From contig CAJYJO010000027.1 of assembly GCA_913774845.1 (NCBI GenBank), forward strand, positions 1 to 52,270: a stretch of 52,270 nt of DNA. The letters run 5' to 3'. This stretch comes from an uncultured Microbacterium sp. (GTDB taxonomy: Bacteria; Actinomycetota; Actinomycetes; Actinomycetales; Microbacteriaceae). This document shows, one piece after another, positions 1 to 52,270 of the stretch (the stretch's first letter is position 1; each line of letters begins with the position of its first letter). A model generated the notes under the pieces. The model had not been told where the DNA came from. It did no database searches and was given only the letters and a program-made list of their open reading frames with translations. The translations under genes and the position numbers were made by a program.

Positions 1-6
1 GCTCTC

Positions 7-639
7 TTACTTGAGGAAGTAGATGACGAAGAACAGGGCGATCCAGACGACGTCGACGAAGTGCCAGTAGTACGACACGACGATCGAGGTGGTCATCTCT
101 TTGCGTCCGAAGTTCTTCACGGCGTAGGCGCGACCGATCACGAGCAGGAAGGCGATGAGGCCACCCGTCACGTGCAGGGCGTGGAAGCCGGTGGTGATGT
201 AGAAGGCCGAGGCGTAGGGGTTGGCGCTGATGGGCATGCCCTCGGTAACCAGCGTCGCGTACTCCCACACCTGACCCGACACGAAGATCGCGCCGAGGAT
301 GAAGGTGAGGTAGAACCACTCCACCATTCCCCACTTGAGGAAGCCCGTGCGTGCGCCGGTACGGTACGGCTGATACCGCTCGGCGGCGAACACGCCCATC
401 TGGCACGTGACCGAGGACAGCACGAGGATGATCGTGTTGACGGTCGCGAAGGGGACGTTGAGCAGCTGCGTCTCTTCGGCCCACAGGGAGGCGGAGGTGC
501 TGCGCAGGGTGAAGTAGATCGCGAACAGGCCGGCGAAGAACATGACCTCGCTGCCCAGCCACACGATGGTGCCCACGGCGACCGGGTCGGGCCGCTTCAC
601 GGCACGCACGGCCTGGGAATACGTCGCTGAGGTCGTCAC
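7..639 (-). CDS. ctaE: Cytochrome c oxidase subunit III
   Basis: Subunit III of the aa3-type cytochrome c oxidase, the terminal oxidase of the respiratory chain in the cytoplasmic membrane. The 210-residue protein has five hydrophobic segments (about 22-45, 66-85, 108-125, 142-168, 187-208), the short form usual in Actinobacteria. Family signatures are [10 protein letters not shown] near 151-160 and [11 protein letters not shown] near 190-200. It starts at a GTG without a clear Shine-Dalgarno; a CATAAT box ends six bases before the GTG, so the message may be leaderless. In Actinobacteria ctaE is usually followed by qcrC, qcrA and qcrB, which would lie beyond position 1. It is divergent from trpD, an arrangement common in this group. 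Confidence 0.96.
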
Positions 640-645
640 TCTCCC

Positions 646-651
646 ATTATG
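646..651 (-). promoter_or_regulatory. -10 box of ctaE, leaderless type
   Basis: CATAAT lies exactly six bases upstream of the ctaE GTG, the distance expected if transcription starts on the start codon. No convincing -35 is visible. This is inferred from spacing and from the repetition of the same layout at many other genes in the window. Confidence 0.5.
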
Positions 652-812
652 CGCGATCCCGGGCGCTCATATTCCCATCCCGAACGTGAGTTATTCCATC
701 GTCGAGACTTAGGGAAGCCTCAGAATCCGCAAGGAATCCCCGGTGCAGACGGACTTCCGCCGCGGTTCGGAAGCGGCGCGGCCCGACGACACGCGTGTGC
801 AAGGATCATGGC

Positions 813-1874
813 ATGGCGGAACGCTTCACCTGGCCCGATCTGCTCACCTCGTTGCTGTCCGGCACCGACCTCAGCGTGTCGGAGTCCACGTGGGCGATGC
901 GACAGGTCATGGCGGGCGAGGCGACGCCGTCGCAGCTGGCCGGTTTCCTCATGGCGCTGCGCGCCAAGGGCGAGACGGTCGAGGAGATCGTCGGCTTCCG
1001 CGACGCCATCCTCGAGGCCGCCGTGCCGCTGCCCGTGCGCGCGGAGGTCCTCGACATCGTCGGCACCGGCGGGGACCGCTACGGAACCGTCAACGTCTCG
1101 ACGATGGCGGCGGTGGTGGCGGCGGCATCCGGTGTCCCGGTCGTCAAGCACGGCAACCGGGCGGCGAGTTCGGCGTCGGGCTCCTCGGACGTGCTGTCGT
1201 CCCTGGGGATCGCGCTGACCCTCTCTCCCGAGGAGGTGGCCGAGACCCTCGAGCGCACGGGCATCACGTTCGCGTTCGCGTCGGCGTTCCACCCGGGCTT
1301 CCGGCACGCGGCTGCCACGCGCGCCGAGCTCGGGGTGCCGACCGTCTTCAACTTCCTCGGGCCCCTGTGCAACCCCGCCCGCGCCGAGGCCAACGCCGTC
1401 GGCGTCGCGCACCTCGACCGGGTGCCCTTGATCACCGGCGTGTTCCGCACCCGCGGTGCGACGGCGCTGGTCTTCCGCGGTGACGACGGTCTCGATGAGC
1501 TGACCACGACCGGCCACAGCCGCCTCTGGGAGATCAGCCGCGGTGACGTGCACGAGCACGATCTGGATCCCCGGGATCTCGGCATCCCGCTCGCCGACAT
1601 CGACGACCTGCTCGGCGGGTCTCCGGATCACAACGCGCAGGTCGTGCACCGGGTCTTCGCGGGCGAGACGGGCCCGGTCCGCGACATCGTGCTGCTGAAC
1701 GCGGCGGCGGGTCTGGTGTCGTTCCGTCTCTTCCAGGACGCGGCCCAGGTGCAGCGTCCCATCCTCGAGCGGCTCGCCGAGGCCATGTCCGACGCGGCGG
1801 CCGCCGTCGACGACGGCCGCGCCGAGGCGAAGCTCGCCGAGTGGGTGCGCGCCTCGAAAGAGCTGGCGGAATAG
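813..1874 (+). CDS. trpD: Anthranilate phosphoribosyltransferase
   Basis: Transfers the phosphoribosyl group of PRPP to anthranilate, the second step of tryptophan synthesis, in the cytoplasm. The 353-residue product has the N-terminal helical domain (about 1-70) and the glycosyltransferase-3 catalytic domain. The PRPP loop DIVGTGGD (81-88), NVSTM (94-98) and the substrate-binding stretch KHGNRAASS (112-120) are intact. I chose the ATG at 813 because AAGGA lies at 801-805; an in-frame GTG at 795 would add six residues with no better signal. No other trp gene is nearby, so trpD is unlinked from the rest of the pathway. The next gene starts only three bases after its stop. Confidence 0.95.
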   Translation: MAERFTWPDLLTSLLSGTDLSVSESTWAMRQVMAGEATPSQLAGFLMALRAKGETVEEIVGFRDAILEAAVPLPVRAEVLDIVGTGGDRYGTVNVSTMAAVVAAASGVPVVKHGNRAASSASGSSDVLSSLGIALTLSPEEVAETLERTGITFAFASAFHPGFRHAAATRAELGVPTVFNFLGPLCNPARAEANAVGVAHLDRVPLITGVFRTRGATALVFRGDDGLDELTTTGHSRLWEISRGDVHEHDLDPRDLGIPLADIDDLLGGSPDHNAQVVHRVFAGETGPVRDIVLLNAAAGLVSFRLFQDAAQVQRPILERLAEAMSDAAAAVDDGRAEAKLAEWVRASKELAE

Positions 1875-1877
1875 GCC

Positions 1878-2870
1878 GTGGACCCGCTCGACGCGCTCAC
1901 CGAGATCGCGTACCTGCTCGAGCGGGAGCGCTCCTCGCGCTACAAGTCGAAGGCCTTCCGCACCGCCGCGGCGGCGATCGAGGGGTTGAGCGACGAGCAG
2001 CTCCGCGACCCGGCGCTCCGACGTCGTGCGGGCATCGGCGAGTCCACCTTCTCCGTCATCCAGCAGGCGCTGGCGGGTGAGGTGCCGGAGCGGTTGGAGA
2101 AGCTGCGTGCCGAGTCGGCGCCGACAGGGGGTTCGCAGCTGCGCGCTCGCCTGAGGGGCGATCTGCACAGTCACAGCGAATGGTCCGACGGTCTGACGCC
2201 GATCGAGGCGATGGTGGACGCGGCGCGCGGCCTCGGCCACGAGTACCTCGCCCTCACCGATCATTCGCCCCGGCTCACGGTCGCGAACGGTCTGTCACCC
2301 GAGCGGCTGCGCGCGCAGATGGAGATCGTCCGCGGACACCGCGGCGACGGCTTCACGCTGCTGACCGGCATCGAGGTCGACATCCTCGACGACGGCTCCC
2401 TCGACCAGGAAGACACGCTCCTGCATGCGCTCGACGTGGTCGTGGCATCCGCTCATTCCAGACTGCGCATGGAGCGGACGCCCATGACGAAGCGGCTCGT
2501 CGCGGCGGCGGGCGACCCGCGCGTCGACGTCCTCGGTCACGTGACCGGCCGGCTCGTCGAGGGTGCCCGGGGGACGCGACCCCCGTCGGAGTTCGACGCG
2601 CGCGAGGTGTTCGCGGCGGCGGCGGCCTCGGGGGTGGCGGTCGAGATCAACTCCCGTCCGGAGAGGCAGGATCCGCCCGACGACCTGCTCGCCCTCGCCA
2701 TCGAGGCGGGGTGCCTCTTCTCGATCGATTCCGACGCGCACGCTCCCGGACAGCTCTCCCAGCTCGACGACGGCGCCGCTCGCGCCGAGGCCGCGGGAGT
2801 GCCGGTGGAGCGGATCGTCACGACCTGGCCGCTCGACCGACTGCGCGCCTGGCTCGAGCGGAGCCGCTGA
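1878..2870 (+). CDS. PHP-domain hydrolase with helix-hairpin-helix N-terminus
   Basis: Predicted metal-dependent phosphoesterase of the PHP superfamily. Residues 1-80 resemble the helical, DNA-contacting N-terminus of family X DNA polymerases, with an AGIGESTF hairpin near 51-58. From about 92 the PHP domain begins with GDLHSHSEWSDG (HSH at 97-99) and continues with LTDHS, GIEVDIL, SAHSR, GHVTGR, EINSR and a terminal DSDAH; these supply the His/Asp/Glu metal ligands. The layout matches the PHP part of PolX without its polymerase core, so a DNA end or phosphate trimming role is possible, but the substrate is unknown. It starts at a GTG three bases after trpD and is probably co-transcribed with it. 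Confidence 0.8.
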   Translation: MDPLDALTEIAYLLERERSSRYKSKAFRTAAAAIEGLSDEQLRDPALRRRAGIGESTFSVIQQALAGEVPERLEKLRAESAPTGGSQLRARLRGDLHSHSEWSDGLTPIEAMVDAARGLGHEYLALTDHSPRLTVANGLSPERLRAQMEIVRGHRGDGFTLLTGIEVDILDDGSLDQEDTLLHALDVVVASAHSRLRMERTPMTKRLVAAAGDPRVDVLGHVTGRLVEGARGTRPPSEFDAREVFAAAAASGVAVEINSRPERQDPPDDLLALAIEAGCLFSIDSDAHAPGQLSQLDDGAARAEAAGVPVERIVTTWPLDRLRAWLERSR

Positions 2871-2876
2871 GCGCGC

Positions 2877-3788
2877 TCAGTCGGGAAGCGCGGCGAGCGC
2901 CCTCGTCATCGATGACCCGAGGTTCCAGCGTTCGGCGAGGTGCGCGGCGGCGGTCCGGTTCACGGGGCCGAGGCGGTCGTCGAAGGGCGCGAGCTCGAGC
3001 TCGCGGGCGACGCGCACCACGGTCGGGGCCACGTCGAGGTAGTCCGCGGCGGCGGCGATCTTCGCGCGCTGCGCCGGGGTTCCCGCGGTGCCGTCGAGGA
3101 CTGCGGAGCGGATGCCGTCGAGGTCGCCGCACGCGGTCAGCAGCGACGCCGCGGATTTCTCGCCGATGCCGGCGACCCCGGGCAGTCCGTCGGAGGGGTC
3201 GCCGCGCAGCACCGCGAAGTCGGCGTACTGGCGGGCATGCACCCCGTACTTGGCGAGGACGGCCGCGTCGTCGACGAGCTCGAGGTTGCTCATGCCCCGG
3301 GCCGTGTAGACGATGCGCACCCCGCGGCCGTCGTCGACCAGTTGGAAGAGATCGCGGTCGCCGGTGACGATGTCGACGGGCACGTCGGCGCGGGTCGCGA
3401 GGGTGCCGATGACGTCGTCGGCCTCGTGCTCGGCGGCGCCGACCACCGGGATGCCGAGCACGGCGAGCGCCTCGCGGATGAGGGGGATCTGCGCCTCGAG
3501 CGGGTCGGGGACCTCCTCGACGTCGGGCCCGGCGGGCACGGCCTCGACCACTCGGTGCGCCTTGTAGCTCGGCAGCAGCGCGACGCGCCAGGCCGGCCGC
3601 CAGTCGTCGTCCCAGCACGCGACGAGCCGCGTGGGCTCGTAGGTCGTGACGAGTTTCGCGATCATGTCGAGCAGTCCGCGCACCGCGTTCACCGAGGAGC
3701 CGTCGGCCGCCTTGACCTTGTCGGGCACCCCGTAGAACGCGCGGAAGTACAGCGAGGCGGTGTCGAGGAGCATGAGGCGATCGGTCAC
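2877..3788 (-). CDS. Stand-alone 5'-3' exonuclease (FEN / PolI N-domain family)
   Basis: Homolog of the 5' nuclease domain of DNA polymerase I, expected to remove RNA primers or 5' flaps. The 303 residues include the acidic metal sites LLDTASLYFRAFYG (7-20), EADDVIGTL (122-130) and TGDRDLFQL (142-150), then the helix-3-turn-helix DNA-binding part GDPSDGLPGVAGIGEKSA (196-213). The GTG at 3788 is chosen because it precedes the conserved start; the open frame runs much further upstream with no family match. CAGGAT lies seven bases before this GTG. It faces the PHP gene tail to tail with six bases between the stops. Actinobacteria commonly carry such a protein besides polA. Confidence 0.88.
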   Translation of the reverse strand: MTDRLMLLDTASLYFRAFYGVPDKVKAADGSSVNAVRGLLDMIAKLVTTYEPTRLVACWDDDWRPAWRVALLPSYKAHRVVEAVPAGPDVEEVPDPLEAQIPLIREALAVLGIPVVGAAEHEADDVIGTLATRADVPVDIVTGDRDLFQLVDDGRGVRIVYTARGMSNLELVDDAAVLAKYGVHARQYADFAVLRGDPSDGLPGVAGIGEKSAASLLTACGDLDGIRSAVLDGTAGTPAQRAKIAAAADYLDVAPTVVRVARELELAPFDDRLGPVNRTAAAHLAERWNLGSSMTRALAALPD

Positions 3789-3824
3789 GGTCTCGATCCT
3801 GGCACGCGGGGTGGTGCGCTGACC

Positions 3825-3830
3825 TAGAGT
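3825..3830 (+). promoter_or_regulatory. -10 box TAGAGT of the YchJ-type gene
   Basis: TAGAGT is followed by six bases and then the ATG at 3837, with no Shine-Dalgarno. Leaderless transcription is inferred. Confidence 0.55.
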
Positions 3831-3836
3831 GGCCGG

Positions 3837-4235
3837 ATGTCCTTCGGCTCCGCTCCGCGTCGTCCGGCACCGACCGCCGCATGCCCCTGCGGGCGCGCAC
3901 CGTTCGGCGAGTGCTGCGGGCCCATCCTCGACGGCGCGGCCGCCCCGAGCGCCGAGCGGCTGATGCGTTCGCGCTACACCGCCTTCGCGGTCGGTGACAC
4001 GGCGCACCTCGCGAGGTCGTGGCATCCGCGGACCCGTCCCGACGACATCGGCGTCGACGAGGCAACGGTGTGGACGGGGCTCGACATCGAGGACGCCGCC
4101 GACGACGGTGATGCCGCGACCGTGACGTTCCGCGCCGGGTGGCGCCACGAGGGGCAGCGGGGCGAGCTGCACGAGCGCAGCCGTTTCGTGCGGCGTGCTG
4201 GTCGCTGGGTCTACGTGGACGGCGACGTCGACTGA
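3837..4235 (+). CDS. YchJ family protein (UPF0225)
   Basis: A 132-residue protein of the YchJ/UPF0225 family. The N-terminus carries a SEC-C-like zinc knuckle (CPCGRAPFGECCGP, about 17-30). It is followed by the family signature LMRSRYTAF, a WHP motif and an NTF2-like fold with WRHEG and HERSRFVR. The family's biochemical role is not established. It starts at an ATG preceded by a TAGAGT box at leaderless spacing. It is monocistronic as far as can be seen, and divergent from the exonuclease gene. Confidence 0.88.
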   Translation: MSFGSAPRRPAPTAACPCGRAPFGECCGPILDGAAAPSAERLMRSRYTAFAVGDTAHLARSWHPRTRPDDIGVDEATVWTGLDIEDAADDGDAATVTFRAGWRHEGQRGELHERSRFVRRAGRWVYVDGDVD

Positions 4236-4411
4236 ACCGGACCCGTCCGCGGAGGCCGTCAAGCCCGCGGGCCGATCCGGGGACCGTGCGTAGGGTCGGT
4301 CGAAGTCGAGCGCGCCCCGAGATGGCCCGCGGCCCGGACGGCGCGGGGATCCTCCCCGGCGATGCCGCCGGCGCCCGAAGACGACGACCCGACGACGGAG
4401 GAGGACATGAC

Positions 4412-5086
4412 ATGGAACGCATCGTGATCATCGGAGGCCACGGCAAGGTGGCCCTCCATCTCGCTCGGTTGCTGGCGGACCGGGGCGACGAGGCGACCTC
4501 GGTCATCCGCGCGACCGAGCAGTCGTCCGACGTCGAGAAAGCGGGCGGAACGCCGCTCGTGCTCGACGTCGAGAAGGCGGACACCGACCGGATGGCCGCG
4601 GCTTTCGAGGGTGCCGACGCCGTCGTGTGGTCGGCGGGAGCGGGCGGCGGCAGCGCCGAGCGCACCTACGCGGTCGACCGCGATGCCGCCCAGCGCGCGA
4701 TCGACGCGGCCGCGAAGGCGGGCGTGCGCCGTTTCGTCATGGTCTCGTGGATCGGGTCGACGCCCGATCACGGCATCGACCCCAGCGACTCCTTCTTCGC
4801 CTACGCCGACGCGAAGCTCGCCGCCGACGACCACCTGCGCGCGAGCGAGCTCGACTGGACCATCCTCGGCCCGGGCACCCTTACCACGGACGAGCCCACC
4901 GGTCGCATCACCACCGCGCCCCAGGGCAAGGCCGAGGTGTCGCGCGCCGACGTGGCGGCCGTCGCCGCCGCGGCGCTGGTGCAGCCGGCCACCATTGGCC
5001 GGTTCATCCGTTTCGGTCAGGGCGAGACCCTGATCGCGGAAGCCCTCGCCGACGGCCCGGACTCCGCCGATAGCGTGGACGCATGA
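4412..5086 (+). CDS. NAD(P)-binding protein, atypical SDR / NmrA-like
   Basis: A 224-residue Rossmann-fold protein. The dinucleotide loop is IIGGHGKVALHLARLL (5-20, GGxGxxG type). Further family features are VWSAGAGGG, the strand RRFVMVSWIG and a YADAK segment that may serve as the Tyr/Lys pair. It resembles YwnB/YhfK-type NAD(P)H-binding proteins, whose substrates are mostly unknown. The ATG at 4412 follows a strong GGAGGAGG at 4397-4404. The open frame extends upstream but that part is not conserved-looking. Its stop overlaps the start of the next gene as ATGA, so the two can be translated together. Confidence 0.85.
   Translation: MERIVIIGGHGKVALHLARLLADRGDEATSVIRATEQSSDVEKAGGTPLVLDVEKADTDRMAAAFEGADAVVWSAGAGGGSAERTYAVDRDAAQRAIDAAAKAGVRRFVMVSWIGSTPDHGIDPSDSFFAYADAKLAADDHLRASELDWTILGPGTLTTDEPTGRITTAPQGKAEVSRADVAAVAAAALVQPATIGRFIRFGQGETLIAEALADGPDSADSVDA
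5071..5076 (+). promoter_or_regulatory. Internal -10 box TAGCGT for the PEP mutase-type gene
   Basis: TAGCGT lies inside the end of the preceding gene, six bases before the ATG at 5083. It could give the downstream gene its own leaderless transcript in addition to read-through. Inferred from spacing. Confidence 0.45.
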
Positions 5087-5859
5087 GCTCCCTCAGCGAG
5101 AAGGCGCAGTCCTTCGCACAGTTGCACACCGCCCCCGAGATCCTGCGCGTCGTGAACGTCTGGGACGTCGTCTCCGCCCGCGCGATCGCGGCCCTCCCCG
5201 AGACGAAGGCCCTGGCCACCGCCGGTCATTCGATCGCGGCCACCTTCGGCTACGAGGACGGCGAGAACATCCCCCTCGAGGTCATGCTCGACATGGTGGG
5301 GCGCATCGTCGCCGCCGTGGACCTCCCCGTGACCGCCGACCTCGACTCCGGTTTCGGCGACCCCGGCGAGACGACGCGTCGCGCGATCGGCGTCGGAGTC
5401 GTCGGGGCGAACGTCGAGGACCGGGTCAAGCCGTTCGACGAGGCGGTCGCCGCGGTCCAGGCCGTGATCGCCGCGGGCGAGGCGGAGGGCGTCCCCTTCG
5501 TGCTGAACGCACGCACCGACGTGTTCGTCAAGGGCGGCGACCGACCGCTCGACGACAAGATCGCGGATGCCGTGAAGCGCGGCCGCGCGTTCCTCGACGC
5601 CGGGGCGACCTCCGTGTTCGTCCCCGGCCTGCTGGACGCCGAGACGACCCGTCGACTCGTGGAGGGACTCGGGGAACAGCGCCTGAGCGTCATCGGTTTC
5701 CCCGGCGCGCTCACCGCCGCCGAGTACGAGAAGCTCGGCGTCGCGCGCATCTCCTACGGTCCGCTGACGCAGCGCGTCGCGCTGACCGCTCTGCAGGACC
5801 TCGCGATCGACCTCTACGACAACGGGGTCATCCCCTCGTCGGTGCGCGAACTCAACTGA
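5083..5859 (+). CDS. Isocitrate lyase / PEP mutase family enzyme
   Basis: A 258-residue TIM-barrel enzyme of the PEP mutase/isocitrate lyase superfamily, whose members make or break C-C or P-C bonds next to a carboxylate using Mg. Visible motifs are VVNVWDVVSAR (24-34), TAGHSIAATFGY, the metal-site strand DLDSGFGD (about 86-93), GANVEDRV (about 109-116) and NARTDVF. The KKCGH loop of true isocitrate lyase is absent, so glyoxylate-cycle activity is unlikely. A 2-methylisocitrate lyase-like, oxaloacetate-hydrolase-like or phosphonate role cannot be separated here. It overlaps the NAD(P)-binding gene by four bases (ATGA), pointing to a joint pathway. Confidence 0.88.
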   Translation: MSSLSEKAQSFAQLHTAPEILRVVNVWDVVSARAIAALPETKALATAGHSIAATFGYEDGENIPLEVMLDMVGRIVAAVDLPVTADLDSGFGDPGETTRRAIGVGVVGANVEDRVKPFDEAVAAVQAVIAAGEAEGVPFVLNARTDVFVKGGDRPLDDKIADAVKRGRAFLDAGATSVFVPGLLDAETTRRLVEGLGEQRLSVIGFPGALTAAEYEKLGVARISYGPLTQRVALTALQDLAIDLYDNGVIPSSVRELN

Positions 5860-5866
5860 CCGGGAG

Positions 5867-5893
5867 CCGGGGCGTCGCGGCGCGGCGCCCCGG
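5867..5893. terminator. Hairpin terminator between convergent genes
   Basis: CCGGGGCG (5867-5874) pairs with CGCCCCGG (5886-5893). It begins eight bases after the stop at 5859, and the LON-domain gene ends on the other strand at 5971. There is no clear T tract, as is usual at this GC content. Confidence 0.5.
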
Positions 5894-5970
5894 TCCGTTC
5901 CCGTCGAGCGGCGACGCCGATGCGGCGCGTCGCGCCGGCATCCCGTTCCCGGCGGCGATCGGCGTGCCGG

Positions 5971-6624
5971 TCAGTCCTCGTCGTCCGGCGCCTCGTCGTC
6001 CACGACGATCACGCCGTCGGGCACGGGGTCTCCGAGCAGCGGCTCCGCCGCGAGCGTGAGATCGATGGTCGCGCGCAGGAGGCCGCCGAGGGTGACCGAC
6101 CGCAGCAGCTCCATCTGATCGAGCTCGCCCAGGGGTGCGATGGCGGCGACCTGCCAGGCGCGCGGCAACGGCTCCTCCGCCAGCTCGACCTCGGGGTCCC
6201 ACCGCGTCCCACCGAACTGTTGAGCGCGACCCAGGACGCGACGCACGATCCGCTCGGCCTCTTCGAGCAGGGGCAGCAGCGCCTCGTTCCACTCGAGGTC
6301 GGGAAGAGCGCGCACGTCGGCCCGCGGGTACGGATCGTCGTCGAGCCACTCGACGATCTCGAAACGCTGGGTTCCGCGGGCGACCACCTGCATCTGGCCG
6401 GCCTGGGGGACGACGTGGCTGAGCTGCGCCATGGTGCCGAGCGGGAAGCGCTGGTCTCCGCCGCCGGTCTCGGAGCCCCGTTCGATGAGCACGACGCCGA
6501 AGGCGGGGTCGGTCTCGTCGAGCAGACGGCCGAGCATCACGAGGTACCGCTCCTCGAAGATCCGCAGCGCGAGGGGCGTGTGCGGGAAGAGGACGGCCCC
6601 GAGGGGGAACATCGCGGTACCCAT
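5971..6624 (-). CDS. LON peptidase N-terminal (substrate-binding) domain protein
   Basis: A 217-residue protein consisting only of the domain that binds substrates at the N-terminus of Lon protease. It begins with the family strand MFPLGAVLFPHTPLAL and has RIFEERY near 25-31, then GVVLIERG. No AAA or Ser-Lys protease part follows. Such free-standing LON-domain proteins are common in Actinobacteria and their role is unknown. The ATG at 6624 is the likeliest start; a TTG at 6636 is also in frame, and neither has a good Shine-Dalgarno. The C-terminus is acidic (DDEAPDDED). Confidence 0.82.
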   Translation of the reverse strand: MGTAMFPLGAVLFPHTPLALRIFEERYLVMLGRLLDETDPAFGVVLIERGSETGGGDQRFPLGTMAQLSHVVPQAGQMQVVARGTQRFEIVEWLDDDPYPRADVRALPDLEWNEALLPLLEEAERIVRRVLGRAQQFGGTRWDPEVELAEEPLPRAWQVAAIAPLGELDQMELLRSVTLGGLLRATIDLTLAAEPLLGDPVPDGVIVVDDEAPDDED

Positions 6625-6688
6625 GCGCCCAGTCAACCAGCGCGCACCGCGGGCGGGGCCGCCCGTCGGCGAATTCGCAGGCCCGGTG

Positions 6689-7750
6689 TCACGTCGTCTC
6701 GTCGCGCAGGGTCTCGTGCACCCGGTGCAGGTCCATCAGGAGCGATCCCACGAGAACCCAGTGCGCCGTCGACGGCGTCCGGATCTGCAGCGGCCGGGTG
6801 AGGGCGGGCTCCTCGTCGACGACCCGCTCGGGGCCGGCGTCCAGCGCGAAGGCGAGGCGGACGTCGTGCGCCGCGCGGTGCAGCTGTTCGGCGATCGCCC
6901 GGACCGCGGGCTCGTCCACGATGGTGGACTCGTAGCCGTCGTACACGGCGCGGGTCATCCCGATGGTCTGCGTCACGACCGGGCTGAAACGCTCGAGCAG
7001 TCCGTCCATCGTGGCGAGCTCGGTGCGGTGCCGACCGCTGCGCGGGTTCAGGGCCAGGGAGTCGGCGCCGTCGCGGATGGCGTCGGCCGCGGCATCCCGA
7101 ACCGGCCGGAGCAGGCGCGCCTCGAGCAGGAGCCCTTCCAGGGACGCGGGCGTCTGCGGCGTCTCGAGCGCGTCGCCGAGACGTTCGAGAGCCGCCGCCA
7201 GCTCTCGTCCGAGCACGTCGACCTTGACGCGGGCGGGAGGAACGAGCACGGGCGGCACCAGTACGGCGTTGACGACGATGCCGATGACGGCGCCGATGAG
7301 CGTCTCGAGGACGCGGTCCAGGGCGTAGTTGGGGGTCGCTGTGCCCAGGGCCAGCACGAGGAGCGCGCTGATGGCGATCTGGTTCGTCGCCCCGGGAGAG
7401 ATGCGCGCGGCCCAGGCCACCAGGAGCGCCACGCCCGCCGACAGCAGCGCGACCCAGGGTTGCGATCCGAACACGAGGCCGAGCAGGGCGGCGATGACCA
7501 CGCCGAAGATCACCCCGACGCTGCGTTCGACCGCGCGGGTGAAGGACTGATTGATGCTGGGCTGCACCACCAGGAGGGCGGCGATCGCCGCGAAGATCGG
7601 CGGCGGGCCCTGCACGAGCCAGCCGGCGAGCAGCCACGCGGCCACGATCGCGATCGCCGACTTCGCGACCTGGAGCAGGGGCACCCGGCGGGCGGCGCGG
7701 AAGGTGAAGCTCTCGCGCATCGCGCGGGTGGAGGGGACGCGCACTCTCAC
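6689..7750 (-). CDS. FUSC family (aromatic acid exporter-like) membrane protein
   Basis: An inner-membrane protein of the FUSC superfamily, which includes the AaeB-type exporters of aromatic carboxylic acids. The 353 residues hold about six hydrophobic segments in the first 175 residues, with typical stretches AIVAAWLLAGWLVQGPPP and VVQPSINQSFTRAVER followed by VGVIFGVVIAALLG. A soluble helical C-terminal half follows. It starts at a GTG whose first bases form GTGA with the stop of the HxlR regulator, so translation is coupled. The partner suggests control by an HxlR sensor of electrophiles or phenolic compounds. The substrate is not determinable. Confidence 0.85.
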   Translation of the reverse strand: MRVRVPSTRAMRESFTFRAARRVPLLQVAKSAIAIVAAWLLAGWLVQGPPPIFAAIAALLVVQPSINQSFTRAVERSVGVIFGVVIAALLGLVFGSQPWVALLSAGVALLVAWAARISPGATNQIAISALLVLALGTATPNYALDRVLETLIGAVIGIVVNAVLVPPVLVPPARVKVDVLGRELAAALERLGDALETPQTPASLEGLLLEARLLRPVRDAAADAIRDGADSLALNPRSGRHRTELATMDGLLERFSPVVTQTIGMTRAVYDGYESTIVDEPAVRAIAEQLHRAAHDVRLAFALDAGPERVVDEEPALTRPLQIRTPSTAHWVLVGSLLMDLHRVHETLRDETT

Positions 7751-8115
7751 GACGTCCGGGCCACGATGTCGGCGGCGTTGTCGGCGACCCACTCCATGAG
7801 CGGGATGACGCGGGTCATGAGATCACGCCCGCGTGCGGTGAGGGCGTATTCGACGCGCGGCGGGACCTCCGGGTAGGCGGTGCGCTGCACGAGACCGTCC
7901 TGCTCCAGGGTCTTCAGGGTGCTCGCGAGCATCTTCTCGCTGATGCCGGAGACGTTGCGCCGCAGCACCCCCCAGCGCTGGGTGCCGTCGGAGAGGGCGA
8001 GCAGCACGAGGATGCCCCACTTGCCCATGACGTGGTCGAGGACGGTGCGGGTGGGGCAGCCGTCGGCGAAGGCGCCGGCGTTCTCGGCCCGGATCTCGGC
8101 AAGACTGACGCTCAT
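7747..8115 (-). CDS. HxlR family transcriptional regulator
   Basis: A 122-residue winged-helix regulator. The family core is clear: CPTRTVLDHVMGKWGILVLL near 20-39, LRRNVSGISEKMLASTLKTL, then QRTAYPEVPPRVEYALT, the HxlR wing. A single cysteine (about 20) sits just before the first helix, the position that senses electrophiles or disulfide stress in several HxlR members. It forms an operon with the FUSC exporter (GTGA overlap) and is divergent from an NmrA-type oxidoreductase. Two 9-bp direct repeats lie directly upstream of the start and are the likely operator. Confidence 0.93.
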   Translation of the reverse strand: MSVSLAEIRAENAGAFADGCPTRTVLDHVMGKWGILVLLALSDGTQRWGVLRRNVSGISEKMLASTLKTLEQDGLVQRTAYPEVPPRVEYALTARGRDLMTRVIPLMEWVADNAADIVARTS

Positions 8116-8143
8116 GTGAGTACCTAACCCGAAAGTGGGTACC
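8116..8143. promoter_or_regulatory. Candidate HxlR operator: two 9-bp direct repeats
   Basis: GTGAGTACC (8116-8124) and GTGGGTACC (8135-8143) are direct repeats 19 bp apart between the divergent hxlR-type and NmrA-type genes. The first touches the hxlR start codon and overlaps a TTAGGT box six bases from it. Autoregulation and control of the divergent gene are inferred. Confidence 0.5.
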
Positions 8144-8208
8144 TCCATTCCGGAATGCGTCGGCGCGTCGTGGGTTGGACTCGGCGTACCGATCGAAAGG
8201 ACACCCCC

Positions 8209-9069
8209 ATGACCCTCCTCGTCACCGCCGCCTCCGGTCACCTCGGACGTCTCGTCGTCGACGCCCTCCTCGAGCGCGGCGTGCCGGCATCCGACATCGT
8301 CGCGGGTGCGCGCACCCCCGCCAAGGCCGACGACCTCGCCGCCCGCGGCGTCCGCGTCGTCGAGCTCGACTACGCCCGGCCCGAGACGTTCGGCCCCGCC
8401 CTCGAGGGCGTGACACGTGTGCTGCTCATCTCGGGCACCGAGCCCGACCGTGTCGCGCAGCACCGGTCGGTCGTCGACGCCGCCCGTGCCGCCGGCGTCG
8501 AGCGGCTCGTCTACACGAGCGCCCCGCGCGTCGACGAGGTCGACTACGCCCTCGGCGCAGATCACGAGGCCACCGAGCGGGCCATCGCCGAGTCGGGGGT
8601 GAGCGCCACGATCCTGCGCCACAACTGGTACACGGAGAACTACCTCGACGCCGTCGCTCGGGCCGCCGACACCGGTGAGATCGTCGCGGCGACCGGCGAC
8701 GCGCGCGTCGCGAGCGCAAGCCGTCGCGACTACGCCGAGGCCGCGGCCGTCGCCCTGACCACCGACGACCTGGCCGGGCGCACCGTCGAGGTGGGCGGCG
8801 ACGTCGCGTGGACCTACGACGAACTCGCCGAGGCCGCCGCCGAGGTGCTCGGGCAGCCGGTGACCTACACGCGGCTCTCGATCGAGCAGCTGACGGAGGG
8901 CCTGAAGGCGGCGGGTCTGGATGCCGGCACCGCGGCGTTCGTGGCCGGGATCGACGATGCGATCGCCCGCGGCGCGCTGGGGGAGACCGACGGTTCGCTG
9001 TCGCGCATCATCGGCCGCCCGACGACGCCGCTCGTCCAGGGCCTGCGCGAGGGTCTCGCCGCCCGCTGA
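8209..9069 (+). CDS. NmrA-type NAD(P)H-dependent oxidoreductase (QOR2-like)
   Basis: A 286-residue atypical SDR. The Rossmann loop TAASGHLGRLVVDALL lies at 5-20. It continues with VLLISGTE, RLVYTSAP and LRHNWYTENYL, the pattern of NmrA-like proteins and quinone oxidoreductase 2 (YtfG). Such enzymes reduce quinones or act as NADPH sensors. The ATG at 8209 follows GAAAGGA. It is divergent from an HxlR-type gene with shared candidate operators, a pairing known for quinone and aldehyde defence in other bacteria. Together with the FUSC exporter this may be a small detoxification module. Confidence 0.88.
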   Translation: MTLLVTAASGHLGRLVVDALLERGVPASDIVAGARTPAKADDLAARGVRVVELDYARPETFGPALEGVTRVLLISGTEPDRVAQHRSVVDAARAAGVERLVYTSAPRVDEVDYALGADHEATERAIAESGVSATILRHNWYTENYLDAVARAADTGEIVAATGDARVASASRRDYAEAAAVALTTDDLAGRTVEVGGDVAWTYDELAEAAAEVLGQPVTYTRLSIEQLTEGLKAAGLDAGTAAFVAGIDDAIARGALGETDGSLSRIIGRPTTPLVQGLREGLAAR

Positions 9070-9088
9070 GCCGCAGAGGCCCCGACGC

Positions 9089-9133
9089 GCGCGGGAGGGA
9101 TCCGGTCCCGTTCCCGATCGGACCCTCCCGCGC
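9089..9133. terminator. Hairpin terminator after the NmrA-type gene
   Basis: GCGCGGGAGGG (9089-9099) pairs with CCCTCCCGCGC (9123-9133) and the stem extends across a bulge by TCCG/CGGA. It starts 20 bases after the stop. Confidence 0.6.
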
Positions 9134-9153
9134 CCGGTGTCGGCGGTGGGCGT

Positions 9154-9159
9154 TAGCGT
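9154..9159 (+). promoter_or_regulatory. -10 box TAGCGT of the TraR/DksA-type gene
   Basis: TAGCGT, six bases (CGAGGA), then the ATG at 9166. This fits a leaderless start; CGAGGA is too close to serve as an ordinary ribosome binding site. Confidence 0.55.
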
Positions 9160-9165
9160 CGAGGA

Positions 9166-9507
9166 ATGGATGCCACGACCGCGACGCGCATGCTCGACGA
9201 CCGCGAGCGCGAGGTCGAGCACCGGCTGTCGCGCCTGCGCGACGACGAGGCGAGCCTGCGCCGCGATCGGGCGGATGCCACGGCCGACGACGAGCACGAC
9301 CCCGAGGGCTCGACGCTGTCGGGGGAGTGGGCCCAGGTCGACGCCCTGCGCCGGGGCGCCGAGGCGGAACGGGGCGAGATCGCCGCGGCGCGCGAGCGCG
9401 TGGCATCCGGGACCTTCGGCGTGTGCGAGAGCTGCGGGCGTCCGATCGCCGACGCGCGACTCGAGGTGCTGCCCTTCGCCCGACGCTGCATCTCCTGCGC
9501 GACCTGA
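9166..9507 (+). CDS. TraR/DksA C4-type zinc-finger protein
   Basis: A 113-residue protein with a charged coiled-coil N-terminus (about 1-80) and a C-terminal C4 zinc finger, CESCGRPI (about 86-93) paired with CISCAT at the end. This is the DksA/TraR layout, in which the coiled coil can enter the RNA polymerase secondary channel. Actinobacteria generally use other factors there, so an RNA polymerase role is only inferred. It stands alone behind a strong terminator and is expressed from its own TAGCGT promoter. Confidence 0.9.
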   Translation: MDATTATRMLDDREREVEHRLSRLRDDEASLRRDRADATADDEHDPEGSTLSGEWAQVDALRRGAEAERGEIAAARERVASGTFGVCESCGRPIADARLEVLPFARRCISCAT

Positions 9508-9551
9508 ACGCGTGCCCGGAGCGCGGGCGCGCGGCCCGTCGGACGGCCGCT

Positions 9552-9557
9552 TAGGCT
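9552..9557 (+). promoter_or_regulatory. -10 box TAGGCT of the SCO4848-type gene
   Basis: TAGGCT is followed by six bases and the ATG at 9564. Leaderless transcription is inferred. Confidence 0.55.
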
Positions 9558-9563
9558 CGAGGC

Positions 9564-9779
9564 ATGGAACCCGTCCTCATCGCGCTGCTGTTCGCCAACG
9601 CCGTCTTCAACGTCGTCGTCTGGCCGCGGTTCTACGTCCGTGTGGCCAAGGATCCCCGCGCGAAGAACGCCGCGGGCAAGGCCACACCGTTCCTCATCGT
9701 CCACACGGTGCTGATCGGGCTGGCCCTCGTGCTCGCGGTCGCCTCGGTGATCGCGGCGATCGCGGCGATCGTCGGCTGA
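9564..9779 (+). CDS. SCO4848-family small membrane protein
   Basis: A 71-residue protein with two hydrophobic segments, about 3-22 and 44-69, separated by a basic loop with YVRVAKDPRA. Length and sequence match the small membrane proteins named after SCO4848 of Streptomyces, of unknown function. The N-terminus LIALLFANAVFNVVVWPRF is characteristic. Its transcript is probably leaderless. Confidence 0.8.
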   Translation: MEPVLIALLFANAVFNVVVWPRFYVRVAKDPRAKNAAGKATPFLIVHTVLIGLALVLAVASVIAAIAAIVG

Positions 9780-9810
9780 CCGTCCCCAGGCGACGGGCAG
9801 GGGCCCGCGG

Positions 9811-9816
9811 TAGACT
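9811..9816 (+). promoter_or_regulatory. -10 box TAGACT upstream of the MFS gene
   Basis: TAGACT sits in the loop of an inverted repeat, CCCGCGG (9804-9810) / CCGCGGG (9822-9828). Transcription from here would leave a leader of roughly 85-90 bases before the MFS gene. Confidence 0.4.
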
Positions 9817-9909
9817 CGGGTCCGCGGGACACCCCGCCGCACTCTGTGCAACTACCTACCGGTCCGGCAAGGCGGCACGTTCCATCGCCCCTCCCTGGAG
9901 ACCCGTTCC

Positions 9910-11217
9910 ATGACAGCGCCCGCCGTCGACCATCGCCCGCTCGTCCACCACACCGGCTTCTGGTACTTCCCGATCGCCTTCGTGGCTCGCCTGCCCTTCG
10001 CGATGATGACGGTCGGCGTCCTGGCGCTCGTGGTCGCCCTGCGCGGGTCGGTCGCCCTCGGCGGCCTCACCTCCGCGGCCGTCGGGCTGGGCGTCGTCGT
10101 CGCCGGCCCCGTGATCGGCGACCTCGCGGACCGCTACGGGCAGCGGCGCGTGCTGCTGCCGGTGGGTCTGGCCAACGGCATCCTGTTGGCGCTCTTCCCC
10201 CTCGTGGTGGGGTACGCGACCTCCGACGTCCTGCTGCTCGGGGCGGCCGTGGCGATCGGGCTGACCGGTCCCCAGACCGCGGCGATGTCGCGCAGCCGCG
10301 TGATGGCGCTGATCGGTCTGCGCGTGCACCCCGCGCGGCGTGACCGTACCTTCTCGGGCGCCATGGCGTACGAGTCGGCGGCCGACGAGACCGCGTTCGT
10401 GATCGGTCCCTTCGTCGTCGGGGTGCTGGCGGCGGTGGTCGCCCCCTGGGCCCCGATCGTCGGGGCCGCGGTCCTCAGCTTCGTCTTCGTCACTGCCTTC
10501 GCCCTGCACCCCACGGGCCGCGCGGTTCCCGAACGTTCGGAGCGTACGGCGATGGCCCCCCTGCGCGAGGTGCTGCACCCGCGCGTGCTCGTGCTCGTGG
10601 CGGCCGTGTTCGGCGTCGGCCTGTTCTTCGGCTCGACGCTCACCTCGCTGACGGCGTTCATGGAGGCCCAGGGGGCGCCCGAGGCGGGGGCCCTCCTGTA
10701 CGGCGTGATGGGCGTGGGCTCGGCGGTGCTGGCCCTCGCGGTCGCCCTCGTCCCCGAACGCTTCGCCCTGCGCTGGCGCCTCGTCCTGTTCGCCAGCGTC
10801 CTGACGGCGTCCGCCGGGGCGTACACGGTCGGTGGATCCGTCGCGACGGTGACGCTGGTTCTGTGTCTGATGGGCGTCGGCGTCGGCCCCGCCCTCGTCA
10901 CGCTGTTCAGCCTGGCGGGGCACCGGGCCCCCCGCGGCCGGTCGGCCTCGACGATGACCATCCTCGCCTCGGCCCTGACCCTCGCTCAGGCCCTGTCGTC
11001 GGCGGTGACCGGCGCGGTGGCCGAGAACGTCTCCGTCGCCACCGCGATGCTGTTGCCCGCGGGGGCCGCTCTCCTCGTGCTCGCGATGGCGGCGGTGAAC
11101 GCCGCGGCCGCACCTCGGTGGGACCGGGCGTTCCCGCCGGCCGGGCTCAGCGCGGCAGCGGATACCGCCGCCGCAGCAGCAGACGCTGGGCCAGAGTCCA
11201 CGCGGTCGTCACGGTGA
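9910..11217 (+). CDS. Major facilitator superfamily transporter
   Basis: A 435-residue carrier with about twelve hydrophobic segments. GDLADRYGQRRVLLPVGL in the loop after the second or third helix is the MFS motif A (GxxxDRxGRR). The central cytoplasmic loop is short, with PTGRAVPERSERTA near 200-213. The substrate cannot be told; the fold resembles drug or metabolite exporters. The ATG follows TGGAGA. The last 71 bases overlap the end of the YidC-type gene on the other strand, so the Ala-rich C-terminal tail (about the last 24 residues) is encoded opposite another gene. Confidence 0.88.
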   Translation: MTAPAVDHRPLVHHTGFWYFPIAFVARLPFAMMTVGVLALVVALRGSVALGGLTSAAVGLGVVVAGPVIGDLADRYGQRRVLLPVGLANGILLALFPLVVGYATSDVLLLGAAVAIGLTGPQTAAMSRSRVMALIGLRVHPARRDRTFSGAMAYESAADETAFVIGPFVVGVLAAVVAPWAPIVGAAVLSFVFVTAFALHPTGRAVPERSERTAMAPLREVLHPRVLVLVAAVFGVGLFFGSTLTSLTAFMEAQGAPEAGALLYGVMGVGSAVLALAVALVPERFALRWRLVLFASVLTASAGAYTVGGSVATVTLVLCLMGVGVGPALVTLFSLAGHRAPRGRSASTMTILASALTLAQALSSAVTGAVAENVSVATAMLLPAGAALLVLAMAAVNAAAAPRWDRAFPPAGLSAAADTAAAAADAGPESTRSSR

Positions 11218-11884
11218 GGTAGAGCGCGGCCGCGAGCGGTACGAACAGTGCCACCCCGGCCGTCGTGAACGGCAGGATGCCGAGCATCCCGGTCGTCCAG
11301 GCGGGCGTCGACGGATCGACCGCGGGACGCAGGAGTCGTCGCGTGAGCTCCGCCACGCCGGCGATCACGACGACGAGGGTCGCGAAGACGGCGAGGGTCG
11401 CGGCATCCACCGTGCCCGCCGACAGGGCGCCGACGAGACTCCGGCCCAGCGGGACGCCGAACACGTCGTGCTCGAGGAGGGTGTTCGCGTGGCCGCCGAC
11501 CTGCGGGTGGAGGAAGACGGCGTACAACAGGCCGACGACGGGGGCTTGAGCGAGCACGGGGAGGCATCCGGCGACGGGCGAGGCGCCCTCGTCCCGGTAC
11601 AGCTGCATCGTCTCGCGCTGCAGCCGTTCCGGGTTCTTCCGCCATCGCTCCTGCAGCGCGCGCAGGCGCGGAGCGAGCCGTGCGCGCGTCTGCTCGGCAC
11701 GCGCCTGCGACACCCCCACGGGGATGAGGGCGACGCGGACGACGAGCGTCACGAGGACGACGGCGACGGCGGCGGCGAGACCGGCGGTGAGGGGTTCGAG
11801 CAGCGAGGTGAGGGCGAGCAGGGCTCGCGTGGCGAGGTCGAGGAGCAGAGCGAGGGGCGGAAAGGCGAAGAGGTCCACGGGCAT
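11147..11884 (-). CDS. YidC/Oxa1-type membrane protein insertase (second copy)
   Basis: A 245-residue polytopic protein of the YidC/Oxa1/Alb3 family, which folds and inserts membrane proteins. The family core is visible: the first conserved helix with its groove arginine (VVLVTLVVRVALIPVGV), the cytoplasmic coiled-coil loop (QARAEQTRARLAPRLRALQ), the LYRDEGASPVAGCLPVLAQ segment and PWTTGMLGILPF-like C-terminal helices. The main yidC of Actinobacteria lies at the replication origin next to rnpA. No such neighbours occur here, so this is probably a second copy. The ATG at 11884 is my choice; a GTG at 11905 would add seven residues. Confidence 0.85.
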   Translation of the reverse strand: MPVDLFAFPPLALLLDLATRALLALTSLLEPLTAGLAAAVAVVLVTLVVRVALIPVGVSQARAEQTRARLAPRLRALQERWRKNPERLQRETMQLYRDEGASPVAGCLPVLAQAPVVGLLYAVFLHPQVGGHANTLLEHDVFGVPLGRSLVGALSAGTVDAATLAVFATLVVVIAGVAELTRRLLRPAVDPSTPAWTTGMLGILPFTTAGVALFVPLAAALYLTVTTAWTLAQRLLLRRRYPLPR

Positions 11885-11997
11885 CCCATCAGAGCGAGTG
11901 ATCACGGGCGGATCGGTCGCGGGGCGCGCCGAGGGTGCGCGGGCGACCGGCGTCGCGGTGTCGCTCGGGCCGTCGCTCCGGCGACGGGGGGAGGAGG

Positions 11998-12276
11998 CTA
12001 CGCGACGCGGGTCACGAGCCCCGGGGCTCGAGGGCGCGGGTGACCCGCGGCGTCGGGATCGCTCTGGGAGGGGGATGCCGAGGGGTCGAGCGGCCGTGCC
12101 GACCGTGGTGGGGCCGCGGCGACCAGCGCCGGGAGCACGACGAGCACGACGACCGCGGTCAGGACCACGGCCGCGGCGAGGACCACAGCGAGGAGGGGAG
12201 TGCCGCCCCCGGGCGTGAGCGCCAGCTCGGCGGTCGCGAGGAGCAGGTTGACGGCGGCGATCAGCGATGCGATCAC
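11998..12276 (-). CDS. Small membrane protein upstream of the YidC-type gene
   Basis: A 92-residue protein with two hydrophobic segments (about 1-20 and 25-52) and a polar, Pro/Ser/Asp-rich tail. It starts at a GTG behind a good GGAGGGGG ribosome binding site and is transcribed toward the YidC-type gene 113 bases further on. It may be one of the small actinobacterial membrane proteins that accompany YidC paralogs (similar in layout to DUF6412), but I cannot confirm that. Function unknown. Confidence 0.65.
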   Translation of the reverse strand: MIASLIAAVNLLLATAELALTPGGGTPLLAVVLAAAVVLTAVVVLVVLPALVAAAPPRSARPLDPSASPSQSDPDAAGHPRPRAPGLVTRVA

Positions 12277-12325
12277 GAGCTCACCCCCTCCGGCTGAGTA
12301 CCCACGGTAGCAGCGCTCCTGTCGC

Positions 12326-12331
12326 TACGCT
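12326..12331 (+). promoter_or_regulatory. -10 box TACGCT of the ACT-domain gene
   Basis: TACGCT, six bases, then the ATG at 12338. No Shine-Dalgarno is present, so a leaderless message is inferred. Confidence 0.55.
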
Positions 12332-12337
12332 GTCGCC

Positions 12338-12847
12338 ATGACCACCCTCGTCCTCACCGTCGTCGGCGACGATCGAGCGGGCCTCGTGTCCGCGGTCGCC
12401 GACATCGTCGACGCCCACGGCGGCAACTGGGAGAACAGCGAACTCGCCGAGCTGGCCGGGGCCTTCGCCGGGATCATCGAGGTCTCGGTGGCGCCCGACC
12501 GTGCCGACAGCCTCCGCGCGGCTCTCGAGGGCCTCGCCGGCACGCTCACCGTCGCCGTTCACGCGGGGGCGGGCTCGGCCGCGACCGCGGGCCGCGCCGT
12601 CACCTTCGACGTCGTCGGCAACGACCGCCCCGGGATCGTCCGCGAGGTGTCGGCGGCTCTCAGCGCCCATGGCGCGAGCATCGAGCGCATGTCGACGCAG
12701 ACGACGGATGCCGCGATGGCGGGCGGGCGCCTGTTCGAGGCCTCCGTCACCGTGACGCTCGCCCCCGAGGTCGCCGTCGACGATCTCGTGGCCGAGCTCG
12801 AGCGTCTGGCCGCCGAGATCCAGGTCGACGTCACCCTCGCGGACTGA
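12338..12847 (+). CDS. ACT-domain protein (GcvR-like)
   Basis: A 169-residue protein made of two ACT domains, each beginning with the ligand-binding turn: VVGDDRAGLVSAVADIV (about 8-24) and VVGNDRPGIVREVSAAL (about 91-107). ACT pairs bind amino acids at their interface. The arrangement is that of GcvR, the glycine cleavage repressor partner, and of related actinobacterial proteins. No DNA-binding or catalytic domain is present, so a sensory role is inferred. Confidence 0.88.
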   Translation: MTTLVLTVVGDDRAGLVSAVADIVDAHGGNWENSELAELAGAFAGIIEVSVAPDRADSLRAALEGLAGTLTVAVHAGAGSAATAGRAVTFDVVGNDRPGIVREVSAALSAHGASIERMSTQTTDAAMAGGRLFEASVTVTLAPEVAVDDLVAELERLAAEIQVDVTLAD

Positions 12848-12881
12848 CCCGTCGCGCGCGGGGTCGTCGGCGTCGAGGTGC

Positions 12882-13265
12882 TCAGGCCCGGCGCGACCGC
12901 GACGCGAGGCGGGTGATCGCGCGCCACCCCAGCAACAGGAGGGCGAGGGTGATCGTGGCCACGATGACGAACGCCACCGCCACCCCCTGGCCGCTCAGCG
13001 CGCGCAGCACCATGCCCAGGGCGACGGTGATCGCCCAGACGGGGAGGCCGGTCTTCACGAACGCCGTGGGCCGACGCCACGCGCGCGTGACGAGCCAGCC
13101 GACCAGCAGCGCCGCGACGAACGGCCACGCGGTGGTGGCGAGCCCCGAGCCGAGGGTGCCGAGCACGTCGCCGTCGTGCGTCGCCCGCCCGATGGCGGCG
13201 AAGACGACGACGAGGACGACATCGACGATCAGGGCGAGCACGGGGGAGCGGCGCGAAGAGGACAC
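12882..13265 (-). CDS. DUF3054 membrane protein
   Basis: A 127-residue protein with four hydrophobic segments. Features matching the DUF3054 family are the start LALIVDVVLVVVFAAIGRA, a WPFVAALLVGW segment and a basic WRRPTAF loop. The function of the family is unknown. It starts at a GTG; a GACAAT box lies six bases before it, and the GGAGGC between them is too near for normal ribosome binding, so a leaderless start is likely. It is divergent from the VanZ-like gene and shares its upstream region, including a candidate response-regulator site. Confidence 0.82.
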   Translation of the reverse strand: MSSSRRSPVLALIVDVVLVVVFAAIGRATHDGDVLGTLGSGLATTAWPFVAALLVGWLVTRAWRRPTAFVKTGLPVWAITVALGMVLRALSGQGVAVAFVIVATITLALLLLGWRAITRLASRSRRA

Positions 13266-13271
13266 GCCTCC

Positions 13272-13277
13272 ATTGTC
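13272..13277 (-). promoter_or_regulatory. -10 box GACAAT of the DUF3054 gene
   Basis: GACAAT ends six bases before the GTG at 13265. With a 17-base spacer its -35 region would fall on the TATCG repeat at 13295-13311. Confidence 0.45.
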
Positions 13278-13294
13278 CCGCCCCGGTCGCGGAC

Positions 13295-13311
13295 GTATCG
13301 TCCGCGTATCG
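13295..13311 (+). promoter_or_regulatory. Candidate response-regulator site upstream of the VanZ-like gene
   Basis: Two GTATCG half-sites (13295-13300 and 13306-13311) repeat with 11-bp spacing, one helical turn, the layout used by OmpR/PhoB-type regulators. The first half also sits in a perfect inverted repeat, CGCGGACG (13288-13295) / CGTCCGCG (13299-13306). The same spaced repeat occurs at 15564 and 16151. Confidence 0.5.
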
Positions 13312-13377
13312 CGGGGTCGAGACACCCGGGCAACACGGCGCAGCGTGGGATGGGATCTTCCCATCCTGGAGGTCTTC

Positions 13378-13812
13378 GTGTCCCACCGTCCCCTGTTCGT
13401 CCCGGCCCGCGTCCTGACCGCGGGCGCGGTGCTCGCCGCGGTCGTCGCCCTGACCCTCGCGCCCCGCGCGATCGCGTGGCCGGCCCGCACCCTCGTGCTC
13501 GAGGCCCTGGACCGCCTGCCGCCGTCGTGGAGCGCGCCGATGGGGGAGGTGGGCGCCGACGTGGCCCTCAACGTCGCGTTCTTCGTCCCGCTCGGTGCGG
13601 CGGTCGCGCTGCTCCTGCCGCGGCGGTGGGCGCCGGCATCCCTTCCCCTGTGTGCGCTCGTGTCCCTCGGGGTGGAGATCCTGCAGGCGGGGATCCCCGG
13701 GCGCGTCCCGGATGCCGATGACGTGGTCTCGAACACCCTCGGTGCCGCGATCGGAACCGCCCTCGTCATCGCGGCGCGACTGGCCCTGCGCCCGCTCACG
13801 CGCAGACGCTAA
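13378..13812 (+). CDS. VanZ-like family membrane protein
   Basis: A 144-residue protein with four hydrophobic segments and the VanZ signature: DVALNVAFFVPLGAAVALLL near 61-80 and VEILQAGIPGRVPDADDVVSNTLGA-type sequence near 100-124. VanZ gives low-level teicoplanin resistance in enterococci by lowering drug binding to the cell surface; most VanZ-like proteins are uncharacterised. It starts at a GTG with a good TGGAGG (13367-13372). Its last four bases overlap the end of the histidine kinase gene. The upstream repeat shared with the regulator and the carboxypeptidase genes suggests common control. Confidence 0.85.
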   Translation: MSHRPLFVPARVLTAGAVLAAVVALTLAPRAIAWPARTLVLEALDRLPPSWSAPMGEVGADVALNVAFFVPLGAAVALLLPRRWAPASLPLCALVSLGVEILQAGIPGRVPDADDVVSNTLGAAIGTALVIAARLALRPLTRRR

Positions 13813-14879
13813 CGCGGCAACCGCAGCCGCGCGTGCAGTCCGCCTCCCGCTCGCGGCCACAGCTCGAGGCGGCCCCGGTGCGCGCGGGCGACCGAGGCGA
13901 CGATCGCGAGGCCGAGTCCCGTCCCGTCGGCGCGCCCGCGCGTGCGGCCGGCCCCGCGGACGAAGGGCTCGGGAAGAGTCGCGACGAGCTCGCGGGAGAG
14001 CTCGTCGCCGCTGTTGAGGACGTCGACGATCACCTCGTCGGGCTCTCCGCTCACCGCGACGCGCACCCAGCCGCCCGGGACGTTGTGCACGAGGGCGTTG
14101 CGGACGAGATTGGTCACCGCGTGTCGGACCAGCGTCTCGTCGACCCGCGCGACCCCGCCCGAGGCGCCGACGAGTGCGAGGTCCACGCCCGCGCGGTCGG
14201 CCTCGGTCACGACGGCCTCGACGAGGTCGTCCACTTCCGCCGGTTCGAGCGCCAGAGAGTCTTCGCGCGTCGCCCGGGCGAGAGCGAGCAGCGCCTCGGT
14301 CAGGCGGATCGCGCGCTCGTTCGTGAGATCGAGCCGGTGCAGCAGCTGCTCCAGGTCGACCCCCGCGGGGTCGGCCCGGGCCACCTCGAGGAGCGTGCGC
14401 ATCGTGGCGTGCGGGGTGCGCAGCTCGTGCGAGGCGTTCGCGGCGAAGCGCTTCTGCTCGTCGAGGGTCTCCTCGACGCGAGTGAGCATCGCGTCGAAGG
14501 TGTCGGCGAGGTCGGTGAGCTCGTCGCGGCGTCCCGGAAGATCCACGCGATACGCGAGGTCGCCGTCGCGCACCGCGCGGGCGGCGTCCGTGATGCGGCG
14601 CAGGGGGCGCAGCATCAGCCCCGAGACGAGCCAGCCGCCGGCGAGACCGATGACCGCGAGGGCGAAGACGGCGTACCAGGCGTAGCGGACGAACGCCTCG
14701 GTCAGATCCCGGCGTCCGGGCGTGAACAGTCCGCTCTCCGAGTAGAGGTTGCCGTCGGGCAGGAACCGCAGCACCAGGAAACCGAGCACGAACACCGCGA
14801 TCCCCACGATGACGACGAAACCGGCGTAGCTCAGCGTGAGCTTGAGCCGCACCGAGAGTCCGGGCTCGCGCTCACGCAT
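13809..14879 (-). CDS. Two-component sensor histidine kinase
   Basis: A 356-residue membrane kinase. Two hydrophobic segments (about 15-40 and 64-90) enclose a short 25-residue outer loop. A HAMP domain follows (about 90-140), then the H box ASHELRTPHATM with phosphorylated His near 151, the N box (NLVRNALVHN) and the G box DGTGLGLAIV. The outer loop is too small for a ligand domain, so it may sense membrane or wall stress directly, as intramembrane-sensing kinases do. Its start overlaps the response regulator's end by eight bases, so both are made together. Confidence 0.93.
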   Translation of the reverse strand: MREREPGLSVRLKLTLSYAGFVVIVGIAVFVLGFLVLRFLPDGNLYSESGLFTPGRRDLTEAFVRYAWYAVFALAVIGLAGGWLVSGLMLRPLRRITDAARAVRDGDLAYRVDLPGRRDELTDLADTFDAMLTRVEETLDEQKRFAANASHELRTPHATMRTLLEVARADPAGVDLEQLLHRLDLTNERAIRLTEALLALARATREDSLALEPAEVDDLVEAVVTEADRAGVDLALVGASGGVARVDETLVRHAVTNLVRNALVHNVPGGWVRVAVSGEPDEVIVDVLNSGDELSRELVATLPEPFVRGAGRTRGRADGTGLGLAIVASVARAHRGRLELWPRAGGGLHARLRLPR

Positions 14880-15540
14880 CGGCGGGTCCCATGCGGTAGC
14901 CGACGCCCGCGACCGTCTGGATGAGCCACGGCTCGCCCAGGCGCTTGCGCAGCGTCGAGATCGTGATGCGGACGGCATTCGTGAACGGGTCGGCGTTCTC
15001 GTCCCACGCGCGCTCGAGCAGGTCCTCGGCGCTCACGACCCCACCGCCCGCCCCTATGAGCACGTGCAGCACGGCGAACTGCTTGCGCGTCAGCGACACG
15101 TAGCGCCCGTCGCGGTAGACCTCGCGACGGAAGGGATCGAGCCGGATGCCGTGCAGCTCGAGCACCGGCGGGCTCGCGGCCGCGGGACGACGGGCGAGGG
15201 CCCGCAGGCGCATCACGAGCTCGCGCAGCACGAAGGGTTTCGTCAGGTAGTCGTCGGCACCGCTCTCGAAACCGCTCGCCTTGTCGTCGAGGCGATCGGC
15301 CGCGGTGAGCATCAGCACGCGCGGGGCGGCCGGCTGCGCGCTGAGGTGGCGGGCGATCTCGTCGCCGTCCGGACCGGGGATGTCGCGGTCGAGAACCACG
15401 ACGTCGTACGCGGTGTAGCCGAGCACCTCGAGCGCCGTGTCGCCGTCGCCGGCGATGTCGGCCGCGATCGCCTCGAGACGCAGGCCGTCGCGGATGGCCT
15501 CGGCGAGGAAGGGTTCGTCCTCGACGATCAGCACGCGCAT
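14872..15540 (-). CDS. OmpR/PhoB-family response regulator
   Basis: A 222-residue regulator with an N-terminal receiver (VEDEP at 6-10, phosphorylated Asp near 51 in VVLDRDIPG, Lys near 101 in TKPF). The C-terminal winged helix ends with ITISTLRKRLGEP and VAGVGYRMG. The ATG at 15540 lies six bases after a TACGAT box, so it is probably leaderless. It is the first gene of an operon with the kinase. A repeat that fits an OmpR-type site (15564-15580) lies just upstream, suggesting autoregulation. Confidence 0.94.
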   Translation of the reverse strand: MRVLIVEDEPFLAEAIRDGLRLEAIAADIAGDGDTALEVLGYTAYDVVVLDRDIPGPDGDEIARHLSAQPAAPRVLMLTAADRLDDKASGFESGADDYLTKPFVLRELVMRLRALARRPAAASPPVLELHGIRLDPFRREVYRDGRYVSLTRKQFAVLHVLIGAGGGVVSAEDLLERAWDENADPFTNAVRITISTLRKRLGEPWLIQTVAGVGYRMGPADA

Positions 15541-15546
15541 CCCGTC

Positions 15547-15552
15547 ATCGTA
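15547..15552 (-). promoter_or_regulatory. -10 box TACGAT of the response regulator
   Basis: TACGAT, six bases, then the ATG at 15540 on the reverse strand. The candidate regulator site at 15564-15580 would overlap the spacer or -35 of this promoter. Confidence 0.55.
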
Positions 15553-15563
15553 GGCGCGGGCGT

Positions 15564-15580
15564 GTATCGCGGACGTATGC
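15564..15580 (+). promoter_or_regulatory. Candidate response-regulator site, divergent promoter region
   Basis: GTATCG (15564-15569) and GTATGC (15575-15580) repeat with 11-bp spacing. It lies 11 bases from the -10 of the response regulator gene and 37 bases from the -10 of the divergent phosphoesterase gene. Confidence 0.5.
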
Positions 15581-15617
15581 GCGGCGTCCACCCGGGGTCG
15601 ACGACCCGCCGTCTCGG

Positions 15618-15623
15618 TAGCGT
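15618..15623 (+). promoter_or_regulatory. -10 box TAGCGT of the metallophosphoesterase gene
   Basis: TAGCGT is followed by six bases and the ATG at 15630, the leaderless layout. Confidence 0.55.
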
Positions 15624-15629
15624 GGGCGG

Positions 15630-16133
15630 ATGCCGACCCGACTGCTGCTCGTGGCCGATACTCACGTGCCGAAGCGGGCGCGATCCCTCCCCGCGGCCGT
15701 GCGCCGAGCGGCATCCGGGGTCGAGCTGATCGTGCACGCGGGCGACTGGGTGAGCGCGAGCGTGCTCGACGAGCTCGAGTCGCTCGGACCGGTGCTCGGG
15801 GTCTGGGGCAACAACGACGGCGACGATCTGCGCTCGCGGCTGCCCGAGGTCGCCCGCGCCGAGATCGACGGGGTACGGGTGGCCGTCGTCCACGAGACGG
15901 GGGCGGCGACGGGTCGGGAGAGACGGATGGATGCCGCCTTCCCCGACGCCGACCTCCTCGTGTTCGGGCACAGCCACATCCCGTGGGACACCGTGACCCC
16001 GGGCGGGCTGCGCCTTCTCAACCCCGGCTCGCCGACCGACCGCCGGCGGCAGCCCGCCTGCACGCTCATGACGGCGACCCTGGCGGACGGCGAGGTCCGC
16101 GACGTCGAGCTGCGCGAGATCTCGCGCGACTGA
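15630..16133 (+). CDS. YfcE/MJ0936-type metallophosphoesterase
   Basis: A 167-residue calcineurin-like phosphodiesterase of the YfcE/MJ0936 group. Metal-binding motifs run in order: VADTHVPK (8-15), HAGDW (32-36), GNND (55-58), VHETG near 88 and GHSHIPW (about 113-119), followed by NPGSPTDRRR. Family members cleave phosphodiesters with two metals; the natural substrate is unknown. It is divergent from the response regulator gene, with the TATCG repeat between them. Confidence 0.9.
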   Translation: MPTRLLLVADTHVPKRARSLPAAVRRAASGVELIVHAGDWVSASVLDELESLGPVLGVWGNNDGDDLRSRLPEVARAEIDGVRVAVVHETGAATGRERRMDAAFPDADLLVFGHSHIPWDTVTPGGLRLLNPGSPTDRRRQPACTLMTATLADGEVRDVELREISRD

Positions 16134-16150
16134 GGCGCAGTCGCCGCGGA

Positions 16151-16166
16151 TATCGCCGTCTTATCG
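16151..16166 (+). promoter_or_regulatory. Candidate response-regulator site upstream of the VanY-type gene
   Basis: TATCG at 16151-16155 and again at 16162-16166, 11 bp apart, followed by TCCGCG as at the VanZ-like gene. It lies about 35 bases before a TGGGCT box (16201-16206) that is six bases from the ATG. Confidence 0.5.
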
Positions 16167-16212
16167 TCCGCGCCATACGGGATGGCAACCCCGCCCCCGC
16201 TGGGCTGGGGGC

Positions 16213-16818
16213 ATGGCATCTTCGGCATCCCGCATCGAAACCCCGTCCCGTCGTCGCGTCGTCCTCCTGGTGGTCGCGGCGGGGCTCGCCGTCGTCCTCA
16301 CCGGCGTGGCGATGCTCCTCGCGATGGGGACGGCGTCGTCGTTCACGGCGGGGATGACCGCACACGCGCCGTTCGCGCCGACCGAGGCCGACGGCCTGAT
16401 CCCGGCCGAGGCGCCGCTCACCGTCGACGACGATCGGCACCCCGCCATGACGGGTCTCGACGGCGAGCTGCGAGACGCCCTGCGCGCGGCGCAGGCGGCC
16501 GCGAACGCTGACGGGATCGTGTTCGACATCACCAGCGGATGGCGCAGTGCCGACTATCAGCGGTGGTTGCTGGGCGACGCGATCCGTACCTACGGTTCCG
16601 AGGCGGTCGCCCGGCAGTACGTCGCCTCACCGGAGGGATCGAGCCACGTCACCGGCCACGCGGTCGACATCGGTTCGCTCGCGGCCCAGCTGTGGCTCAT
16701 CGAACACGGGCGCGAGTGGGGCCTGTGCCAGACGTACGCCAACGAGCGGTGGCACATCGAGAAGGCCACGGATGCCGGAGGGACGTGCCCGGAGCCGAAG
16801 GCCGACGCGCGCGGGTGA
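16213..16818 (+). CDS. VanY-type D-alanyl-D-alanine carboxypeptidase (M15)
   Basis: A 201-residue membrane-anchored or secreted peptidase that should remove the last D-Ala from peptidoglycan stem peptides. An N-terminal hydrophobic segment (about 15-40) precedes the M15 domain. The zinc motifs are SGWRSADYQ (about 105-113), SHVTGHAVDIG (His/Asp ligands) and ERWHIE (His ligand near the end). In vancomycin-resistance clusters VanY acts together with VanZ under VanR/VanS control. Here a VanZ-like gene and a two-component system lie within 3 kb and share a promoter repeat, but no vanHAX ligase genes are present. Confidence 0.9.
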   Translation: MASSASRIETPSRRRVVLLVVAAGLAVVLTGVAMLLAMGTASSFTAGMTAHAPFAPTEADGLIPAEAPLTVDDDRHPAMTGLDGELRDALRAAQAAANADGIVFDITSGWRSADYQRWLLGDAIRTYGSEAVARQYVASPEGSSHVTGHAVDIGSLAAQLWLIEHGREWGLCQTYANERWHIEKATDAGGTCPEPKADARG

Positions 16819-16821
16819 ACG

Positions 16822-16857
16822 CCGACGGCGCCGCCCCTCGGGGAGCGGCGCCGTCGG
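16822..16857. terminator. Bidirectional hairpin terminator
   Basis: A perfect 13-bp stem, CCGACGGCGCCGC (16822-16834) with GCGGCGCCGTCGG (16845-16857), lies between the convergent carboxypeptidase (stop 16818) and desaturase (stop 16866) genes. Confidence 0.7.
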
Positions 16858-16865
16858 ATGCGGTG

Positions 16866-17981
16866 CTATTCGACGTTCAGCTGTCGCGTCGGGGAGGTCA
16901 ACGGGCAGTCGAACGGGTCGCGGGCGGCCAGGCCCACGCGGTTCAGATAGGCGATGACGATCGCGTAGGACTGGAACAGCGTCGTCTCGACGTAGGGGAC
17001 GCCGAGCGTGTCGCAGTGCTCGCGCACGATCAGCCGGGCACGGCTGAGGTGCGGGCGCGGCATGTTCGGGAACAGGTGGTGCTCGACCTGGTAGTTGAGC
17101 CCGCCCATGAGCCAGGTGGCCCACCAGCCGCCCGAGACGTTGCGGGAGGTGCGCACCTGCTTGCTGAAGAAGTCGAGCTTGGCTCCCTCGGCGATGACGG
17201 GCATGCCCTTGTGGTTGGGGGCGAAGGAGGCGCCCATGTACACGCCGAAGACCGCGACCGAGACGCCGAAGAAGGCGAACGCCAGACCGACGGGCAGGAA
17301 GACGAAGATCGGCGCGATGAAGATCGCGTGGCGCAGCGCCAGCAGGCCGAGCTCGGTCCAACGGCCCTTGATGGGCTCGCGCGAGAACAGGTGGCGCAGG
17401 GCGAGCACGTAGAGGTTGATGCCCTCGAGCGTCAGCAGCGGGAAGAAGAGGTATCCCTGGCGCTGGGTGATCCACTTCTGCACCCCACGGGCCTTCGCGG
17501 CGTCGACGTCGAGGAACGAGATGGTGTCGATCTCGATGTCGGGGTCTTTGCCGACGCGGTTGGGGTTGGCGTGGTGACGCGTGTGCTTCGAGGCCCACCA
17601 CGACCGGCTCATGCCCACGACACCGTTGCCGATCAGCAGCCCGAGGCGGTCGTTCGCCGGGCCCGAGGCGAAGATCTGACGGTGCGCGGCCTCGTGCGCG
17701 AGGAAGGCGACCTGGGTGAAGAGGATGCCGAGGGCGGCGGCGATGAACAGCTGGAACCAGCTGTCGCCGAGCAAGATGAAGCCGGTGATGCACCCGGCGA
17801 AGCCGAGCGCGATCGCGATGGCCACACCGAGGTAGAAGCCCGGGGTGCGAACGAGCAGCCCGCTCTCGCGGACGACCTGGGACAGCTCTGTGTAGGCCTT
17901 CGCGATCGGGGGGAATTCTTTGGTGCCGGAGTAGGTCTGACGAACGGGGCCGAGACGGGACTCGACGATGGTGGAGGCGAT
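16866..17981 (-). CDS. Membrane fatty acid desaturase
   Basis: An acyl-lipid or acyl-CoA desaturase of the membrane di-iron family. It introduces a double bond into fatty acyl chains and raises membrane fluidity. The three histidine boxes are HEAAH (about 96-100), HTRHH (133-137) and QVEHH (298-302), with four hydrophobic segments between them. The start is odd. A strong GAGGAG (17989-17994) is followed by seven bases and then ATC at 17979-17981, with no ATG, GTG or TTG in frame until 18050 upstream. Starting at the ATG at 18050 would add 23 residues of unconvincing sequence. I mark the ATC as the likelier start. The cold shock gene lies upstream on the same strand. Confidence 0.85.
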   Translation of the reverse strand: MASTIVESRLGPVRQTYSGTKEFPPIAKAYTELSQVVRESGLLVRTPGFYLGVAIAIALGFAGCITGFILLGDSWFQLFIAAALGILFTQVAFLAHEAAHRQIFASGPANDRLGLLIGNGVVGMSRSWWASKHTRHHANPNRVGKDPDIEIDTISFLDVDAAKARGVQKWITQRQGYLFFPLLTLEGINLYVLALRHLFSREPIKGRWTELGLLALRHAIFIAPIFVFLPVGLAFAFFGVSVAVFGVYMGASFAPNHKGMPVIAEGAKLDFFSKQVRTSRNVSGGWWATWLMGGLNYQVEHHLFPNMPRPHLSRARLIVREHCDTLGVPYVETTLFQSYAIVIAYLNRVGLAARDPFDCPLTSPTRQLNVE

Positions 17982-18150
17982 GGACGTGCTCCTCGGGTGG
18001 GGGTGACCGGGGTCGGGAGCCGAGGCGGCTACCCGGGCTGCGGCCCACATTACGGGTCGCCGTATGGATGACCCGGAATACATCCACATGTGCAGAAGCC
18101 TCACGGGAAACGGACACCTCGACGACCTCTGGAGCAGCTCAGAACGACGA

Positions 18151-18185
18151 AAGCCGGGGCGCCGCCGAAGCGACGCACCCGGCTT
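18151..18185 (-). terminator. Terminator of the cold shock gene
   Basis: AAGCCGGG (18151-18158) pairs with CCCGGCTT (18178-18185), 21 bases after the stop of the cold shock gene on the reverse strand. It is followed by a moderately T-rich stretch (TCGTCGTTCT). Confidence 0.6.
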
Positions 18186-18205
18186 CCGCGGTGCGTGAGC
18201 GAAGC

Positions 18206-18409
18206 TTAGAGGGGGCGGATGTTCGCCGCCTGCATGCCCTTGGGGCCCTGCTCGGCGTCGAACTCGACCTTCTGCGCTTCCGTGAGCTCCTTGAAGCCGT
18301 TGCCCTGGATCGCGCTGAAGTGCGCGAACAGGTCGGCGGAGCCGTCGTCGGGAGCAATGAAGCCGTAGCCCTTTTCGGAGTTGAACCATTTCACGGTGCC
18401 AGTGGCCAT
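18206..18409 (-). CDS. cspA: Cold shock protein
   Basis: A 67-residue OB-fold nucleic-acid chaperone. RNP1 is [10 protein letters not shown] (13-22) and RNP2 is DLFAHFSAI (26-34); [12 protein letters not shown] at the N-terminus is typical of CspA-type proteins. The ATG has a good AAAGGAAG site. A 94-residue reading frame ends 16 bases upstream on the same strand, so the two probably form one transcript from a TAGCGT promoter near 18870, giving a leader of some 450 bases. The desaturase gene downstream fits a cold-adaptation neighbourhood, but a terminator lies between them. Confidence 0.95.
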
Positions 18410-18425
18410 CGTGTTCTTCCTTTAT

Positions 18426-18710
18426 TCATGTTGGGCCGCAGGTGCGGCCGTTGGCGCCGCTCCGACGCGTGCGGAGCGGACGGGGACGCCGCGACACCGT
18501 GGTGGTGGCGCGTACGCGATGCCCGTCGACGGCGGCCTGGGCCGCTCCGACGGACGTGTGGATGCCGAGATTCTCGCCGAGCGGACCCTGGGCTTCGTAG
18601 CCCGAGGTGCCCGCGCCGACGAAACCGGCATAGTCGGATCCGGCCGTCGCGACGTAGACGTCGAGATCGGCCTGGCGCCACGAGAGCGGCGAAGGGTGAA
18701 GCAGAGACAC
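18426..18710 (-). CDS. Small unknown protein upstream of the cold shock gene
   Basis: A 94-residue frame from a GTG with GGAAAG nearby. Residues about 14-65 look like a compact domain: DLDVYVATAGSDYAGFV, then GYEAQGPLGENLGIH and SVGAAQAAVDGH. The last 30 residues are basic and low in complexity. I do not recognise a family. The even mix of small, acidic and aromatic residues differs from the Arg/Pro-rich shadow frames around it. Its stop lies 16 bases before the cold shock gene, so a joint transcript is likely. It may also act as a leader whose translation affects cspA. The start is uncertain; an ATG at 18818 is in frame but has no signal. Confidence 0.55.
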   Translation of the reverse strand: MSLLHPSPLSWRQADLDVYVATAGSDYAGFVGAGTSGYEAQGPLGENLGIHTSVGAAQAAVDGHRVRATTTVSRRPRPLRTRRSGANGRTCGPT

Positions 18711-19047
18711 GAGAACTTTCCGCGAGTGCGAGGCGAGGACCGGAGCCGTCGAGCGACGCACGCGATGGTGTGAGGAGGGTTTGCTGTCGGAAACGGCTCG
18801 GCGCCGTGCGCCCGGCATCTCAACGATGAGGCGGGCGTCGATGAAGCAAGTCCCAGAACGAATACGGCCACGCTAGCACGGATGACTCGACGACGCCCGG
18901 GAGATTTCCGAAGCGGGCGGGAACGGGTGCACTGGCGGGACTCGACCGTTTCGCGCCGCCCGAGAGAGCAGACGGTGCGGCGGACGTCAACACGTAGCGC
19001 CGCAGCCGCGCGCGCGCTTCGCTGAGGGTCCCAACCGAAGGAGTCTC
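18711..19047. other. Intergenic region between the cspA leader and the PPOX gene
   Basis: No convincing gene. It holds the TAGCGT box at 18870-18875 reading left and, near 19037-19042, the GAAGGAG ribosome binding site of the PPOX gene. The remaining 300 bases show no hairpin or repeat that I can support. Confidence 0.5.
18870..18875 (-). promoter_or_regulatory. -10 box TAGCGT upstream of the cspA transcript
   Basis: TAGCGT on the reverse strand, about 160 bases before the GTG of the small frame and 460 before cspA. This would produce a long leader, as is common for cold shock genes. Inferred. Confidence 0.4.
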
Positions 19048-19539
19048 ATGTCCACCTCCGCGTCCGAACTCGACACGCTCAACGATCTGCTCAAGAAGTT
19101 CCGGTTCGCCATGGTCACCACGCGCGCCGAGGACGGTGCCCTCCACGCGCACCCGCTGACGGTGCAGGAACGGGAGTCCGACGGCGACCTGTGGTTCATC
19201 GTCGGCACGCACGCCTCGGCGGTCGAGCACGTGCGCCGCGACCCGAAGGTCGGGCTGTCGTTCAGCTCCGACAGCACCTGGCTCTCACTCGCCGGGGAGG
19301 CCGAGGTGGTCGACGACCTCGCGAAGCTCAGGGAGCTGTGGTCGACGAGCGTCGAGGCGTGGTTCCCCGACGGGCCGGAGTCGCCCGGCGTGACCCTGCT
19401 GCGCGTCGACGCGCTGAGCGGCGAGTACTGGGGAAGCGCGGGCGGACGCCTCGCCACGGCCATCGCGCTGGTGACGTCCAAGGTCACCGGTGAGCGGCCG
19501 AAGGGCGGCGAGAACGAGAAGTTCGACCTGCCGCAGTGA
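19048..19539 (+). CDS. Pyridoxamine 5'-phosphate oxidase-like (general stress 26) protein
   Basis: A 163-residue split-barrel flavin-binding protein of the general stress protein 26 group. The pattern LLKKFRFAMVTTRAEDGALH, then HPLTVQE, DLWFIVGTH, DPKVGLSF and WLSLAGEAEVV is that of the family, followed by a C-terminal LLRVDALSGEYWGS. Such proteins bind FMN or F420; the reaction is unknown. The ATG follows GAAGGAG. A perfect 12-bp hairpin follows the stop. Confidence 0.9.
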   Translation: MSTSASELDTLNDLLKKFRFAMVTTRAEDGALHAHPLTVQERESDGDLWFIVGTHASAVEHVRRDPKVGLSFSSDSTWLSLAGEAEVVDDLAKLRELWSTSVEAWFPDGPESPGVTLLRVDALSGEYWGSAGGRLATAIALVTSKVTGERPKGGENEKFDLPQ

Positions 19540-19542
19540 CGT

Positions 19543-19576
19543 CGCGCCGGGCCCCGCGCCGCGTGGGCCCGGCGCG
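19543..19576. terminator. Bidirectional hairpin terminator
   Basis: CGCGCCGGGCCC (19543-19554) pairs perfectly with GGGCCCGGCGCG (19565-19576). It fits exactly between the stop of the PPOX gene (19539) and the stop of a small reverse-strand frame (19579-19581). Confidence 0.65.
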
Positions 19577-19578
19577 GG

Positions 19579-19713
19579 TCACCCTCCCGACGGGTTGTCG
19601 ACGGGGGCGTCGCCGTCGTCGATGGTCTCGGGGATCGTGGGAGCGTCGGCGGTCTCGAGCTCGTCGGGGTCGTCGGCGGTGGTGTCGTTCGTGCGGTCCG
19701 GTGCGGTGTCCAT
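19579..19713 (-). CDS. Very small acidic protein
   Basis: A 44-residue frame from ATG 19713 to TGA. The product is strongly acidic, rich in Asp, Glu, Thr and Pro (DDPDELETADAPTIPETIDD), with no hydrophobic segment. Codons end almost always in G or C, as in real genes here, and its stop abuts a perfect hairpin shared with the PPOX gene, which supports a real transcription unit. No ribosome binding site is obvious. I recognise no family. Confidence 0.5.
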   Translation of the reverse strand: MDTAPDRTNDTTADDPDELETADAPTIPETIDDGDAPVDNPSGG

Positions 19714-19824
19714 GGCGCCACCCGAACACGCGGGCCCGGACACCGCGCGGGCCTTGCGCGAACCCGACCGGCGTGTCAGCGCAAGCCCCCGTGGGCGACC
19801 GTCCGGCGCTGCGACGATGACGGC

Positions 19825-19980
19825 ATGTCACGACCCGAGGTGCGCTCCAAGCCCTGCGCCTATTGCGGGCGCCCGTTCACCGACCGCAAGCGCTGGAGCG
19901 GGCGCGACCAGTGGGACCAGGTGCTGTACTGCTCGCGCGGGTGCCGCGCGAACGCCGCCAAGCAGAGGCGGCGCGTATGA
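19825..19980 (+). CDS. DUF2256 zinc-ribbon-like protein
   Basis: A 51-residue protein with four cysteines, CAYCGRPF (C11, C14) and YCSRGCRANA (C36, C40). This is the DUF2256 pattern, probably a zinc ribbon, with a basic tail. DUF2256 genes are typically found next to bacterial cryptochrome/photolyase genes. Here the stop overlaps the photolyase start as ATGA. GACGAT lies six bases before the ATG, so the operon may begin leaderless at this gene. A role in helping the photolyase bind DNA or a cofactor is inference. Confidence 0.88.
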   Translation: MSRPEVRSKPCAYCGRPFTDRKRWSGRDQWDQVLYCSRGCRANAAKQRRRV

Positions 19981-21416
19981 AGGCCGCGCTGATCCTCGCG
20001 ACCCAGCAGTTCGCGGAGCACCCGTCGTACGACGACGACGACGTCGAGGAGTTCTTCTTCATCGAGTCGGCGCCCCGCTGGCGCAAACTCCCGTACCACC
20101 GCCACAAGATCGTGTTGCTGACCTCGGCGATGCGGCACACCGCCGCGCGCCTGGAGGCCGAGGGTCGGACCGTCCGCCACATCACCCTCGACGAGGATCT
20201 GACGTTCCGGGCGGGGCTCGAGAAGCTGCTGACGACGCATCGGGTGACCGAGCTGACGTGGATGAGCGACCCCAACCGCCCGGTCGACGAACGGATCGCC
20301 CGCATCTGCCAGGCGCACGACGTCGAGACCGATGTGCTCCCGGACGGTCTGTTCCTCACCCCCGAGGAAGACGTCGACGGCTGGTTCGCGGAGCATCCGA
20401 CGCCGCTCATGGAGGACTTCTACCACTGGCAGCGCCGGCGCACCGGCATCCTGATGGACGGGGGCAAGCCCGCGGGCCGCCGGTGGAACTTCGACGCCGA
20501 TAATCGCAAGGCCCTCCCGAAGAAGGGCGTGGAGATCCCGCCCCTGCCGCAGCTCGAGCACGACGACATCACCCGCGCGGTCATCGCCGAGGTCGACGAG
20601 CTGTTCCCCGACCACCCGGGCAAGGCGGAGGAGTTCTGGCTCCCCGTGACCCCAGAGGAATCACGCGACTGGCTCGACGTCTTCGTCGCCGAGCGTCTGC
20701 ACGATTTCGGTCGCTACGAGGACGCGATGAAGGCCGACGAGCCGTTCCTCTTCCACGCGATCATCTCGCCGATGCTGAACATCGGGCTGCTCACCGTGGA
20801 GGACGTGGTCGCCGCCGCCACGCGCACCGATGCGCCCCTGGCATCCGTCGAGGGGTTCATCCGCCAGGTGATCGGGTGGCGCGAGTACATGCGCGGGATT
20901 TACCGCGCGCACCCGGAGCTCGAGCACGTCAATGCGCTGCATCTCGACAAGCGCATCCAGAAGTACTGGTACTCGGGGGAGCGGATGCCGAGCGACCTGC
21001 CGATCCCCGTGCGCACCGTGCTGGAGCGCGTCCACCGCTGGGGATACGCGCACCACATCGAGCGGCTCATGGTGCTGGGTAATTGGTTCCTGCTGCAGGG
21101 ATACGCGCCGCGGCAGGTGAACGCGTGGTTCCTCGCGCTGTTCGTCGACGCGTACGACTGGGTGATGGTGCCGAACGTCATGGGCATGAGCCAGTTCGCC
21201 GACGGCGGCTTCGTCGCGACAAAGCCGTACGTCTCGGGAGGGGCGTACCTGCAGAAGATGGGGTCGTGGTGGCCCTCGGCCCAGGATGCCAAGGACTCGG
21301 TCTTCACGGACGCGTACTGGGAGTTCCTCGAGCGGCACGAGGACGTGCTGGCCGGCAACCACCGGCTGGGGCTGGCGCTGGCGCAGATGCGCAAGCGGCG
21401 CGACGCGAAGGAGTAG
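19977..21416 (+). CDS. Bacterial cryptochrome / (6-4) photolyase-type protein without Fe-S cysteines
   Basis: A 479-residue flavoprotein of the prokaryotic (6-4) photolyase/FeS-BCP group (PhrB-like). Family features: an N-terminal Rossmann-like antenna domain (about 1-140, with SAMRHTAARLEAEGR), VIGWREYMRGIYR, NALHLDKRIQKYWYSG, HHIERLMVLGNWFLLQG and YDWVMVPNVMGMSQFADGG. Where family members have a C-terminal CxxC...C cluster for a 4Fe-4S centre, this protein reads KMGSWWPSAQDAKDS. The only cysteine in the whole chain is near 112. The cluster therefore cannot form. The usual GDQL at the N-terminus is also replaced (ATQQF). It is coupled to a DUF2256 gene by an ATGA overlap. DNA repair or light sensing remains open. 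Confidence 0.9.
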   Translation: MKAALILATQQFAEHPSYDDDDVEEFFFIESAPRWRKLPYHRHKIVLLTSAMRHTAARLEAEGRTVRHITLDEDLTFRAGLEKLLTTHRVTELTWMSDPNRPVDERIARICQAHDVETDVLPDGLFLTPEEDVDGWFAEHPTPLMEDFYHWQRRRTGILMDGGKPAGRRWNFDADNRKALPKKGVEIPPLPQLEHDDITRAVIAEVDELFPDHPGKAEEFWLPVTPEESRDWLDVFVAERLHDFGRYEDAMKADEPFLFHAIISPMLNIGLLTVEDVVAAATRTDAPLASVEGFIRQVIGWREYMRGIYRAHPELEHVNALHLDKRIQKYWYSGERMPSDLPIPVRTVLERVHRWGYAHHIERLMVLGNWFLLQGYAPRQVNAWFLALFVDAYDWVMVPNVMGMSQFADGGFVATKPYVSGGAYLQKMGSWWPSAQDAKDSVFTDAYWEFLERHEDVLAGNHRLGLALAQMRKRRDAKE

Positions 21417-21734
21417 TCGAACGGAGGCGGCTGAGCCTGTCGGAGTCACCGGTGGTGTGTGGCCCCCGGTCCCTTCGACAGGCTCAGGGACCTCTGCGGG
21501 GGCGGTCGGTCGGGGATGGGCGCGGGAGGTGGCTGAGCTTGTCGAAGTCACCGGGGGTGTGTGGCCCCCGGTCCCTTCGACAGGCTCAGGGACCTCCGCG
21601 TGGGCGGTCGCTCATAGACCTCTGCGTGGGCGATCAAGGACCTCTGCGGGGGCGGTCGCTCGGGGACCTCTGCCCTCGTGAGGCTCGGGGTGGCTGCCCG
21701 AGCGGCCGCTGAGCCTGTCGAAGCGTCCTCGGTT
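21417..21734. repeat. Intergenic inverted and tandem repeats
   Basis: Two copies, 102 bases apart (from 21430 and from 21532), each have a left arm CTGAGCCTGTCGGAG (21431-21445) or CTGAGCTTGTCGAAG (21533-21547). Each has a matching right arm CTTCGACAGGCTCAG (21473-21487 and 21575-21589), with nearly identical loops. A further left arm lies at 21709-21723. Between them GACCTCYGCG begins at 21489, 21591, 21617 and 21639, with a shortened copy (GACCTCTGCC) at 21665, giving a 22-26 base imperfect tandem repeat. No coding frame is convincing here. Such CTTCGACAGGCTCAG elements are typical intergenic repeats of Microbacteriaceae, stated from general familiarity. Confidence 0.8.
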
Positions 21735-21950
21735 TCAGCTCTTGAGCTTGTTCAGAGCCGAGCCCTTGTGGGCGGCCTTCGAGCCCGACTTCTCCGACTT
21801 CACGATGTAGGCCGGGTCGTCCTCGGATGCCGTGAACTTCTGGCCGTCGTGCTGGAAGTCCTTCGTCTTCTTCTCCACGACCTCGCCCTGGGTCTTGCCC
21901 TGCGGGGTGTCCCAGCTGACGCGGTCGCCCTTCGACAGATCCTTCGACAT
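21735..21950 (-). CDS. DUF2945 / TUDOR-like small protein
   Basis: A 71-residue basic protein. [20 protein letters not shown] at the start, [20 protein letters not shown] in the middle and a lysine-rich tail ([13 protein letters not shown]) match the DUF2945 family, also called hypervirulence-associated TUDOR-domain proteins. The fold is a small beta barrel of unknown ligand. The ATG follows GAGAGGAACG. Its stop lies 12 bases from the last repeat arm of the neighbouring intergenic region. Confidence 0.85.
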
Positions 21951-22045
21951 GTTCTCGTTCCTCTCGTCGGTCCCGCCATGCTGTCGAGGCGGGGCGAGTG
22001 GCCCCGGGGGATTGACACGGTCGGGGCCCTACGTGGTCGAGATCG

Positions 22046-22055
22046 ATTGCGCAAT
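22046..22055. promoter_or_regulatory. Palindrome upstream of the catalase promoter
   Basis: ATTGCGCAAT is a perfect 10-bp palindrome 27 bases before the TAGCGT box of the catalase gene, overlapping or just upstream of the -35 region. It could be the operator of a peroxide regulator. This is inference from position only. Confidence 0.35.
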
Positions 22056-22081
22056 GCCTCTGCGATGTCGGAGGCCCCGCC

Positions 22082-22087
22082 TAGCGT
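22082..22087 (+). promoter_or_regulatory. -10 box TAGCGT of the catalase gene
   Basis: TAGCGT, with the start codon 45 bases downstream; unlike the leaderless genes this one has a leader and a GAGGAG ribosome binding site. Confidence 0.5.
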
Positions 22088-22131
22088 CGAGGTGGGTCCT
22101 TCGTTCCCCGGCCCACGACGTGAGGAGAGCC

Positions 22132-23661
22132 ATGACCGAGCCGACCACCACGAACGGCGGGGCGCCCGTCGCCAGCGACGAGCATTCCCAGAGCGTCGGG
22201 GCCGACGGCTCCATCGCGCTCACCGACCACTACCTCATCGAAAAACTCGCGCAGTTCAACCGCGAGCGCGTCCCCGAGCGCGTCGTGCACGCCAAAGGCG
22301 GCGGCGCCTTCGGCACCTTCCGCACCACGGGCGACGTATCGGCCTACACGCGGGCGGCGCTGTTCCAGCCGGGCGTCGAGACCGAGATGCTCGCGCGCTT
22401 CTCGTCCGTCGCGGGCGAGCAGGGCAGCCCTGACACGTGGCGCGACCCCCGGGGCTTCTCGCTGAAGTTCTACACGAGCGAGGGCAACTACGACCTCGTC
22501 GGCAACAACACCCCCGTCTTCTTCGTCAAGGACGGCATCAAGTTCCCCGACTTCATCCGCTCGCAGAAGCGCCTCCCCGGCAGCCACCTGCGCGACAACA
22601 CGATGCAGTGGGACTTCTGGACGCTGTCTCCCGAGAGCGCCCACCAGGTCACCTGGCTCATGGGCGACCGCGGCATCCCGGCATCCTGGCGCCACATGAA
22701 CGGGTACGGCTCGCACACGTACCAGTGGATCAACGCCGAGGGCGAGCGGTTCTGGGTGAAGTACCACTTCCACACCGACCTCGGTCACAAGACCCTCACG
22801 CAAGACGAGGCCGACCAGATCGCCGGTCAGGACGCCGACTTCCACATCCGCGACCTGTACGCGGCCATCGAGCGCGGCGAGTTCCCCACGTGGACGCTCA
22901 AGGTCCAGATCATGCCGTACGAGGATGCCAAGACCTACCGCTTCAACCCGTTCGACCTGACGAAGGTGTGGCCGCACAGCGACTACCCCGAGATCGAGGT
23001 CGGCACGATGGAGCTCAACCGCAACCCGGGCAACTACTTCGCCGAGATCGAGCAGGCGGCCTTCGAGCCGTCGAACTTCGTCCCCGGGATCGACGGCAGC
23101 CCCGACAAGATGTTGCAGGCTCGCATCTTCAGCTACGCCGACGCGCACCGCTACCGCGTGGGGACGAACTACCAGCAGCTGCCGGTGAACCGCCCGCACA
23201 CCGAGGTGCACTCGTACTCGAAGGAGGGCGCGATGCGCTACGAGTACAACCCGCCGGAGGTGCCGGTCTACGCGCCGAACTCGGTCGGCGGTCCCGCGGC
23301 CGACCCGCGTCGCGCGGGCGACGGCGGGTGGCACAGCGACGGCGAGCTCGTGCGCTCGGCAGCGACCCTGCACGCCGAAGACGACGACTGGGGCCAGGCC
23401 GGAGCGCTCGTGCGCGAGGTCATGTCGGCCGAGGAACGCGACCGCCTGGTCGAGACGATCACCGGCCACGTCGGGGGAGTGACCCGCGCCGATGTGCGCG
23501 ACCGCGCCGTGCAGTACTGGAAGAACGTCGACGCCGAGATCGGCTCCCGCGTCGAGGCGGGGCTGCCTCCGCTCGAGCGGAGCACGGCGCCCGGCGAGCA
23601 GCTCAGCGAGCCGAACCCCGACGGTGATCTCGTCGGGCGTGACGTGGCGGGCCGCGTCTGA
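22132..23661 (+). CDS. Monofunctional haem catalase
   Basis: Breaks down hydrogen peroxide to water and oxygen. The 509-residue chain is a small-subunit catalase. The distal histidine lies in [13 protein letters not shown] (about 50-62), the distal asparagine in [11 protein letters not shown], and the proximal haem-binding tyrosine in [14 protein letters not shown] (about 333-346). An [16 protein letters not shown] segment gives the NADPH/haem-pocket signature. The ATG at 22132 follows GAGGAG. It is monocistronic, with its own promoter and a palindrome that might bind a peroxide regulator. Oxidative-stress genes (msrA, msrB, PPOX protein) occur elsewhere in the window. Confidence 0.96.
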
Positions 23662-23859
23662 CCGCCGCGTGAGCGGGCCGGCGGCATCCGTTCGATCGGG
23701 TGTCGCCGGCACGCCGTGCGCCGGTACGTCGCCCGCGCCGCACCCGCCATCCGCTGCTCCGGCGCCGCGACCCCGCAGCACTCGACACCGGCTGCTCCGG
23801 CGCCCCGCCCGGCTACCGCGCCGCGCGGAGGTCGCTTGAGGTTGCGCACATCGCGCCGA

Positions 23860-24693
23860 TCACGGCGACGCCTCCGGGTGGATGCGCACCACGGCCTGCA
23901 CCGGCAGATGGTCGCTCGGCCACTGCGTCCCGGTCGGGCGCGGGTCGATGCCCACGGCTCTCACCCCCACGTCGGGAGTCGCGAGCAGGGCGTCGATGCG
24001 CCGGGCGCCGACCTTCGGCGCGGCGTAGTTGTTGAAGGTGCCCCACTCGGCGGTGCGGCGGGCGGGGGCGTACGACCACGTGTCGACCAGCAGACCGTCC
24101 GCGAACATGGCCGACAGCTCGCCCGAACGCACGTGCGCGTTGACGTCGGCCGTGAACAGCAGGGGGCGCTCGCGCCGGGCGACGAGCTCGTGCAGCCAGG
24201 CCGCGGATCGGCGGCGGGCGCGGCGCGAGAACGCGTCGAAGTGCGTGTTGACGAAGGTGAAGCGAGCGTCTGTAGCGAGATCGCGCAGCTGCGCGATGAC
24301 CGCGGTGCGCGGGATGGTGTTACCCCAGCCCGTCGAGCCGGGGACGTCGGGGGTGTCCGAGAGGGCGACCTGCTCCCAGTCCTCGACCTCGATGCGCTCA
24401 CGGTCGTAGAAGAGCGGGGTGCCCTCACCGTCGCGGCGGGGACCCCGCCCGAGTCCGATCCGCCCGTAGCCCGAGCCGAGCGAGCTCTGCACCCACTGCG
24501 CCTGGTCGGGCATCGCCTCCTGCGTGCCGAGCACGTGCGGCTTGTTGGCGCCCAGGAAGGTGCGCAGCCGCTCCTTGCGCATCGGCCACCGATCGGCCGG
24601 CGGCCACGTGATCCGGTCGAAGCGGCGACGGATGTTGAAGCTCATGACGTGCAGCTCGGGCGGCTCGACGCCCGGGAACAGGATGCCGGTCAT
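23860..24693 (-). CDS. Endonuclease/exonuclease/phosphatase family protein
   Basis: A 277-residue hydrolase of the EEP superfamily (DNase I/sphingomyelinase/phosphatase fold). Motifs: VMSFNIRRR (16-24, Asn of motif I), GTQEAMPDQ (Glu metal ligand), the strand FTFVNTHFDAF (catalytic-type THxD), LFTADVNAH (D-x-N) and a terminal WPSDHLPV (SDH). No signal peptide is seen. The start overlaps the stop of the glycosyltransferase gene as ATGA, so the two are made together. The substrate is unknown and could be a phosphorylated lipid or polyol. Confidence 0.88.
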   Translation of the reverse strand: MTGILFPGVEPPELHVMSFNIRRRFDRITWPPADRWPMRKERLRTFLGANKPHVLGTQEAMPDQAQWVQSSLGSGYGRIGLGRGPRRDGEGTPLFYDRERIEVEDWEQVALSDTPDVPGSTGWGNTIPRTAVIAQLRDLATDARFTFVNTHFDAFSRRARRRSAAWLHELVARRERPLLFTADVNAHVRSGELSAMFADGLLVDTWSYAPARRTAEWGTFNNYAAPKVGARRIDALLATPDVGVRAVGIDPRPTGTQWPSDHLPVQAVVRIHPEASP

Positions 24694-25439
24694 GAGCGCC
24701 CCCGCAGACCCCGACGCACCCACCGCGCCGGGGGGATGTCCGCCGGCCAGTGCGCGAACACCGTGCCGGCGCCGCGGCGGAAGCATCGCGCGAACCGGCG
24801 CGGCTCGACCGTGCGCGAGGAGACGCGCATGTGCGCGCCCGGCACCCGGGCGATGCGATGCCGCCGGCCGAGGTGGTAGGCGAGGTCGAGGTCGTCGTGG
24901 AGTTCGGGGTCGAGGTGCACCTCGCCGCGGACGTCCTCCCACGCGCGCCGACGGAACGCCATGTTCGATCCCCACAGCGGCGTGTGCCCGAGCGCCGGGG
25001 TGGCGAAGGCGGCGTAGGTGCCGAGGAACAGTCGGGCCATCGCCACGCGCCGGCCCGCGGGGCCGTCATGGAAGACGGCGCCGCCGGTCACGGCATCCAC
25101 GTCCGTGTCCTCCAGCGCCTCGACCATGCTCTGCACCCACGTCGGCGACGGGAGGCTGTCGGCGTCGAGTCGGAGGACGAGCTCGCCGCGCGCGGCGTCG
25201 TAGCCCGCGGCCGCCGCGGAGGGGATGCCGCGCTCGCCACAGAACACCACGCGTGCGCCGGCCGCTCGGGCGATCTCGGCACTGTCGTCGGTCGAGGCGT
25301 TGTCGACGACGACGATCTCGGTCGGAGCGAGCGTCTGCTCCGAGAGCGCCCGCAGACAGCGCTGCAGATGGACGCCGTCGTCGCGGCAGGGGATGACGAC
25401 GGAGACGGTGACGGCCGGCATCGCGGGGCCTTGGGGCAC
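24690..25439 (-). CDS. Glycosyltransferase family 2
   Basis: A 249-residue GT-A enzyme. VSVVIPCRDDGVHLQRCLRA opens the fold, IVVVDNASTDDSAEIAR gives the nucleotide-binding aspartates, LRLDADSLP is the DxD-type metal motif (about 97-105) and LHDDLDLAYHLG resembles the catalytic ED. One moderately hydrophobic segment near the middle may touch the membrane. The GTG at 25439 is chosen because GGAGGAAGC precedes it; an ATG 18 bases later lacks a site. It is the first gene of a two-gene operon with the EEP phosphatase. Confidence 0.88.
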   Translation of the reverse strand: MPQGPAMPAVTVSVVIPCRDDGVHLQRCLRALSEQTLAPTEIVVVDNASTDDSAEIARAAGARVVFCGERGIPSAAAAGYDAARGELVLRLDADSLPSPTWVQSMVEALEDTDVDAVTGGAVFHDGPAGRRVAMARLFLGTYAAFATPALGHTPLWGSNMAFRRRAWEDVRGEVHLDPELHDDLDLAYHLGRRHRIARVPGAHMRVSSRTVEPRRFARCFRRGAGTVFAHWPADIPPARWVRRGLRGRS

Positions 25440-25465
25440 GCTTCCTCCCGAGGACGAGTCCTCCC

Positions 25466-25471
25466 ACGCTA
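25466..25471 (-). promoter_or_regulatory. -10 box TAGCGT of the glycosyltransferase operon
   Basis: TAGCGT on the reverse strand lies 26 bases before the GTG. A short leader with the GGAGGAAG site fits between. Confidence 0.45.
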
Positions 25472-25537
25472 GGCGATGGGCGGCGGACGTTTCCCGGCTT
25501 GACGCCGGCGCCGTCGATCGACAGCGCGGGGCTTTCG

Positions 25538-25543
25538 TATCGT
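25538..25543 (+). promoter_or_regulatory. -10 box TATCGT of the trhO gene
   Basis: TATCGT is followed by seven bases and the ATG at 25551, so the message is probably leaderless. Confidence 0.5.
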
Positions 25544-25550
25544 GGATGCC

Positions 25551-26288
25551 ATGGCATCCGTCCTCAACGTCTCGGCGTACCTGTTCACGCGCATCGACGA
25601 CCCCGCGTCCCTGCGGCCGGTCCTGCGCGAGCGCGCGAGCGAGGCGGGGCTGCGCGGGACGATCCTGCTGGCCGAGGAAGGCGTCAACCTGTTCCTGGCC
25701 GGCGACGCGATCGCCGTGCGCGGCTTCCTCGACGAGGTGCGCGCGGACGAGCGGTTCCGCGCGCTCGCGGCCAAGGAGAGCTGGTCGGATGAGGTGCCTT
25801 TCGGCAGACTCCTCGTCAAGGTCAAGAGCGAGATCATCCGGATGGACCGCCCCGCTGTGCGCCCGCAGGACGGTCGTGCCCCCGCGGTGACCCCCGACAC
25901 ACTGCGCCGCTGGCTCGACCGGGGAGCCGACGACGAGGGCCGCGAGGTGGTGCTCGTCGACACCCGCAACGCGTTCGAGGTCGACTACGGCACCTTCGTC
26001 GGCGCGAAGGACTGGCGGATCGAGAGGTTCACCCAGTTCCCGGATGCCGCGGACTCCCACCGCGACGAGCTGGAGGGCAAGACCGTGGTGAGCTTCTGCA
26101 CCGGCGGGATCCGCTGCGAGAAGGCGGCGCTGCACCTGCGCGCGCAGGGCGTCGACGCGTACCAGCTCGACGGCGGGATCCTCGGCTGGTTCGAGGCGCA
26201 GGGCGGGGCGCACTGGACCGGTGACTGTTTCGTGTTCGACGGGCGCGAGGCGCTCGACCCCGCGCTCGCCGCGCGCGCCGGGGCCTGA
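25551..26288 (+). CDS. trhO: Rhodanese-domain tRNA uridine-34 hydroxylase (TrhO/YceA)
   Basis: A 245-residue protein of the UPF0176/TrhO family. In characterised bacteria it makes 5-hydroxyuridine at the wobble position of some tRNAs. The N-terminal ferredoxin-like part contains GTILLAEEGVNLFLAG, and VPFGRLLVKVKSEIIR links to the rhodanese domain. That domain has VDTRNAFEVDYGTF and the active loop CTGGIRCEKA (Cys about 183 and 189). The C-terminal cysteine-rich extension of longer TrhO proteins is missing, as in other short versions. The M19 dipeptidase gene starts one base after its stop. Confidence 0.9.
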   Translation: MASVLNVSAYLFTRIDDPASLRPVLRERASEAGLRGTILLAEEGVNLFLAGDAIAVRGFLDEVRADERFRALAAKESWSDEVPFGRLLVKVKSEIIRMDRPAVRPQDGRAPAVTPDTLRRWLDRGADDEGREVVLVDTRNAFEVDYGTFVGAKDWRIERFTQFPDAADSHRDELEGKTVVSFCTGGIRCEKAALHLRAQGVDAYQLDGGILGWFEAQGGAHWTGDCFVFDGREALDPALAARAGA

Positions 26289-26289
26289 C

Positions 26290-27243
26290 GTGCTCTGGGA
26301 TCAGCACGCCTGCGTCGAGCTCGTCGAGACCGCCGACCTGGGCGACCTGCGGCGCTATCGCGCGGCCGGCGGGGGCTTCGTCTCGGTCAACGTCGGTTTC
26401 TCCCCGCACGCGCCCGAGCTCACGGCATCCCTCCTCCGTTCCTTCCGTGCCCAGGTCGACGCGATCAGCGGGCTGGAGCTGGCAGCCACGGTCGCCGACA
26501 TCGACCGCATCGCCGCTCGGGGCGACACGGCCGTCGCCTTCGACCTCGAAGACAGCGGTCCGCTCGGCGGCGATCTCGGCGCAGTGGCCGCCCTCGTCGA
26601 CCACGGGGTGCGCACCCTCGGCCCGACGTACAACCACGCCAATCGCGCGGGCGGCGGATGTCTCGACGCGACCGACGACGGCCTGACCGCCTGGGGCCGC
26701 GACCTCGTCGCCGAGCTGAACGTCCGCGGCATGGTTCCCGACGGCTCGCACGTCGGCGCGCGCACGACCTTCGACATGTGCGCGGTCTCGACCCGGCCCG
26801 TGGTGTTCAGCCACTCGAACATGCGCGCCGTCTGGGATCACCCCCGCAACATCACCGACGATCAGGCGCGCGCGGCGGCCGAGACCGGCGGAGTGGTGGG
26901 AATCACGGGCGTGGGCATCTTCCTCGGGCCGAACACCCCGACACTCGAGGCGATGGTCCGCCATCTCGAGCACGCCGTCGACGTCGTCGGCATCGACCAC
27001 GTGGGGGTGAGCACCGACTTCTCGTTCGACGGGGACACCTTCCGCGAGGAGATCGCCCGCACGCCCGAGCTCTACGACGAGAGCTACACCCGGTGGGGCC
27101 TGCTGGAGTGGATGCCGCCCGAGACCTTCGTCCAGCTCGGCGCGGCGCTCGCCGCGCGAGGATGGAACGACACCGACGTCGCCGCCGTGCTGGGCGGCAA
27201 CTTCCGCCGCGTCGCGGCCGAGAGCTGGGAGCCCCTGACATGA
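26290..27243 (+). CDS. Membrane-dipeptidase family (M19) protein
   Basis: A 317-residue zinc hydrolase of the renal dipeptidase family. AFDLEDSGPLGGD holds the bridging Glu, DGSHVG (H198 equivalent) and VVFSHSNMRAVWDHPRNITDD (split here as FSHSN and DHPRN) give further zinc and substrate residues, and HVGVSTDFSFDG supplies the late Asp. The first metal motif, normally HxD, reads DQHACVEL, so the second ligand Asp is a Cys. It may belong to a divergent subgroup with altered metal use. No signal peptide is seen. The start is a GTG one base after trhO, and its stop overlaps the next start (ATGA). Confidence 0.85.
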   Translation: MLWDQHACVELVETADLGDLRRYRAAGGGFVSVNVGFSPHAPELTASLLRSFRAQVDAISGLELAATVADIDRIAARGDTAVAFDLEDSGPLGGDLGAVAALVDHGVRTLGPTYNHANRAGGGCLDATDDGLTAWGRDLVAELNVRGMVPDGSHVGARTTFDMCAVSTRPVVFSHSNMRAVWDHPRNITDDQARAAAETGGVVGITGVGIFLGPNTPTLEAMVRHLEHAVDVVGIDHVGVSTDFSFDGDTFREEIARTPELYDESYTRWGLLEWMPPETFVQLGAALAARGWNDTDVAAVLGGNFRRVAAESWEPLT

Positions 27244-27740
27244 CCGACCTGCAAGACGGCGCCGTCCTCCGCCCCGCGCGAGCGGGAGACGAGGAAGGCA
27301 TCCTCGCGTGCATCCAGGCTCTCGCCGACTACGAGCGGGAACCGGATGCCGTCGACAACACCGCCGAGATGATCACCGGGACGCTGTTCGGTGACGACCC
27401 GCGCGCGTTCGCCTTCGTCGTGGAGAAGGAGGGGGAGATCCGCGCCATCGCGATCTGGTTCCTCACGTACTCGACCTGGACCGGCCGCCACGGCATCTGG
27501 CTCGAAGACCTCTACGTGCACCAGCAGTACCGCTCGAACGGCTACGGCGTCGCCCTGCTGGCCGCGCTCGCCGCGGAGTGCCTCGACAAGGGGTATCCGC
27601 GACTGGAGTGGACCGTGCTCGACTGGAACGAGCCCGCGATCGGTTTCTACCGCGCGCTCGGTGCCGAGGCGATGGACGAGTGGACCACGCGACGGGTGAC
27701 CGGCGAGGCGCTGACGGCACTCGTCGCCCGGGCGCGCTGA
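27240..27740 (+). CDS. GNAT family N-acetyltransferase
   Basis: A 166-residue acetyltransferase. The core strand WLEDLYVHQQYRSNGYGVAL (about 86-105) gives the acetyl-CoA motif (R/Q-x-x-G-x-G/A), followed by LEWTVLDWNEPAIGFYRALG. It resembles the diamine/spermidine acetyltransferase (SSAT-like) branch, by the LEDLYV and YERE motifs. The start overlaps the dipeptidase stop (ATGA), so it is the third gene of an operon with trhO and the dipeptidase. Confidence 0.9.
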   Translation: MTDLQDGAVLRPARAGDEEGILACIQALADYEREPDAVDNTAEMITGTLFGDDPRAFAFVVEKEGEIRAIAIWFLTYSTWTGRHGIWLEDLYVHQQYRSNGYGVALLAALAAECLDKGYPRLEWTVLDWNEPAIGFYRALGAEAMDEWTTRRVTGEALTALVARAR

Positions 27741-27844
27741 TCCCTCGAGAACCGAAGCGTCAGGGTGATCGCGGGCCGCAGAACGGGATGACCGGGTACC
27801 GTCGAATCCTCGGTGTTCACGACCCTCCTGGAAGGAGTCCGTCC

Positions 27845-28354
27845 GTGCGCTTCCACGAGACGCTCGTCGGACCGCGATGGCTCGCGACTGCGGGCGCGCT
27901 CACTCTGGCGTTCGTCGCGGTTCTCGCCGTCATCGCCCTGCCCGTGATGATCGCGCGAATCGACCGGGTCGGGATCGGCACTCTCGTGGTGTGCGGCGTC
28001 GGACTCGTCGCTGTCGTCGGGGCGGGGGCCATGGGGCTCGCTCGACGGATCATCGTCATCGTGGACGACACTCACGTCGACGTGCGTCTCGTGCCTTTCC
28101 GTGTGATGCACCTCCCGCGCGAACGAGTCACCGAGGTGCGGGTCTGCGAGGTCCATCCGGCGATGGCGGGCGGCATCGGTTGGCGCATCGTCGGCCGTCG
28201 CCGCATCGCGCTGTGGTCGGCCGGCCCCGCCGTGCGTCTCACCCTGGAGGACGGGTCCCTCCGGATCCTTCAGACGTCCCGCGCGGAAGAGCTGCGTTCC
28301 GCGATCTCAGCCGGCCACGTCGGCGAGGACGGCCTCGGCCGCGCGCTCACCTGA
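27845..28354 (+). CDS. Membrane protein with PH-like C-terminal domain
   Basis: A 169-residue protein with two hydrophobic helices (about 14-37 and 44-66) followed by a beta-rich domain from RRIIVIVDDTHVDVRLVPF to LTLEDGSLRILQTSRAEEL. This is the pattern of bacterial PH-like membrane proteins. The GTG follows GGAAGGAG. Its last 48 bases run over the end of the flavin oxidoreductase gene on the other strand. I know of no assigned function. Confidence 0.7.
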   Translation: MRFHETLVGPRWLATAGALTLAFVAVLAVIALPVMIARIDRVGIGTLVVCGVGLVAVVGAGAMGLARRIIVIVDDTHVDVRLVPFRVMHLPRERVTEVRVCEVHPAMAGGIGWRIVGRRRIALWSAGPAVRLTLEDGSLRILQTSRAEELRSAISAGHVGEDGLGRALT

Positions 28355-29539
28355 CACCAGCGCCCCTTGGATCGACGCGGTGTCGCGGTGGTCGCCCGCG
28401 ACGTACCGGCCGTCATCCAGACGGACGGGGCGACGAAGACGCAGCGGCGGGTCCTGCGCGGGCAGGGCCGCGGCGATGTCGTCGCGGCGCAGCAGTCGCC
28501 ACGGCCGGGTGTCGGCATCCCAGATCTTGGCGAGTTGTCGACGGATGCCGTCTTCCGACGCCTCCGTGGGCATCACGCACGTGGCCTGGATGAGGTGCTG
28601 CCCGCGCGGCGCGTAGGTGGGGGCCGTGTTCGTCATGACGGCCGTGTTGGCGATCGGCCCGCGTCGGCGCCCGTCCACGCGCAGAGCCGCGTCGGGGGAG
28701 GGCGCGGCGTCGGCGGCGAACCACCACGTCTGCAGGCCGCGCGGACGCGGGAGGGGGACGTCCAGTGCGGGATCAAGCCCTGTGGCGACGACGATCGTGC
28801 GCGCGGTCACCGCCTCCCGTCCCTCCACGCCGACGTGCCAGCCGCGGGCCCGGCGACGGGTCGACACCACCCGGTGACCGAGACGGATGCCGGCTCCCGC
28901 GCGGCGCGCGGTGTCGGCGAGCTGGGCGGGGAGCGCGCCGATGCCGGCGGCGGGAACCCCCGGCCGTCCGAGGGCGAAGCTGCGCACGAGAAGTCGCACG
29001 AAGGCGTCGCTCGTCTGCTGCCGGTCGTCGGCGACGACCCCCGACAGGAACGGCTCGAGCACCGCCTCGCGCAGGGGACCGCGCACTCCGGCGCGATCCC
29101 AGCCCTCCTCCAGTGCGACGCCGCCTGTCTTCGCGGCGCGAGCCGTCACCAGCGCGGGGCCGGCCCAGCGAGCGAGGGCGACGAGGTCGGCCGGACGCAC
29201 GAGACCGCTGCGCAACGTCTCGCCGATCGAGCCGGGGTGACGCAGGGGGTGCGCGAGGCGCGCGAGCCGGTCGTCGAGCCGCACGCCGACCGCCACCGGG
29301 AAGCGCCGCAGCGCGAGGGCGTCGACGTCGACCCAGCGCCGCACGGCCGGGTAGGCGGGGTTGAGCACGTGGAAGCCGAGGTCGAGGCGGAACCCGTCGA
29401 CGATGTCGGTGCGTTCACGCCCGCCGACCGCGTCGTTCGCCTCGAGCACCACGACGTCGCGTCCGGCCTCGGCGAGCCGGGTGGCTGCGCGGAGTCCCGC
29501 CAGCCCCGCTCCCACCACGATGACGTCGTACTCGCTCAT
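28307..29539 (-). CDS. FAD-dependent amine oxidase / phytoene desaturase-like oxidoreductase
   Basis: A 410-residue flavoprotein. DVIVVGAGLAGLRAATRL (5-22) is the FAD Rossmann loop, followed by VVVLEANDAVGGRERT (the amine-oxidase/carotenoid desaturase signature). The C-terminal YVAGDHRDTASIQGALVSGE closes the FAD site. It belongs to the protoporphyrinogen oxidase/amine oxidase superfamily; the substrate is unknown. Its leaderless promoter (TAGGCT, six bases, ATG) lies between it and arsR, so it need not belong to the arsenic unit. Confidence 0.88.
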   Translation of the reverse strand: MSEYDVIVVGAGLAGLRAATRLAEAGRDVVVLEANDAVGGRERTDIVDGFRLDLGFHVLNPAYPAVRRWVDVDALALRRFPVAVGVRLDDRLARLAHPLRHPGSIGETLRSGLVRPADLVALARWAGPALVTARAAKTGGVALEEGWDRAGVRGPLREAVLEPFLSGVVADDRQQTSDAFVRLLVRSFALGRPGVPAAGIGALPAQLADTARRAGAGIRLGHRVVSTRRRARGWHVGVEGREAVTARTIVVATGLDPALDVPLPRPRGLQTWWFAADAAPSPDAALRVDGRRRGPIANTAVMTNTAPTYAPRGQHLIQATCVMPTEASEDGIRRQLAKIWDADTRPWRLLRRDDIAAALPAQDPPLRLRRPVRLDDGRYVAGDHRDTASIQGALVSGERAAEAVLADVAG

Positions 29540-29545
29540 GCGGCG

Positions 29546-29551
29546 AGCCTA
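29546..29551 (-). promoter_or_regulatory. -10 box TAGGCT of the FAD oxidoreductase gene
   Basis: TAGGCT, six bases, then the ATG at 29539 on the reverse strand: the leaderless layout. Confidence 0.55.
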
Positions 29552-29588
29552 GGCAGCAGAGCACCCGAGGCGGTGGGGGTTGCGGGGG

Positions 29589-29951
29589 TCAGCGAGGCGG
29601 CGCGATTGCCGCCGCGACGCTGTCGAGTGCCCCGGGCACGAGCGAGAAGTAGGCCCAGGTGCCGCGCTTCTCGCGGTTGAGGATGCCGGCATCCACCAGC
29701 ACCTTCGTGTGGTGCGACACCGTCGGTTGCGACAAGCCGAGAGGCTCCTGCAAGTCGCACGCGCACGTGGCACCGGCGTCTTGGGCGGCGATGATCGACA
29801 CGATCCGCAGACGGGCGGGATCGGCGAGCGCCTTCAGCGTCCTCGCGAGGCTCTCCGCCTCCGCAGGCGCCATCGCGGCGTCGCCCGAGGAGACGCAACA
29901 GGGAGCGTCGAGCACGGGGAGGGAGGTTCCGGGGGTCATGGCATCCATCAT
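29589..29951 (-). CDS. arsR: ArsR family arsenic-responsive repressor
   Basis: A 120-residue winged-helix repressor. The recognition helix is LSQPTVSHHTKVL (about 74-86), followed by the wing REKRGTWAYFSL. An N-terminal Cys-Cys pair (APCCVSS, about 18-19) plus Cys in TCACDL (about 63 and 65) reproduces the As(III) site known from Corynebacterium glutamicum ArsR, where Cys15, Cys16 and Cys55 bind arsenite. Starts at 29951, 29948 or 29939 are possible; the last two give shorter N-termini. It is divergent from arsC, with a strong palindrome between them. Confidence 0.92.
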   Translation of the reverse strand: MMDAMTPGTSLPVLDAPCCVSSGDAAMAPAEAESLARTLKALADPARLRIVSIIAAQDAGATCACDLQEPLGLSQPTVSHHTKVLVDAGILNREKRGTWAYFSLVPGALDSVAAAIAPPR

Positions 29952-29960
29952 TCTCTGTGT

Positions 29961-29992
29961 ATCGATGAAGGTCAATATTGACGTATGTCGAT
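29961..29992. promoter_or_regulatory. ArsR operator
   Basis: GTCAATATTGAC (29971-29982) is a perfect 12-bp palindrome at the exact centre of ATCGA (29961-29965) and TCGAT (29988-29992). It lies between the divergent arsR and arsC genes, ten bases from the arsR start, and its A/T-rich centre stands out in this GC-rich DNA. Repression of both directions, released by arsenite, is inferred. Confidence 0.7.
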
Positions 29993-30038
29993 GTCCTGAG
30001 TCATGCTGTTCCCGTTCGCCCCGACCGAAGGAAGCGCC

Positions 30039-30446
30039 ATGTCCGACACCGCCACGATCCTCTTCGTCTGCGTGCACAACGCCGGCCGCTCGCAGATGGC
30101 CGCCGGCTACGCCCGCGCCCTGGGCGGCGAGCGTGTCCGCGTGCTGTCGGGCGGGAGCGCGCCGGGCGACGCCCTCAACCCGATGGCGGTGGCCGCGATG
30201 GCCGAAGAGGGGATCGACATCAGCGCCGAGGTGCCGCAGCTGCTGCTCACCGACGACGTCCGGGCCTCCGACGCGGTCATCACGATGGGCTGCGGAGACG
30301 CCTGCCCGATCTTCCCCGGCAAGCGCTACGAGGACTGGGAACTCACCGACCCGGCAGGCAAGGGGCTCGACGAGGTCCGTCCCATCCGCGACGACATCAA
30401 GGCGCGGGTGGCCACGCTGCTGCGCGAACTCGGGGTCGACGCATGA
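30039..30446 (+). CDS. arsC: Arsenate reductase, low-molecular-weight phosphatase type
   Basis: A 135-residue enzyme that reduces arsenate to arsenite. The P-loop is FVCVHNAGRSQMA (about 9-21, CX5R), followed by SGGSAPGDALNPMAV and the MGCGDACPIFPG segment holding further cysteines, then DWELTDPAGK with the catalytic Asp. Thioredoxin or mycothiol/mycoredoxin would regenerate it; which one cannot be told. The ATG at 30039 follows GAAGGAAG. The stop overlaps the next start (ATGA). The cluster lacks an arsenite efflux pump gene. Confidence 0.92.
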   Translation: MSDTATILFVCVHNAGRSQMAAGYARALGGERVRVLSGGSAPGDALNPMAVAAMAEEGIDISAEVPQLLLTDDVRASDAVITMGCGDACPIFPGKRYEDWELTDPAGKGLDEVRPIRDDIKARVATLLRELGVDA

Positions 30447-31738
30447 GTCTGACCCTTACGGTCCCGCCGCGGTCGGAGGTTTACCGACGTGCGGACCTGC
30501 CCGTCGCCGTCATCGGTGCGGGCCCCGTGGGACTCGCGGCCGCCGCTCACCTGCTCGAGCGCGGGCTGCCGGTCGTCGTGTTCGAGGCGGGCGACACCGC
30601 CGGCGCGGCCGTTCGCACCTGGGGGCACACGCGCCTCTTCTCACCGTGGCGCTACGTCGTCGACCCCGCAGCTCGCCGTCTGCTCGAGGCCGAAGGATGG
30701 AGCGCCCCGGATGCCGAGGGCCTGCCCACCGGAGACGAGCTGGTCGACGGCTACCTCGAACCCCTCGCGCGCACCGCCGCCTTGGCATCCGTCATCCGGT
30801 ACGGCACGCGCGTCGAGGCCGTGGCCCGCCAGGGCATGGATCGCACCCGCTCGGCCGGTCGGGCGGCCATCCCCTTCGTCTTGCGACTGCACACGGAGGA
30901 GGGCGTGACGGATGCCACGGCTCGCGCCGTCATCGACACCTCGGGCACCACGAGCTCGCCGCGGTCGCTGTTGTCGTCGGGTCTGGCGCACGACGACCTC
31001 GGTGATCGCATGACGACGGCGCTTCCCGATGTGCGCGGACGCGACCGGGCGCGCTTCGCCGGCCGGCGCGTGCTCGTCGTCGGCGCGGGGCATTCGGCGG
31101 CGAACACCCTGATCGCTCTCGCCGCGCTCGCCGCAGACGAGCCCACGACGCGCATCTCGTGGGCCGTCCGCAACGAGGGAACCGCCCGCCTCGCCGCCGA
31201 TGCGGCCGACGACCTCGCCGCGCGCGGACGCCTCGGTGCGGCGGTCCACGACCTGGTCGACGATGGTCGTGTCGAGCAGATCGCCTCGTTCGAGATCGAC
31301 GACGTGCGGCTGTCCGGCGACGGCGTGCGCGTCAGCGGCCGACGAGCGCGAGAGGCGTTCGCCCTCGAGGTCGACGTGGTCGTCAACGCCGCGGGGTTCC
31401 GCCCCGACCTGTCGATGCTGGCGGAGATCCGCCTGGGTCTCGACGAGATCATCGAGGCGCCGCGGGCCCTCGCCCCGCTGATCGACCCGAACCTGCACTC
31501 GTGCGGCTCCGTGCCACCTCACGGGGTCGCCGAACTGACGCACCCCGAGCCCGACTTCTACCTCGCGGGCATGAAGTCGTACGGGCGGGCGCCCACCTTC
31601 CTGCTGCTCACCGGGTACGAGCAGGTGCGGTCGATCGCGGCGGAACTCGCCGGCGACAGGGCGGCGGCACGGCAGGTTGATCTCGTGGTGCCCGAGACGG
31701 GCGTCTGCACGACCGACGCCGGGTCCTGCTGCGCGTGA
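30443..31738 (+). CDS. FAD/NAD(P)-binding flavoprotein of the arsenic operon (ArsO-like)
   Basis: A 431-residue flavin-dependent oxidoreductase. VAVIGAGPVGLAAAAHLLER (about 21-40) is the FAD loop and VLVVGAGHSAANTLIAL (about 211-227) the NAD(P) loop; AAGFRPDLS is the ATG-type motif. The C-terminus is rich in cysteine (TGVCTTDAGSCCA), suggesting thiol or metalloid binding. Flavoproteins of this kind (often called ArsO) occur in many actinobacterial ars operons, with no firmly shown reaction. It is coupled to arsC by ATGA and to the acetyltransferase by GTGA. Confidence 0.8.
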   Translation: MSLTLTVPPRSEVYRRADLPVAVIGAGPVGLAAAAHLLERGLPVVVFEAGDTAGAAVRTWGHTRLFSPWRYVVDPAARRLLEAEGWSAPDAEGLPTGDELVDGYLEPLARTAALASVIRYGTRVEAVARQGMDRTRSAGRAAIPFVLRLHTEEGVTDATARAVIDTSGTTSSPRSLLSSGLAHDDLGDRMTTALPDVRGRDRARFAGRRVLVVGAGHSAANTLIALAALAADEPTTRISWAVRNEGTARLAADAADDLAARGRLGAAVHDLVDDGRVEQIASFEIDDVRLSGDGVRVSGRRAREAFALEVDVVVNAAGFRPDLSMLAEIRLGLDEIIEAPRALAPLIDPNLHSCGSVPPHGVAELTHPEPDFYLAGMKSYGRAPTFLLLTGYEQVRSIAAELAGDRAAARQVDLVVPETGVCTTDAGSCCA

Positions 31739-32232
31739 GCGTGTCGCTGCGCCCACTCGCCGCGGAAGACTGGCCTGAGGTGCACCGCATCTACGCGGAG
31801 GGCATCGCGACGGGTCACGCGACCTTCGAGACGGAGCCTCCCGCGACGTGGGGCGCGTTCGACGCGGCGAGGCTCGACGCGCATCGCTTCGTCGCGGTCG
31901 TCGGTCACCGGGTCGTCGGCTGGGCGGCCGTCTCCGCGGTGTCGTCGCGACCCGTCTACCGCGGAGTCGTGGAGCACTCGGTGTACGTCGAGGCCGACGC
32001 CCGCGGCCGAGGGATCGGTCACCTGCTGCTCGACGCCCTCATCGCTTCGACCGAGGCCGCCGGCGTCTGGACGATCCAGTCGACGATCTTCGCCGACAAC
32101 CACGCCTCGCTCGCCTTGCACGCACGCCACGGGTTTCGCACCGTCGGCGTCCGCGAGCGCATCGCCCGCGATGCTACAGACGTCTGGCGCGACACGGTGC
32201 TGATCGAAAGACGCAGTCCCACTGTCGTCTGA
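31735..32232 (+). CDS. arsN1: GNAT acetyltransferase of PAT/ArsN1 type
   Basis: A 165-residue acetyltransferase of the phosphinothricin acetyltransferase group. LRPLAAEDWPEVHRIYAEGI opens it, GHATFETEPP and SVYVEADARGRGIGHLLLDA (acetyl-CoA loop) follow, then ADNHASLALHARHGF. The same fold serves ArsN1, which acetylates the arsenic antibiotic arsinothricin. Its place in an ars operon with a GTGA overlap makes ArsN1 more likely than a herbicide-resistance enzyme. The symbol rests on context, not on an assay. A 30-bp perfect palindrome follows the stop. Confidence 0.75.
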   Translation: MSVSLRPLAAEDWPEVHRIYAEGIATGHATFETEPPATWGAFDAARLDAHRFVAVVGHRVVGWAAVSAVSSRPVYRGVVEHSVYVEADARGRGIGHLLLDALIASTEAAGVWTIQSTIFADNHASLALHARHGFRTVGVRERIARDATDVWRDTVLIERRSPTVV

Positions 32233-32240
32233 CGCGAGAA

Positions 32241-32270
32241 AGGGCCCGGATGCCATGGCATCCGGGCCCT
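32241..32270. terminator. 30-bp perfect palindrome, bidirectional terminator
   Basis: AGGGCCCGGATGCCA (32241-32255) pairs with its exact complement up to 32270 without any unpaired loop base in the duplex form. It extends imperfectly by GAGAA/TTCTC. It lies between the convergent arsN1-type and msrA genes, and contains two copies of the genome's frequent heptamer. Confidence 0.75.
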
Positions 32271-32280
32271 CGTTCTCGAC

Positions 32281-32835
32281 CTACGCGGAGGCTTCCTCAC
32301 GCTTGGGCAGCACCCAACCGGGGCGCACGAAGTGGCACGTGTACCCGTTGGGGATGCGGACCAGGTAGTCCTGGTGCTCGGGCTCGGCCTCCCAGAAGGG
32401 GGCTTCGGGCTCGATCGTGGTGACGACCTTCGCGGGCCAGATGCCCGACGCGTCGACGTCGGCGATCGTGTCGCGCGCGACCTTCTCCTGCTCGGGGGAG
32501 AGGGGGAAGATCGCCGAGCGGTAGCTCGTGCCGACGTCGTTGCCCTGACGGTTCAGGGTCGACGGGTCGTGGATCTGGAAGAAGAACGCGAGGATGTCGC
32601 GGTACGAGGTCTGCGTGGGGTCGAAGACGATCTCGACGGCCTCCGCGTGACCGGGGTGATTGCGGTAGGTCGCGTGGTCGTTCTGACCGCCGGTGTAGCC
32701 GACGCGCGTGTCGAGCACGCCGGGCTGGCGGCGGATGAGGTCTTCGACGCCCCAGAAGCAGCCGCCCGCGAGGACGGCGGTCTCGGTGCCGGGACGGCGG
32801 GTGATGACGCCTGCGTCGGTGGGTCCGCTGGTCAT
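32281..32835 (-). CDS. msrA: Peptide-methionine (S)-S-oxide reductase
   Basis: Repairs the S form of methionine sulfoxide in proteins. The 184-residue chain has the active-site GGCFWGVED (about 24-32, catalytic Cys), [33 protein letters not shown] and SYRSAIF, all diagnostic. The ATG at 32835 follows AAAGGAG. It lies 44 bases after msrB on the same strand, so msrB-msrA is an operon covering both stereoisomers. Confidence 0.97.
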
Positions 32836-32879
32836 GGTGTCGCTCCTTTTGCGGTTGCGGGTGCGGAAGGGAAAGAGGT

Positions 32880-33338
32880 TCATGAGGCTCGGCTCTCGCG
32901 GAACAGGGGCAGGTACGCGCCGTAGCCCTGCTCTTCGAGTTCGGCGACGGGGACGAACCGCATCGCGGCCGAGTTCATGCAGTATCTCAGCCCGCCGCGG
33001 TCGCGGGGGCCGTCGTCGAACAGGTGTCCGAGGTGGCTGTCGGCTCCCGAGGAACGCACCTCGGTGCGCGTCATCCAGAGCGAGCGGTCGGTCTTGTTCA
33101 CCACCGCGGCGTCGTCGATCGGCTGGGTGAAGCTCGGCCAGCCCGATCCGCTCTCGAACTTGTCGGTCGAGCTGAATAGCGGCTGTCCCGAGACGACATC
33201 GACGTAGATGCCGTCCTCGTGGTTGTCCCAGTACTCGTTGCGGAACGGCGGCTCGGTCGCGTCGTCCTGCGTGACGGCGAACTGGCGGTCGGTGAGACGG
33301 CTCAGCGCCTCCGACGTCTTCCGGTACTCCGTGCTCAC
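32880..33338 (-). CDS. msrB: Peptide-methionine (R)-S-oxide reductase
   Basis: Repairs the R form of methionine sulfoxide. The 152-residue protein has [17 protein letters not shown] (about 55-71), [14 protein letters not shown] and the active-site [13 protein letters not shown] (catalytic Cys). The zinc-binding CxxC pairs seen in some MsrB are absent, and the usual resolving Cys in SGCGWPSF is a Ser. The GTG at 33338 is preceded by GAAGGGA. It is first in the msrB-msrA operon. Confidence 0.96.
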
Positions 33339-33495
33339 GGTGCGTGTCCCTTCGTCAGGTCGCCCGGTGTCGGGCGTCATGGAGAAGAACGTCGAGCCCG
33401 CCGGTTTTGGTCCCGTGGGACTGGGAGCGGGCTGTGAGTTCTTTCCGGCCCCGGATGCCGGCGGCAAGCCCCCGCGTTCACGTTGGTGCCCGCAT

Positions 33496-33501
33496 TAGCG
33501 T
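33496..33501 (+). promoter_or_regulatory. -10 box TAGCGT of the SDR gene
   Basis: TAGCGT is followed 24 bases later by the ATG, leaving a short leader that carries AGGAGG. Confidence 0.45.
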
Positions 33502-33525
33502 GGCGTTATCGATCAGGAGGTTCGC

Positions 33526-34353
33526 ATGACCCGCACCATCGTCATCACCGGAGCCAGCGACGGCATCGGCGCCGCGTCCGCGAAGCAGCTCGTCCAGGTG
33601 GGCGAGGAGGTGGTGGTCGTGGGACGCAACCCCGACAAGACCGCTCGCGTCGCGCGTTCGCTCGGGGTCGACTCCTTCGTCGCCGACTTCACCGACCTGG
33701 CGCAGGTGCGAGAGCTCGCGGCATCCCTGCTCGAGAGGTACCCCCGCATCGATGTGCTCGCCAACAACGCCGGCGGCGTGTTCGGCGAGCGCACCCTGAC
33801 GAAGGACGGCTACGAGACGACCCTCCAGGTGAACCACCTGGCGCCGTTCCTGCTGACCAACCTGCTGCGGGAGCGTCTCGTGGAGTCGGAGGCCTCGGTC
33901 ATCCAGACCTCGAGTGCCGCCGCCAAGCTCTTCCCGCGGTTCGACATCGACGATCTGCAGGGCGAGCGCCGCTATTCCTCCACCGCCGCCTACGGGAATG
34001 CGAAGCTCGCGAACGTGCTGTTCACGAAGGAGCTGAATCGCCGGTTCGGCGACGCGGGGCTGTCGGCCGTGGCCTTCCACCCGGGCGTCATCGCCTCCAA
34101 CTTCGGGTCGACCAGCGACGGGCCGTGGAAGTTCCTGTACAGCGGCCCGCTCGCCGAGCGTCTGATGACCTCGACCTCGGTCGGCGGGGCGCGCCTGACA
34201 TGGCTCGCCCTCGGCAAGCCCGGCGTGGACTGGACGCCCGGCGGGTTCTTCTCGAACAACAAGCCCGCGAAGACCAACCGTCTCGCGGACGATCCCGTTC
34301 TCGCTCGGCAGCTGTGGGAGCGCAGCGAGGTGCTCGTGGGTCTCGGAGGCTGA
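33526..34353 (+). CDS. Short-chain dehydrogenase/reductase (retinol dehydrogenase-like)
   Basis: A 275-residue classical-type SDR. TGASDGIGAASAKQL (8-22) binds NAD(P), DVLANNAGG gives the NNAG motif, the catalytic Ser is in IQTSSAAAK and the catalytic pair in YGNAKLAN (YxxxK). The order LQVNHLAPFLLTNLL and the C-terminal FSNNKPAKTNRLADD recall WWOX/retinol dehydrogenase-like members. The substrate is unknown. The ATG has a strong AGGAGG. It stands alone, divergent from msrB. Confidence 0.9.
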   Translation: MTRTIVITGASDGIGAASAKQLVQVGEEVVVVGRNPDKTARVARSLGVDSFVADFTDLAQVRELAASLLERYPRIDVLANNAGGVFGERTLTKDGYETTLQVNHLAPFLLTNLLRERLVESEASVIQTSSAAAKLFPRFDIDDLQGERRYSSTAAYGNAKLANVLFTKELNRRFGDAGLSAVAFHPGVIASNFGSTSDGPWKFLYSGPLAERLMTSTSVGGARLTWLALGKPGVDWTPGGFFSNNKPAKTNRLADDPVLARQLWERSEVLVGLGG

Positions 34354-34563
34354 CCGACGCCGGAGGTCGCCGGACTTGCGTGCGGGGCGAGAGCGCCCGA
34401 CGGACGAAGCGTGCGGCTGACGCGACTCGCGACCGCGAAGGTCGGGTCGCAACGCCCGGCCCGTCGGGTGCCCGTCCTCGGGGCGATAGATGAGGAAGCT
34501 TCGTGTTCCCTATGCGTCGCCTCCGATGGACGCTTTCTTGGAGCCGTCTGGGGGGCGCATCGG

Positions 34564-34569
34564 CACGCT
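34564..34569 (+). promoter_or_regulatory. -10 box CACGCT of the flavin electron-transfer operon
   Basis: CACGCT, six bases, then the ATG at 34576; a T-to-C variant of the leaderless layout. No ribosome binding site is visible. Confidence 0.4.
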
Positions 34570-34575
34570 GAGCGC

Positions 34576-35994
34576 ATGACCGCAGCCCCCGTCCTCGCCC
34601 TCTCGTCCGCCCCCTCCGCCCACCGGCCGCGCCGCTCGGTGAGAGGTCGGCAGCTGTGGTGGCTCGGAGCCGTCGTCGTCATCTGGGCGACGAGCCTCGT
34701 CGTCCTCGCCGTGTGGGTCGCGGGCGGGGAGGTGCAGTCGCTGCTCGCCGGGAGAGCGGATGCGCTGAACTCCGTCGGTCGCGCCGCGGGGCTGGCATCC
34801 GCCAACCTCCTCTTCTCCCAGGTGCTGCTCATGGCGCGCGTGCCGCTATTCGAGCGCGGGTTCGGTCGCGACGGCATCACCCGCATGCACCGCATCGTCG
34901 GCTTCTGGTCGTTCGCACTGTTCATCGCGCACATCGGGCTGCAGATCCTCGGTTACGCGGCGCAAGCGGGCATCGACCCCGTGGCACAGGCGTGGCAGTT
35001 CGTATGGGACTACCCGGGCATGCTGCTGGCGACCGCGGGCACCGGCCTGCTGCTTCTGGTCGTGGTGACGTCGGTGCGCAAGGCCCGAAAGCGCCTGCGG
35101 TACGAGTCGTGGCACCTGCTGCACCTCTACGGCTACCTCGGCGTCGGTCTCGCCATTCCGCACATGCTGTGGACGGGCGCCGACTTCACCGGGTCGCCCG
35201 CCGCCACCGTGTACTGGTGGGCGATGTGGGGAGGGACCGCGGCGACGGTCATCGTCTTCCGGCTCGGGCTTCCCCTGGCGAGGTCTCTGCGCCACGGCAT
35301 CCGGGTCCGTGCCGTCGAACGCGACGGGCAGAGTGGCGTCTCGGTGCGCATGACCGGTCGCCGGCTCGACGCGCTGAAGGCGCGCGGCGGACAGTTCTTC
35401 GTCTGGCGTTTCCTCGACGGGGCGGGCTGGACGCGCGGGCACCCTTTCTCTCTCGCCACCGATCCGGCGAACGGTGAGCTCGTCATCTCGGCCCGCTTCG
35501 TCGGCGACGGCACGCAGCGGCTCGCCGCGCTCCGCCCCGGCACGCGCGTGCTCATCGAGGGCCCCTACGGCACGATGACCGCCGACGAGCGCCGCGGGGG
35601 ACACCTGCTCATGATCGGCGCGGGAGCGGGAGTCGCGCCCCTGGTCGCGATGCTCGAAGAGGCCGACTGGGCTCCGGGCGAGGCGACGCTCATCGTGCGC
35701 GACCACACCGCCGCCGACGCCCTGCGCGCCGAGGCGATCGACCGCCTCGTGCGGGAGCGGGGCCTGCGCCACGCGCCGCTGCCCGGCCGTCGCGCCCTGA
35801 CCACCTCGTCGTGGTTGCCGACCTCGCACGCGCAGTGGGCGGGCGCCGACCTCATCCGCTACGTCTCTCCGCGGCCGGCGGACACCGACGTGTTCCTGTG
35901 CGGTCCGCCGTCGTGGATGGATGCCGTGCGCGCCGACCTCCGTCGCGCCGGGGTCCCCGCCGAGCGCGTCCACCTCGAAGCCTTCACCGTCTGA
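34576..35994 (+). CDS. Ferric reductase-type transmembrane flavohaem oxidoreductase
   Basis: A 472-residue fusion of a haem-b membrane domain and a cytoplasmic ferredoxin reductase domain. Residues about 30-250 hold six hydrophobic helices with paired histidines in RMHRIVGFWSFALFIAHIG and YESWHLLHLYGYLG plus AIPHMLW, the likely haem ligands. The C-terminal half has an FAD-binding HPFSLATDP (RxYS-like), the NAD(P) motif MIGAGAGVAPLVAML and the terminal DVFLCGPPSWMD. Electrons should pass from NAD(P)H via FAD and haem to the outer face. The next two genes code for an outer FMN protein and its flavin transferase, which names the likely acceptor. Confidence 0.88.
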   Translation: MTAAPVLALSSAPSAHRPRRSVRGRQLWWLGAVVVIWATSLVVLAVWVAGGEVQSLLAGRADALNSVGRAAGLASANLLFSQVLLMARVPLFERGFGRDGITRMHRIVGFWSFALFIAHIGLQILGYAAQAGIDPVAQAWQFVWDYPGMLLATAGTGLLLLVVVTSVRKARKRLRYESWHLLHLYGYLGVGLAIPHMLWTGADFTGSPAATVYWWAMWGGTAATVIVFRLGLPLARSLRHGIRVRAVERDGQSGVSVRMTGRRLDALKARGGQFFVWRFLDGAGWTRGHPFSLATDPANGELVISARFVGDGTQRLAALRPGTRVLIEGPYGTMTADERRGGHLLMIGAGAGVAPLVAMLEEADWAPGEATLIVRDHTAADALRAEAIDRLVRERGLRHAPLPGRRALTTSSWLPTSHAQWAGADLIRYVSPRPADTDVFLCGPPSWMDAVRADLRRAGVPAERVHLEAFTV

Positions 35995-36004
35995 GGAGAA
36001 CCCG

Positions 36005-36541
36005 ATGAAGAAGATCGTCTACGCCCTCATGGCCACCGTCACCGGCCTCGTGCTGCTGTTCAGCTACCGCACCTCGCTCACCCCCGAGCCGGCCGGCGCC
36101 CTCGCCGACGCCCCCTCGTCGGGTGTCGCGGCGGTTCCGAAGGCCCCGACGTCCACGCCGAGCCCGTCGGCATCCGCCCCCGCCCCTCCGGGATCCACCT
36201 CGAGCGGCTCGACCTCGTCGGGCTCGAGCGCCGCGGCTCCGCAGACGTCGTCGAGCGGCCTCGCCGACGGCACCTACACGGGCCAGGCGGTGAACACCCG
36301 CTACGGGCCGGTGCAGGTCCGGGTCACCGTGTCGAGCGGGGAGATCACCGACGTGGAGGTGCCGCAGTACCCCTCGGAGAGCGGTCGCGACCAGCAGATC
36401 AACTCGCGCGCGCTGCCCGTGCTGGTGACGGAGACCGTGCGGGCGCAGAGCGCCGAGGTCGACATGGTCTCGGGCGCGACCTACACCAGCACCGGGTACC
36501 GCACCTCGCTGCAGTCCGCCCTCGACCAGGCCCGCGCGTGA
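36005..36541 (+). CDS. Extracytoplasmic FMN-binding domain protein
   Basis: A 178-residue exported protein. An N-terminal hydrophobic segment (about 4-21) serves as signal or anchor; no lipobox cysteine follows. A Pro/Ser/Thr-rich linker spans about 30-85. The FMN-binding domain begins with LADGTYTGQAV and ends with DMVSGATYTSTGY (about 153-165). There a threonine (about 161) is the expected site of covalent FMN attachment by ApbE. It lies 10 bases after the reductase gene and overlaps apbE (GTGA), so all three are one operon. Confidence 0.9.
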   Translation: MKKIVYALMATVTGLVLLFSYRTSLTPEPAGALADAPSSGVAAVPKAPTSTPSPSASAPAPPGSTSSGSTSSGSSAAAPQTSSSGLADGTYTGQAVNTRYGPVQVRVTVSSGEITDVEVPQYPSESGRDQQINSRALPVLVTETVRAQSAEVDMVSGATYTSTGYRTSLQSALDQARA

Positions 36542-37323
36542 GCGGCGGCTTCACCGTCGTGGAGCCCGTGATGGGGACCGTCGCCTCGATCACCGTCGTT
36601 GGCGAGCGCACGGGCCGGGTCGAGCGGACGATCGCCGCGTGCGTGGCGCGGCTGCGAGACGACGAGCGGGTGTTCTCGACGTACCGCGACGACTCCGACA
36701 TCTCGCGGCTGCGCGACGAGGGCCTCGAACTCGGCGACCTCGATCCGCGCGTGACCGAGGTGGCCGAGCGGTGCCGTGATCTGCGCGAGCGCAGCGGCGC
36801 GCGCTTCGACGCGCACTGGCGCGGATGGTTCGACCCGACCGGCTACGTCAAAGGATGGTCCACGGATGCCGCGAGCCGGGCCTTCGACGATCTCCTCGCC
36901 GAGGGGGTGATCCAGGCGGTGGGCGTCAACGTGGGCGGTGACATGCGCGTGCGCACCGCCCCGACGAGCGAGCACGTGTGGCGGATCGGCATCGCGCACC
37001 CCACCCACGAGGGCGAGCTGCTGGCCACGGTCGAGGTCGTCGACGGGGCCGTGGCGACCTCCGGCACCTTCGAGCGCGGCGCGCACCTCGTCGACCCGCG
37101 CACGGGTGTGCACCTGGCGGGTCCCGTGAGCGCGACCGTCATCGCCGACGACCTCGCCACGGCCGACGCGTGGGCGACCGTGGCGGCCATCGCCGGGGTC
37201 GACGACCTCGACTGGATGCCGGCGGCCCCCGTGGCATCCGGGATCGTCTGGGAGCGCGGCCGCACGCGCCGCTTCGCCGGCCGGGTCGAGGTGTCGGCGT
37301 TCCACGACGCGCTCGCCGGCTGA
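36538..37323 (+). CDS. apbE: FAD:protein FMN transferase
   Basis: Attaches FMN from FAD to a threonine of partner proteins. The 261 residues carry VEPVMGTVASI near 8-18, FDPTGYVKGWSTDAA (about 100-114), VNVGGDMRVR and VATSGTFERGAHLVDPRTG, the last with the Mg and flavin residues of ApbE. No clear signal peptide or lipobox is present, so the enzyme may act in the cytoplasm before export, or export may be by other means. It overlaps the FMN-binding gene by GTGA; that protein is its obvious substrate. Confidence 0.93.
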   Translation: MSGGFTVVEPVMGTVASITVVGERTGRVERTIAACVARLRDDERVFSTYRDDSDISRLRDEGLELGDLDPRVTEVAERCRDLRERSGARFDAHWRGWFDPTGYVKGWSTDAASRAFDDLLAEGVIQAVGVNVGGDMRVRTAPTSEHVWRIGIAHPTHEGELLATVEVVDGAVATSGTFERGAHLVDPRTGVHLAGPVSATVIADDLATADAWATVAAIAGVDDLDWMPAAPVASGIVWERGRTRRFAGRVEVSAFHDALAG

Positions 37324-37360
37324 GCCCGGGCCGCGTCCGCTCGGGCGATGCGCCGTCCGC

Positions 37361-38329
37361 TCACCGAGCGCGGGGGAGGCGCAGTGCGAACACCGTGCCC
37401 CGCGGAGAGGTGCGCTCGACCTCGATGCTGCCGCCGTAGCGGGTCGCCGCCTCGCGGACGAGCGCCAACCCCAACCCGAAACCCCGGCGTCGACCGGACT
37501 CCTCACCCCGGGCGAATCGCTCGAAGATGCGCGGCAGGTCGTCGTCCCGGATGCCGCTTCCCCCGTCCTCCACGCGGATGACGACGTCGCGACCGTCAGC
37601 GTCGGCGGTGACCGTCACCTCGGAGCTCGCGGGCGTGTGCCCGATGGCGTTGTCGAGCAGGGCGATGCACATGCGCACGACGGTGACCGCGGGCACCGCG
37701 ACGGTCGCGCTCGTCAGCTCGCCGGGGCGGAGGCGCACACCCGCGTCGCTCGCGAGCGCGGCGAGGGCAGCGATCGCCGCGCGCACGCTGTCGTCGACGC
37801 GTGCGCTGCCCGTGTGCACCTGGCCCTCGGCGGTGAGCAGCATGTCGGCGAGCACGTCGTCCATGATCTGCGCATCTCGGCGCAGCTGATCCAGCGGTTC
37901 ATCGGCGGGTTCGCCGCGGTGCAGACGTCGCTGCACGATCTGGATGCGGCTGGTCAGCGCGGTCAGCGGTGTACGCAGTTCATGGCTCGCGTCCGAGACG
38001 AACGCGCGCTGTCGGCGAAGGGCCTCATCGAGCGGGCGCACCGACCAGCGGGCCGCGGCCCAGCCGACCAGACCGAGCACCACGACCCCGACGAGACCGA
38101 AGCCGATGACCCACGGCAGCACGTCGTCGAGGTCGACCACGAAGCGATCGCCCAGGGGGGCGCCGCCCGGAGCGCGCCGACCCCCGCCCTCGGTGCGGGC
38201 CTGCGCCACGAGAACGGCGACGAGGATGCCGACCCCCACCGCGATCGCGACCGCGGAGGCACCCGCGACGAGGGTGCCCACCCGCAGCGCGGCCCGGCGG
38301 ACGACGCGGCGGTCGTCGTCGGCGCTCAC
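37361..38329 (-). CDS. Two-component sensor histidine kinase (second system)
   Basis: A 322-residue kinase with two hydrophobic segments (about 18-42 and 71-92) around a short outer loop. There is no clear HAMP; the H box SDASHELRTPLTALT has its His near 116. The N box is LLDNAIGHTPASS and the G box RRRGFGLGLALV. It starts with a GTG that overlaps the stop of its response regulator (GTGA). The system is close to the flavin electron-transfer operon, convergent with it, but no shared control is visible. Confidence 0.93.
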   Translation of the reverse strand: MSADDDRRVVRRAALRVGTLVAGASAVAIAVGVGILVAVLVAQARTEGGGRRAPGGAPLGDRFVVDLDDVLPWVIGFGLVGVVVLGLVGWAAARWSVRPLDEALRRQRAFVSDASHELRTPLTALTSRIQIVQRRLHRGEPADEPLDQLRRDAQIMDDVLADMLLTAEGQVHTGSARVDDSVRAAIAALAALASDAGVRLRPGELTSATVAVPAVTVVRMCIALLDNAIGHTPASSEVTVTADADGRDVVIRVEDGGSGIRDDDLPRIFERFARGEESGRRRGFGLGLALVREAATRYGGSIEVERTSPRGTVFALRLPRAR

Positions 38330-39003
38330 CGCTCGGCCCCCGCGCGATAACCGCGCCCGCGCACGGTCTCGACGACGTCGGTCGCGGTCTTCCGGCGCAG
38401 GTAGTGCACGTAGGTGTCGACGGTGGTCACGGCATCCGGCGCGGAGAACACCGCGCGGGCGATCTCCTCTCGGGAGAAGACGTGGTCGGGGCTGCGCGAG
38501 AGCAGCTCGAGCACGGCGTTCTCGGTCGAGGTGAGCGAGACGCGCTCGCCGGAGGGCCCGTAGGCCACGGCCGTGTCGGGGAGGTACGTCCACTCGGCGA
38601 CGCCGCGGCGCCGCCCCTCGGCCCGGAAGGCGCGCCGCAATGCCCGCAGCCGCGCGAGGAGCTCGTCGTAGTCGAAGGGCTTCAACAGGTAGTCGTTCGC
38701 CCCCGCGTCGAGTCCTTCGACGCGGTCGGCGACGGCCCCGAGGGCGGTCAGCAGGAGCACGGGGGTGGTGATGTGGGCGGTACGGAGATCTCGCACGATC
38801 TCGGCTCCGTCGCGACCCGGCAGGCGCCGATCGAGCAGGATCACCTCGAAGCTCTCCCGCAGGGCGCGCTCGCGACCGGCGGTGCCCTCGCTCTCGTGGA
38901 CGACGTCGTAGACCTCGCCGAGCACCTCGATCGTCATCGCGGCGATCTCGGCGTCGTCCTCGACGTAGAGCAATCGCGGCCTCGGCGCGACGGCCTCGCT
39001 CAC
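38326..39003 (-). CDS. OmpR/PhoB-family response regulator (second system)
   Basis: A 225-residue regulator: receiver with VEDD (14-17), phosphorylated Asp near 58 in ILLDRRLPG and Lys near 108 in LKPFDYDE. The winged helix ends with DTYVHYLRRKT and VRGRGYRAG. It starts with GTG, overlapping the stop of the small upstream gene (GTGA), so three genes are translationally chained. Confidence 0.93.
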   Translation of the reverse strand: MSEAVAPRPRLLYVEDDAEIAAMTIEVLGEVYDVVHESEGTAGRERALRESFEVILLDRRLPGRDGAEIVRDLRTAHITTPVLLLTALGAVADRVEGLDAGANDYLLKPFDYDELLARLRALRRAFRAEGRRRGVAEWTYLPDTAVAYGPSGERVSLTSTENAVLELLSRSPDHVFSREEIARAVFSAPDAVTTVDTYVHYLRRKTATDVVETVRGRGYRAGAER

Positions 39004-39311
39004 TGCACGCCCGCACGCGGCGGGCGCACGTTCCACCCGAACCGTTCGAGGGCGTCATGCAGGCGCCGGGCCTGCGCCCACGCGATCTCGGCCGAGACGT
39101 CGGAGTACACGTCGATCGCGAAGGGCGGAGGATCGGCGAACTTCGGGATCTCGACCTCGGCCCACGCGTGCGGCGCGAGCCAGACGCGGGGACTCATCGT
39201 GCCCGCGCCGTCGACACCCCCGTCGGCGGCGAAGGCGATGGCGTCGAGCGCGTCGATCTTCGTGATCGGCATGTTCACGACGAGGGTCACCGCGTGCAGC
39301 ACTCCGGTCAT
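39000..39311 (-). CDS. Unknown small protein heading a two-component operon
   Basis: A 103-residue soluble protein behind a good GGGAGG site. Notable stretches are VTLVVNMPITKIDALDAIAF, SPRVWLAPHAWAEVEIPKF and DPPPFAIDVYSDVSAEIAWA. There is no signal peptide or hydrophobic helix. I recognise no family. Its stop overlaps the response regulator start by GTGA, and the regulator overlaps the kinase the same way. The three products are therefore likely to be made in fixed ratio, and this protein may modulate the kinase or regulator. Confidence 0.75.
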   Translation of the reverse strand: MTGVLHAVTLVVNMPITKIDALDAIAFAADGGVDGAGTMSPRVWLAPHAWAEVEIPKFADPPPFAIDVYSDVSAEIAWAQARRLHDALERFGWNVRPPRAGVQ

Positions 39312-39414
39312 CGCGCACCTCCCTTTCCTCATCCTCACACGCGCTCGCCGGGGAAGGGCGGGTCGTTCCGCACCGGATGCGGGGTCTCGCCCCGCGCGAT
39401 CGGTGCGCCGCCGT

Positions 39415-39420
39415 TAGCCT
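39415..39420 (+). promoter_or_regulatory. -10 box TAGCCT of the NUDIX gene
   Basis: TAGCCT is followed by six bases and the ATG at 39427, the leaderless layout. Confidence 0.55.
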
Positions 39421-39426
39421 CGACCC

Positions 39427-40214
39427 ATGTCGTCTCCCCGCGCGCAGCTCGAAGCCCTCCTCGCCCGGGGCGTCGGCGACGTCTCGCCCGCTCTGCGGGC
39501 GGTCCCGGTCGAGGGTGAGGCGCGACCCGCGGCGGTTCTCATCCTGTTCGGCGTGCTCGACGGCATCCCGAGCTCTCGAGCGGCGGCGCACGTGCCGAGC
39601 GATCTCGACGTCCTCCTCCTGGCGCGGGCGAGCACCCTGCGTGCGCACCCCGGTCAGGTCGCCTTCCCGGGAGGGCGCGTGGACCCGGGCGATCGGGATG
39701 CCGTTGCCGCGGCGCTGCGCGAAGCGCGAGAGGAGACGGGGGTCGACACCGCCGGCGTCGAGGTCCTGGGCACCCTCGCACCGGTGCCGCTCGCCTTCTC
39801 ACGACACGAGGTCACCCCCGTTCTCGCGTGGTGGACGCGTCCTACCCCGGTCCGTGCGGTCGACGCGGCGGAATCGGCGGAGGTGTTCCGCGCCCCCGTC
39901 GCCGACCTTCTCGATCCCGCGCGTCGCGGGGTGAGCGTCATCCGACGAGACGGCCGCGAGTGGCGGGGACCGGCCTTCGCCCTGCAGACCACCCGGGGTC
40001 CGCAGACGGTGTGGGGGTTCACGGCCATGCTGCTCGATGGCCTTTTCGAACGGCTCGGATGGACGGAGCCGTGGGACCGCGAGCGAGAGATCGCCCTCCC
40101 CGGAGCGGTGGGGGCGGCGACGACGCGTCCGTCTCCGCGCGCTGACAGTAACGCTCCGGGCGGACTTCGTCATCCGCGCTGTGACGAGGGGCGCGGGTCG
40201 CTAGCGTGGGACCC

Positions 40215-40218
<4 letters not shown>
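39427..40218 (+). CDS. NUDIX hydrolase, CoA pyrophosphatase-like
   Basis: A 263-residue hydrolase. [16 protein letters not shown] runs into [12 protein letters not shown] (about 95-106), the NUDIX box with the UPF0035/CoA-type extension PGG and the preceding HxGQ(V/I)xFPGG, as in NudL. The acidic EExxG core is intact. A C-terminal extension of about 45 residues after [13 protein letters not shown] is unusual and low in complexity. The stop overlaps the pgi start (GTGA), which may explain the extension. Confidence 0.88.
40202..40207 (+). promoter_or_regulatory. -10 box TAGCGT of pgi, inside the NUDIX gene
   Basis: TAGCGT, seven bases, then the GTG at 40215, all inside the last codons of the NUDIX gene. 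It could drive pgi independently and leaderless. Confidence 0.5.
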
Positions 40219-41894
<1,676 letters not shown>

Positions 41895-42271
41895 CGCGCG
41901 AGATCGCGATGGGCGGGGAATCCCTCGCCGGGAGGCCGATTCGGCGAGATATTTTCCTCGCCGCATCGGCCTCTCGTCGTCGATGCCGGGCGTGTGGACC
42001 GCGGCGCGTGGGCCCAGTCTGCGCGCCGTGATGGGAAAGGCCAGGTCCGAGGGCATAACCGCCCACGCCGTCGGGATGCCCTCGCGGAGACGGGAAGGCC
42101 ATTCGTGCCGACGTGTCCGGCCCGGGGCGATGCCGTCCGCTCTCACCGGTCTTCCAGGTAACGAAAAGATAACGCCCAGAACCAGCGCCCATGCTCGGGG
42201 CCCGTGCCGACCCGACGGCACGACCGCCGTGCTCGATCCCGACGAGCGCGCCCCCCGACGAAAGATCTCTT
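41895..42271. other. 377-base region before the transglycosylase-like gene
   Basis: No gene is supported. It holds the pgi hairpin (41933-41972) and, near 42150-42180, an A-rich stretch (TAACGAAAAGATAACG) that is the only A/T-rich spot and may be the promoter of the following gene. I looked for a c-di-AMP (ydaO-type) riboswitch, which often precedes actinobacterial wall-hydrolase genes, and did not see its core. Confidence 0.4.
41933..41972 (+). terminator. Hairpin terminator of pgi
   Basis: AGGCCGATTCGGCGAG (41933-41948) pairs with CTCGCCGCATCGGCCT (41957-41972), 16 bp with one mismatch and an A/T-rich 8-base loop. It lies 38 bases after the pgi stop. Confidence 0.65.
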
Positions 42272-43180
42272 TTGCTGCGTTCCGACATCAAACTCACCCA
42301 CGTCAACCGCGCCCGGCGCACCCTCGTCACCGCCGCCACCTGCGCCGGCCTCGCGTTCGGCATGGTCGCGACCACCGGTCTCGCGATCGCCGCCCCCGTG
42401 TCGCTCCCGGACGCCTCCGCCTCGTCGTTCTCCGGGCCCAGCTCGTCGGTGCCCGTCTCGACCGCGCCCACCCTCGACGCCGTAAGCACGGGCGCGGACA
42501 CCGCGCTCGATGGCGCCCACGCGGCGCTGTCCGACGCGAGCGCCGTGCAGGCCGACGTCGCCGCGACGGGTCTGCCGCTCTCGATCGGCGACGCCTCGAT
42601 CGATACGACCACGCTGCAGGATGCCGTGGACCGGCTGACCTCGCGCGACCTGTTGCCCGTGCTGCTCGTGCCCGCCCTGAGCCAGAACGCCGAGACCGAG
42701 GCCGAGCGCGTGAGCACGCGTGTCGCGGAGGTCAAGGGCAGCCTGGAGCAGGCGAAGGCCGAGAAGGCCGCCGCCGACGCCGCGGCCGAGGCGCAGCGAC
42801 AGGCCGAGGCCGCGGCTGCCGCGGAGGCGCAGCGTCAGGCCGACGCCGCCGCCGCGCTGGCCCGGGTCAACACCCGCGACGGCGCCAAGGCGTACGCGGC
42901 GCAGCTCGCGTCCGAGAAGTACGGCTGGGGGAGCGATCAGTTCTCGTGCCTCTCGTCGCTGTGGACCAAGGAGTCGGGCTGGAACTACCAGGCCTACAAC
43001 AACGACGGCGGCGCCACGGGTATCCCTCAGGCGCTCCCCGGCAGCAAGATGGCCACGTTCGGCGCCGACTGGCAGACGAACGCCGCCACGCAGATCGCGT
43101 GGGGCCTGGACTACATCTCTCGCGGGTACGGCACTCCCTGCAGCGCGTGGGGCCACTCGCAGGCGATGAACTGGTACTGA
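42272..43180 (+). CDS. Secreted aggregation-promoting-factor / transglycosylase-like protein (copy 1)
   Basis: A 302-residue exported wall protein. A signal peptide (TLVTAATCAGLAFGMVATTG, about 15-34, cleavage near AIA) is followed by a Ser/Ala/Asp region and an Ala-rich coiled coil (AEAQRQAEAAAAAEAQRQ). The C-terminal 80 residues are the lysozyme-like domain with SCLSSLWTKESGWNYQAY (catalytic-type Glu), GIPQALPGSKMA and GYISRGYGTPCSAWGHS. It is a paralog of the protein at 48620-49612, which starts MRSD; here the same place reads TTG CTG then RSD, so the start is TTG at 42272 or CTG at 42275. Likely a peptidoglycan hydrolase. Confidence 0.85.
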   Translation: MLRSDIKLTHVNRARRTLVTAATCAGLAFGMVATTGLAIAAPVSLPDASASSFSGPSSSVPVSTAPTLDAVSTGADTALDGAHAALSDASAVQADVAATGLPLSIGDASIDTTTLQDAVDRLTSRDLLPVLLVPALSQNAETEAERVSTRVAEVKGSLEQAKAEKAAADAAAEAQRQAEAAAAAEAQRQADAAAALARVNTRDGAKAYAAQLASEKYGWGSDQFSCLSSLWTKESGWNYQAYNNDGGATGIPQALPGSKMATFGADWQTNAATQIAWGLDYISRGYGTPCSAWGHSQAMNWY

Positions 43181-43212
43181 GAATCCGCCCCACGGCGGCC
43201 TCCCGCACCGCT

Positions 43213-43228
43213 CAACGATATATCGTTG
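43213..43228. promoter_or_regulatory. PadR operator, 16-bp perfect palindrome
   Basis: CAACGATATATCGTTG is perfectly symmetric and lies 43 bases before the padR-type start, next to a TATCGC box. PadR-family regulators bind A/T-centred palindromes of this kind in their own promoters. Autoregulation is inferred. Confidence 0.65.
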
Positions 43229-43270
43229 TGTATCGCTGACCCAGATCGGGTCCGCGCGAAGGAGGTCGTC

Positions 43271-43849
43271 ATGAGTGGTTCATTCCTGGGAGACGCGTTC
43301 GGCGGACGCGGTGGCAACAACACTCCCGGCTGGCCGATGTCCAACATCCTCGAGGGTCTCGAGCAGCTGCGCACGCAGTTCGAGCAGAAGTCCGGCTCGA
43401 CGCCCCGCATGAACAAGGGCGACGTGCGCTCGGCCGTGCTGTCGCTCCTGCTCGAGCAGCCCATGCACGGGTACCAGATCATCCGGGAGATCGAGGACCG
43501 CAGCGGCGGGTCGTGGAAGCCGAGCCCGGGGTCGGTCTACCCCACGCTGCAGCTGCTGACCGACGAGGGCCTGGTGCAGGCCGAGGAGTCCAACGGTCGC
43601 AAGACCTACTCGCTCACCGCCGAGGGTCGCGCGGCGGCCGGCGACGAGACCACCGAGCGCACGGCGCCGTGGGAGGCGGCCGGTTCGCGGGACGGCGGTC
43701 GCATGACCGCGCTGCCCAAGGCCGGCATCGAACTCGCCCAGGCGGCGGCCCAGGTCGGGCGCACCGGCGACAAGGAGCAGGTCGCGCAAGCGGTCGAGAT
43801 CCTCGACGAGGCCCGCCGTAAGCTCTACTCCATCCTCGCCCAGGGTTGA
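43271..43849 (+). CDS. PadR family transcriptional regulator
   Basis: A 192-residue regulator. The PadR winged helix spans about 47-120, with VRSAVLSLLLEQPMHGYQII, SWKPSPGSVYPTLQLLTDEG and RKTYSLTAEGRAAA. The N-terminal 45 residues are Gly-rich (GDAFGGRGGNNTPG), as in many actinobacterial versions. A C-terminal helical part (ELAQAAAQVGRTGDKEQVAQA) serves for dimerisation. The ATG follows GAAGGAGG. It lies 52 bases before the AarF-type gene and probably controls it and itself through the palindrome upstream. Confidence 0.92.
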   Translation: MSGSFLGDAFGGRGGNNTPGWPMSNILEGLEQLRTQFEQKSGSTPRMNKGDVRSAVLSLLLEQPMHGYQIIREIEDRSGGSWKPSPGSVYPTLQLLTDEGLVQAEESNGRKTYSLTAEGRAAAGDETTERTAPWEAAGSRDGGRMTALPKAGIELAQAAAQVGRTGDKEQVAQAVEILDEARRKLYSILAQG

Positions 43850-43901
43850 GGTCGCGCCGGCTCGACGGGGGCGCTCCGCCCGTCGGCATCCAGGAGGATC
43901 G

Positions 43902-45599
43902 ATGACCGACGACGCCCTCATGAAGGCCCGCTACCGGCGGATCACGCGCTTCGCGGCGCGCTATCTGGTGCAGGCCTGGTGGTACGAGCTGTTCCTGCCG
44001 CGGTTCGGCCTCGGGTGGATCTCCGCCCGGGGCCGCACCCGCCGGCTCGAACGCATCGCGCAGCGGTTCCACGTGCTGGCGGTCGATCTGGGCGGCCTCA
44101 TGATCAAGGTCGGCCAGTTCATGTCGTCCCGCCTCGACGTGCTGCCACCCTCGATCACGAAGCAGCTCGAAGGGCTGCAGGACGAGGTGCCCGCGGTCCC
44201 GTTCAAGCAGATGCGCGCTCGCGCCGAGGCGGAGCTCGGGATGCCCTTGGAACGCGCTTTCGCGAGCGTCGACGAACGTCCCCTCGCGGCCGCCTCGCTG
44301 GGCCAGGCGCACCGAGCGATCCTGTCGGACGAGCTCGCCGCCGAGACCGGGCTGAGCGCGGTCGTCCTGAAGATCCAGCGCCCCGGGATCGATCGCATCG
44401 TCGACGTCGATCTGCGCGCCCTCCGCAAGGTCGGCGTCTGGCTCAGCAAGGTCGCCCTGGTCCGCGACCGCGTCGACATGCCCTCGCTCGTCGAGGAGTT
44501 CGCCGTCACGAGCCTCGAGGAGATCGACTACCTCCACGAGGCCGCGAACTCGGAGCGCTTCGCCGCCGATTTCGGGGGAGAGGGCGGTGTCGCGGTCCCC
44601 GATGTCGTCTGGGAACGCACCACCCGCCGCGTCCTCACCCTCCAGGACGTCACGGCGATCAAGATCAACGACGTCGACGCCCTCCGCGCGGCCGGCATCG
44701 ACCCCTCCGAGGTCGCCGCCCGCTTCGCGCGCGTGATGTTCGACCAGCTGTTCGACGACGGCTTCTTCCACGCCGACCCGCACCCCGGCAACGTCTTCGT
44801 GACCCCCCTCGGCACAACCACGGATGCCGGCACCCCGGCCTGGCGGTTCACCTTCATCGACTTCGGCATGATGGGCGAGGTTCCGCCGAGCCTGCGCCGC
44901 GGTCTGCGCCGCGTGCTCATCGCAGCCGCCTCCCGCGACGGGAAGGGCCTGGTCGACGGCATCCGGGATGTGGGCGTTCTGCTGCCCTCCGCCGACACCG
45001 TCCAGCTCGAGCGGGCCATGACGCAGCTGTTCTCGCGCTTCGGTGGCATGGGGTTCGCCGAACTGCAGGAGGTCGACCCGCGGGAGTTCCGCGCCTTCGC
45101 GATCGAGTTCGGCGACGTCGTGCGGTCCCTGCCGTTCCAGCTGCCCGAGAACTTCCTCCTCATCGTGCGGGCGATGTCGTTGACGAGCGGCATGTGCAGC
45201 GCGCTCGACCCGGCTTTCAACATCTGGGATGCCGTCGAGCCCTACGCCCAGCGCCTCATCCGCGAGGAGAGCGGCAACACCGCCCAGGCCTTCGTGCGCG
45301 AGGTGGGGGCGGTGGCCGTCGTCACCGCGCGCCTCCCGCGCCGCGCCGACAACCTCATCTCGCGTTTCGAGGACGGGTCGGTCTCGGTGCAGACGCCGCG
45401 CATCGAGAGACGCCTGCGCGATCTCGAGCGGATGATCCGCCGGGTGGTGTCGGCGGTGCTGTTCACGGGGCTCCTGATCGGCGGCATCCTCTTGCAGGGC
45501 GAACAGGCCGTGCTCGGCACCGTCCTCATGATCGCGTCGCTGGCGCCTCTGGCGCACGCGCTGCTCGCCGGTTTCGTGGCGCGCCGCAACGGCGCCTGA
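43902..45599 (+). CDS. AarF/UbiB (ABC1) family atypical kinase
   Basis: A 565-residue membrane-anchored atypical kinase of the ABC1/UbiB family. Typical stretches: IKVGQFMSSRLDVLP (KxGQ, about 67-81), the Ala-rich nucleotide loop PLAAASLGQAHRA, VVLKIQRPGI (ATP-site Lys), EIDYLHEAANSERF, FFHADPHPGNVFV (catalytic loop) and FIDFGMMGEV (DFG-like). Two hydrophobic helices end the chain (about 514-560). Family members support isoprenoid quinone synthesis or lipid homeostasis through ATPase activity. In menaquinone-using Actinobacteria the role is unclear. Co-transcribed with the PadR gene. Confidence 0.92.
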   Translation: MTDDALMKARYRRITRFAARYLVQAWWYELFLPRFGLGWISARGRTRRLERIAQRFHVLAVDLGGLMIKVGQFMSSRLDVLPPSITKQLEGLQDEVPAVPFKQMRARAEAELGMPLERAFASVDERPLAAASLGQAHRAILSDELAAETGLSAVVLKIQRPGIDRIVDVDLRALRKVGVWLSKVALVRDRVDMPSLVEEFAVTSLEEIDYLHEAANSERFAADFGGEGGVAVPDVVWERTTRRVLTLQDVTAIKINDVDALRAAGIDPSEVAARFARVMFDQLFDDGFFHADPHPGNVFVTPLGTTTDAGTPAWRFTFIDFGMMGEVPPSLRRGLRRVLIAAASRDGKGLVDGIRDVGVLLPSADTVQLERAMTQLFSRFGGMGFAELQEVDPREFRAFAIEFGDVVRSLPFQLPENFLLIVRAMSLTSGMCSALDPAFNIWDAVEPYAQRLIREESGNTAQAFVREVGAVAVVTARLPRRADNLISRFEDGSVSVQTPRIERRLRDLERMIRRVVSAVLFTGLLIGGILLQGEQAVLGTVLMIASLAPLAHALLAGFVARRNGA

Positions 45600-45630
45600 G
45601 GCCTTCCCGGGAGGACGGAGAACGCCTCCG

Positions 45631-45636
45631 TAGACT
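45631..45636 (+). promoter_or_regulatory. -10 box TAGACT of the helicase gene
   Basis: TAGACT is followed by six bases and the GTG at 45643. Leaderless start inferred; no ribosome binding site is present. Confidence 0.55.
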
Positions 45637-45642
45637 GGCTCC

Positions 45643-48615
45643 GTGCCGATCGACGCGAGCCGCCCCCTGCTCGGCTGGCGGTTCGACGGCTCGCTGCGCG
45701 CCTACCAGGCGGATGCCCTCGATCGTGTCGACGTCGACGCGGGGGAGCCGGTGCACCTGGTCGCCCCACCCGGGGCCGGCAAGACCCTGCTCGGTCTGCT
45801 GCTCGCCGCCCGTCGCGGCCGGCGGACGGTGGTGTTCGCGCCGACGACGGCGATCCGCGCGCAATGGGTGAGCGCCGCTCGCGCGCTCGCCCACGACGCC
45901 GCCGCCGCCGTGTCGGACGACCCCGCGAGCCCGGCGGATCTCACCGCCCTGACGTATCAGTCCGTGAGCGTCGTGCACTCGGGCGAGCCGTTCGGCGAGC
46001 TCGCTCGCGCCCGATGGGCCGCGGAGCTCGTCCAGGACGACCGCACTCCCGAGCAGGCCGACGACTGGCTCGTCGCTCTCCAGGAGAGCAATGCCGCGGC
46101 GTACGCCCGTGGCATCCGCTCCCGCTCCCGTGCCCTCCGTCGTTCCCTGGCGAGACAGGATGCCGCAGCCCTCACGGAGGCCCTGCATCCGAACGCCCGC
46201 GAGCTCCTCGATCGCCTCGTCGACGCCGGTGTCGAGACGATCGTGCTCGACGAGTGCCACCATCTCCTCGACCACTGGGCGCTGGTGGTCGCCGCCCTCG
46301 TGGCGCGGGTGCGAGCGAACGGCCGCGAGCCGCTCGTCATCGGCCTCACGGCCACCCTTCCCTCGCCCGACGACGCGAACGAGTACGAGAACTACGTCTC
46401 GTTGCTGGGCGAGGTCGACCTGGAGGTCCCGGTCCCGGCCGTGGTGCGTGAGGGCGACCTCGCTCCGTACCGCGATCTGGTCCACGTCGTCCGGCCGACC
46501 GACGAGGAGCTGGCCTTCCTCTCGGCCCACGCCGAGGCCCTCGCCGAGGCGCTGCAGACCACCTTCGCGGTGGGTTCCGGGCGCGCGTTCCTGCGCGATC
46601 TGCTCCAGCGGCCGGAGTCGGCGCGCGATACCGACCCGCTCCGTCCGCCCTCGGCGGCCCCCGGGGCCGCGCCGTCGGTCGAGGGCCGTGGTCGTCACCC
46701 GCGTGATCCGTCCGATGACGTCGATGCGGCTCTGACCGCGGCCTTCGCAGCCGATTTCGCCGGAGCCGAGGCGGCAGCGGCGATGTTCTCCATCGTCGCG
46801 CCCGACGACCCGCTCACCGCGCGCCTGCCGGCCGTCGCCCGCCGCGCACCCACGACCGAGGAGACGCTGCGCCTGCTCGGCCGTTTCGCCCTGGACCGGG
46901 TCCTTCCCGATCCGGAGCGCGCCGACGACTGGCAGCGGCTTCGTCGTCTCCTCGCGGATTTCGGCTTCGCCCTCACCGACCGGGGCGTGCGTCGCACGCG
47001 TGATCCGATCGACACGGTGCTGGCGTCGTCCGTGGCGAAGGACCGGGGAGCGTGCGACATCCTCGCCCGCGAGCGCGCCGAGCTCGGCGACCGCCTCCGC
47101 GCCCTCGTCGTCACCGACTTCGTCACCCACGGCAACGTGCACGGCGGTCTCCTCGGCGCGGCCGGAGCCGTTCGCACCTTCTCGATTGTGGCGACGGATG
47201 CCGAGACCTCGGCGCTGCGCTCGATCCTCGTCACGTCCTCGACGGTGCGCGTCGCGGGTCGGCACGCCGACACGGTCCTTCCCGCGTTGTCTCGAGAGCT
47301 CGGGTCGGACCTCACCGCGGAGCCCTGCTCCGACGACGCCGCCGCTCTCGAGGTCCGCGGGACCGCCGGTGCGGGCATCGTCGGCGCCGTCTCACGCCTT
47401 CTGTCCACCGGTGGTCTCGACGTGGTGGTCGGCACGCGCGGTCTCTTCGGCGAGGGCTGGGACTGCCCGGCGGTCAACACCTTAATCGACCTCACCGCAG
47501 TGGCCACGGCCTCGGCGACGCAGCAGCTGCGCGGGCGCACCCTGCGGCTCGACCCCGCGTGGCCCGAGAAGGTGGCCCACAACTGGACGGTCACGGCACT
47601 GCTCCCGCCCACGTCCCCTCTCGACGCGCAACCGGATGCCGCTCGCCTGCGCCGCAAGCACGCGTCGCTGTGGGGGCTCGACACCGACCACCCCGGCCGC
47701 ATCGTGCGCGGTCTGGAGGCCGCGCTCACGCACGATCGACGCGTCGCCCTCGACGAGGTGCTCGCCAAGGCACCGGGGTCGTCGCTGGACGGGGTGGACG
47801 GTCTGTCTGCCGTCCCGCCCCGGGCCGACACCCGCTCCGCGTGGCACGTCGGCAGCCCCTACGACGACCGGGAGGAGATCTCCGCCGTCGTGGAGCGTCC
47901 CGCTCGGACGCCCGTCTTCACGACGTCGGTGGTCGCGACGCGCGCGCTGGAGAGCTGGTCCGCCGCCGCTGTCGCCGGGCCCGCCGCGCTCCTGGCCGTC
48001 TCGTTCCTCCTCCCGCTGCCCGCTGGCGCGGTGCTGGGAGGCCTGAGCGCGCTGGTCGGCGCCGTCTTCTCGCCGCCCCTCGTCGCGGCGTGGCGACGAA
48101 CCCGTCGACAGGTCCGCGATGCCCCCGCGACGCTCGAGAACATCGCCCGGGTGATCTGGACGGCGCTGTCGGAGAGCGGGCGCGTGCACTCCTCGGCCGC
48201 TGCCCCGACGCTCGTCGTCGAGCAGGGGGATGCCGGCACCATCCGCGCCGACGTGCGCATCCCGGAGGCCGGCCTCGCCGATCAACGCGCGTTCGGGGCA
48301 GCCCTCGGGGAGGTGTGCGGGCCGATCCGAACTCCGCGTTTCGTACTCGAGATCGACCGCGGGGGAGGTCCCTGGTGGGTGCGCCGCGTCCTCGAGCGAG
48401 CGGGGCGCTCGCGTCCTCGCCACTTCGTCGCGGTACCCGCGGAGATCGGTCGTCGTCGCGTCGACGCCCTCCGCTTCCACGGTGCGTGGCAGGTCCACGT
48501 CGGGCCTGCCACGCTGCACGAGCTCGCGGGTCCGGAGAACCTCGCGCTGCTCGCACGAGCGCGCCGCACCGGAGGATTCTCCGGAGCGGCGCGCTCGGTC
48601 ATGCGGTGGAGCTGA
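45643..48615 (+). CDS. SF2 DEAD/DEAH-type helicase with C-terminal membrane hairpin
   Basis: A 990-residue protein with a complete superfamily 2 motor: Walker A APPGAGKT (41-48), DECHH (203-207), GLTATLP (234-240), VVVGTRGLFGEGWDCP (594-609) and motif VI QQLRGRTLR (627-635). A variable insert (about 320-480) separates the two RecA lobes. After the motor come two adjacent hydrophobic helices (about 774-793 and 795-814) and a 170-residue C-terminal domain (TLVVEQGDAG, PIRTPRFVLEIDRGGGPWWV) that I do not recognise. No nuclease motif is seen. A helicase tied to the membrane is unusual. It begins at a GTG with a leaderless-type promoter. Possible roles include DNA uptake or transfer, or defence, none shown. 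Confidence 0.85.
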   Translation: MPIDASRPLLGWRFDGSLRAYQADALDRVDVDAGEPVHLVAPPGAGKTLLGLLLAARRGRRTVVFAPTTAIRAQWVSAARALAHDAAAAVSDDPASPADLTALTYQSVSVVHSGEPFGELARARWAAELVQDDRTPEQADDWLVALQESNAAAYARGIRSRSRALRRSLARQDAAALTEALHPNARELLDRLVDAGVETIVLDECHHLLDHWALVVAALVARVRANGREPLVIGLTATLPSPDDANEYENYVSLLGEVDLEVPVPAVVREGDLAPYRDLVHVVRPTDEELAFLSAHAEALAEALQTTFAVGSGRAFLRDLLQRPESARDTDPLRPPSAAPGAAPSVEGRGRHPRDPSDDVDAALTAAFAADFAGAEAAAAMFSIVAPDDPLTARLPAVARRAPTTEETLRLLGRFALDRVLPDPERADDWQRLRRLLADFGFALTDRGVRRTRDPIDTVLASSVAKDRGACDILARERAELGDRLRALVVTDFVTHGNVHGGLLGAAGAVRTFSIVATDAETSALRSILVTSSTVRVAGRHADTVLPALSRELGSDLTAEPCSDDAAALEVRGTAGAGIVGAVSRLLSTGGLDVVVGTRGLFGEGWDCPAVNTLIDLTAVATASATQQLRGRTLRLDPAWPEKVAHNWTVTALLPPTSPLDAQPDAARLRRKHASLWGLDTDHPGRIVRGLEAALTHDRRVALDEVLAKAPGSSLDGVDGLSAVPPRADTRSAWHVGSPYDDREEISAVVERPARTPVFTTSVVATRALESWSAAAVAGPAALLAVSFLLPLPAGAVLGGLSALVGAVFSPPLVAAWRRTRRQVRDAPATLENIARVIWTALSESGRVHSSAAAPTLVVEQGDAGTIRADVRIPEAGLADQRAFGAALGEVCGPIRTPRFVLEIDRGGGPWWVRRVLERAGRSRPRHFVAVPAEIGRRRVDALRFHGAWQVHVGPATLHELAGPENLALLARARRTGGFSGAARSVMRWS

Positions 48616-48619
48616 GGGC

Positions 48620-49612
48620 TCAGTACCAGCCGGTCGACTGGGAGTGGCCCCAGGCGCCGCACGGCGTCCCGTAACGACCCGAGATGTAGCCGAGTCCCCA
48701 CGAGATCTGCGTGGCGGCGTTGGTCTCCCAGTCGGCACCGGCCGACGACATCTTGCTGCCCGGCAGGGCCTGCGGGATGCCGTAGGCGCCGCTGCCGGCG
48801 TTGTAGGCGCGGTAGTTCCAGCCCGACTCCTTGTTCCAGAGCGAGACGAGGCACGAGAACTGGTCGTCGCCCCAGCCGCGGCCGGCGAGCATGTCCCGCG
48901 CGGTCGCCTGTGCGCCCGCGACGCTGTTGTCGCCCGAGCCGCCCCCAGAGGGGAAGGGAGCCGACGATCCGCCGCCTCCGCTGCTGCCGGAGCTCGACGA
49001 GGACGCGGCCTTCTCGGCGGCGGCCTTCTCTGCGGCCGCCTTCGCGGCGGCGGCTTCGGCCTCCTGGCGCGCCTTCTCGGCGGCCTCTTCCTCCGCCTTC
49101 TTGGCGACCGCGGCGTCGAGTCCTCCGCGCAGTTCGGCGACACGCTGGTCGACCGAGGCGGAGGCCGCGGCGACCTCTTCGGCGAGGGCGGGCAGGAACG
49201 TTTCCGGCAGGGTCGAGGCCGCCTCGAGGCGGTCCGTCGCCTGCTGCAGAGCGGCGGTGTCGACCGTGGCGGGCTGACCGATGTCGAGACCGGATGCCGC
49301 GATGTCGTTCTGCACGCTCGCGGCGGCCTGCATCGAGGTGGAGGCGGCGGTCTCCGCCGTCTCGGCCTGCGTCTTCTCGGGGCCGGGGGGAGCGGCGAGG
49401 ACGGTGGGGGTGATCGAGGAAGCGAGCGAGAACCTCGCCGTCGACAGGTCGGTGGGGGAGGCGGTGGCGGCCGGCGCGGTGCCGGTGAGAGCCGCGGCCG
49501 CGACCACGCCGAGCACGAGCGCTCCCACGGTCGTCACGGGGCGACGACGAGTGCGGCGGGCGGCGAGGCGGCGGTCACGACGATTGGAGGAGGACGTCGA
49601 GTCAGAGCGCAT
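48620..49612 (-). CDS. Secreted aggregation-promoting-factor / transglycosylase-like protein (copy 2)
   Basis: A 330-residue exported wall protein, paralog of the one at 42272-43180. Signal peptide about 25-52 (VTTVGALVLGVVAAAALTG, cleavage near ATA). Then a helical region, an Ala/Glu/Lys coiled coil (AEKARQEAEAAAAKAAAEKA), a Ser/Gly linker and the C-terminal lysozyme-like domain with SCLVSLWNKESGWNYRAY, GIPQALPGSKMS and RYGTPCGAWGHSQ. The two cysteines match those of copy 1. It ends four bases from the helicase stop. The ATG at 49612 has no good ribosome binding site; an AACCGGTT palindrome (49615-49622) lies just before it. Confidence 0.88.
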   Translation of the reverse strand: MRSDSTSSSNRRDRRLAARRTRRRPVTTVGALVLGVVAAAALTGTAPAATASPTDLSTARFSLASSITPTVLAAPPGPEKTQAETAETAASTSMQAAASVQNDIAASGLDIGQPATVDTAALQQATDRLEAASTLPETFLPALAEEVAAASASVDQRVAELRGGLDAAVAKKAEEEAAEKARQEAEAAAAKAAAEKAAAEKAASSSSSGSSGGGGSSAPFPSGGGSGDNSVAGAQATARDMLAGRGWGDDQFSCLVSLWNKESGWNYRAYNAGSGAYGIPQALPGSKMSSAGADWETNAATQISWGLGYISGRYGTPCGAWGHSQSTGWY

Positions 49613-49877
49613 AGAACCGGTTTCACGTGAGGGGAGGACGGTGCGGGTGTCACCGTCCGACCCGCGTCAGCGGGCACAAGACGGGGAGCCTGGCACGTGT
49701 TTCTGGATGCCACCTGGGCGGATCGCCCCGTCGGACCGGCGGAAAAGCGCCGATCCGACCGGAATCGTCGCCAGCGGGAGGCGCGATCTGAACAGGCTGT
49801 CTCCGCGTGCGCGGGCGGCGAGATGTCCGCGAATGACAGGCATCCGCAGCCGGTGGGCGGCGACAGGCGCGGTGCGT

Positions 49878-49883
49878 TAGACT
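49878..49883 (+). promoter_or_regulatory. -10 box TAGACT of rpsA
   Basis: TAGACT would start transcription near 49890, about 178 bases before the rpsA start. Confidence 0.5.
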
Positions 49884-49885
49884 GA

Positions 49886-49929
49886 GATGTCACACGTGGG
49901 TCCTGCCTGTCTGGTGGACCCGTGACATC
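49886..49929 (+). promoter_or_regulatory. Hairpin at the beginning of the rpsA leader
   Basis: GATGTCAC (49886-49893) plus GGGTCC (49898-49903) pair with GGACCC (49916-49921) plus GTGACATC (49922-49929); a 4-base bulge interrupts one side. S1 mRNAs are autoregulated in some bacteria, so a control role is conceivable. Confidence 0.4.
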
Positions 49930-50067
49930 GCACAAACAATCCGCTTCGCTTCGACTCGTGGTTGGAGTCCGCCCTCCGGGCGGCGTCAGCCCGATGGCCC
50001 CGGTCTTCGGATCGACGGGCGCTGGAGTCGGAGCCCGACACCACACCCAACTAGGACAACCCACTAC

Positions 50068-51522
50068 ATGACTACCGCAACGACCGCCCCGGCTACCAAG
50101 CAGGTCGCGATCAACGACATCGGCTCCGCCGAAGACTTCCTGGCCGCGGTCGAGAAGACGCTCAAGTTCTTCAACGACGGCGACCTCATCGAAGGCACCG
50201 TGGTGAAGATCGACCGCGACGAGGTCCTCCTCGACGTCGGTTACAAGACCGAGGGCGTCATCCCCTCCCGCGAGCTCTCGATCAAGCACGACGTCGACCC
50301 CAACGAGGTCGTCAACGTCGGCGACCACGTCGAGGCCCTCGTTCTCCAGAAGGAGGACAAGGAAGGCCGCCTCATCCTGTCCAAGAAGCGTGCGCAGTAC
50401 GAGCGCGCGTGGGGCGACGTCGAGAAGATCAAGGAGAACGACGGTGTTGTCACCGGTTCCGTGATCGAGGTCGTCAAGGGTGGTCTCATCGTCGACATCG
50501 GCCTCCGCGGCTTCCTCCCGGCCTCGCTCATCGAGCTGCGCCGCGTCCGCGACCTCACGCCGTACCTCGGTCAGGAGATCGAGGCCAAGATCCTCGAGCT
50601 CGACAAGAACCGCAACAACGTCGTGCTCTCGCGCCGCGCCCTGCTGGAGCAGACGCAGTCCGAGTCGCGTACCACGTTCCTCAACAACCTCCACAAGGGC
50701 CAGGTCCGCAAGGGCACGGTCTCGTCGATCGTCAACTTCGGTGCGTTCGTCGACCTGGGTGGCGTCGACGGTCTCGTCCACGTCTCCGAGCTCTCGTGGA
50801 AGCACATCGAGCACGCTTCCGAGGTCGTCGAGGTGGGCCAGGAGGTCACCGTCGAGATCCTCGAGGTCGACCTCGACCGCGAGCGCGTGTCCCTCTCGCT
50901 CAAGGCGACGCAGGAAGACCCGTGGCAGGTGTTCGCCCGTACCCACGCGATCGGCCAGATCGCTCCGGGCAAGGTCACCAAGCTCGTTCCCTTCGGTGCG
51001 TTCGTCCGCGTGGCCGACGGCATCGAGGGCCTCGTGCACATCTCCGAGCTGTCGGGCAAGCACGTCGAGCTCGCCGAGCAGGTCGTGTCGGTCGGCGAAG
51101 AGGTCTTCGTCAAGATCATCGACATCGACCTCGAGCGTCGTCGCATCTCGCTGTCGCTCAAGCAGGCCAACGAGTCGGTCGACCCCAACGGCACCGAGTT
51201 CGACCCGGCGCTGTACGGCATGGCGACCGAGTACGACGAGCGTGGCGAGTACAAGTACCCCGAGGGCTTCGACCCCGAGTCCGGTGCCTGGCTCGAGGGC
51301 TTCGACGCTCAGCGCGAGCAGTGGGAGCAGGAGTACGCCGCTGCCCAGGGTCGCTGGGAGGCCCACAAGGCTGCCGTCACCAAGGCCCTCGAGGCCGAGG
51401 CCGCCAACCCGACGGACTCCGGTTCGTTCGGTGGATCCTTCTCGTCCGAGTCGCCCGCCCAGGGCACCCTCGCCGACGACGAGTCGCTGGCCGCGCTTCG
51501 CGAGAAGCTCTCCGGTCGCTGA
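50068..51522 (+). CDS. rpsA: 30S ribosomal protein S1
   Basis: A 484-residue protein with four S1 RNA-binding domains, about 36-105, 121-190, 207-277 and 293-363. Each has the S1 pattern, for example GTVVKIDRDEVLLDVGYKTE, GSVIEVVKGGLIVDIGLRGF, GTVSSIVNFGAFVDLGGVDG and GKVTKLVPFGAFVRVADGIE. A C-terminal tail rich in acidic and Ala residues follows. Four-domain S1 is usual in Actinobacteria; leaderless messages, common here, do not need S1 for initiation. It is preceded by a long structured leader and followed by an 18-bp terminator stem. Confidence 0.98.
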   Translation: MTTATTAPATKQVAINDIGSAEDFLAAVEKTLKFFNDGDLIEGTVVKIDRDEVLLDVGYKTEGVIPSRELSIKHDVDPNEVVNVGDHVEALVLQKEDKEGRLILSKKRAQYERAWGDVEKIKENDGVVTGSVIEVVKGGLIVDIGLRGFLPASLIELRRVRDLTPYLGQEIEAKILELDKNRNNVVLSRRALLEQTQSESRTTFLNNLHKGQVRKGTVSSIVNFGAFVDLGGVDGLVHVSELSWKHIEHASEVVEVGQEVTVEILEVDLDRERVSLSLKATQEDPWQVFARTHAIGQIAPGKVTKLVPFGAFVRVADGIEGLVHISELSGKHVELAEQVVSVGEEVFVKIIDIDLERRRISLSLKQANESVDPNGTEFDPALYGMATEYDERGEYKYPEGFDPESGAWLEGFDAQREQWEQEYAAAQGRWEAHKAAVTKALEAEAANPTDSGSFGGSFSSESPAQGTLADDESLAALREKLSGR

Positions 51523-51533
51523 TCCGACTCACG

Positions 51534-51571
51534 CCGAAGGCCGGTACCTCCTCGGAGGTGCCGGCCTTCGG
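51534..51571 (+). terminator. Terminator of rpsA
   Basis: CCGAAGGCCGGTACCTCC (51534-51551) pairs over 18 bases, one of them a G-U pair, with 51554-51571. It begins 12 bases after the rpsA stop and is followed by TCGTTCC. Confidence 0.8.
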
Positions 51572-51615
51572 TCGTTCCCGGGCGCAAGCCCTGGTCGCCG
51601 TCCCGGGGGAGCGGG

Positions 51616-51621
51616 CAAGAT
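51616..51621 (+). promoter_or_regulatory. -10 box CAAGAT of the small membrane protein gene
   Basis: CAAGAT, six bases, then the ATG at 51628; a variant of the leaderless layout. Confidence 0.4.
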
Positions 51622-51627
51622 GAACCC

Positions 51628-51801
51628 ATGGCTTCTCGACTTCCGATCCTCATCACCATCGCCGGCGTCGCCGTGCTGTTCCTCGCGATCGCCTTCGTGT
51701 TCGCGCTCGTCCTCGGGGCGATGTTCTTCGGCGGCGTCGAGTTCACGGGTGGACACATGGATGCCGCTGCTTCGTCAGCTGCGTACCGACTCGCGGCGTG
51801 A
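51628..51801 (+). CDS. Small single-helix membrane protein
   Basis: A 57-residue protein: RLPILITIAGVAVLFLAIAF and the following VFALVLGAMFFGG form one long hydrophobic segment (about 5-37). A short polar tail ends in DAAASSAAYRLAA. Codons end mostly in G/C, and the frame is bracketed by a promoter-like box and a strong hairpin 9 bases after its stop, which supports a real gene. I recognise no family. Confidence 0.6.
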   Translation: MASRLPILITIAGVAVLFLAIAFVFALVLGAMFFGGVEFTGGHMDAAASSAAYRLAA

Positions 51802-51810
51802 TCCCGACCT

Positions 51811-51842
51811 GACGGAGGGGTCGGTCGACCGGCCCCTCCGTC
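51811..51842 (+). terminator. Hairpin terminator before the rRNA operon
   Basis: GACGGAGGGG (51811-51820) pairs with CCCCTCCGTC (51833-51842), with a palindromic GGTCGACC loop. It separates the small membrane protein gene from the rRNA promoters. Confidence 0.75.
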
Positions 51843-51910
51843 GTCCCCGGGTGGTCGATCCGCGTGTTCCCGGGGGTGTGGGGGTGCGACACGCCCGGGA
51901 TGTGGGTGGA

Positions 51911-51940
51911 TTGGCTGTGTGGGCGGGTGCGACGTAGAGT
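51911..51940 (+). promoter_or_regulatory. rRNA operon promoter P1
   Basis: TTGGCT (51911-51916), 18 bases, TAGAGT (51935-51940). This is one of the few places in the window with both hexamers, as expected for rRNA promoters. The downstream region becomes strikingly A/T-richer than the genes. Confidence 0.55.
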
Positions 51941-52026
51941 TTTACTTGTTCGCCCCACAGGGGAGAGCGGAGCGGCCGGAAGGCCCCGCGTCCTCTCAAG
52001 TGGTGGACCGCTCCCGACATTAAGTC

Positions 52027-52055
52027 TTGAGAGTTTCGGCTTTCTTGTCTACAGT
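52027..52055 (+). promoter_or_regulatory. rRNA operon promoter P2
   Basis: TTGAGA (52027-52032), 17 bases, TACAGT (52050-52055). A further A/T-rich CATATATAG at 52141-52149 could be a third -10. Confidence 0.55.
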
Positions 52056-52270
52056 TGGGGTCCTGCCATTCGGCGCACATCCATCGTTCGATCGCCTCTT
52101 CAGTGAGGTGTGTTCGTGGTGGTGTGCGTGTTGTGGTGGGCATATATAGAAGTGAACTGCCTCACGGTTGGTCTTGGTTGACTGTTTCTGTGGGTGCGTC
52201 CGTTCCTTGAGAACTCAACAGCGTGCACTTGTCAAATGCCAATTTATTCCTCGTCGGTCCGTGTTTGCGG
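52056..52270 (+). other. rRNA operon leader (16S gene expected just beyond the window)
   Basis: Lower-GC sequence with no reading frame. TTGAGAACTCAACAGCGTGC at 52207-52226 and the following CACTTGTCAAATGCC closely resemble the leader found before 16S rRNA in Microbacterium-type genomes, stated from familiarity. The 16S start itself (AGAGTTTGATCCTGG) is not in the window. Confidence 0.65.

Follow-up and report, generated by a model that had tools for sequence, protein, structure and literature searches.

The 52,270-nucleotide stretch of DNA analysed here (the window) contains a gene whose product had been singled out from its sequence as an SF2 helicase with two adjacent hydrophobic helices near residues 774-814, followed by about 170 residues with no recognisable motif. 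SF2 motors are usually soluble. The question raised by the locus is whether this motor is held at the membrane and, if so, what it might do there; a role in defence or DNA transfer had been proposed.

An SF2 motor with two RecA-like folds

The full SF2 motor claimed in the original prediction is borne out by the motifs, by Pfam, by the AlphaFold2 model and by Foldseek. The conserved blocks, which we take to be motifs I, II, III, V and VI, are all present and in order (Table 1), and their positions are almost all invariant in an alignment of the window protein with 17 Microbacterium homologues (alignment A1, 18 sequences), the exceptions being A45 and T633. Of 21 Microbacterium homologues inspected, the majority share the start of the window ORF exactly or nearly so. 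The window protein exceeds the Pfam cut-offs of DEAD and ResIII (PF04851: 40.3 versus 22.5 bits) and falls below that of Helicase_C; a ResIII match is found in all 23 relatives. Two RecA-like folds are seen in the AlphaFold2 model and in its Foldseek matches to XPB and others, with part of the second fold at pLDDT below 50 (full model: mean pLDDT 70, pTM 0.43). With the full model as query, XPB, RIG-I, Pol theta and RECQL5 helicases were matched at E <= 0.001 and RadD at slightly above 0.001. We suggest, from its sequence, that the protein is a genuine SF2 motor driving along DNA or RNA. Whole-gene dN/dS values of 0.14-0.28 (eight pairs) show that the gene is under purifying selection where it is carried. 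No sign of foreign composition was seen in GC content (0.740 for the gene, 0.714 for the window) or in GC3 (0.874, against a mean of 0.884 with sd 0.052).

Table 1. Positions of the helicase gene, its parts and the edges of the slot that it occupies, in window coordinates
Feature	Position	Strand	Details
SF2 helicase ORF	45643..48615	+	990 aa, GTG start, stop codon 48613-48615
Walker A / motif I APPGAGKT, aa 41-48	45763..45786	+	P43, G44, G46, K47 and T48 invariant in 23/23 rows of alignment A2
Motif II DECHH, aa 203-207	46249..46263	+	D203, E204, H206 and H207 invariant in 23/23 rows (A2)
Motif III GLTATLP, aa 234-240	46342..46362	+	L235, T236, A237, T238 and P240 invariant in 23/23 rows (A2)
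Largely helical insertion separating the two RecA folds, aa 245-484	46375..47094	+	AlphaFold2 secondary structure, confidence low in places
Motif V region GTRGLFGEGWDCP, aa 597-609	47431..47469	+	Sequence and alignment
Motif VI QQLRGRTLR, aa 627-635	47521..47547	+	Sequence and alignment
Hydrophobic hairpin, aa 771-817 (segments about 774-792 and 794-815, then RRTRRQVR)	47953..48093	+	Composition, alignment and models
C-terminal alpha/beta domain, aa 827-990	48121..48612	+	P-R-[FY]-L, V-P, G and R positions conserved; no credible known match
Left edge of slot: gap from AarF-like stop to helicase start	45600..45642	.	Slot empty in L142, L143, L145 and L146
Right edge of slot: 4 bases from helicase stop to convergent wall-protein gene	48616..48619	.	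Gene positions

The hydrophobic hairpin and the C-terminal domain

The hairpin region is devoid of D, E, K, R, N, Q and H throughout, and among the 39 called genes of the window longer than 200 residues only one other (9910-11217) has an equally long stretch of this kind. In the window protein the two segments are rich in Ala and Gly and moderately hydrophobic (KD 2.02 and 1.80 over 19 residues; rough insertion energies of +2.6 and +3.1 kcal/mol), so this protein taken alone is insufficient to prove membrane insertion. The evaluation rests instead on the family. The stretch is kept in 46 of the 49 rows of the tree set (the window protein counted), from Actinomycetota to Bacillota, and relatives frequently have stronger segments. 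In the 45 rows with two clear segments, the frequency of K plus R per residue is 0.14 before the hairpin, 0.05 in the loop and 0.27 after it, and 32 of the 45 loops have neither residue. AlphaFold2 builds two long helices (761-787 and 792-825). Two segments of membrane length with positive-inside flanks are thus a property of the family, and a moderate one in the window protein by itself.

Against this stands a soluble helicase in which the hydrophobic stretches form the buried core of a domain. The moderate segments of the window protein would suit it, as would the three rows of the tree set that lack the segments and still hold a full open frame, and constraint on the hairpin can be slight: it is the loosest of five parts of the protein by dN/dS in five of eight pairs, reaching 0.94 in one. 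However, the conservation of the stretch, the stronger segments of many relatives, the charge bias and the long modelled helices all speak for a membrane hairpin, and the entire hairpin can be missing while the C-terminal domain persists; its state changed at least twice on the tree. We consider a soluble protein highly improbable. The hairpin very probably tethers the protein to the membrane, judged by sequence and model, and both the motor and the C-terminal domain should then lie on the cytosolic side.

The part beyond the hairpin forms a domain of 164 residues that is common to Actinomycetota, Bacillota and Pseudomonadota. Modelled alone, it gives a mean pLDDT of 84 and a pTM of 0.80. Nothing credible was found for it in Pfam, PHROGs, the PDB or Foldseek (no Foldseek match of this piece under E 0.6 in two libraries), in agreement with the motif-free tail originally described, and no known soluble accessory domain of helicases matched it.

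Distribution, locus and neighbours

The gene is accessory: comparison of loci supports its presence or absence as a single gene at one conserved position in the window's clade. The loci fetched from eight relatives include four with an empty site, in genomes whose AarF-like gene is 92-93% identical; one has a different insert and three have no comparable arrangement within the stretch. The absence pattern is compatible with either gain or loss. Carriers number 47 of the 247 Microbacterium genomes sampled; wider samples gave 4 of 199 (family), 23 of 396 (order) and 3 of 296 (phylum). All four counts include the window's own genome and are lower bounds, as scoring covered the top few candidates per genome. 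A first scan of viral contigs gave only partial helicase matches among the matches listed, and two further scans gave none. Full-length relatives do occur on two gut contigs that lack annotation and are filed as phage.

The PadR, AarF-type and wall-protein neighbours described at the outset are real, but they form no unit with the helicase, since they remain in place in the four relatives that lack it; we rejected them as partners. Large ORFs just upstream of the helicase in L110 and L112 were also rejected, being unlike each other and having no Pfam or PADLOC match (E <= 1e-5), and may therefore be wrong-frame calls.

Translation genes recur beside the helicase (prolyl-tRNA synthetase at L116 by Pfam and at L117 by eye, a valyl-tRNA-synthetase-like ORF at L115 by eye, a release-factor gene at L107, and rpsA in the window's clade, followed in one relative by an rRNA operon), and Mtr4 and Ski2 join RIG-I among the structural matches. 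Both would fit an RNA helicase that handles mRNA or stable RNA close to the membrane. However, such genes are frequent chance neighbours, their positions vary between lineages and no RNA-binding domain was recognised in the protein; we regard this function as distinctly unlikely.

The proposed defence role has weak support. No PADLOC 2.0.0 system model claims the protein; its best match is PbeA (22 bits), which is also the best match among 23 relatives (E 4.2e-14). About 7 of 131 scanned neighbours match PADLOC models at E <= 1e-10, a count that has no random-gene baseline; one of them is JetD of a known Wadjet locus, and many of the scanned neighbours are housekeeping genes. At the window locus itself, Wadjet type I (JetABCD) was not found, with one weak JetC match (E 0.0056) among the helicase and four neighbours; in this genome JetA is matched on contig C9. 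Nor was a type III restriction system seen: Pfam shows no nuclease domain in the protein, and no Mod methylase was present among the five neighbours scanned (AarF-like, PadR, two wall proteins and rpsA).

In one other genus the picture is different. Of its 18 carriers, 16 have JetA within 14 kb of the helicase, arranged in one of two ways. In nine, 81-139 bp separate the end of the helicase match from the JetA match that follows it on the same strand; in seven, JetA is about 7-14 kb upstream, also on the same strand. One such JetA-bearing neighbour set was confirmed as JetABCD. The closeness of the two genes could mean that the helicase is an accessory subunit of Wadjet that became separated in Microbacterium. 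That seems very doubtful to us: 33 of the 50 JetA-positive genomes of that genus have no helicase, 15 of the 47 Microbacterium carriers have no JetA match, and the two genes are 120-844 kb apart in the 16 Microbacterium genomes that have both on one contig. Co-occurrence is likewise uneven. JetA is found in 32 of 47 Microbacterium carriers and 76 of 200 non-carriers (Fisher p 2.7e-4, uncorrected for kinship), and the difference is not significant in the Wadjet-adjacent genus (17 of 18 versus 33 of 39, p 0.41). As JetA is common in both genera (108 of 247 and 50 of 57, respectively), clade effects may contribute, and adjacency in a single genus means few independent events. We nevertheless find a defence role plausible from the patchy presence of the gene at an otherwise conserved locus and from the Wadjet adjacency in that genus.

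A possible role and relation to known systems

We favour, with a probability of roughly 0.4, the reading that the helicase belongs to an undescribed family of stand-alone, membrane-tethered accessory SF2 motors whose purpose may be defence. Sequence and model support three parts: a two-RecA motor resembling XPB, RadD and ResIII, a two-helix membrane hairpin with both of its ends on the cytosolic side, and a conserved alpha/beta domain, likewise cytosolic, whose fold is not recognised. The motor would hydrolyse ATP to travel along, or unwind, nucleic acid held against the cytosolic face of the membrane, and recognition of the substrate or a partner might fall to the C-terminal domain. With less confidence, we suggest that the purpose is defence of the genome against incoming plasmid or phage DNA, alongside Wadjet in one genus. 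As no nuclease domain was recognised, destruction of DNA would need another enzyme, or the helicase would itself block or strip the DNA. The more ambitious proposal, of a new class of membrane-tethered SF2 motors, present in three phyla or more, that capture nucleic acid at the inner side of the membrane through a new C-terminal domain and act as one-gene defence modules, in some bacteria together with Wadjet, is rather unlikely.

A literature search whose scope left out most subscription papers and preprints yielded no paper that we recognised as describing such a protein, and none of the passages considered in PMC10853773 and PMC11090510 describes one. A conserved but sometimes missing hairpin, next to an unrecognised domain found in three phyla, amounts to a natural experiment on the tethering of a motor, and with natural empty sites in close relatives its function can be tested directly by adding or removing the gene.

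XPB/Rad25 (PDB 6p4o and 2fwr; NF045503) shares the two-RecA SF2 motor and is among the best matches in sequence and by Foldseek; RadD/YejH (NF053632; PDB 6jde and 7r7j) has a related motor. With these two among the closest relatives of its motor in sequence and fold, and with housekeeping genes numerous among its neighbours, the protein could be a membrane-tethered helicase of DNA repair or recombination, accessory to the housekeeping set and not a defence gene. We think this unlikely: the window protein scores far below the curated NCBIfam equivalog cut-offs (XPB, 29.9 versus 610 bits; RadD, 13.5 versus 720 bits), and its presence is patchy even in close relatives. The sequence matches to XPB/Rad25 lie in the motor; the window protein adds the hairpin and the C-terminal domain. 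The motors of type I and III restriction enzymes are related through ResIII; unlike those systems, the window protein has no recognised nuclease or methylase domain. PbeA, a defence helicase in PADLOC, weakly resembles only residues 17-89 of the window protein, within the motor, and its partner families are absent from the neighbour tally. Wadjet type I is a neighbour of the helicase in one genus, and its JetABCD proteins differ from the membrane-tethered motor that we propose.

Membrane hairpin and C-terminal domain

There is good support for reading the helicase as a conserved SF2 motor that stands alone, is tethered to the membrane and ends in an unrecognised domain, encoded by one gene that is present or absent at a conserved locus. 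The case for the hairpin is clearer from the family than from the window protein alone, in which residues 771-817 are free of D, E, K, R, N, Q and H and of moderate hydrophobicity (KD 2.02 and 1.80). In the 49-row tree set, which includes the window, has two identical rows and draws many from one genus, 46 rows have a hydrophobic stretch at the homologous place (19-residue KD mean >= 1.5). Both best 17-residue segments score >= 1.4 in 45 rows, falling below in L116, L117, L133 and L153. Across these 45 rows, K and R per residue were 0.14 and 0.27 in the 15 residues preceding and following the hairpin, against 0.05 in the loop (mean 8.5 residues; 32 of 45 have no K or R); raw counts exaggerate this contrast because the flanks exceed the loops in length, and per-residue rates do not. 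The pattern agrees with the positive-inside rule if both ends of the hairpin lie in the cytosol. AlphaFold2 predicts two long helices here, residues 761-787 and 792-825 (full-length model: mean pLDDT 70, pTM 0.43), and together these data bear out the two back-to-back hydrophobic helices of the original prediction.

The hairpin is absent from three rows, L153 (Tritonibacter) and the congeneric L116 and L117, and its presence and absence require at least two changes on the tree. We infer loss rather than gain, and go no further than that because the tree is quick, with 12 of 45 inner branches open, L153 on a long branch and a midpoint root. These rows retain the C-terminal domain, and hairpin and domain are therefore separable. 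Directly upstream of the hairpin-less helicase of L117 lies a called 103-residue ORF with, by eye, one hydrophobic segment, which might be a membrane anchor in trans; the gene upstream in L116 is a prolyl-tRNA synthetase.

The C-terminal domain (about 164 residues) is predicted by AlphaFold2 to begin with a helix and continue as an alpha/beta fold (C-terminal piece modelled alone: mean pLDDT 84, pTM 0.80). Among 19 diverse members the kept positions are P894 (17), P898 (16), R899 (18), V931 (16), P932 (19), G954 (17) and R974 (18). Members occur in Actinomycetota, Paenibacillus (annotated merely as DEAD/DEAH box helicase family protein), two gut contigs and Tritonibacter. The expectation that this part holds no recognised motif stood: Foldseek gave no match below E 0.6 in PDB or BFVD, a sequence search of the PDB drew a blank at E <= 1, as did a scan of two members against PHROGs at E <= 0.001, and the Pfam matches, to four unrelated families by one member apiece (best E 0.053), are not credible. 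As no catalytic set is evident by eye, a binding role seems the more likely one.

Coordinates of the helicase and of features discussed with it
Feature	Coordinates	Strand	Remarks
SF2 helicase ORF	45643-48615	+	990 residues; motifs I, II, III, V, VI
Slot, AarF-like to second wall-protein gene	45599-48620		helicase in the window's clade; empty in four relatives
Wall-protein paralogues	42191-43180 and 48620-49612		aggregation-promoting-factor C-terminal domain; point towards each other across the PadR/AarF-like/helicase block
rRNA operon, L125 (complete relative)	L125:15253-20000		beyond rpsA
Slot content, L144 (relative)	L144:5391-8973		radical-SAM-like and Lgt-like ORF, by eye
Small ORF, L117	L117:8447-8758		upstream of hairpin-less helicase
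Rhodovulum plasmid copy	L154:8486-11183		annotated as three pieces
JetA (DUF3375) match, window's genome	G000:C9:11765-13150		different contig

Locus, distribution and selection

From pgi, the genes of the window's clade run through wall protein 1, PadR, AarF-like, the helicase and wall protein 2 (reversed) to rpsA. The rRNA operon seen in L125, the one relative scanned, probably explains why the window contig (right end) and several related assemblies break off at about one point. We compared eight relatives' loci that have the AarF-like gene and no helicase match. In four (L142, L143, L145, L146; AarF-like identity 92-93%) the genes and their order agree with the window's, and roughly 180-360 bp take the helicase's place; presence or absence therefore concerns one gene, by gain or by loss. 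PadR, AarF-like and both wall-protein genes are neighbours of the helicase, as originally noted, but all persist in these four genomes without it. The place, taken by other genes in L144 (88%), may be a minor hotspot for insertion; L144 further has an MFS/TetR-like pair (by eye) between its wall protein and rpsA. The fetched stretches of L147-L149 do not show the window's arrangement.

The position differs in other lineages, the largest neighbour cluster, helicase excepted, being common to 9 of 48 loci. Many neighbours are housekeeping genes (Pfam and by eye; 25 of 117 families listed), and two match DUF222. The Rhodovulum copy, with an IS3 transposase about 7 kb away, may be decaying, as it is annotated in pieces.

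Of 247 Microbacterium genomes, 47 gave a match; the family, order and phylum samples gave 4 of 199, 23 of 396 (8 of 109 genera) and 3 of 296, respectively; each count includes the window's own genome and is a lower bound, the best few candidates per genome having been scored. That genome (3.37 Mb, 55 contigs, the window being all of contig C27) holds one further match, short, at E 9.5e-4. Five of the 47 Microbacterium copies are split over frames or interrupted by stops (G580, G614, G658, G669, G712), possibly through assembly error. Whole-gene dN/dS is 0.14-0.28 (eight pairs); the tightest part is a RecA fold in seven pairs and the loosest the hairpin in five (maximum 0.94).

Possible association with Wadjet

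Outside g285, a second genus of the order, the surroundings do not look like a defence island. Of 147 neighbouring proteins listed, 131 were scanned and 16 set aside; the PADLOC models matched at E <= 1e-10 are PDC-S48 (2), DEDDh (2), JetD, RTasRmuC and mad3 (1 each), uncontrolled counts that speak neither for nor against enrichment. The proposed link to defence thus drew few matches from the neighbours at large, but in g285 the helicase lies within 14 kb of JetA in 16 of 18 carriers. In nine, its match ends 81-139 bp before that of JetA on the same strand; in seven, JetA is about 7-14 kb upstream, same strand. Five of six fetched loci of the second kind run JetABCD, MFS gene, helicase, with at most one intervening ORF; in L108 eight ORFs separate MFS gene from helicase and the Jet genes lie beyond the fetched stretch. 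The exceptions are G738, without a JetA match, and G977, with JetA on a separate contig. A complete JetABCD set was confirmed in L113.

Each arrangement has its own supported clade on the helicase tree (9 of the 18 carriers included), which suggests that, within this one genus, the helicase arrived next to Wadjet on two occasions or crossed from one side of it to the other. It uses both flanks of the cassette (L113, L118, L124, L163, L164 against L109, L114, L119, L165, L166), and in ten fetched non-carrier loci the flanks hold other genes or nothing; a hotspot around Wadjet is possible. The helicase occurs in 18 and JetA in 50 of 57 g285 genomes, and their co-occurrence is not significant (17 of 18 carriers against 33 of 39 non-carriers, p 0.41). 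Among Microbacterium genomes it is significant, with JetA in 32 of 47 carriers and 76 of 200 non-carriers (p 2.7e-4, uncorrected for kinship), and where both share a contig (16 genomes) they lie 120-844 kb apart.

The motor and its relatives

A full SF2 motor, as predicted, is confirmed by five motifs in order, and by Pfam DEAD (41.6 bits) and ResIII (40.3) above cut-off; Helicase_C falls below (17.7 against 23.5). No NCBIfam model reached its own cut-off, and PADLOC gave weak matches confined to the motor. A mostly helical insert of about 240 residues is predicted by AlphaFold2 between the two RecA folds.

We suggest that the motor would act on nucleic acid at the membrane, and our best explanation, to which we give a probability of about 0.4, is a membrane-tethered SF2 motor with, as the final link in that explanation, defence or plasmid control as its putative purpose. 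XPB heads the results of a PDB profile search, followed by further SF2 helicases, among them RadD, Brr2 and RIG-I-like proteins. That the helicase serves repair is unlikely, and that it does RNA work somewhat more so. Foldseek with the helicase model agrees on motor kinship: its 26 matches at E <= 0.001 are headed by XPB and RIG-I, with RadD slightly over that limit.
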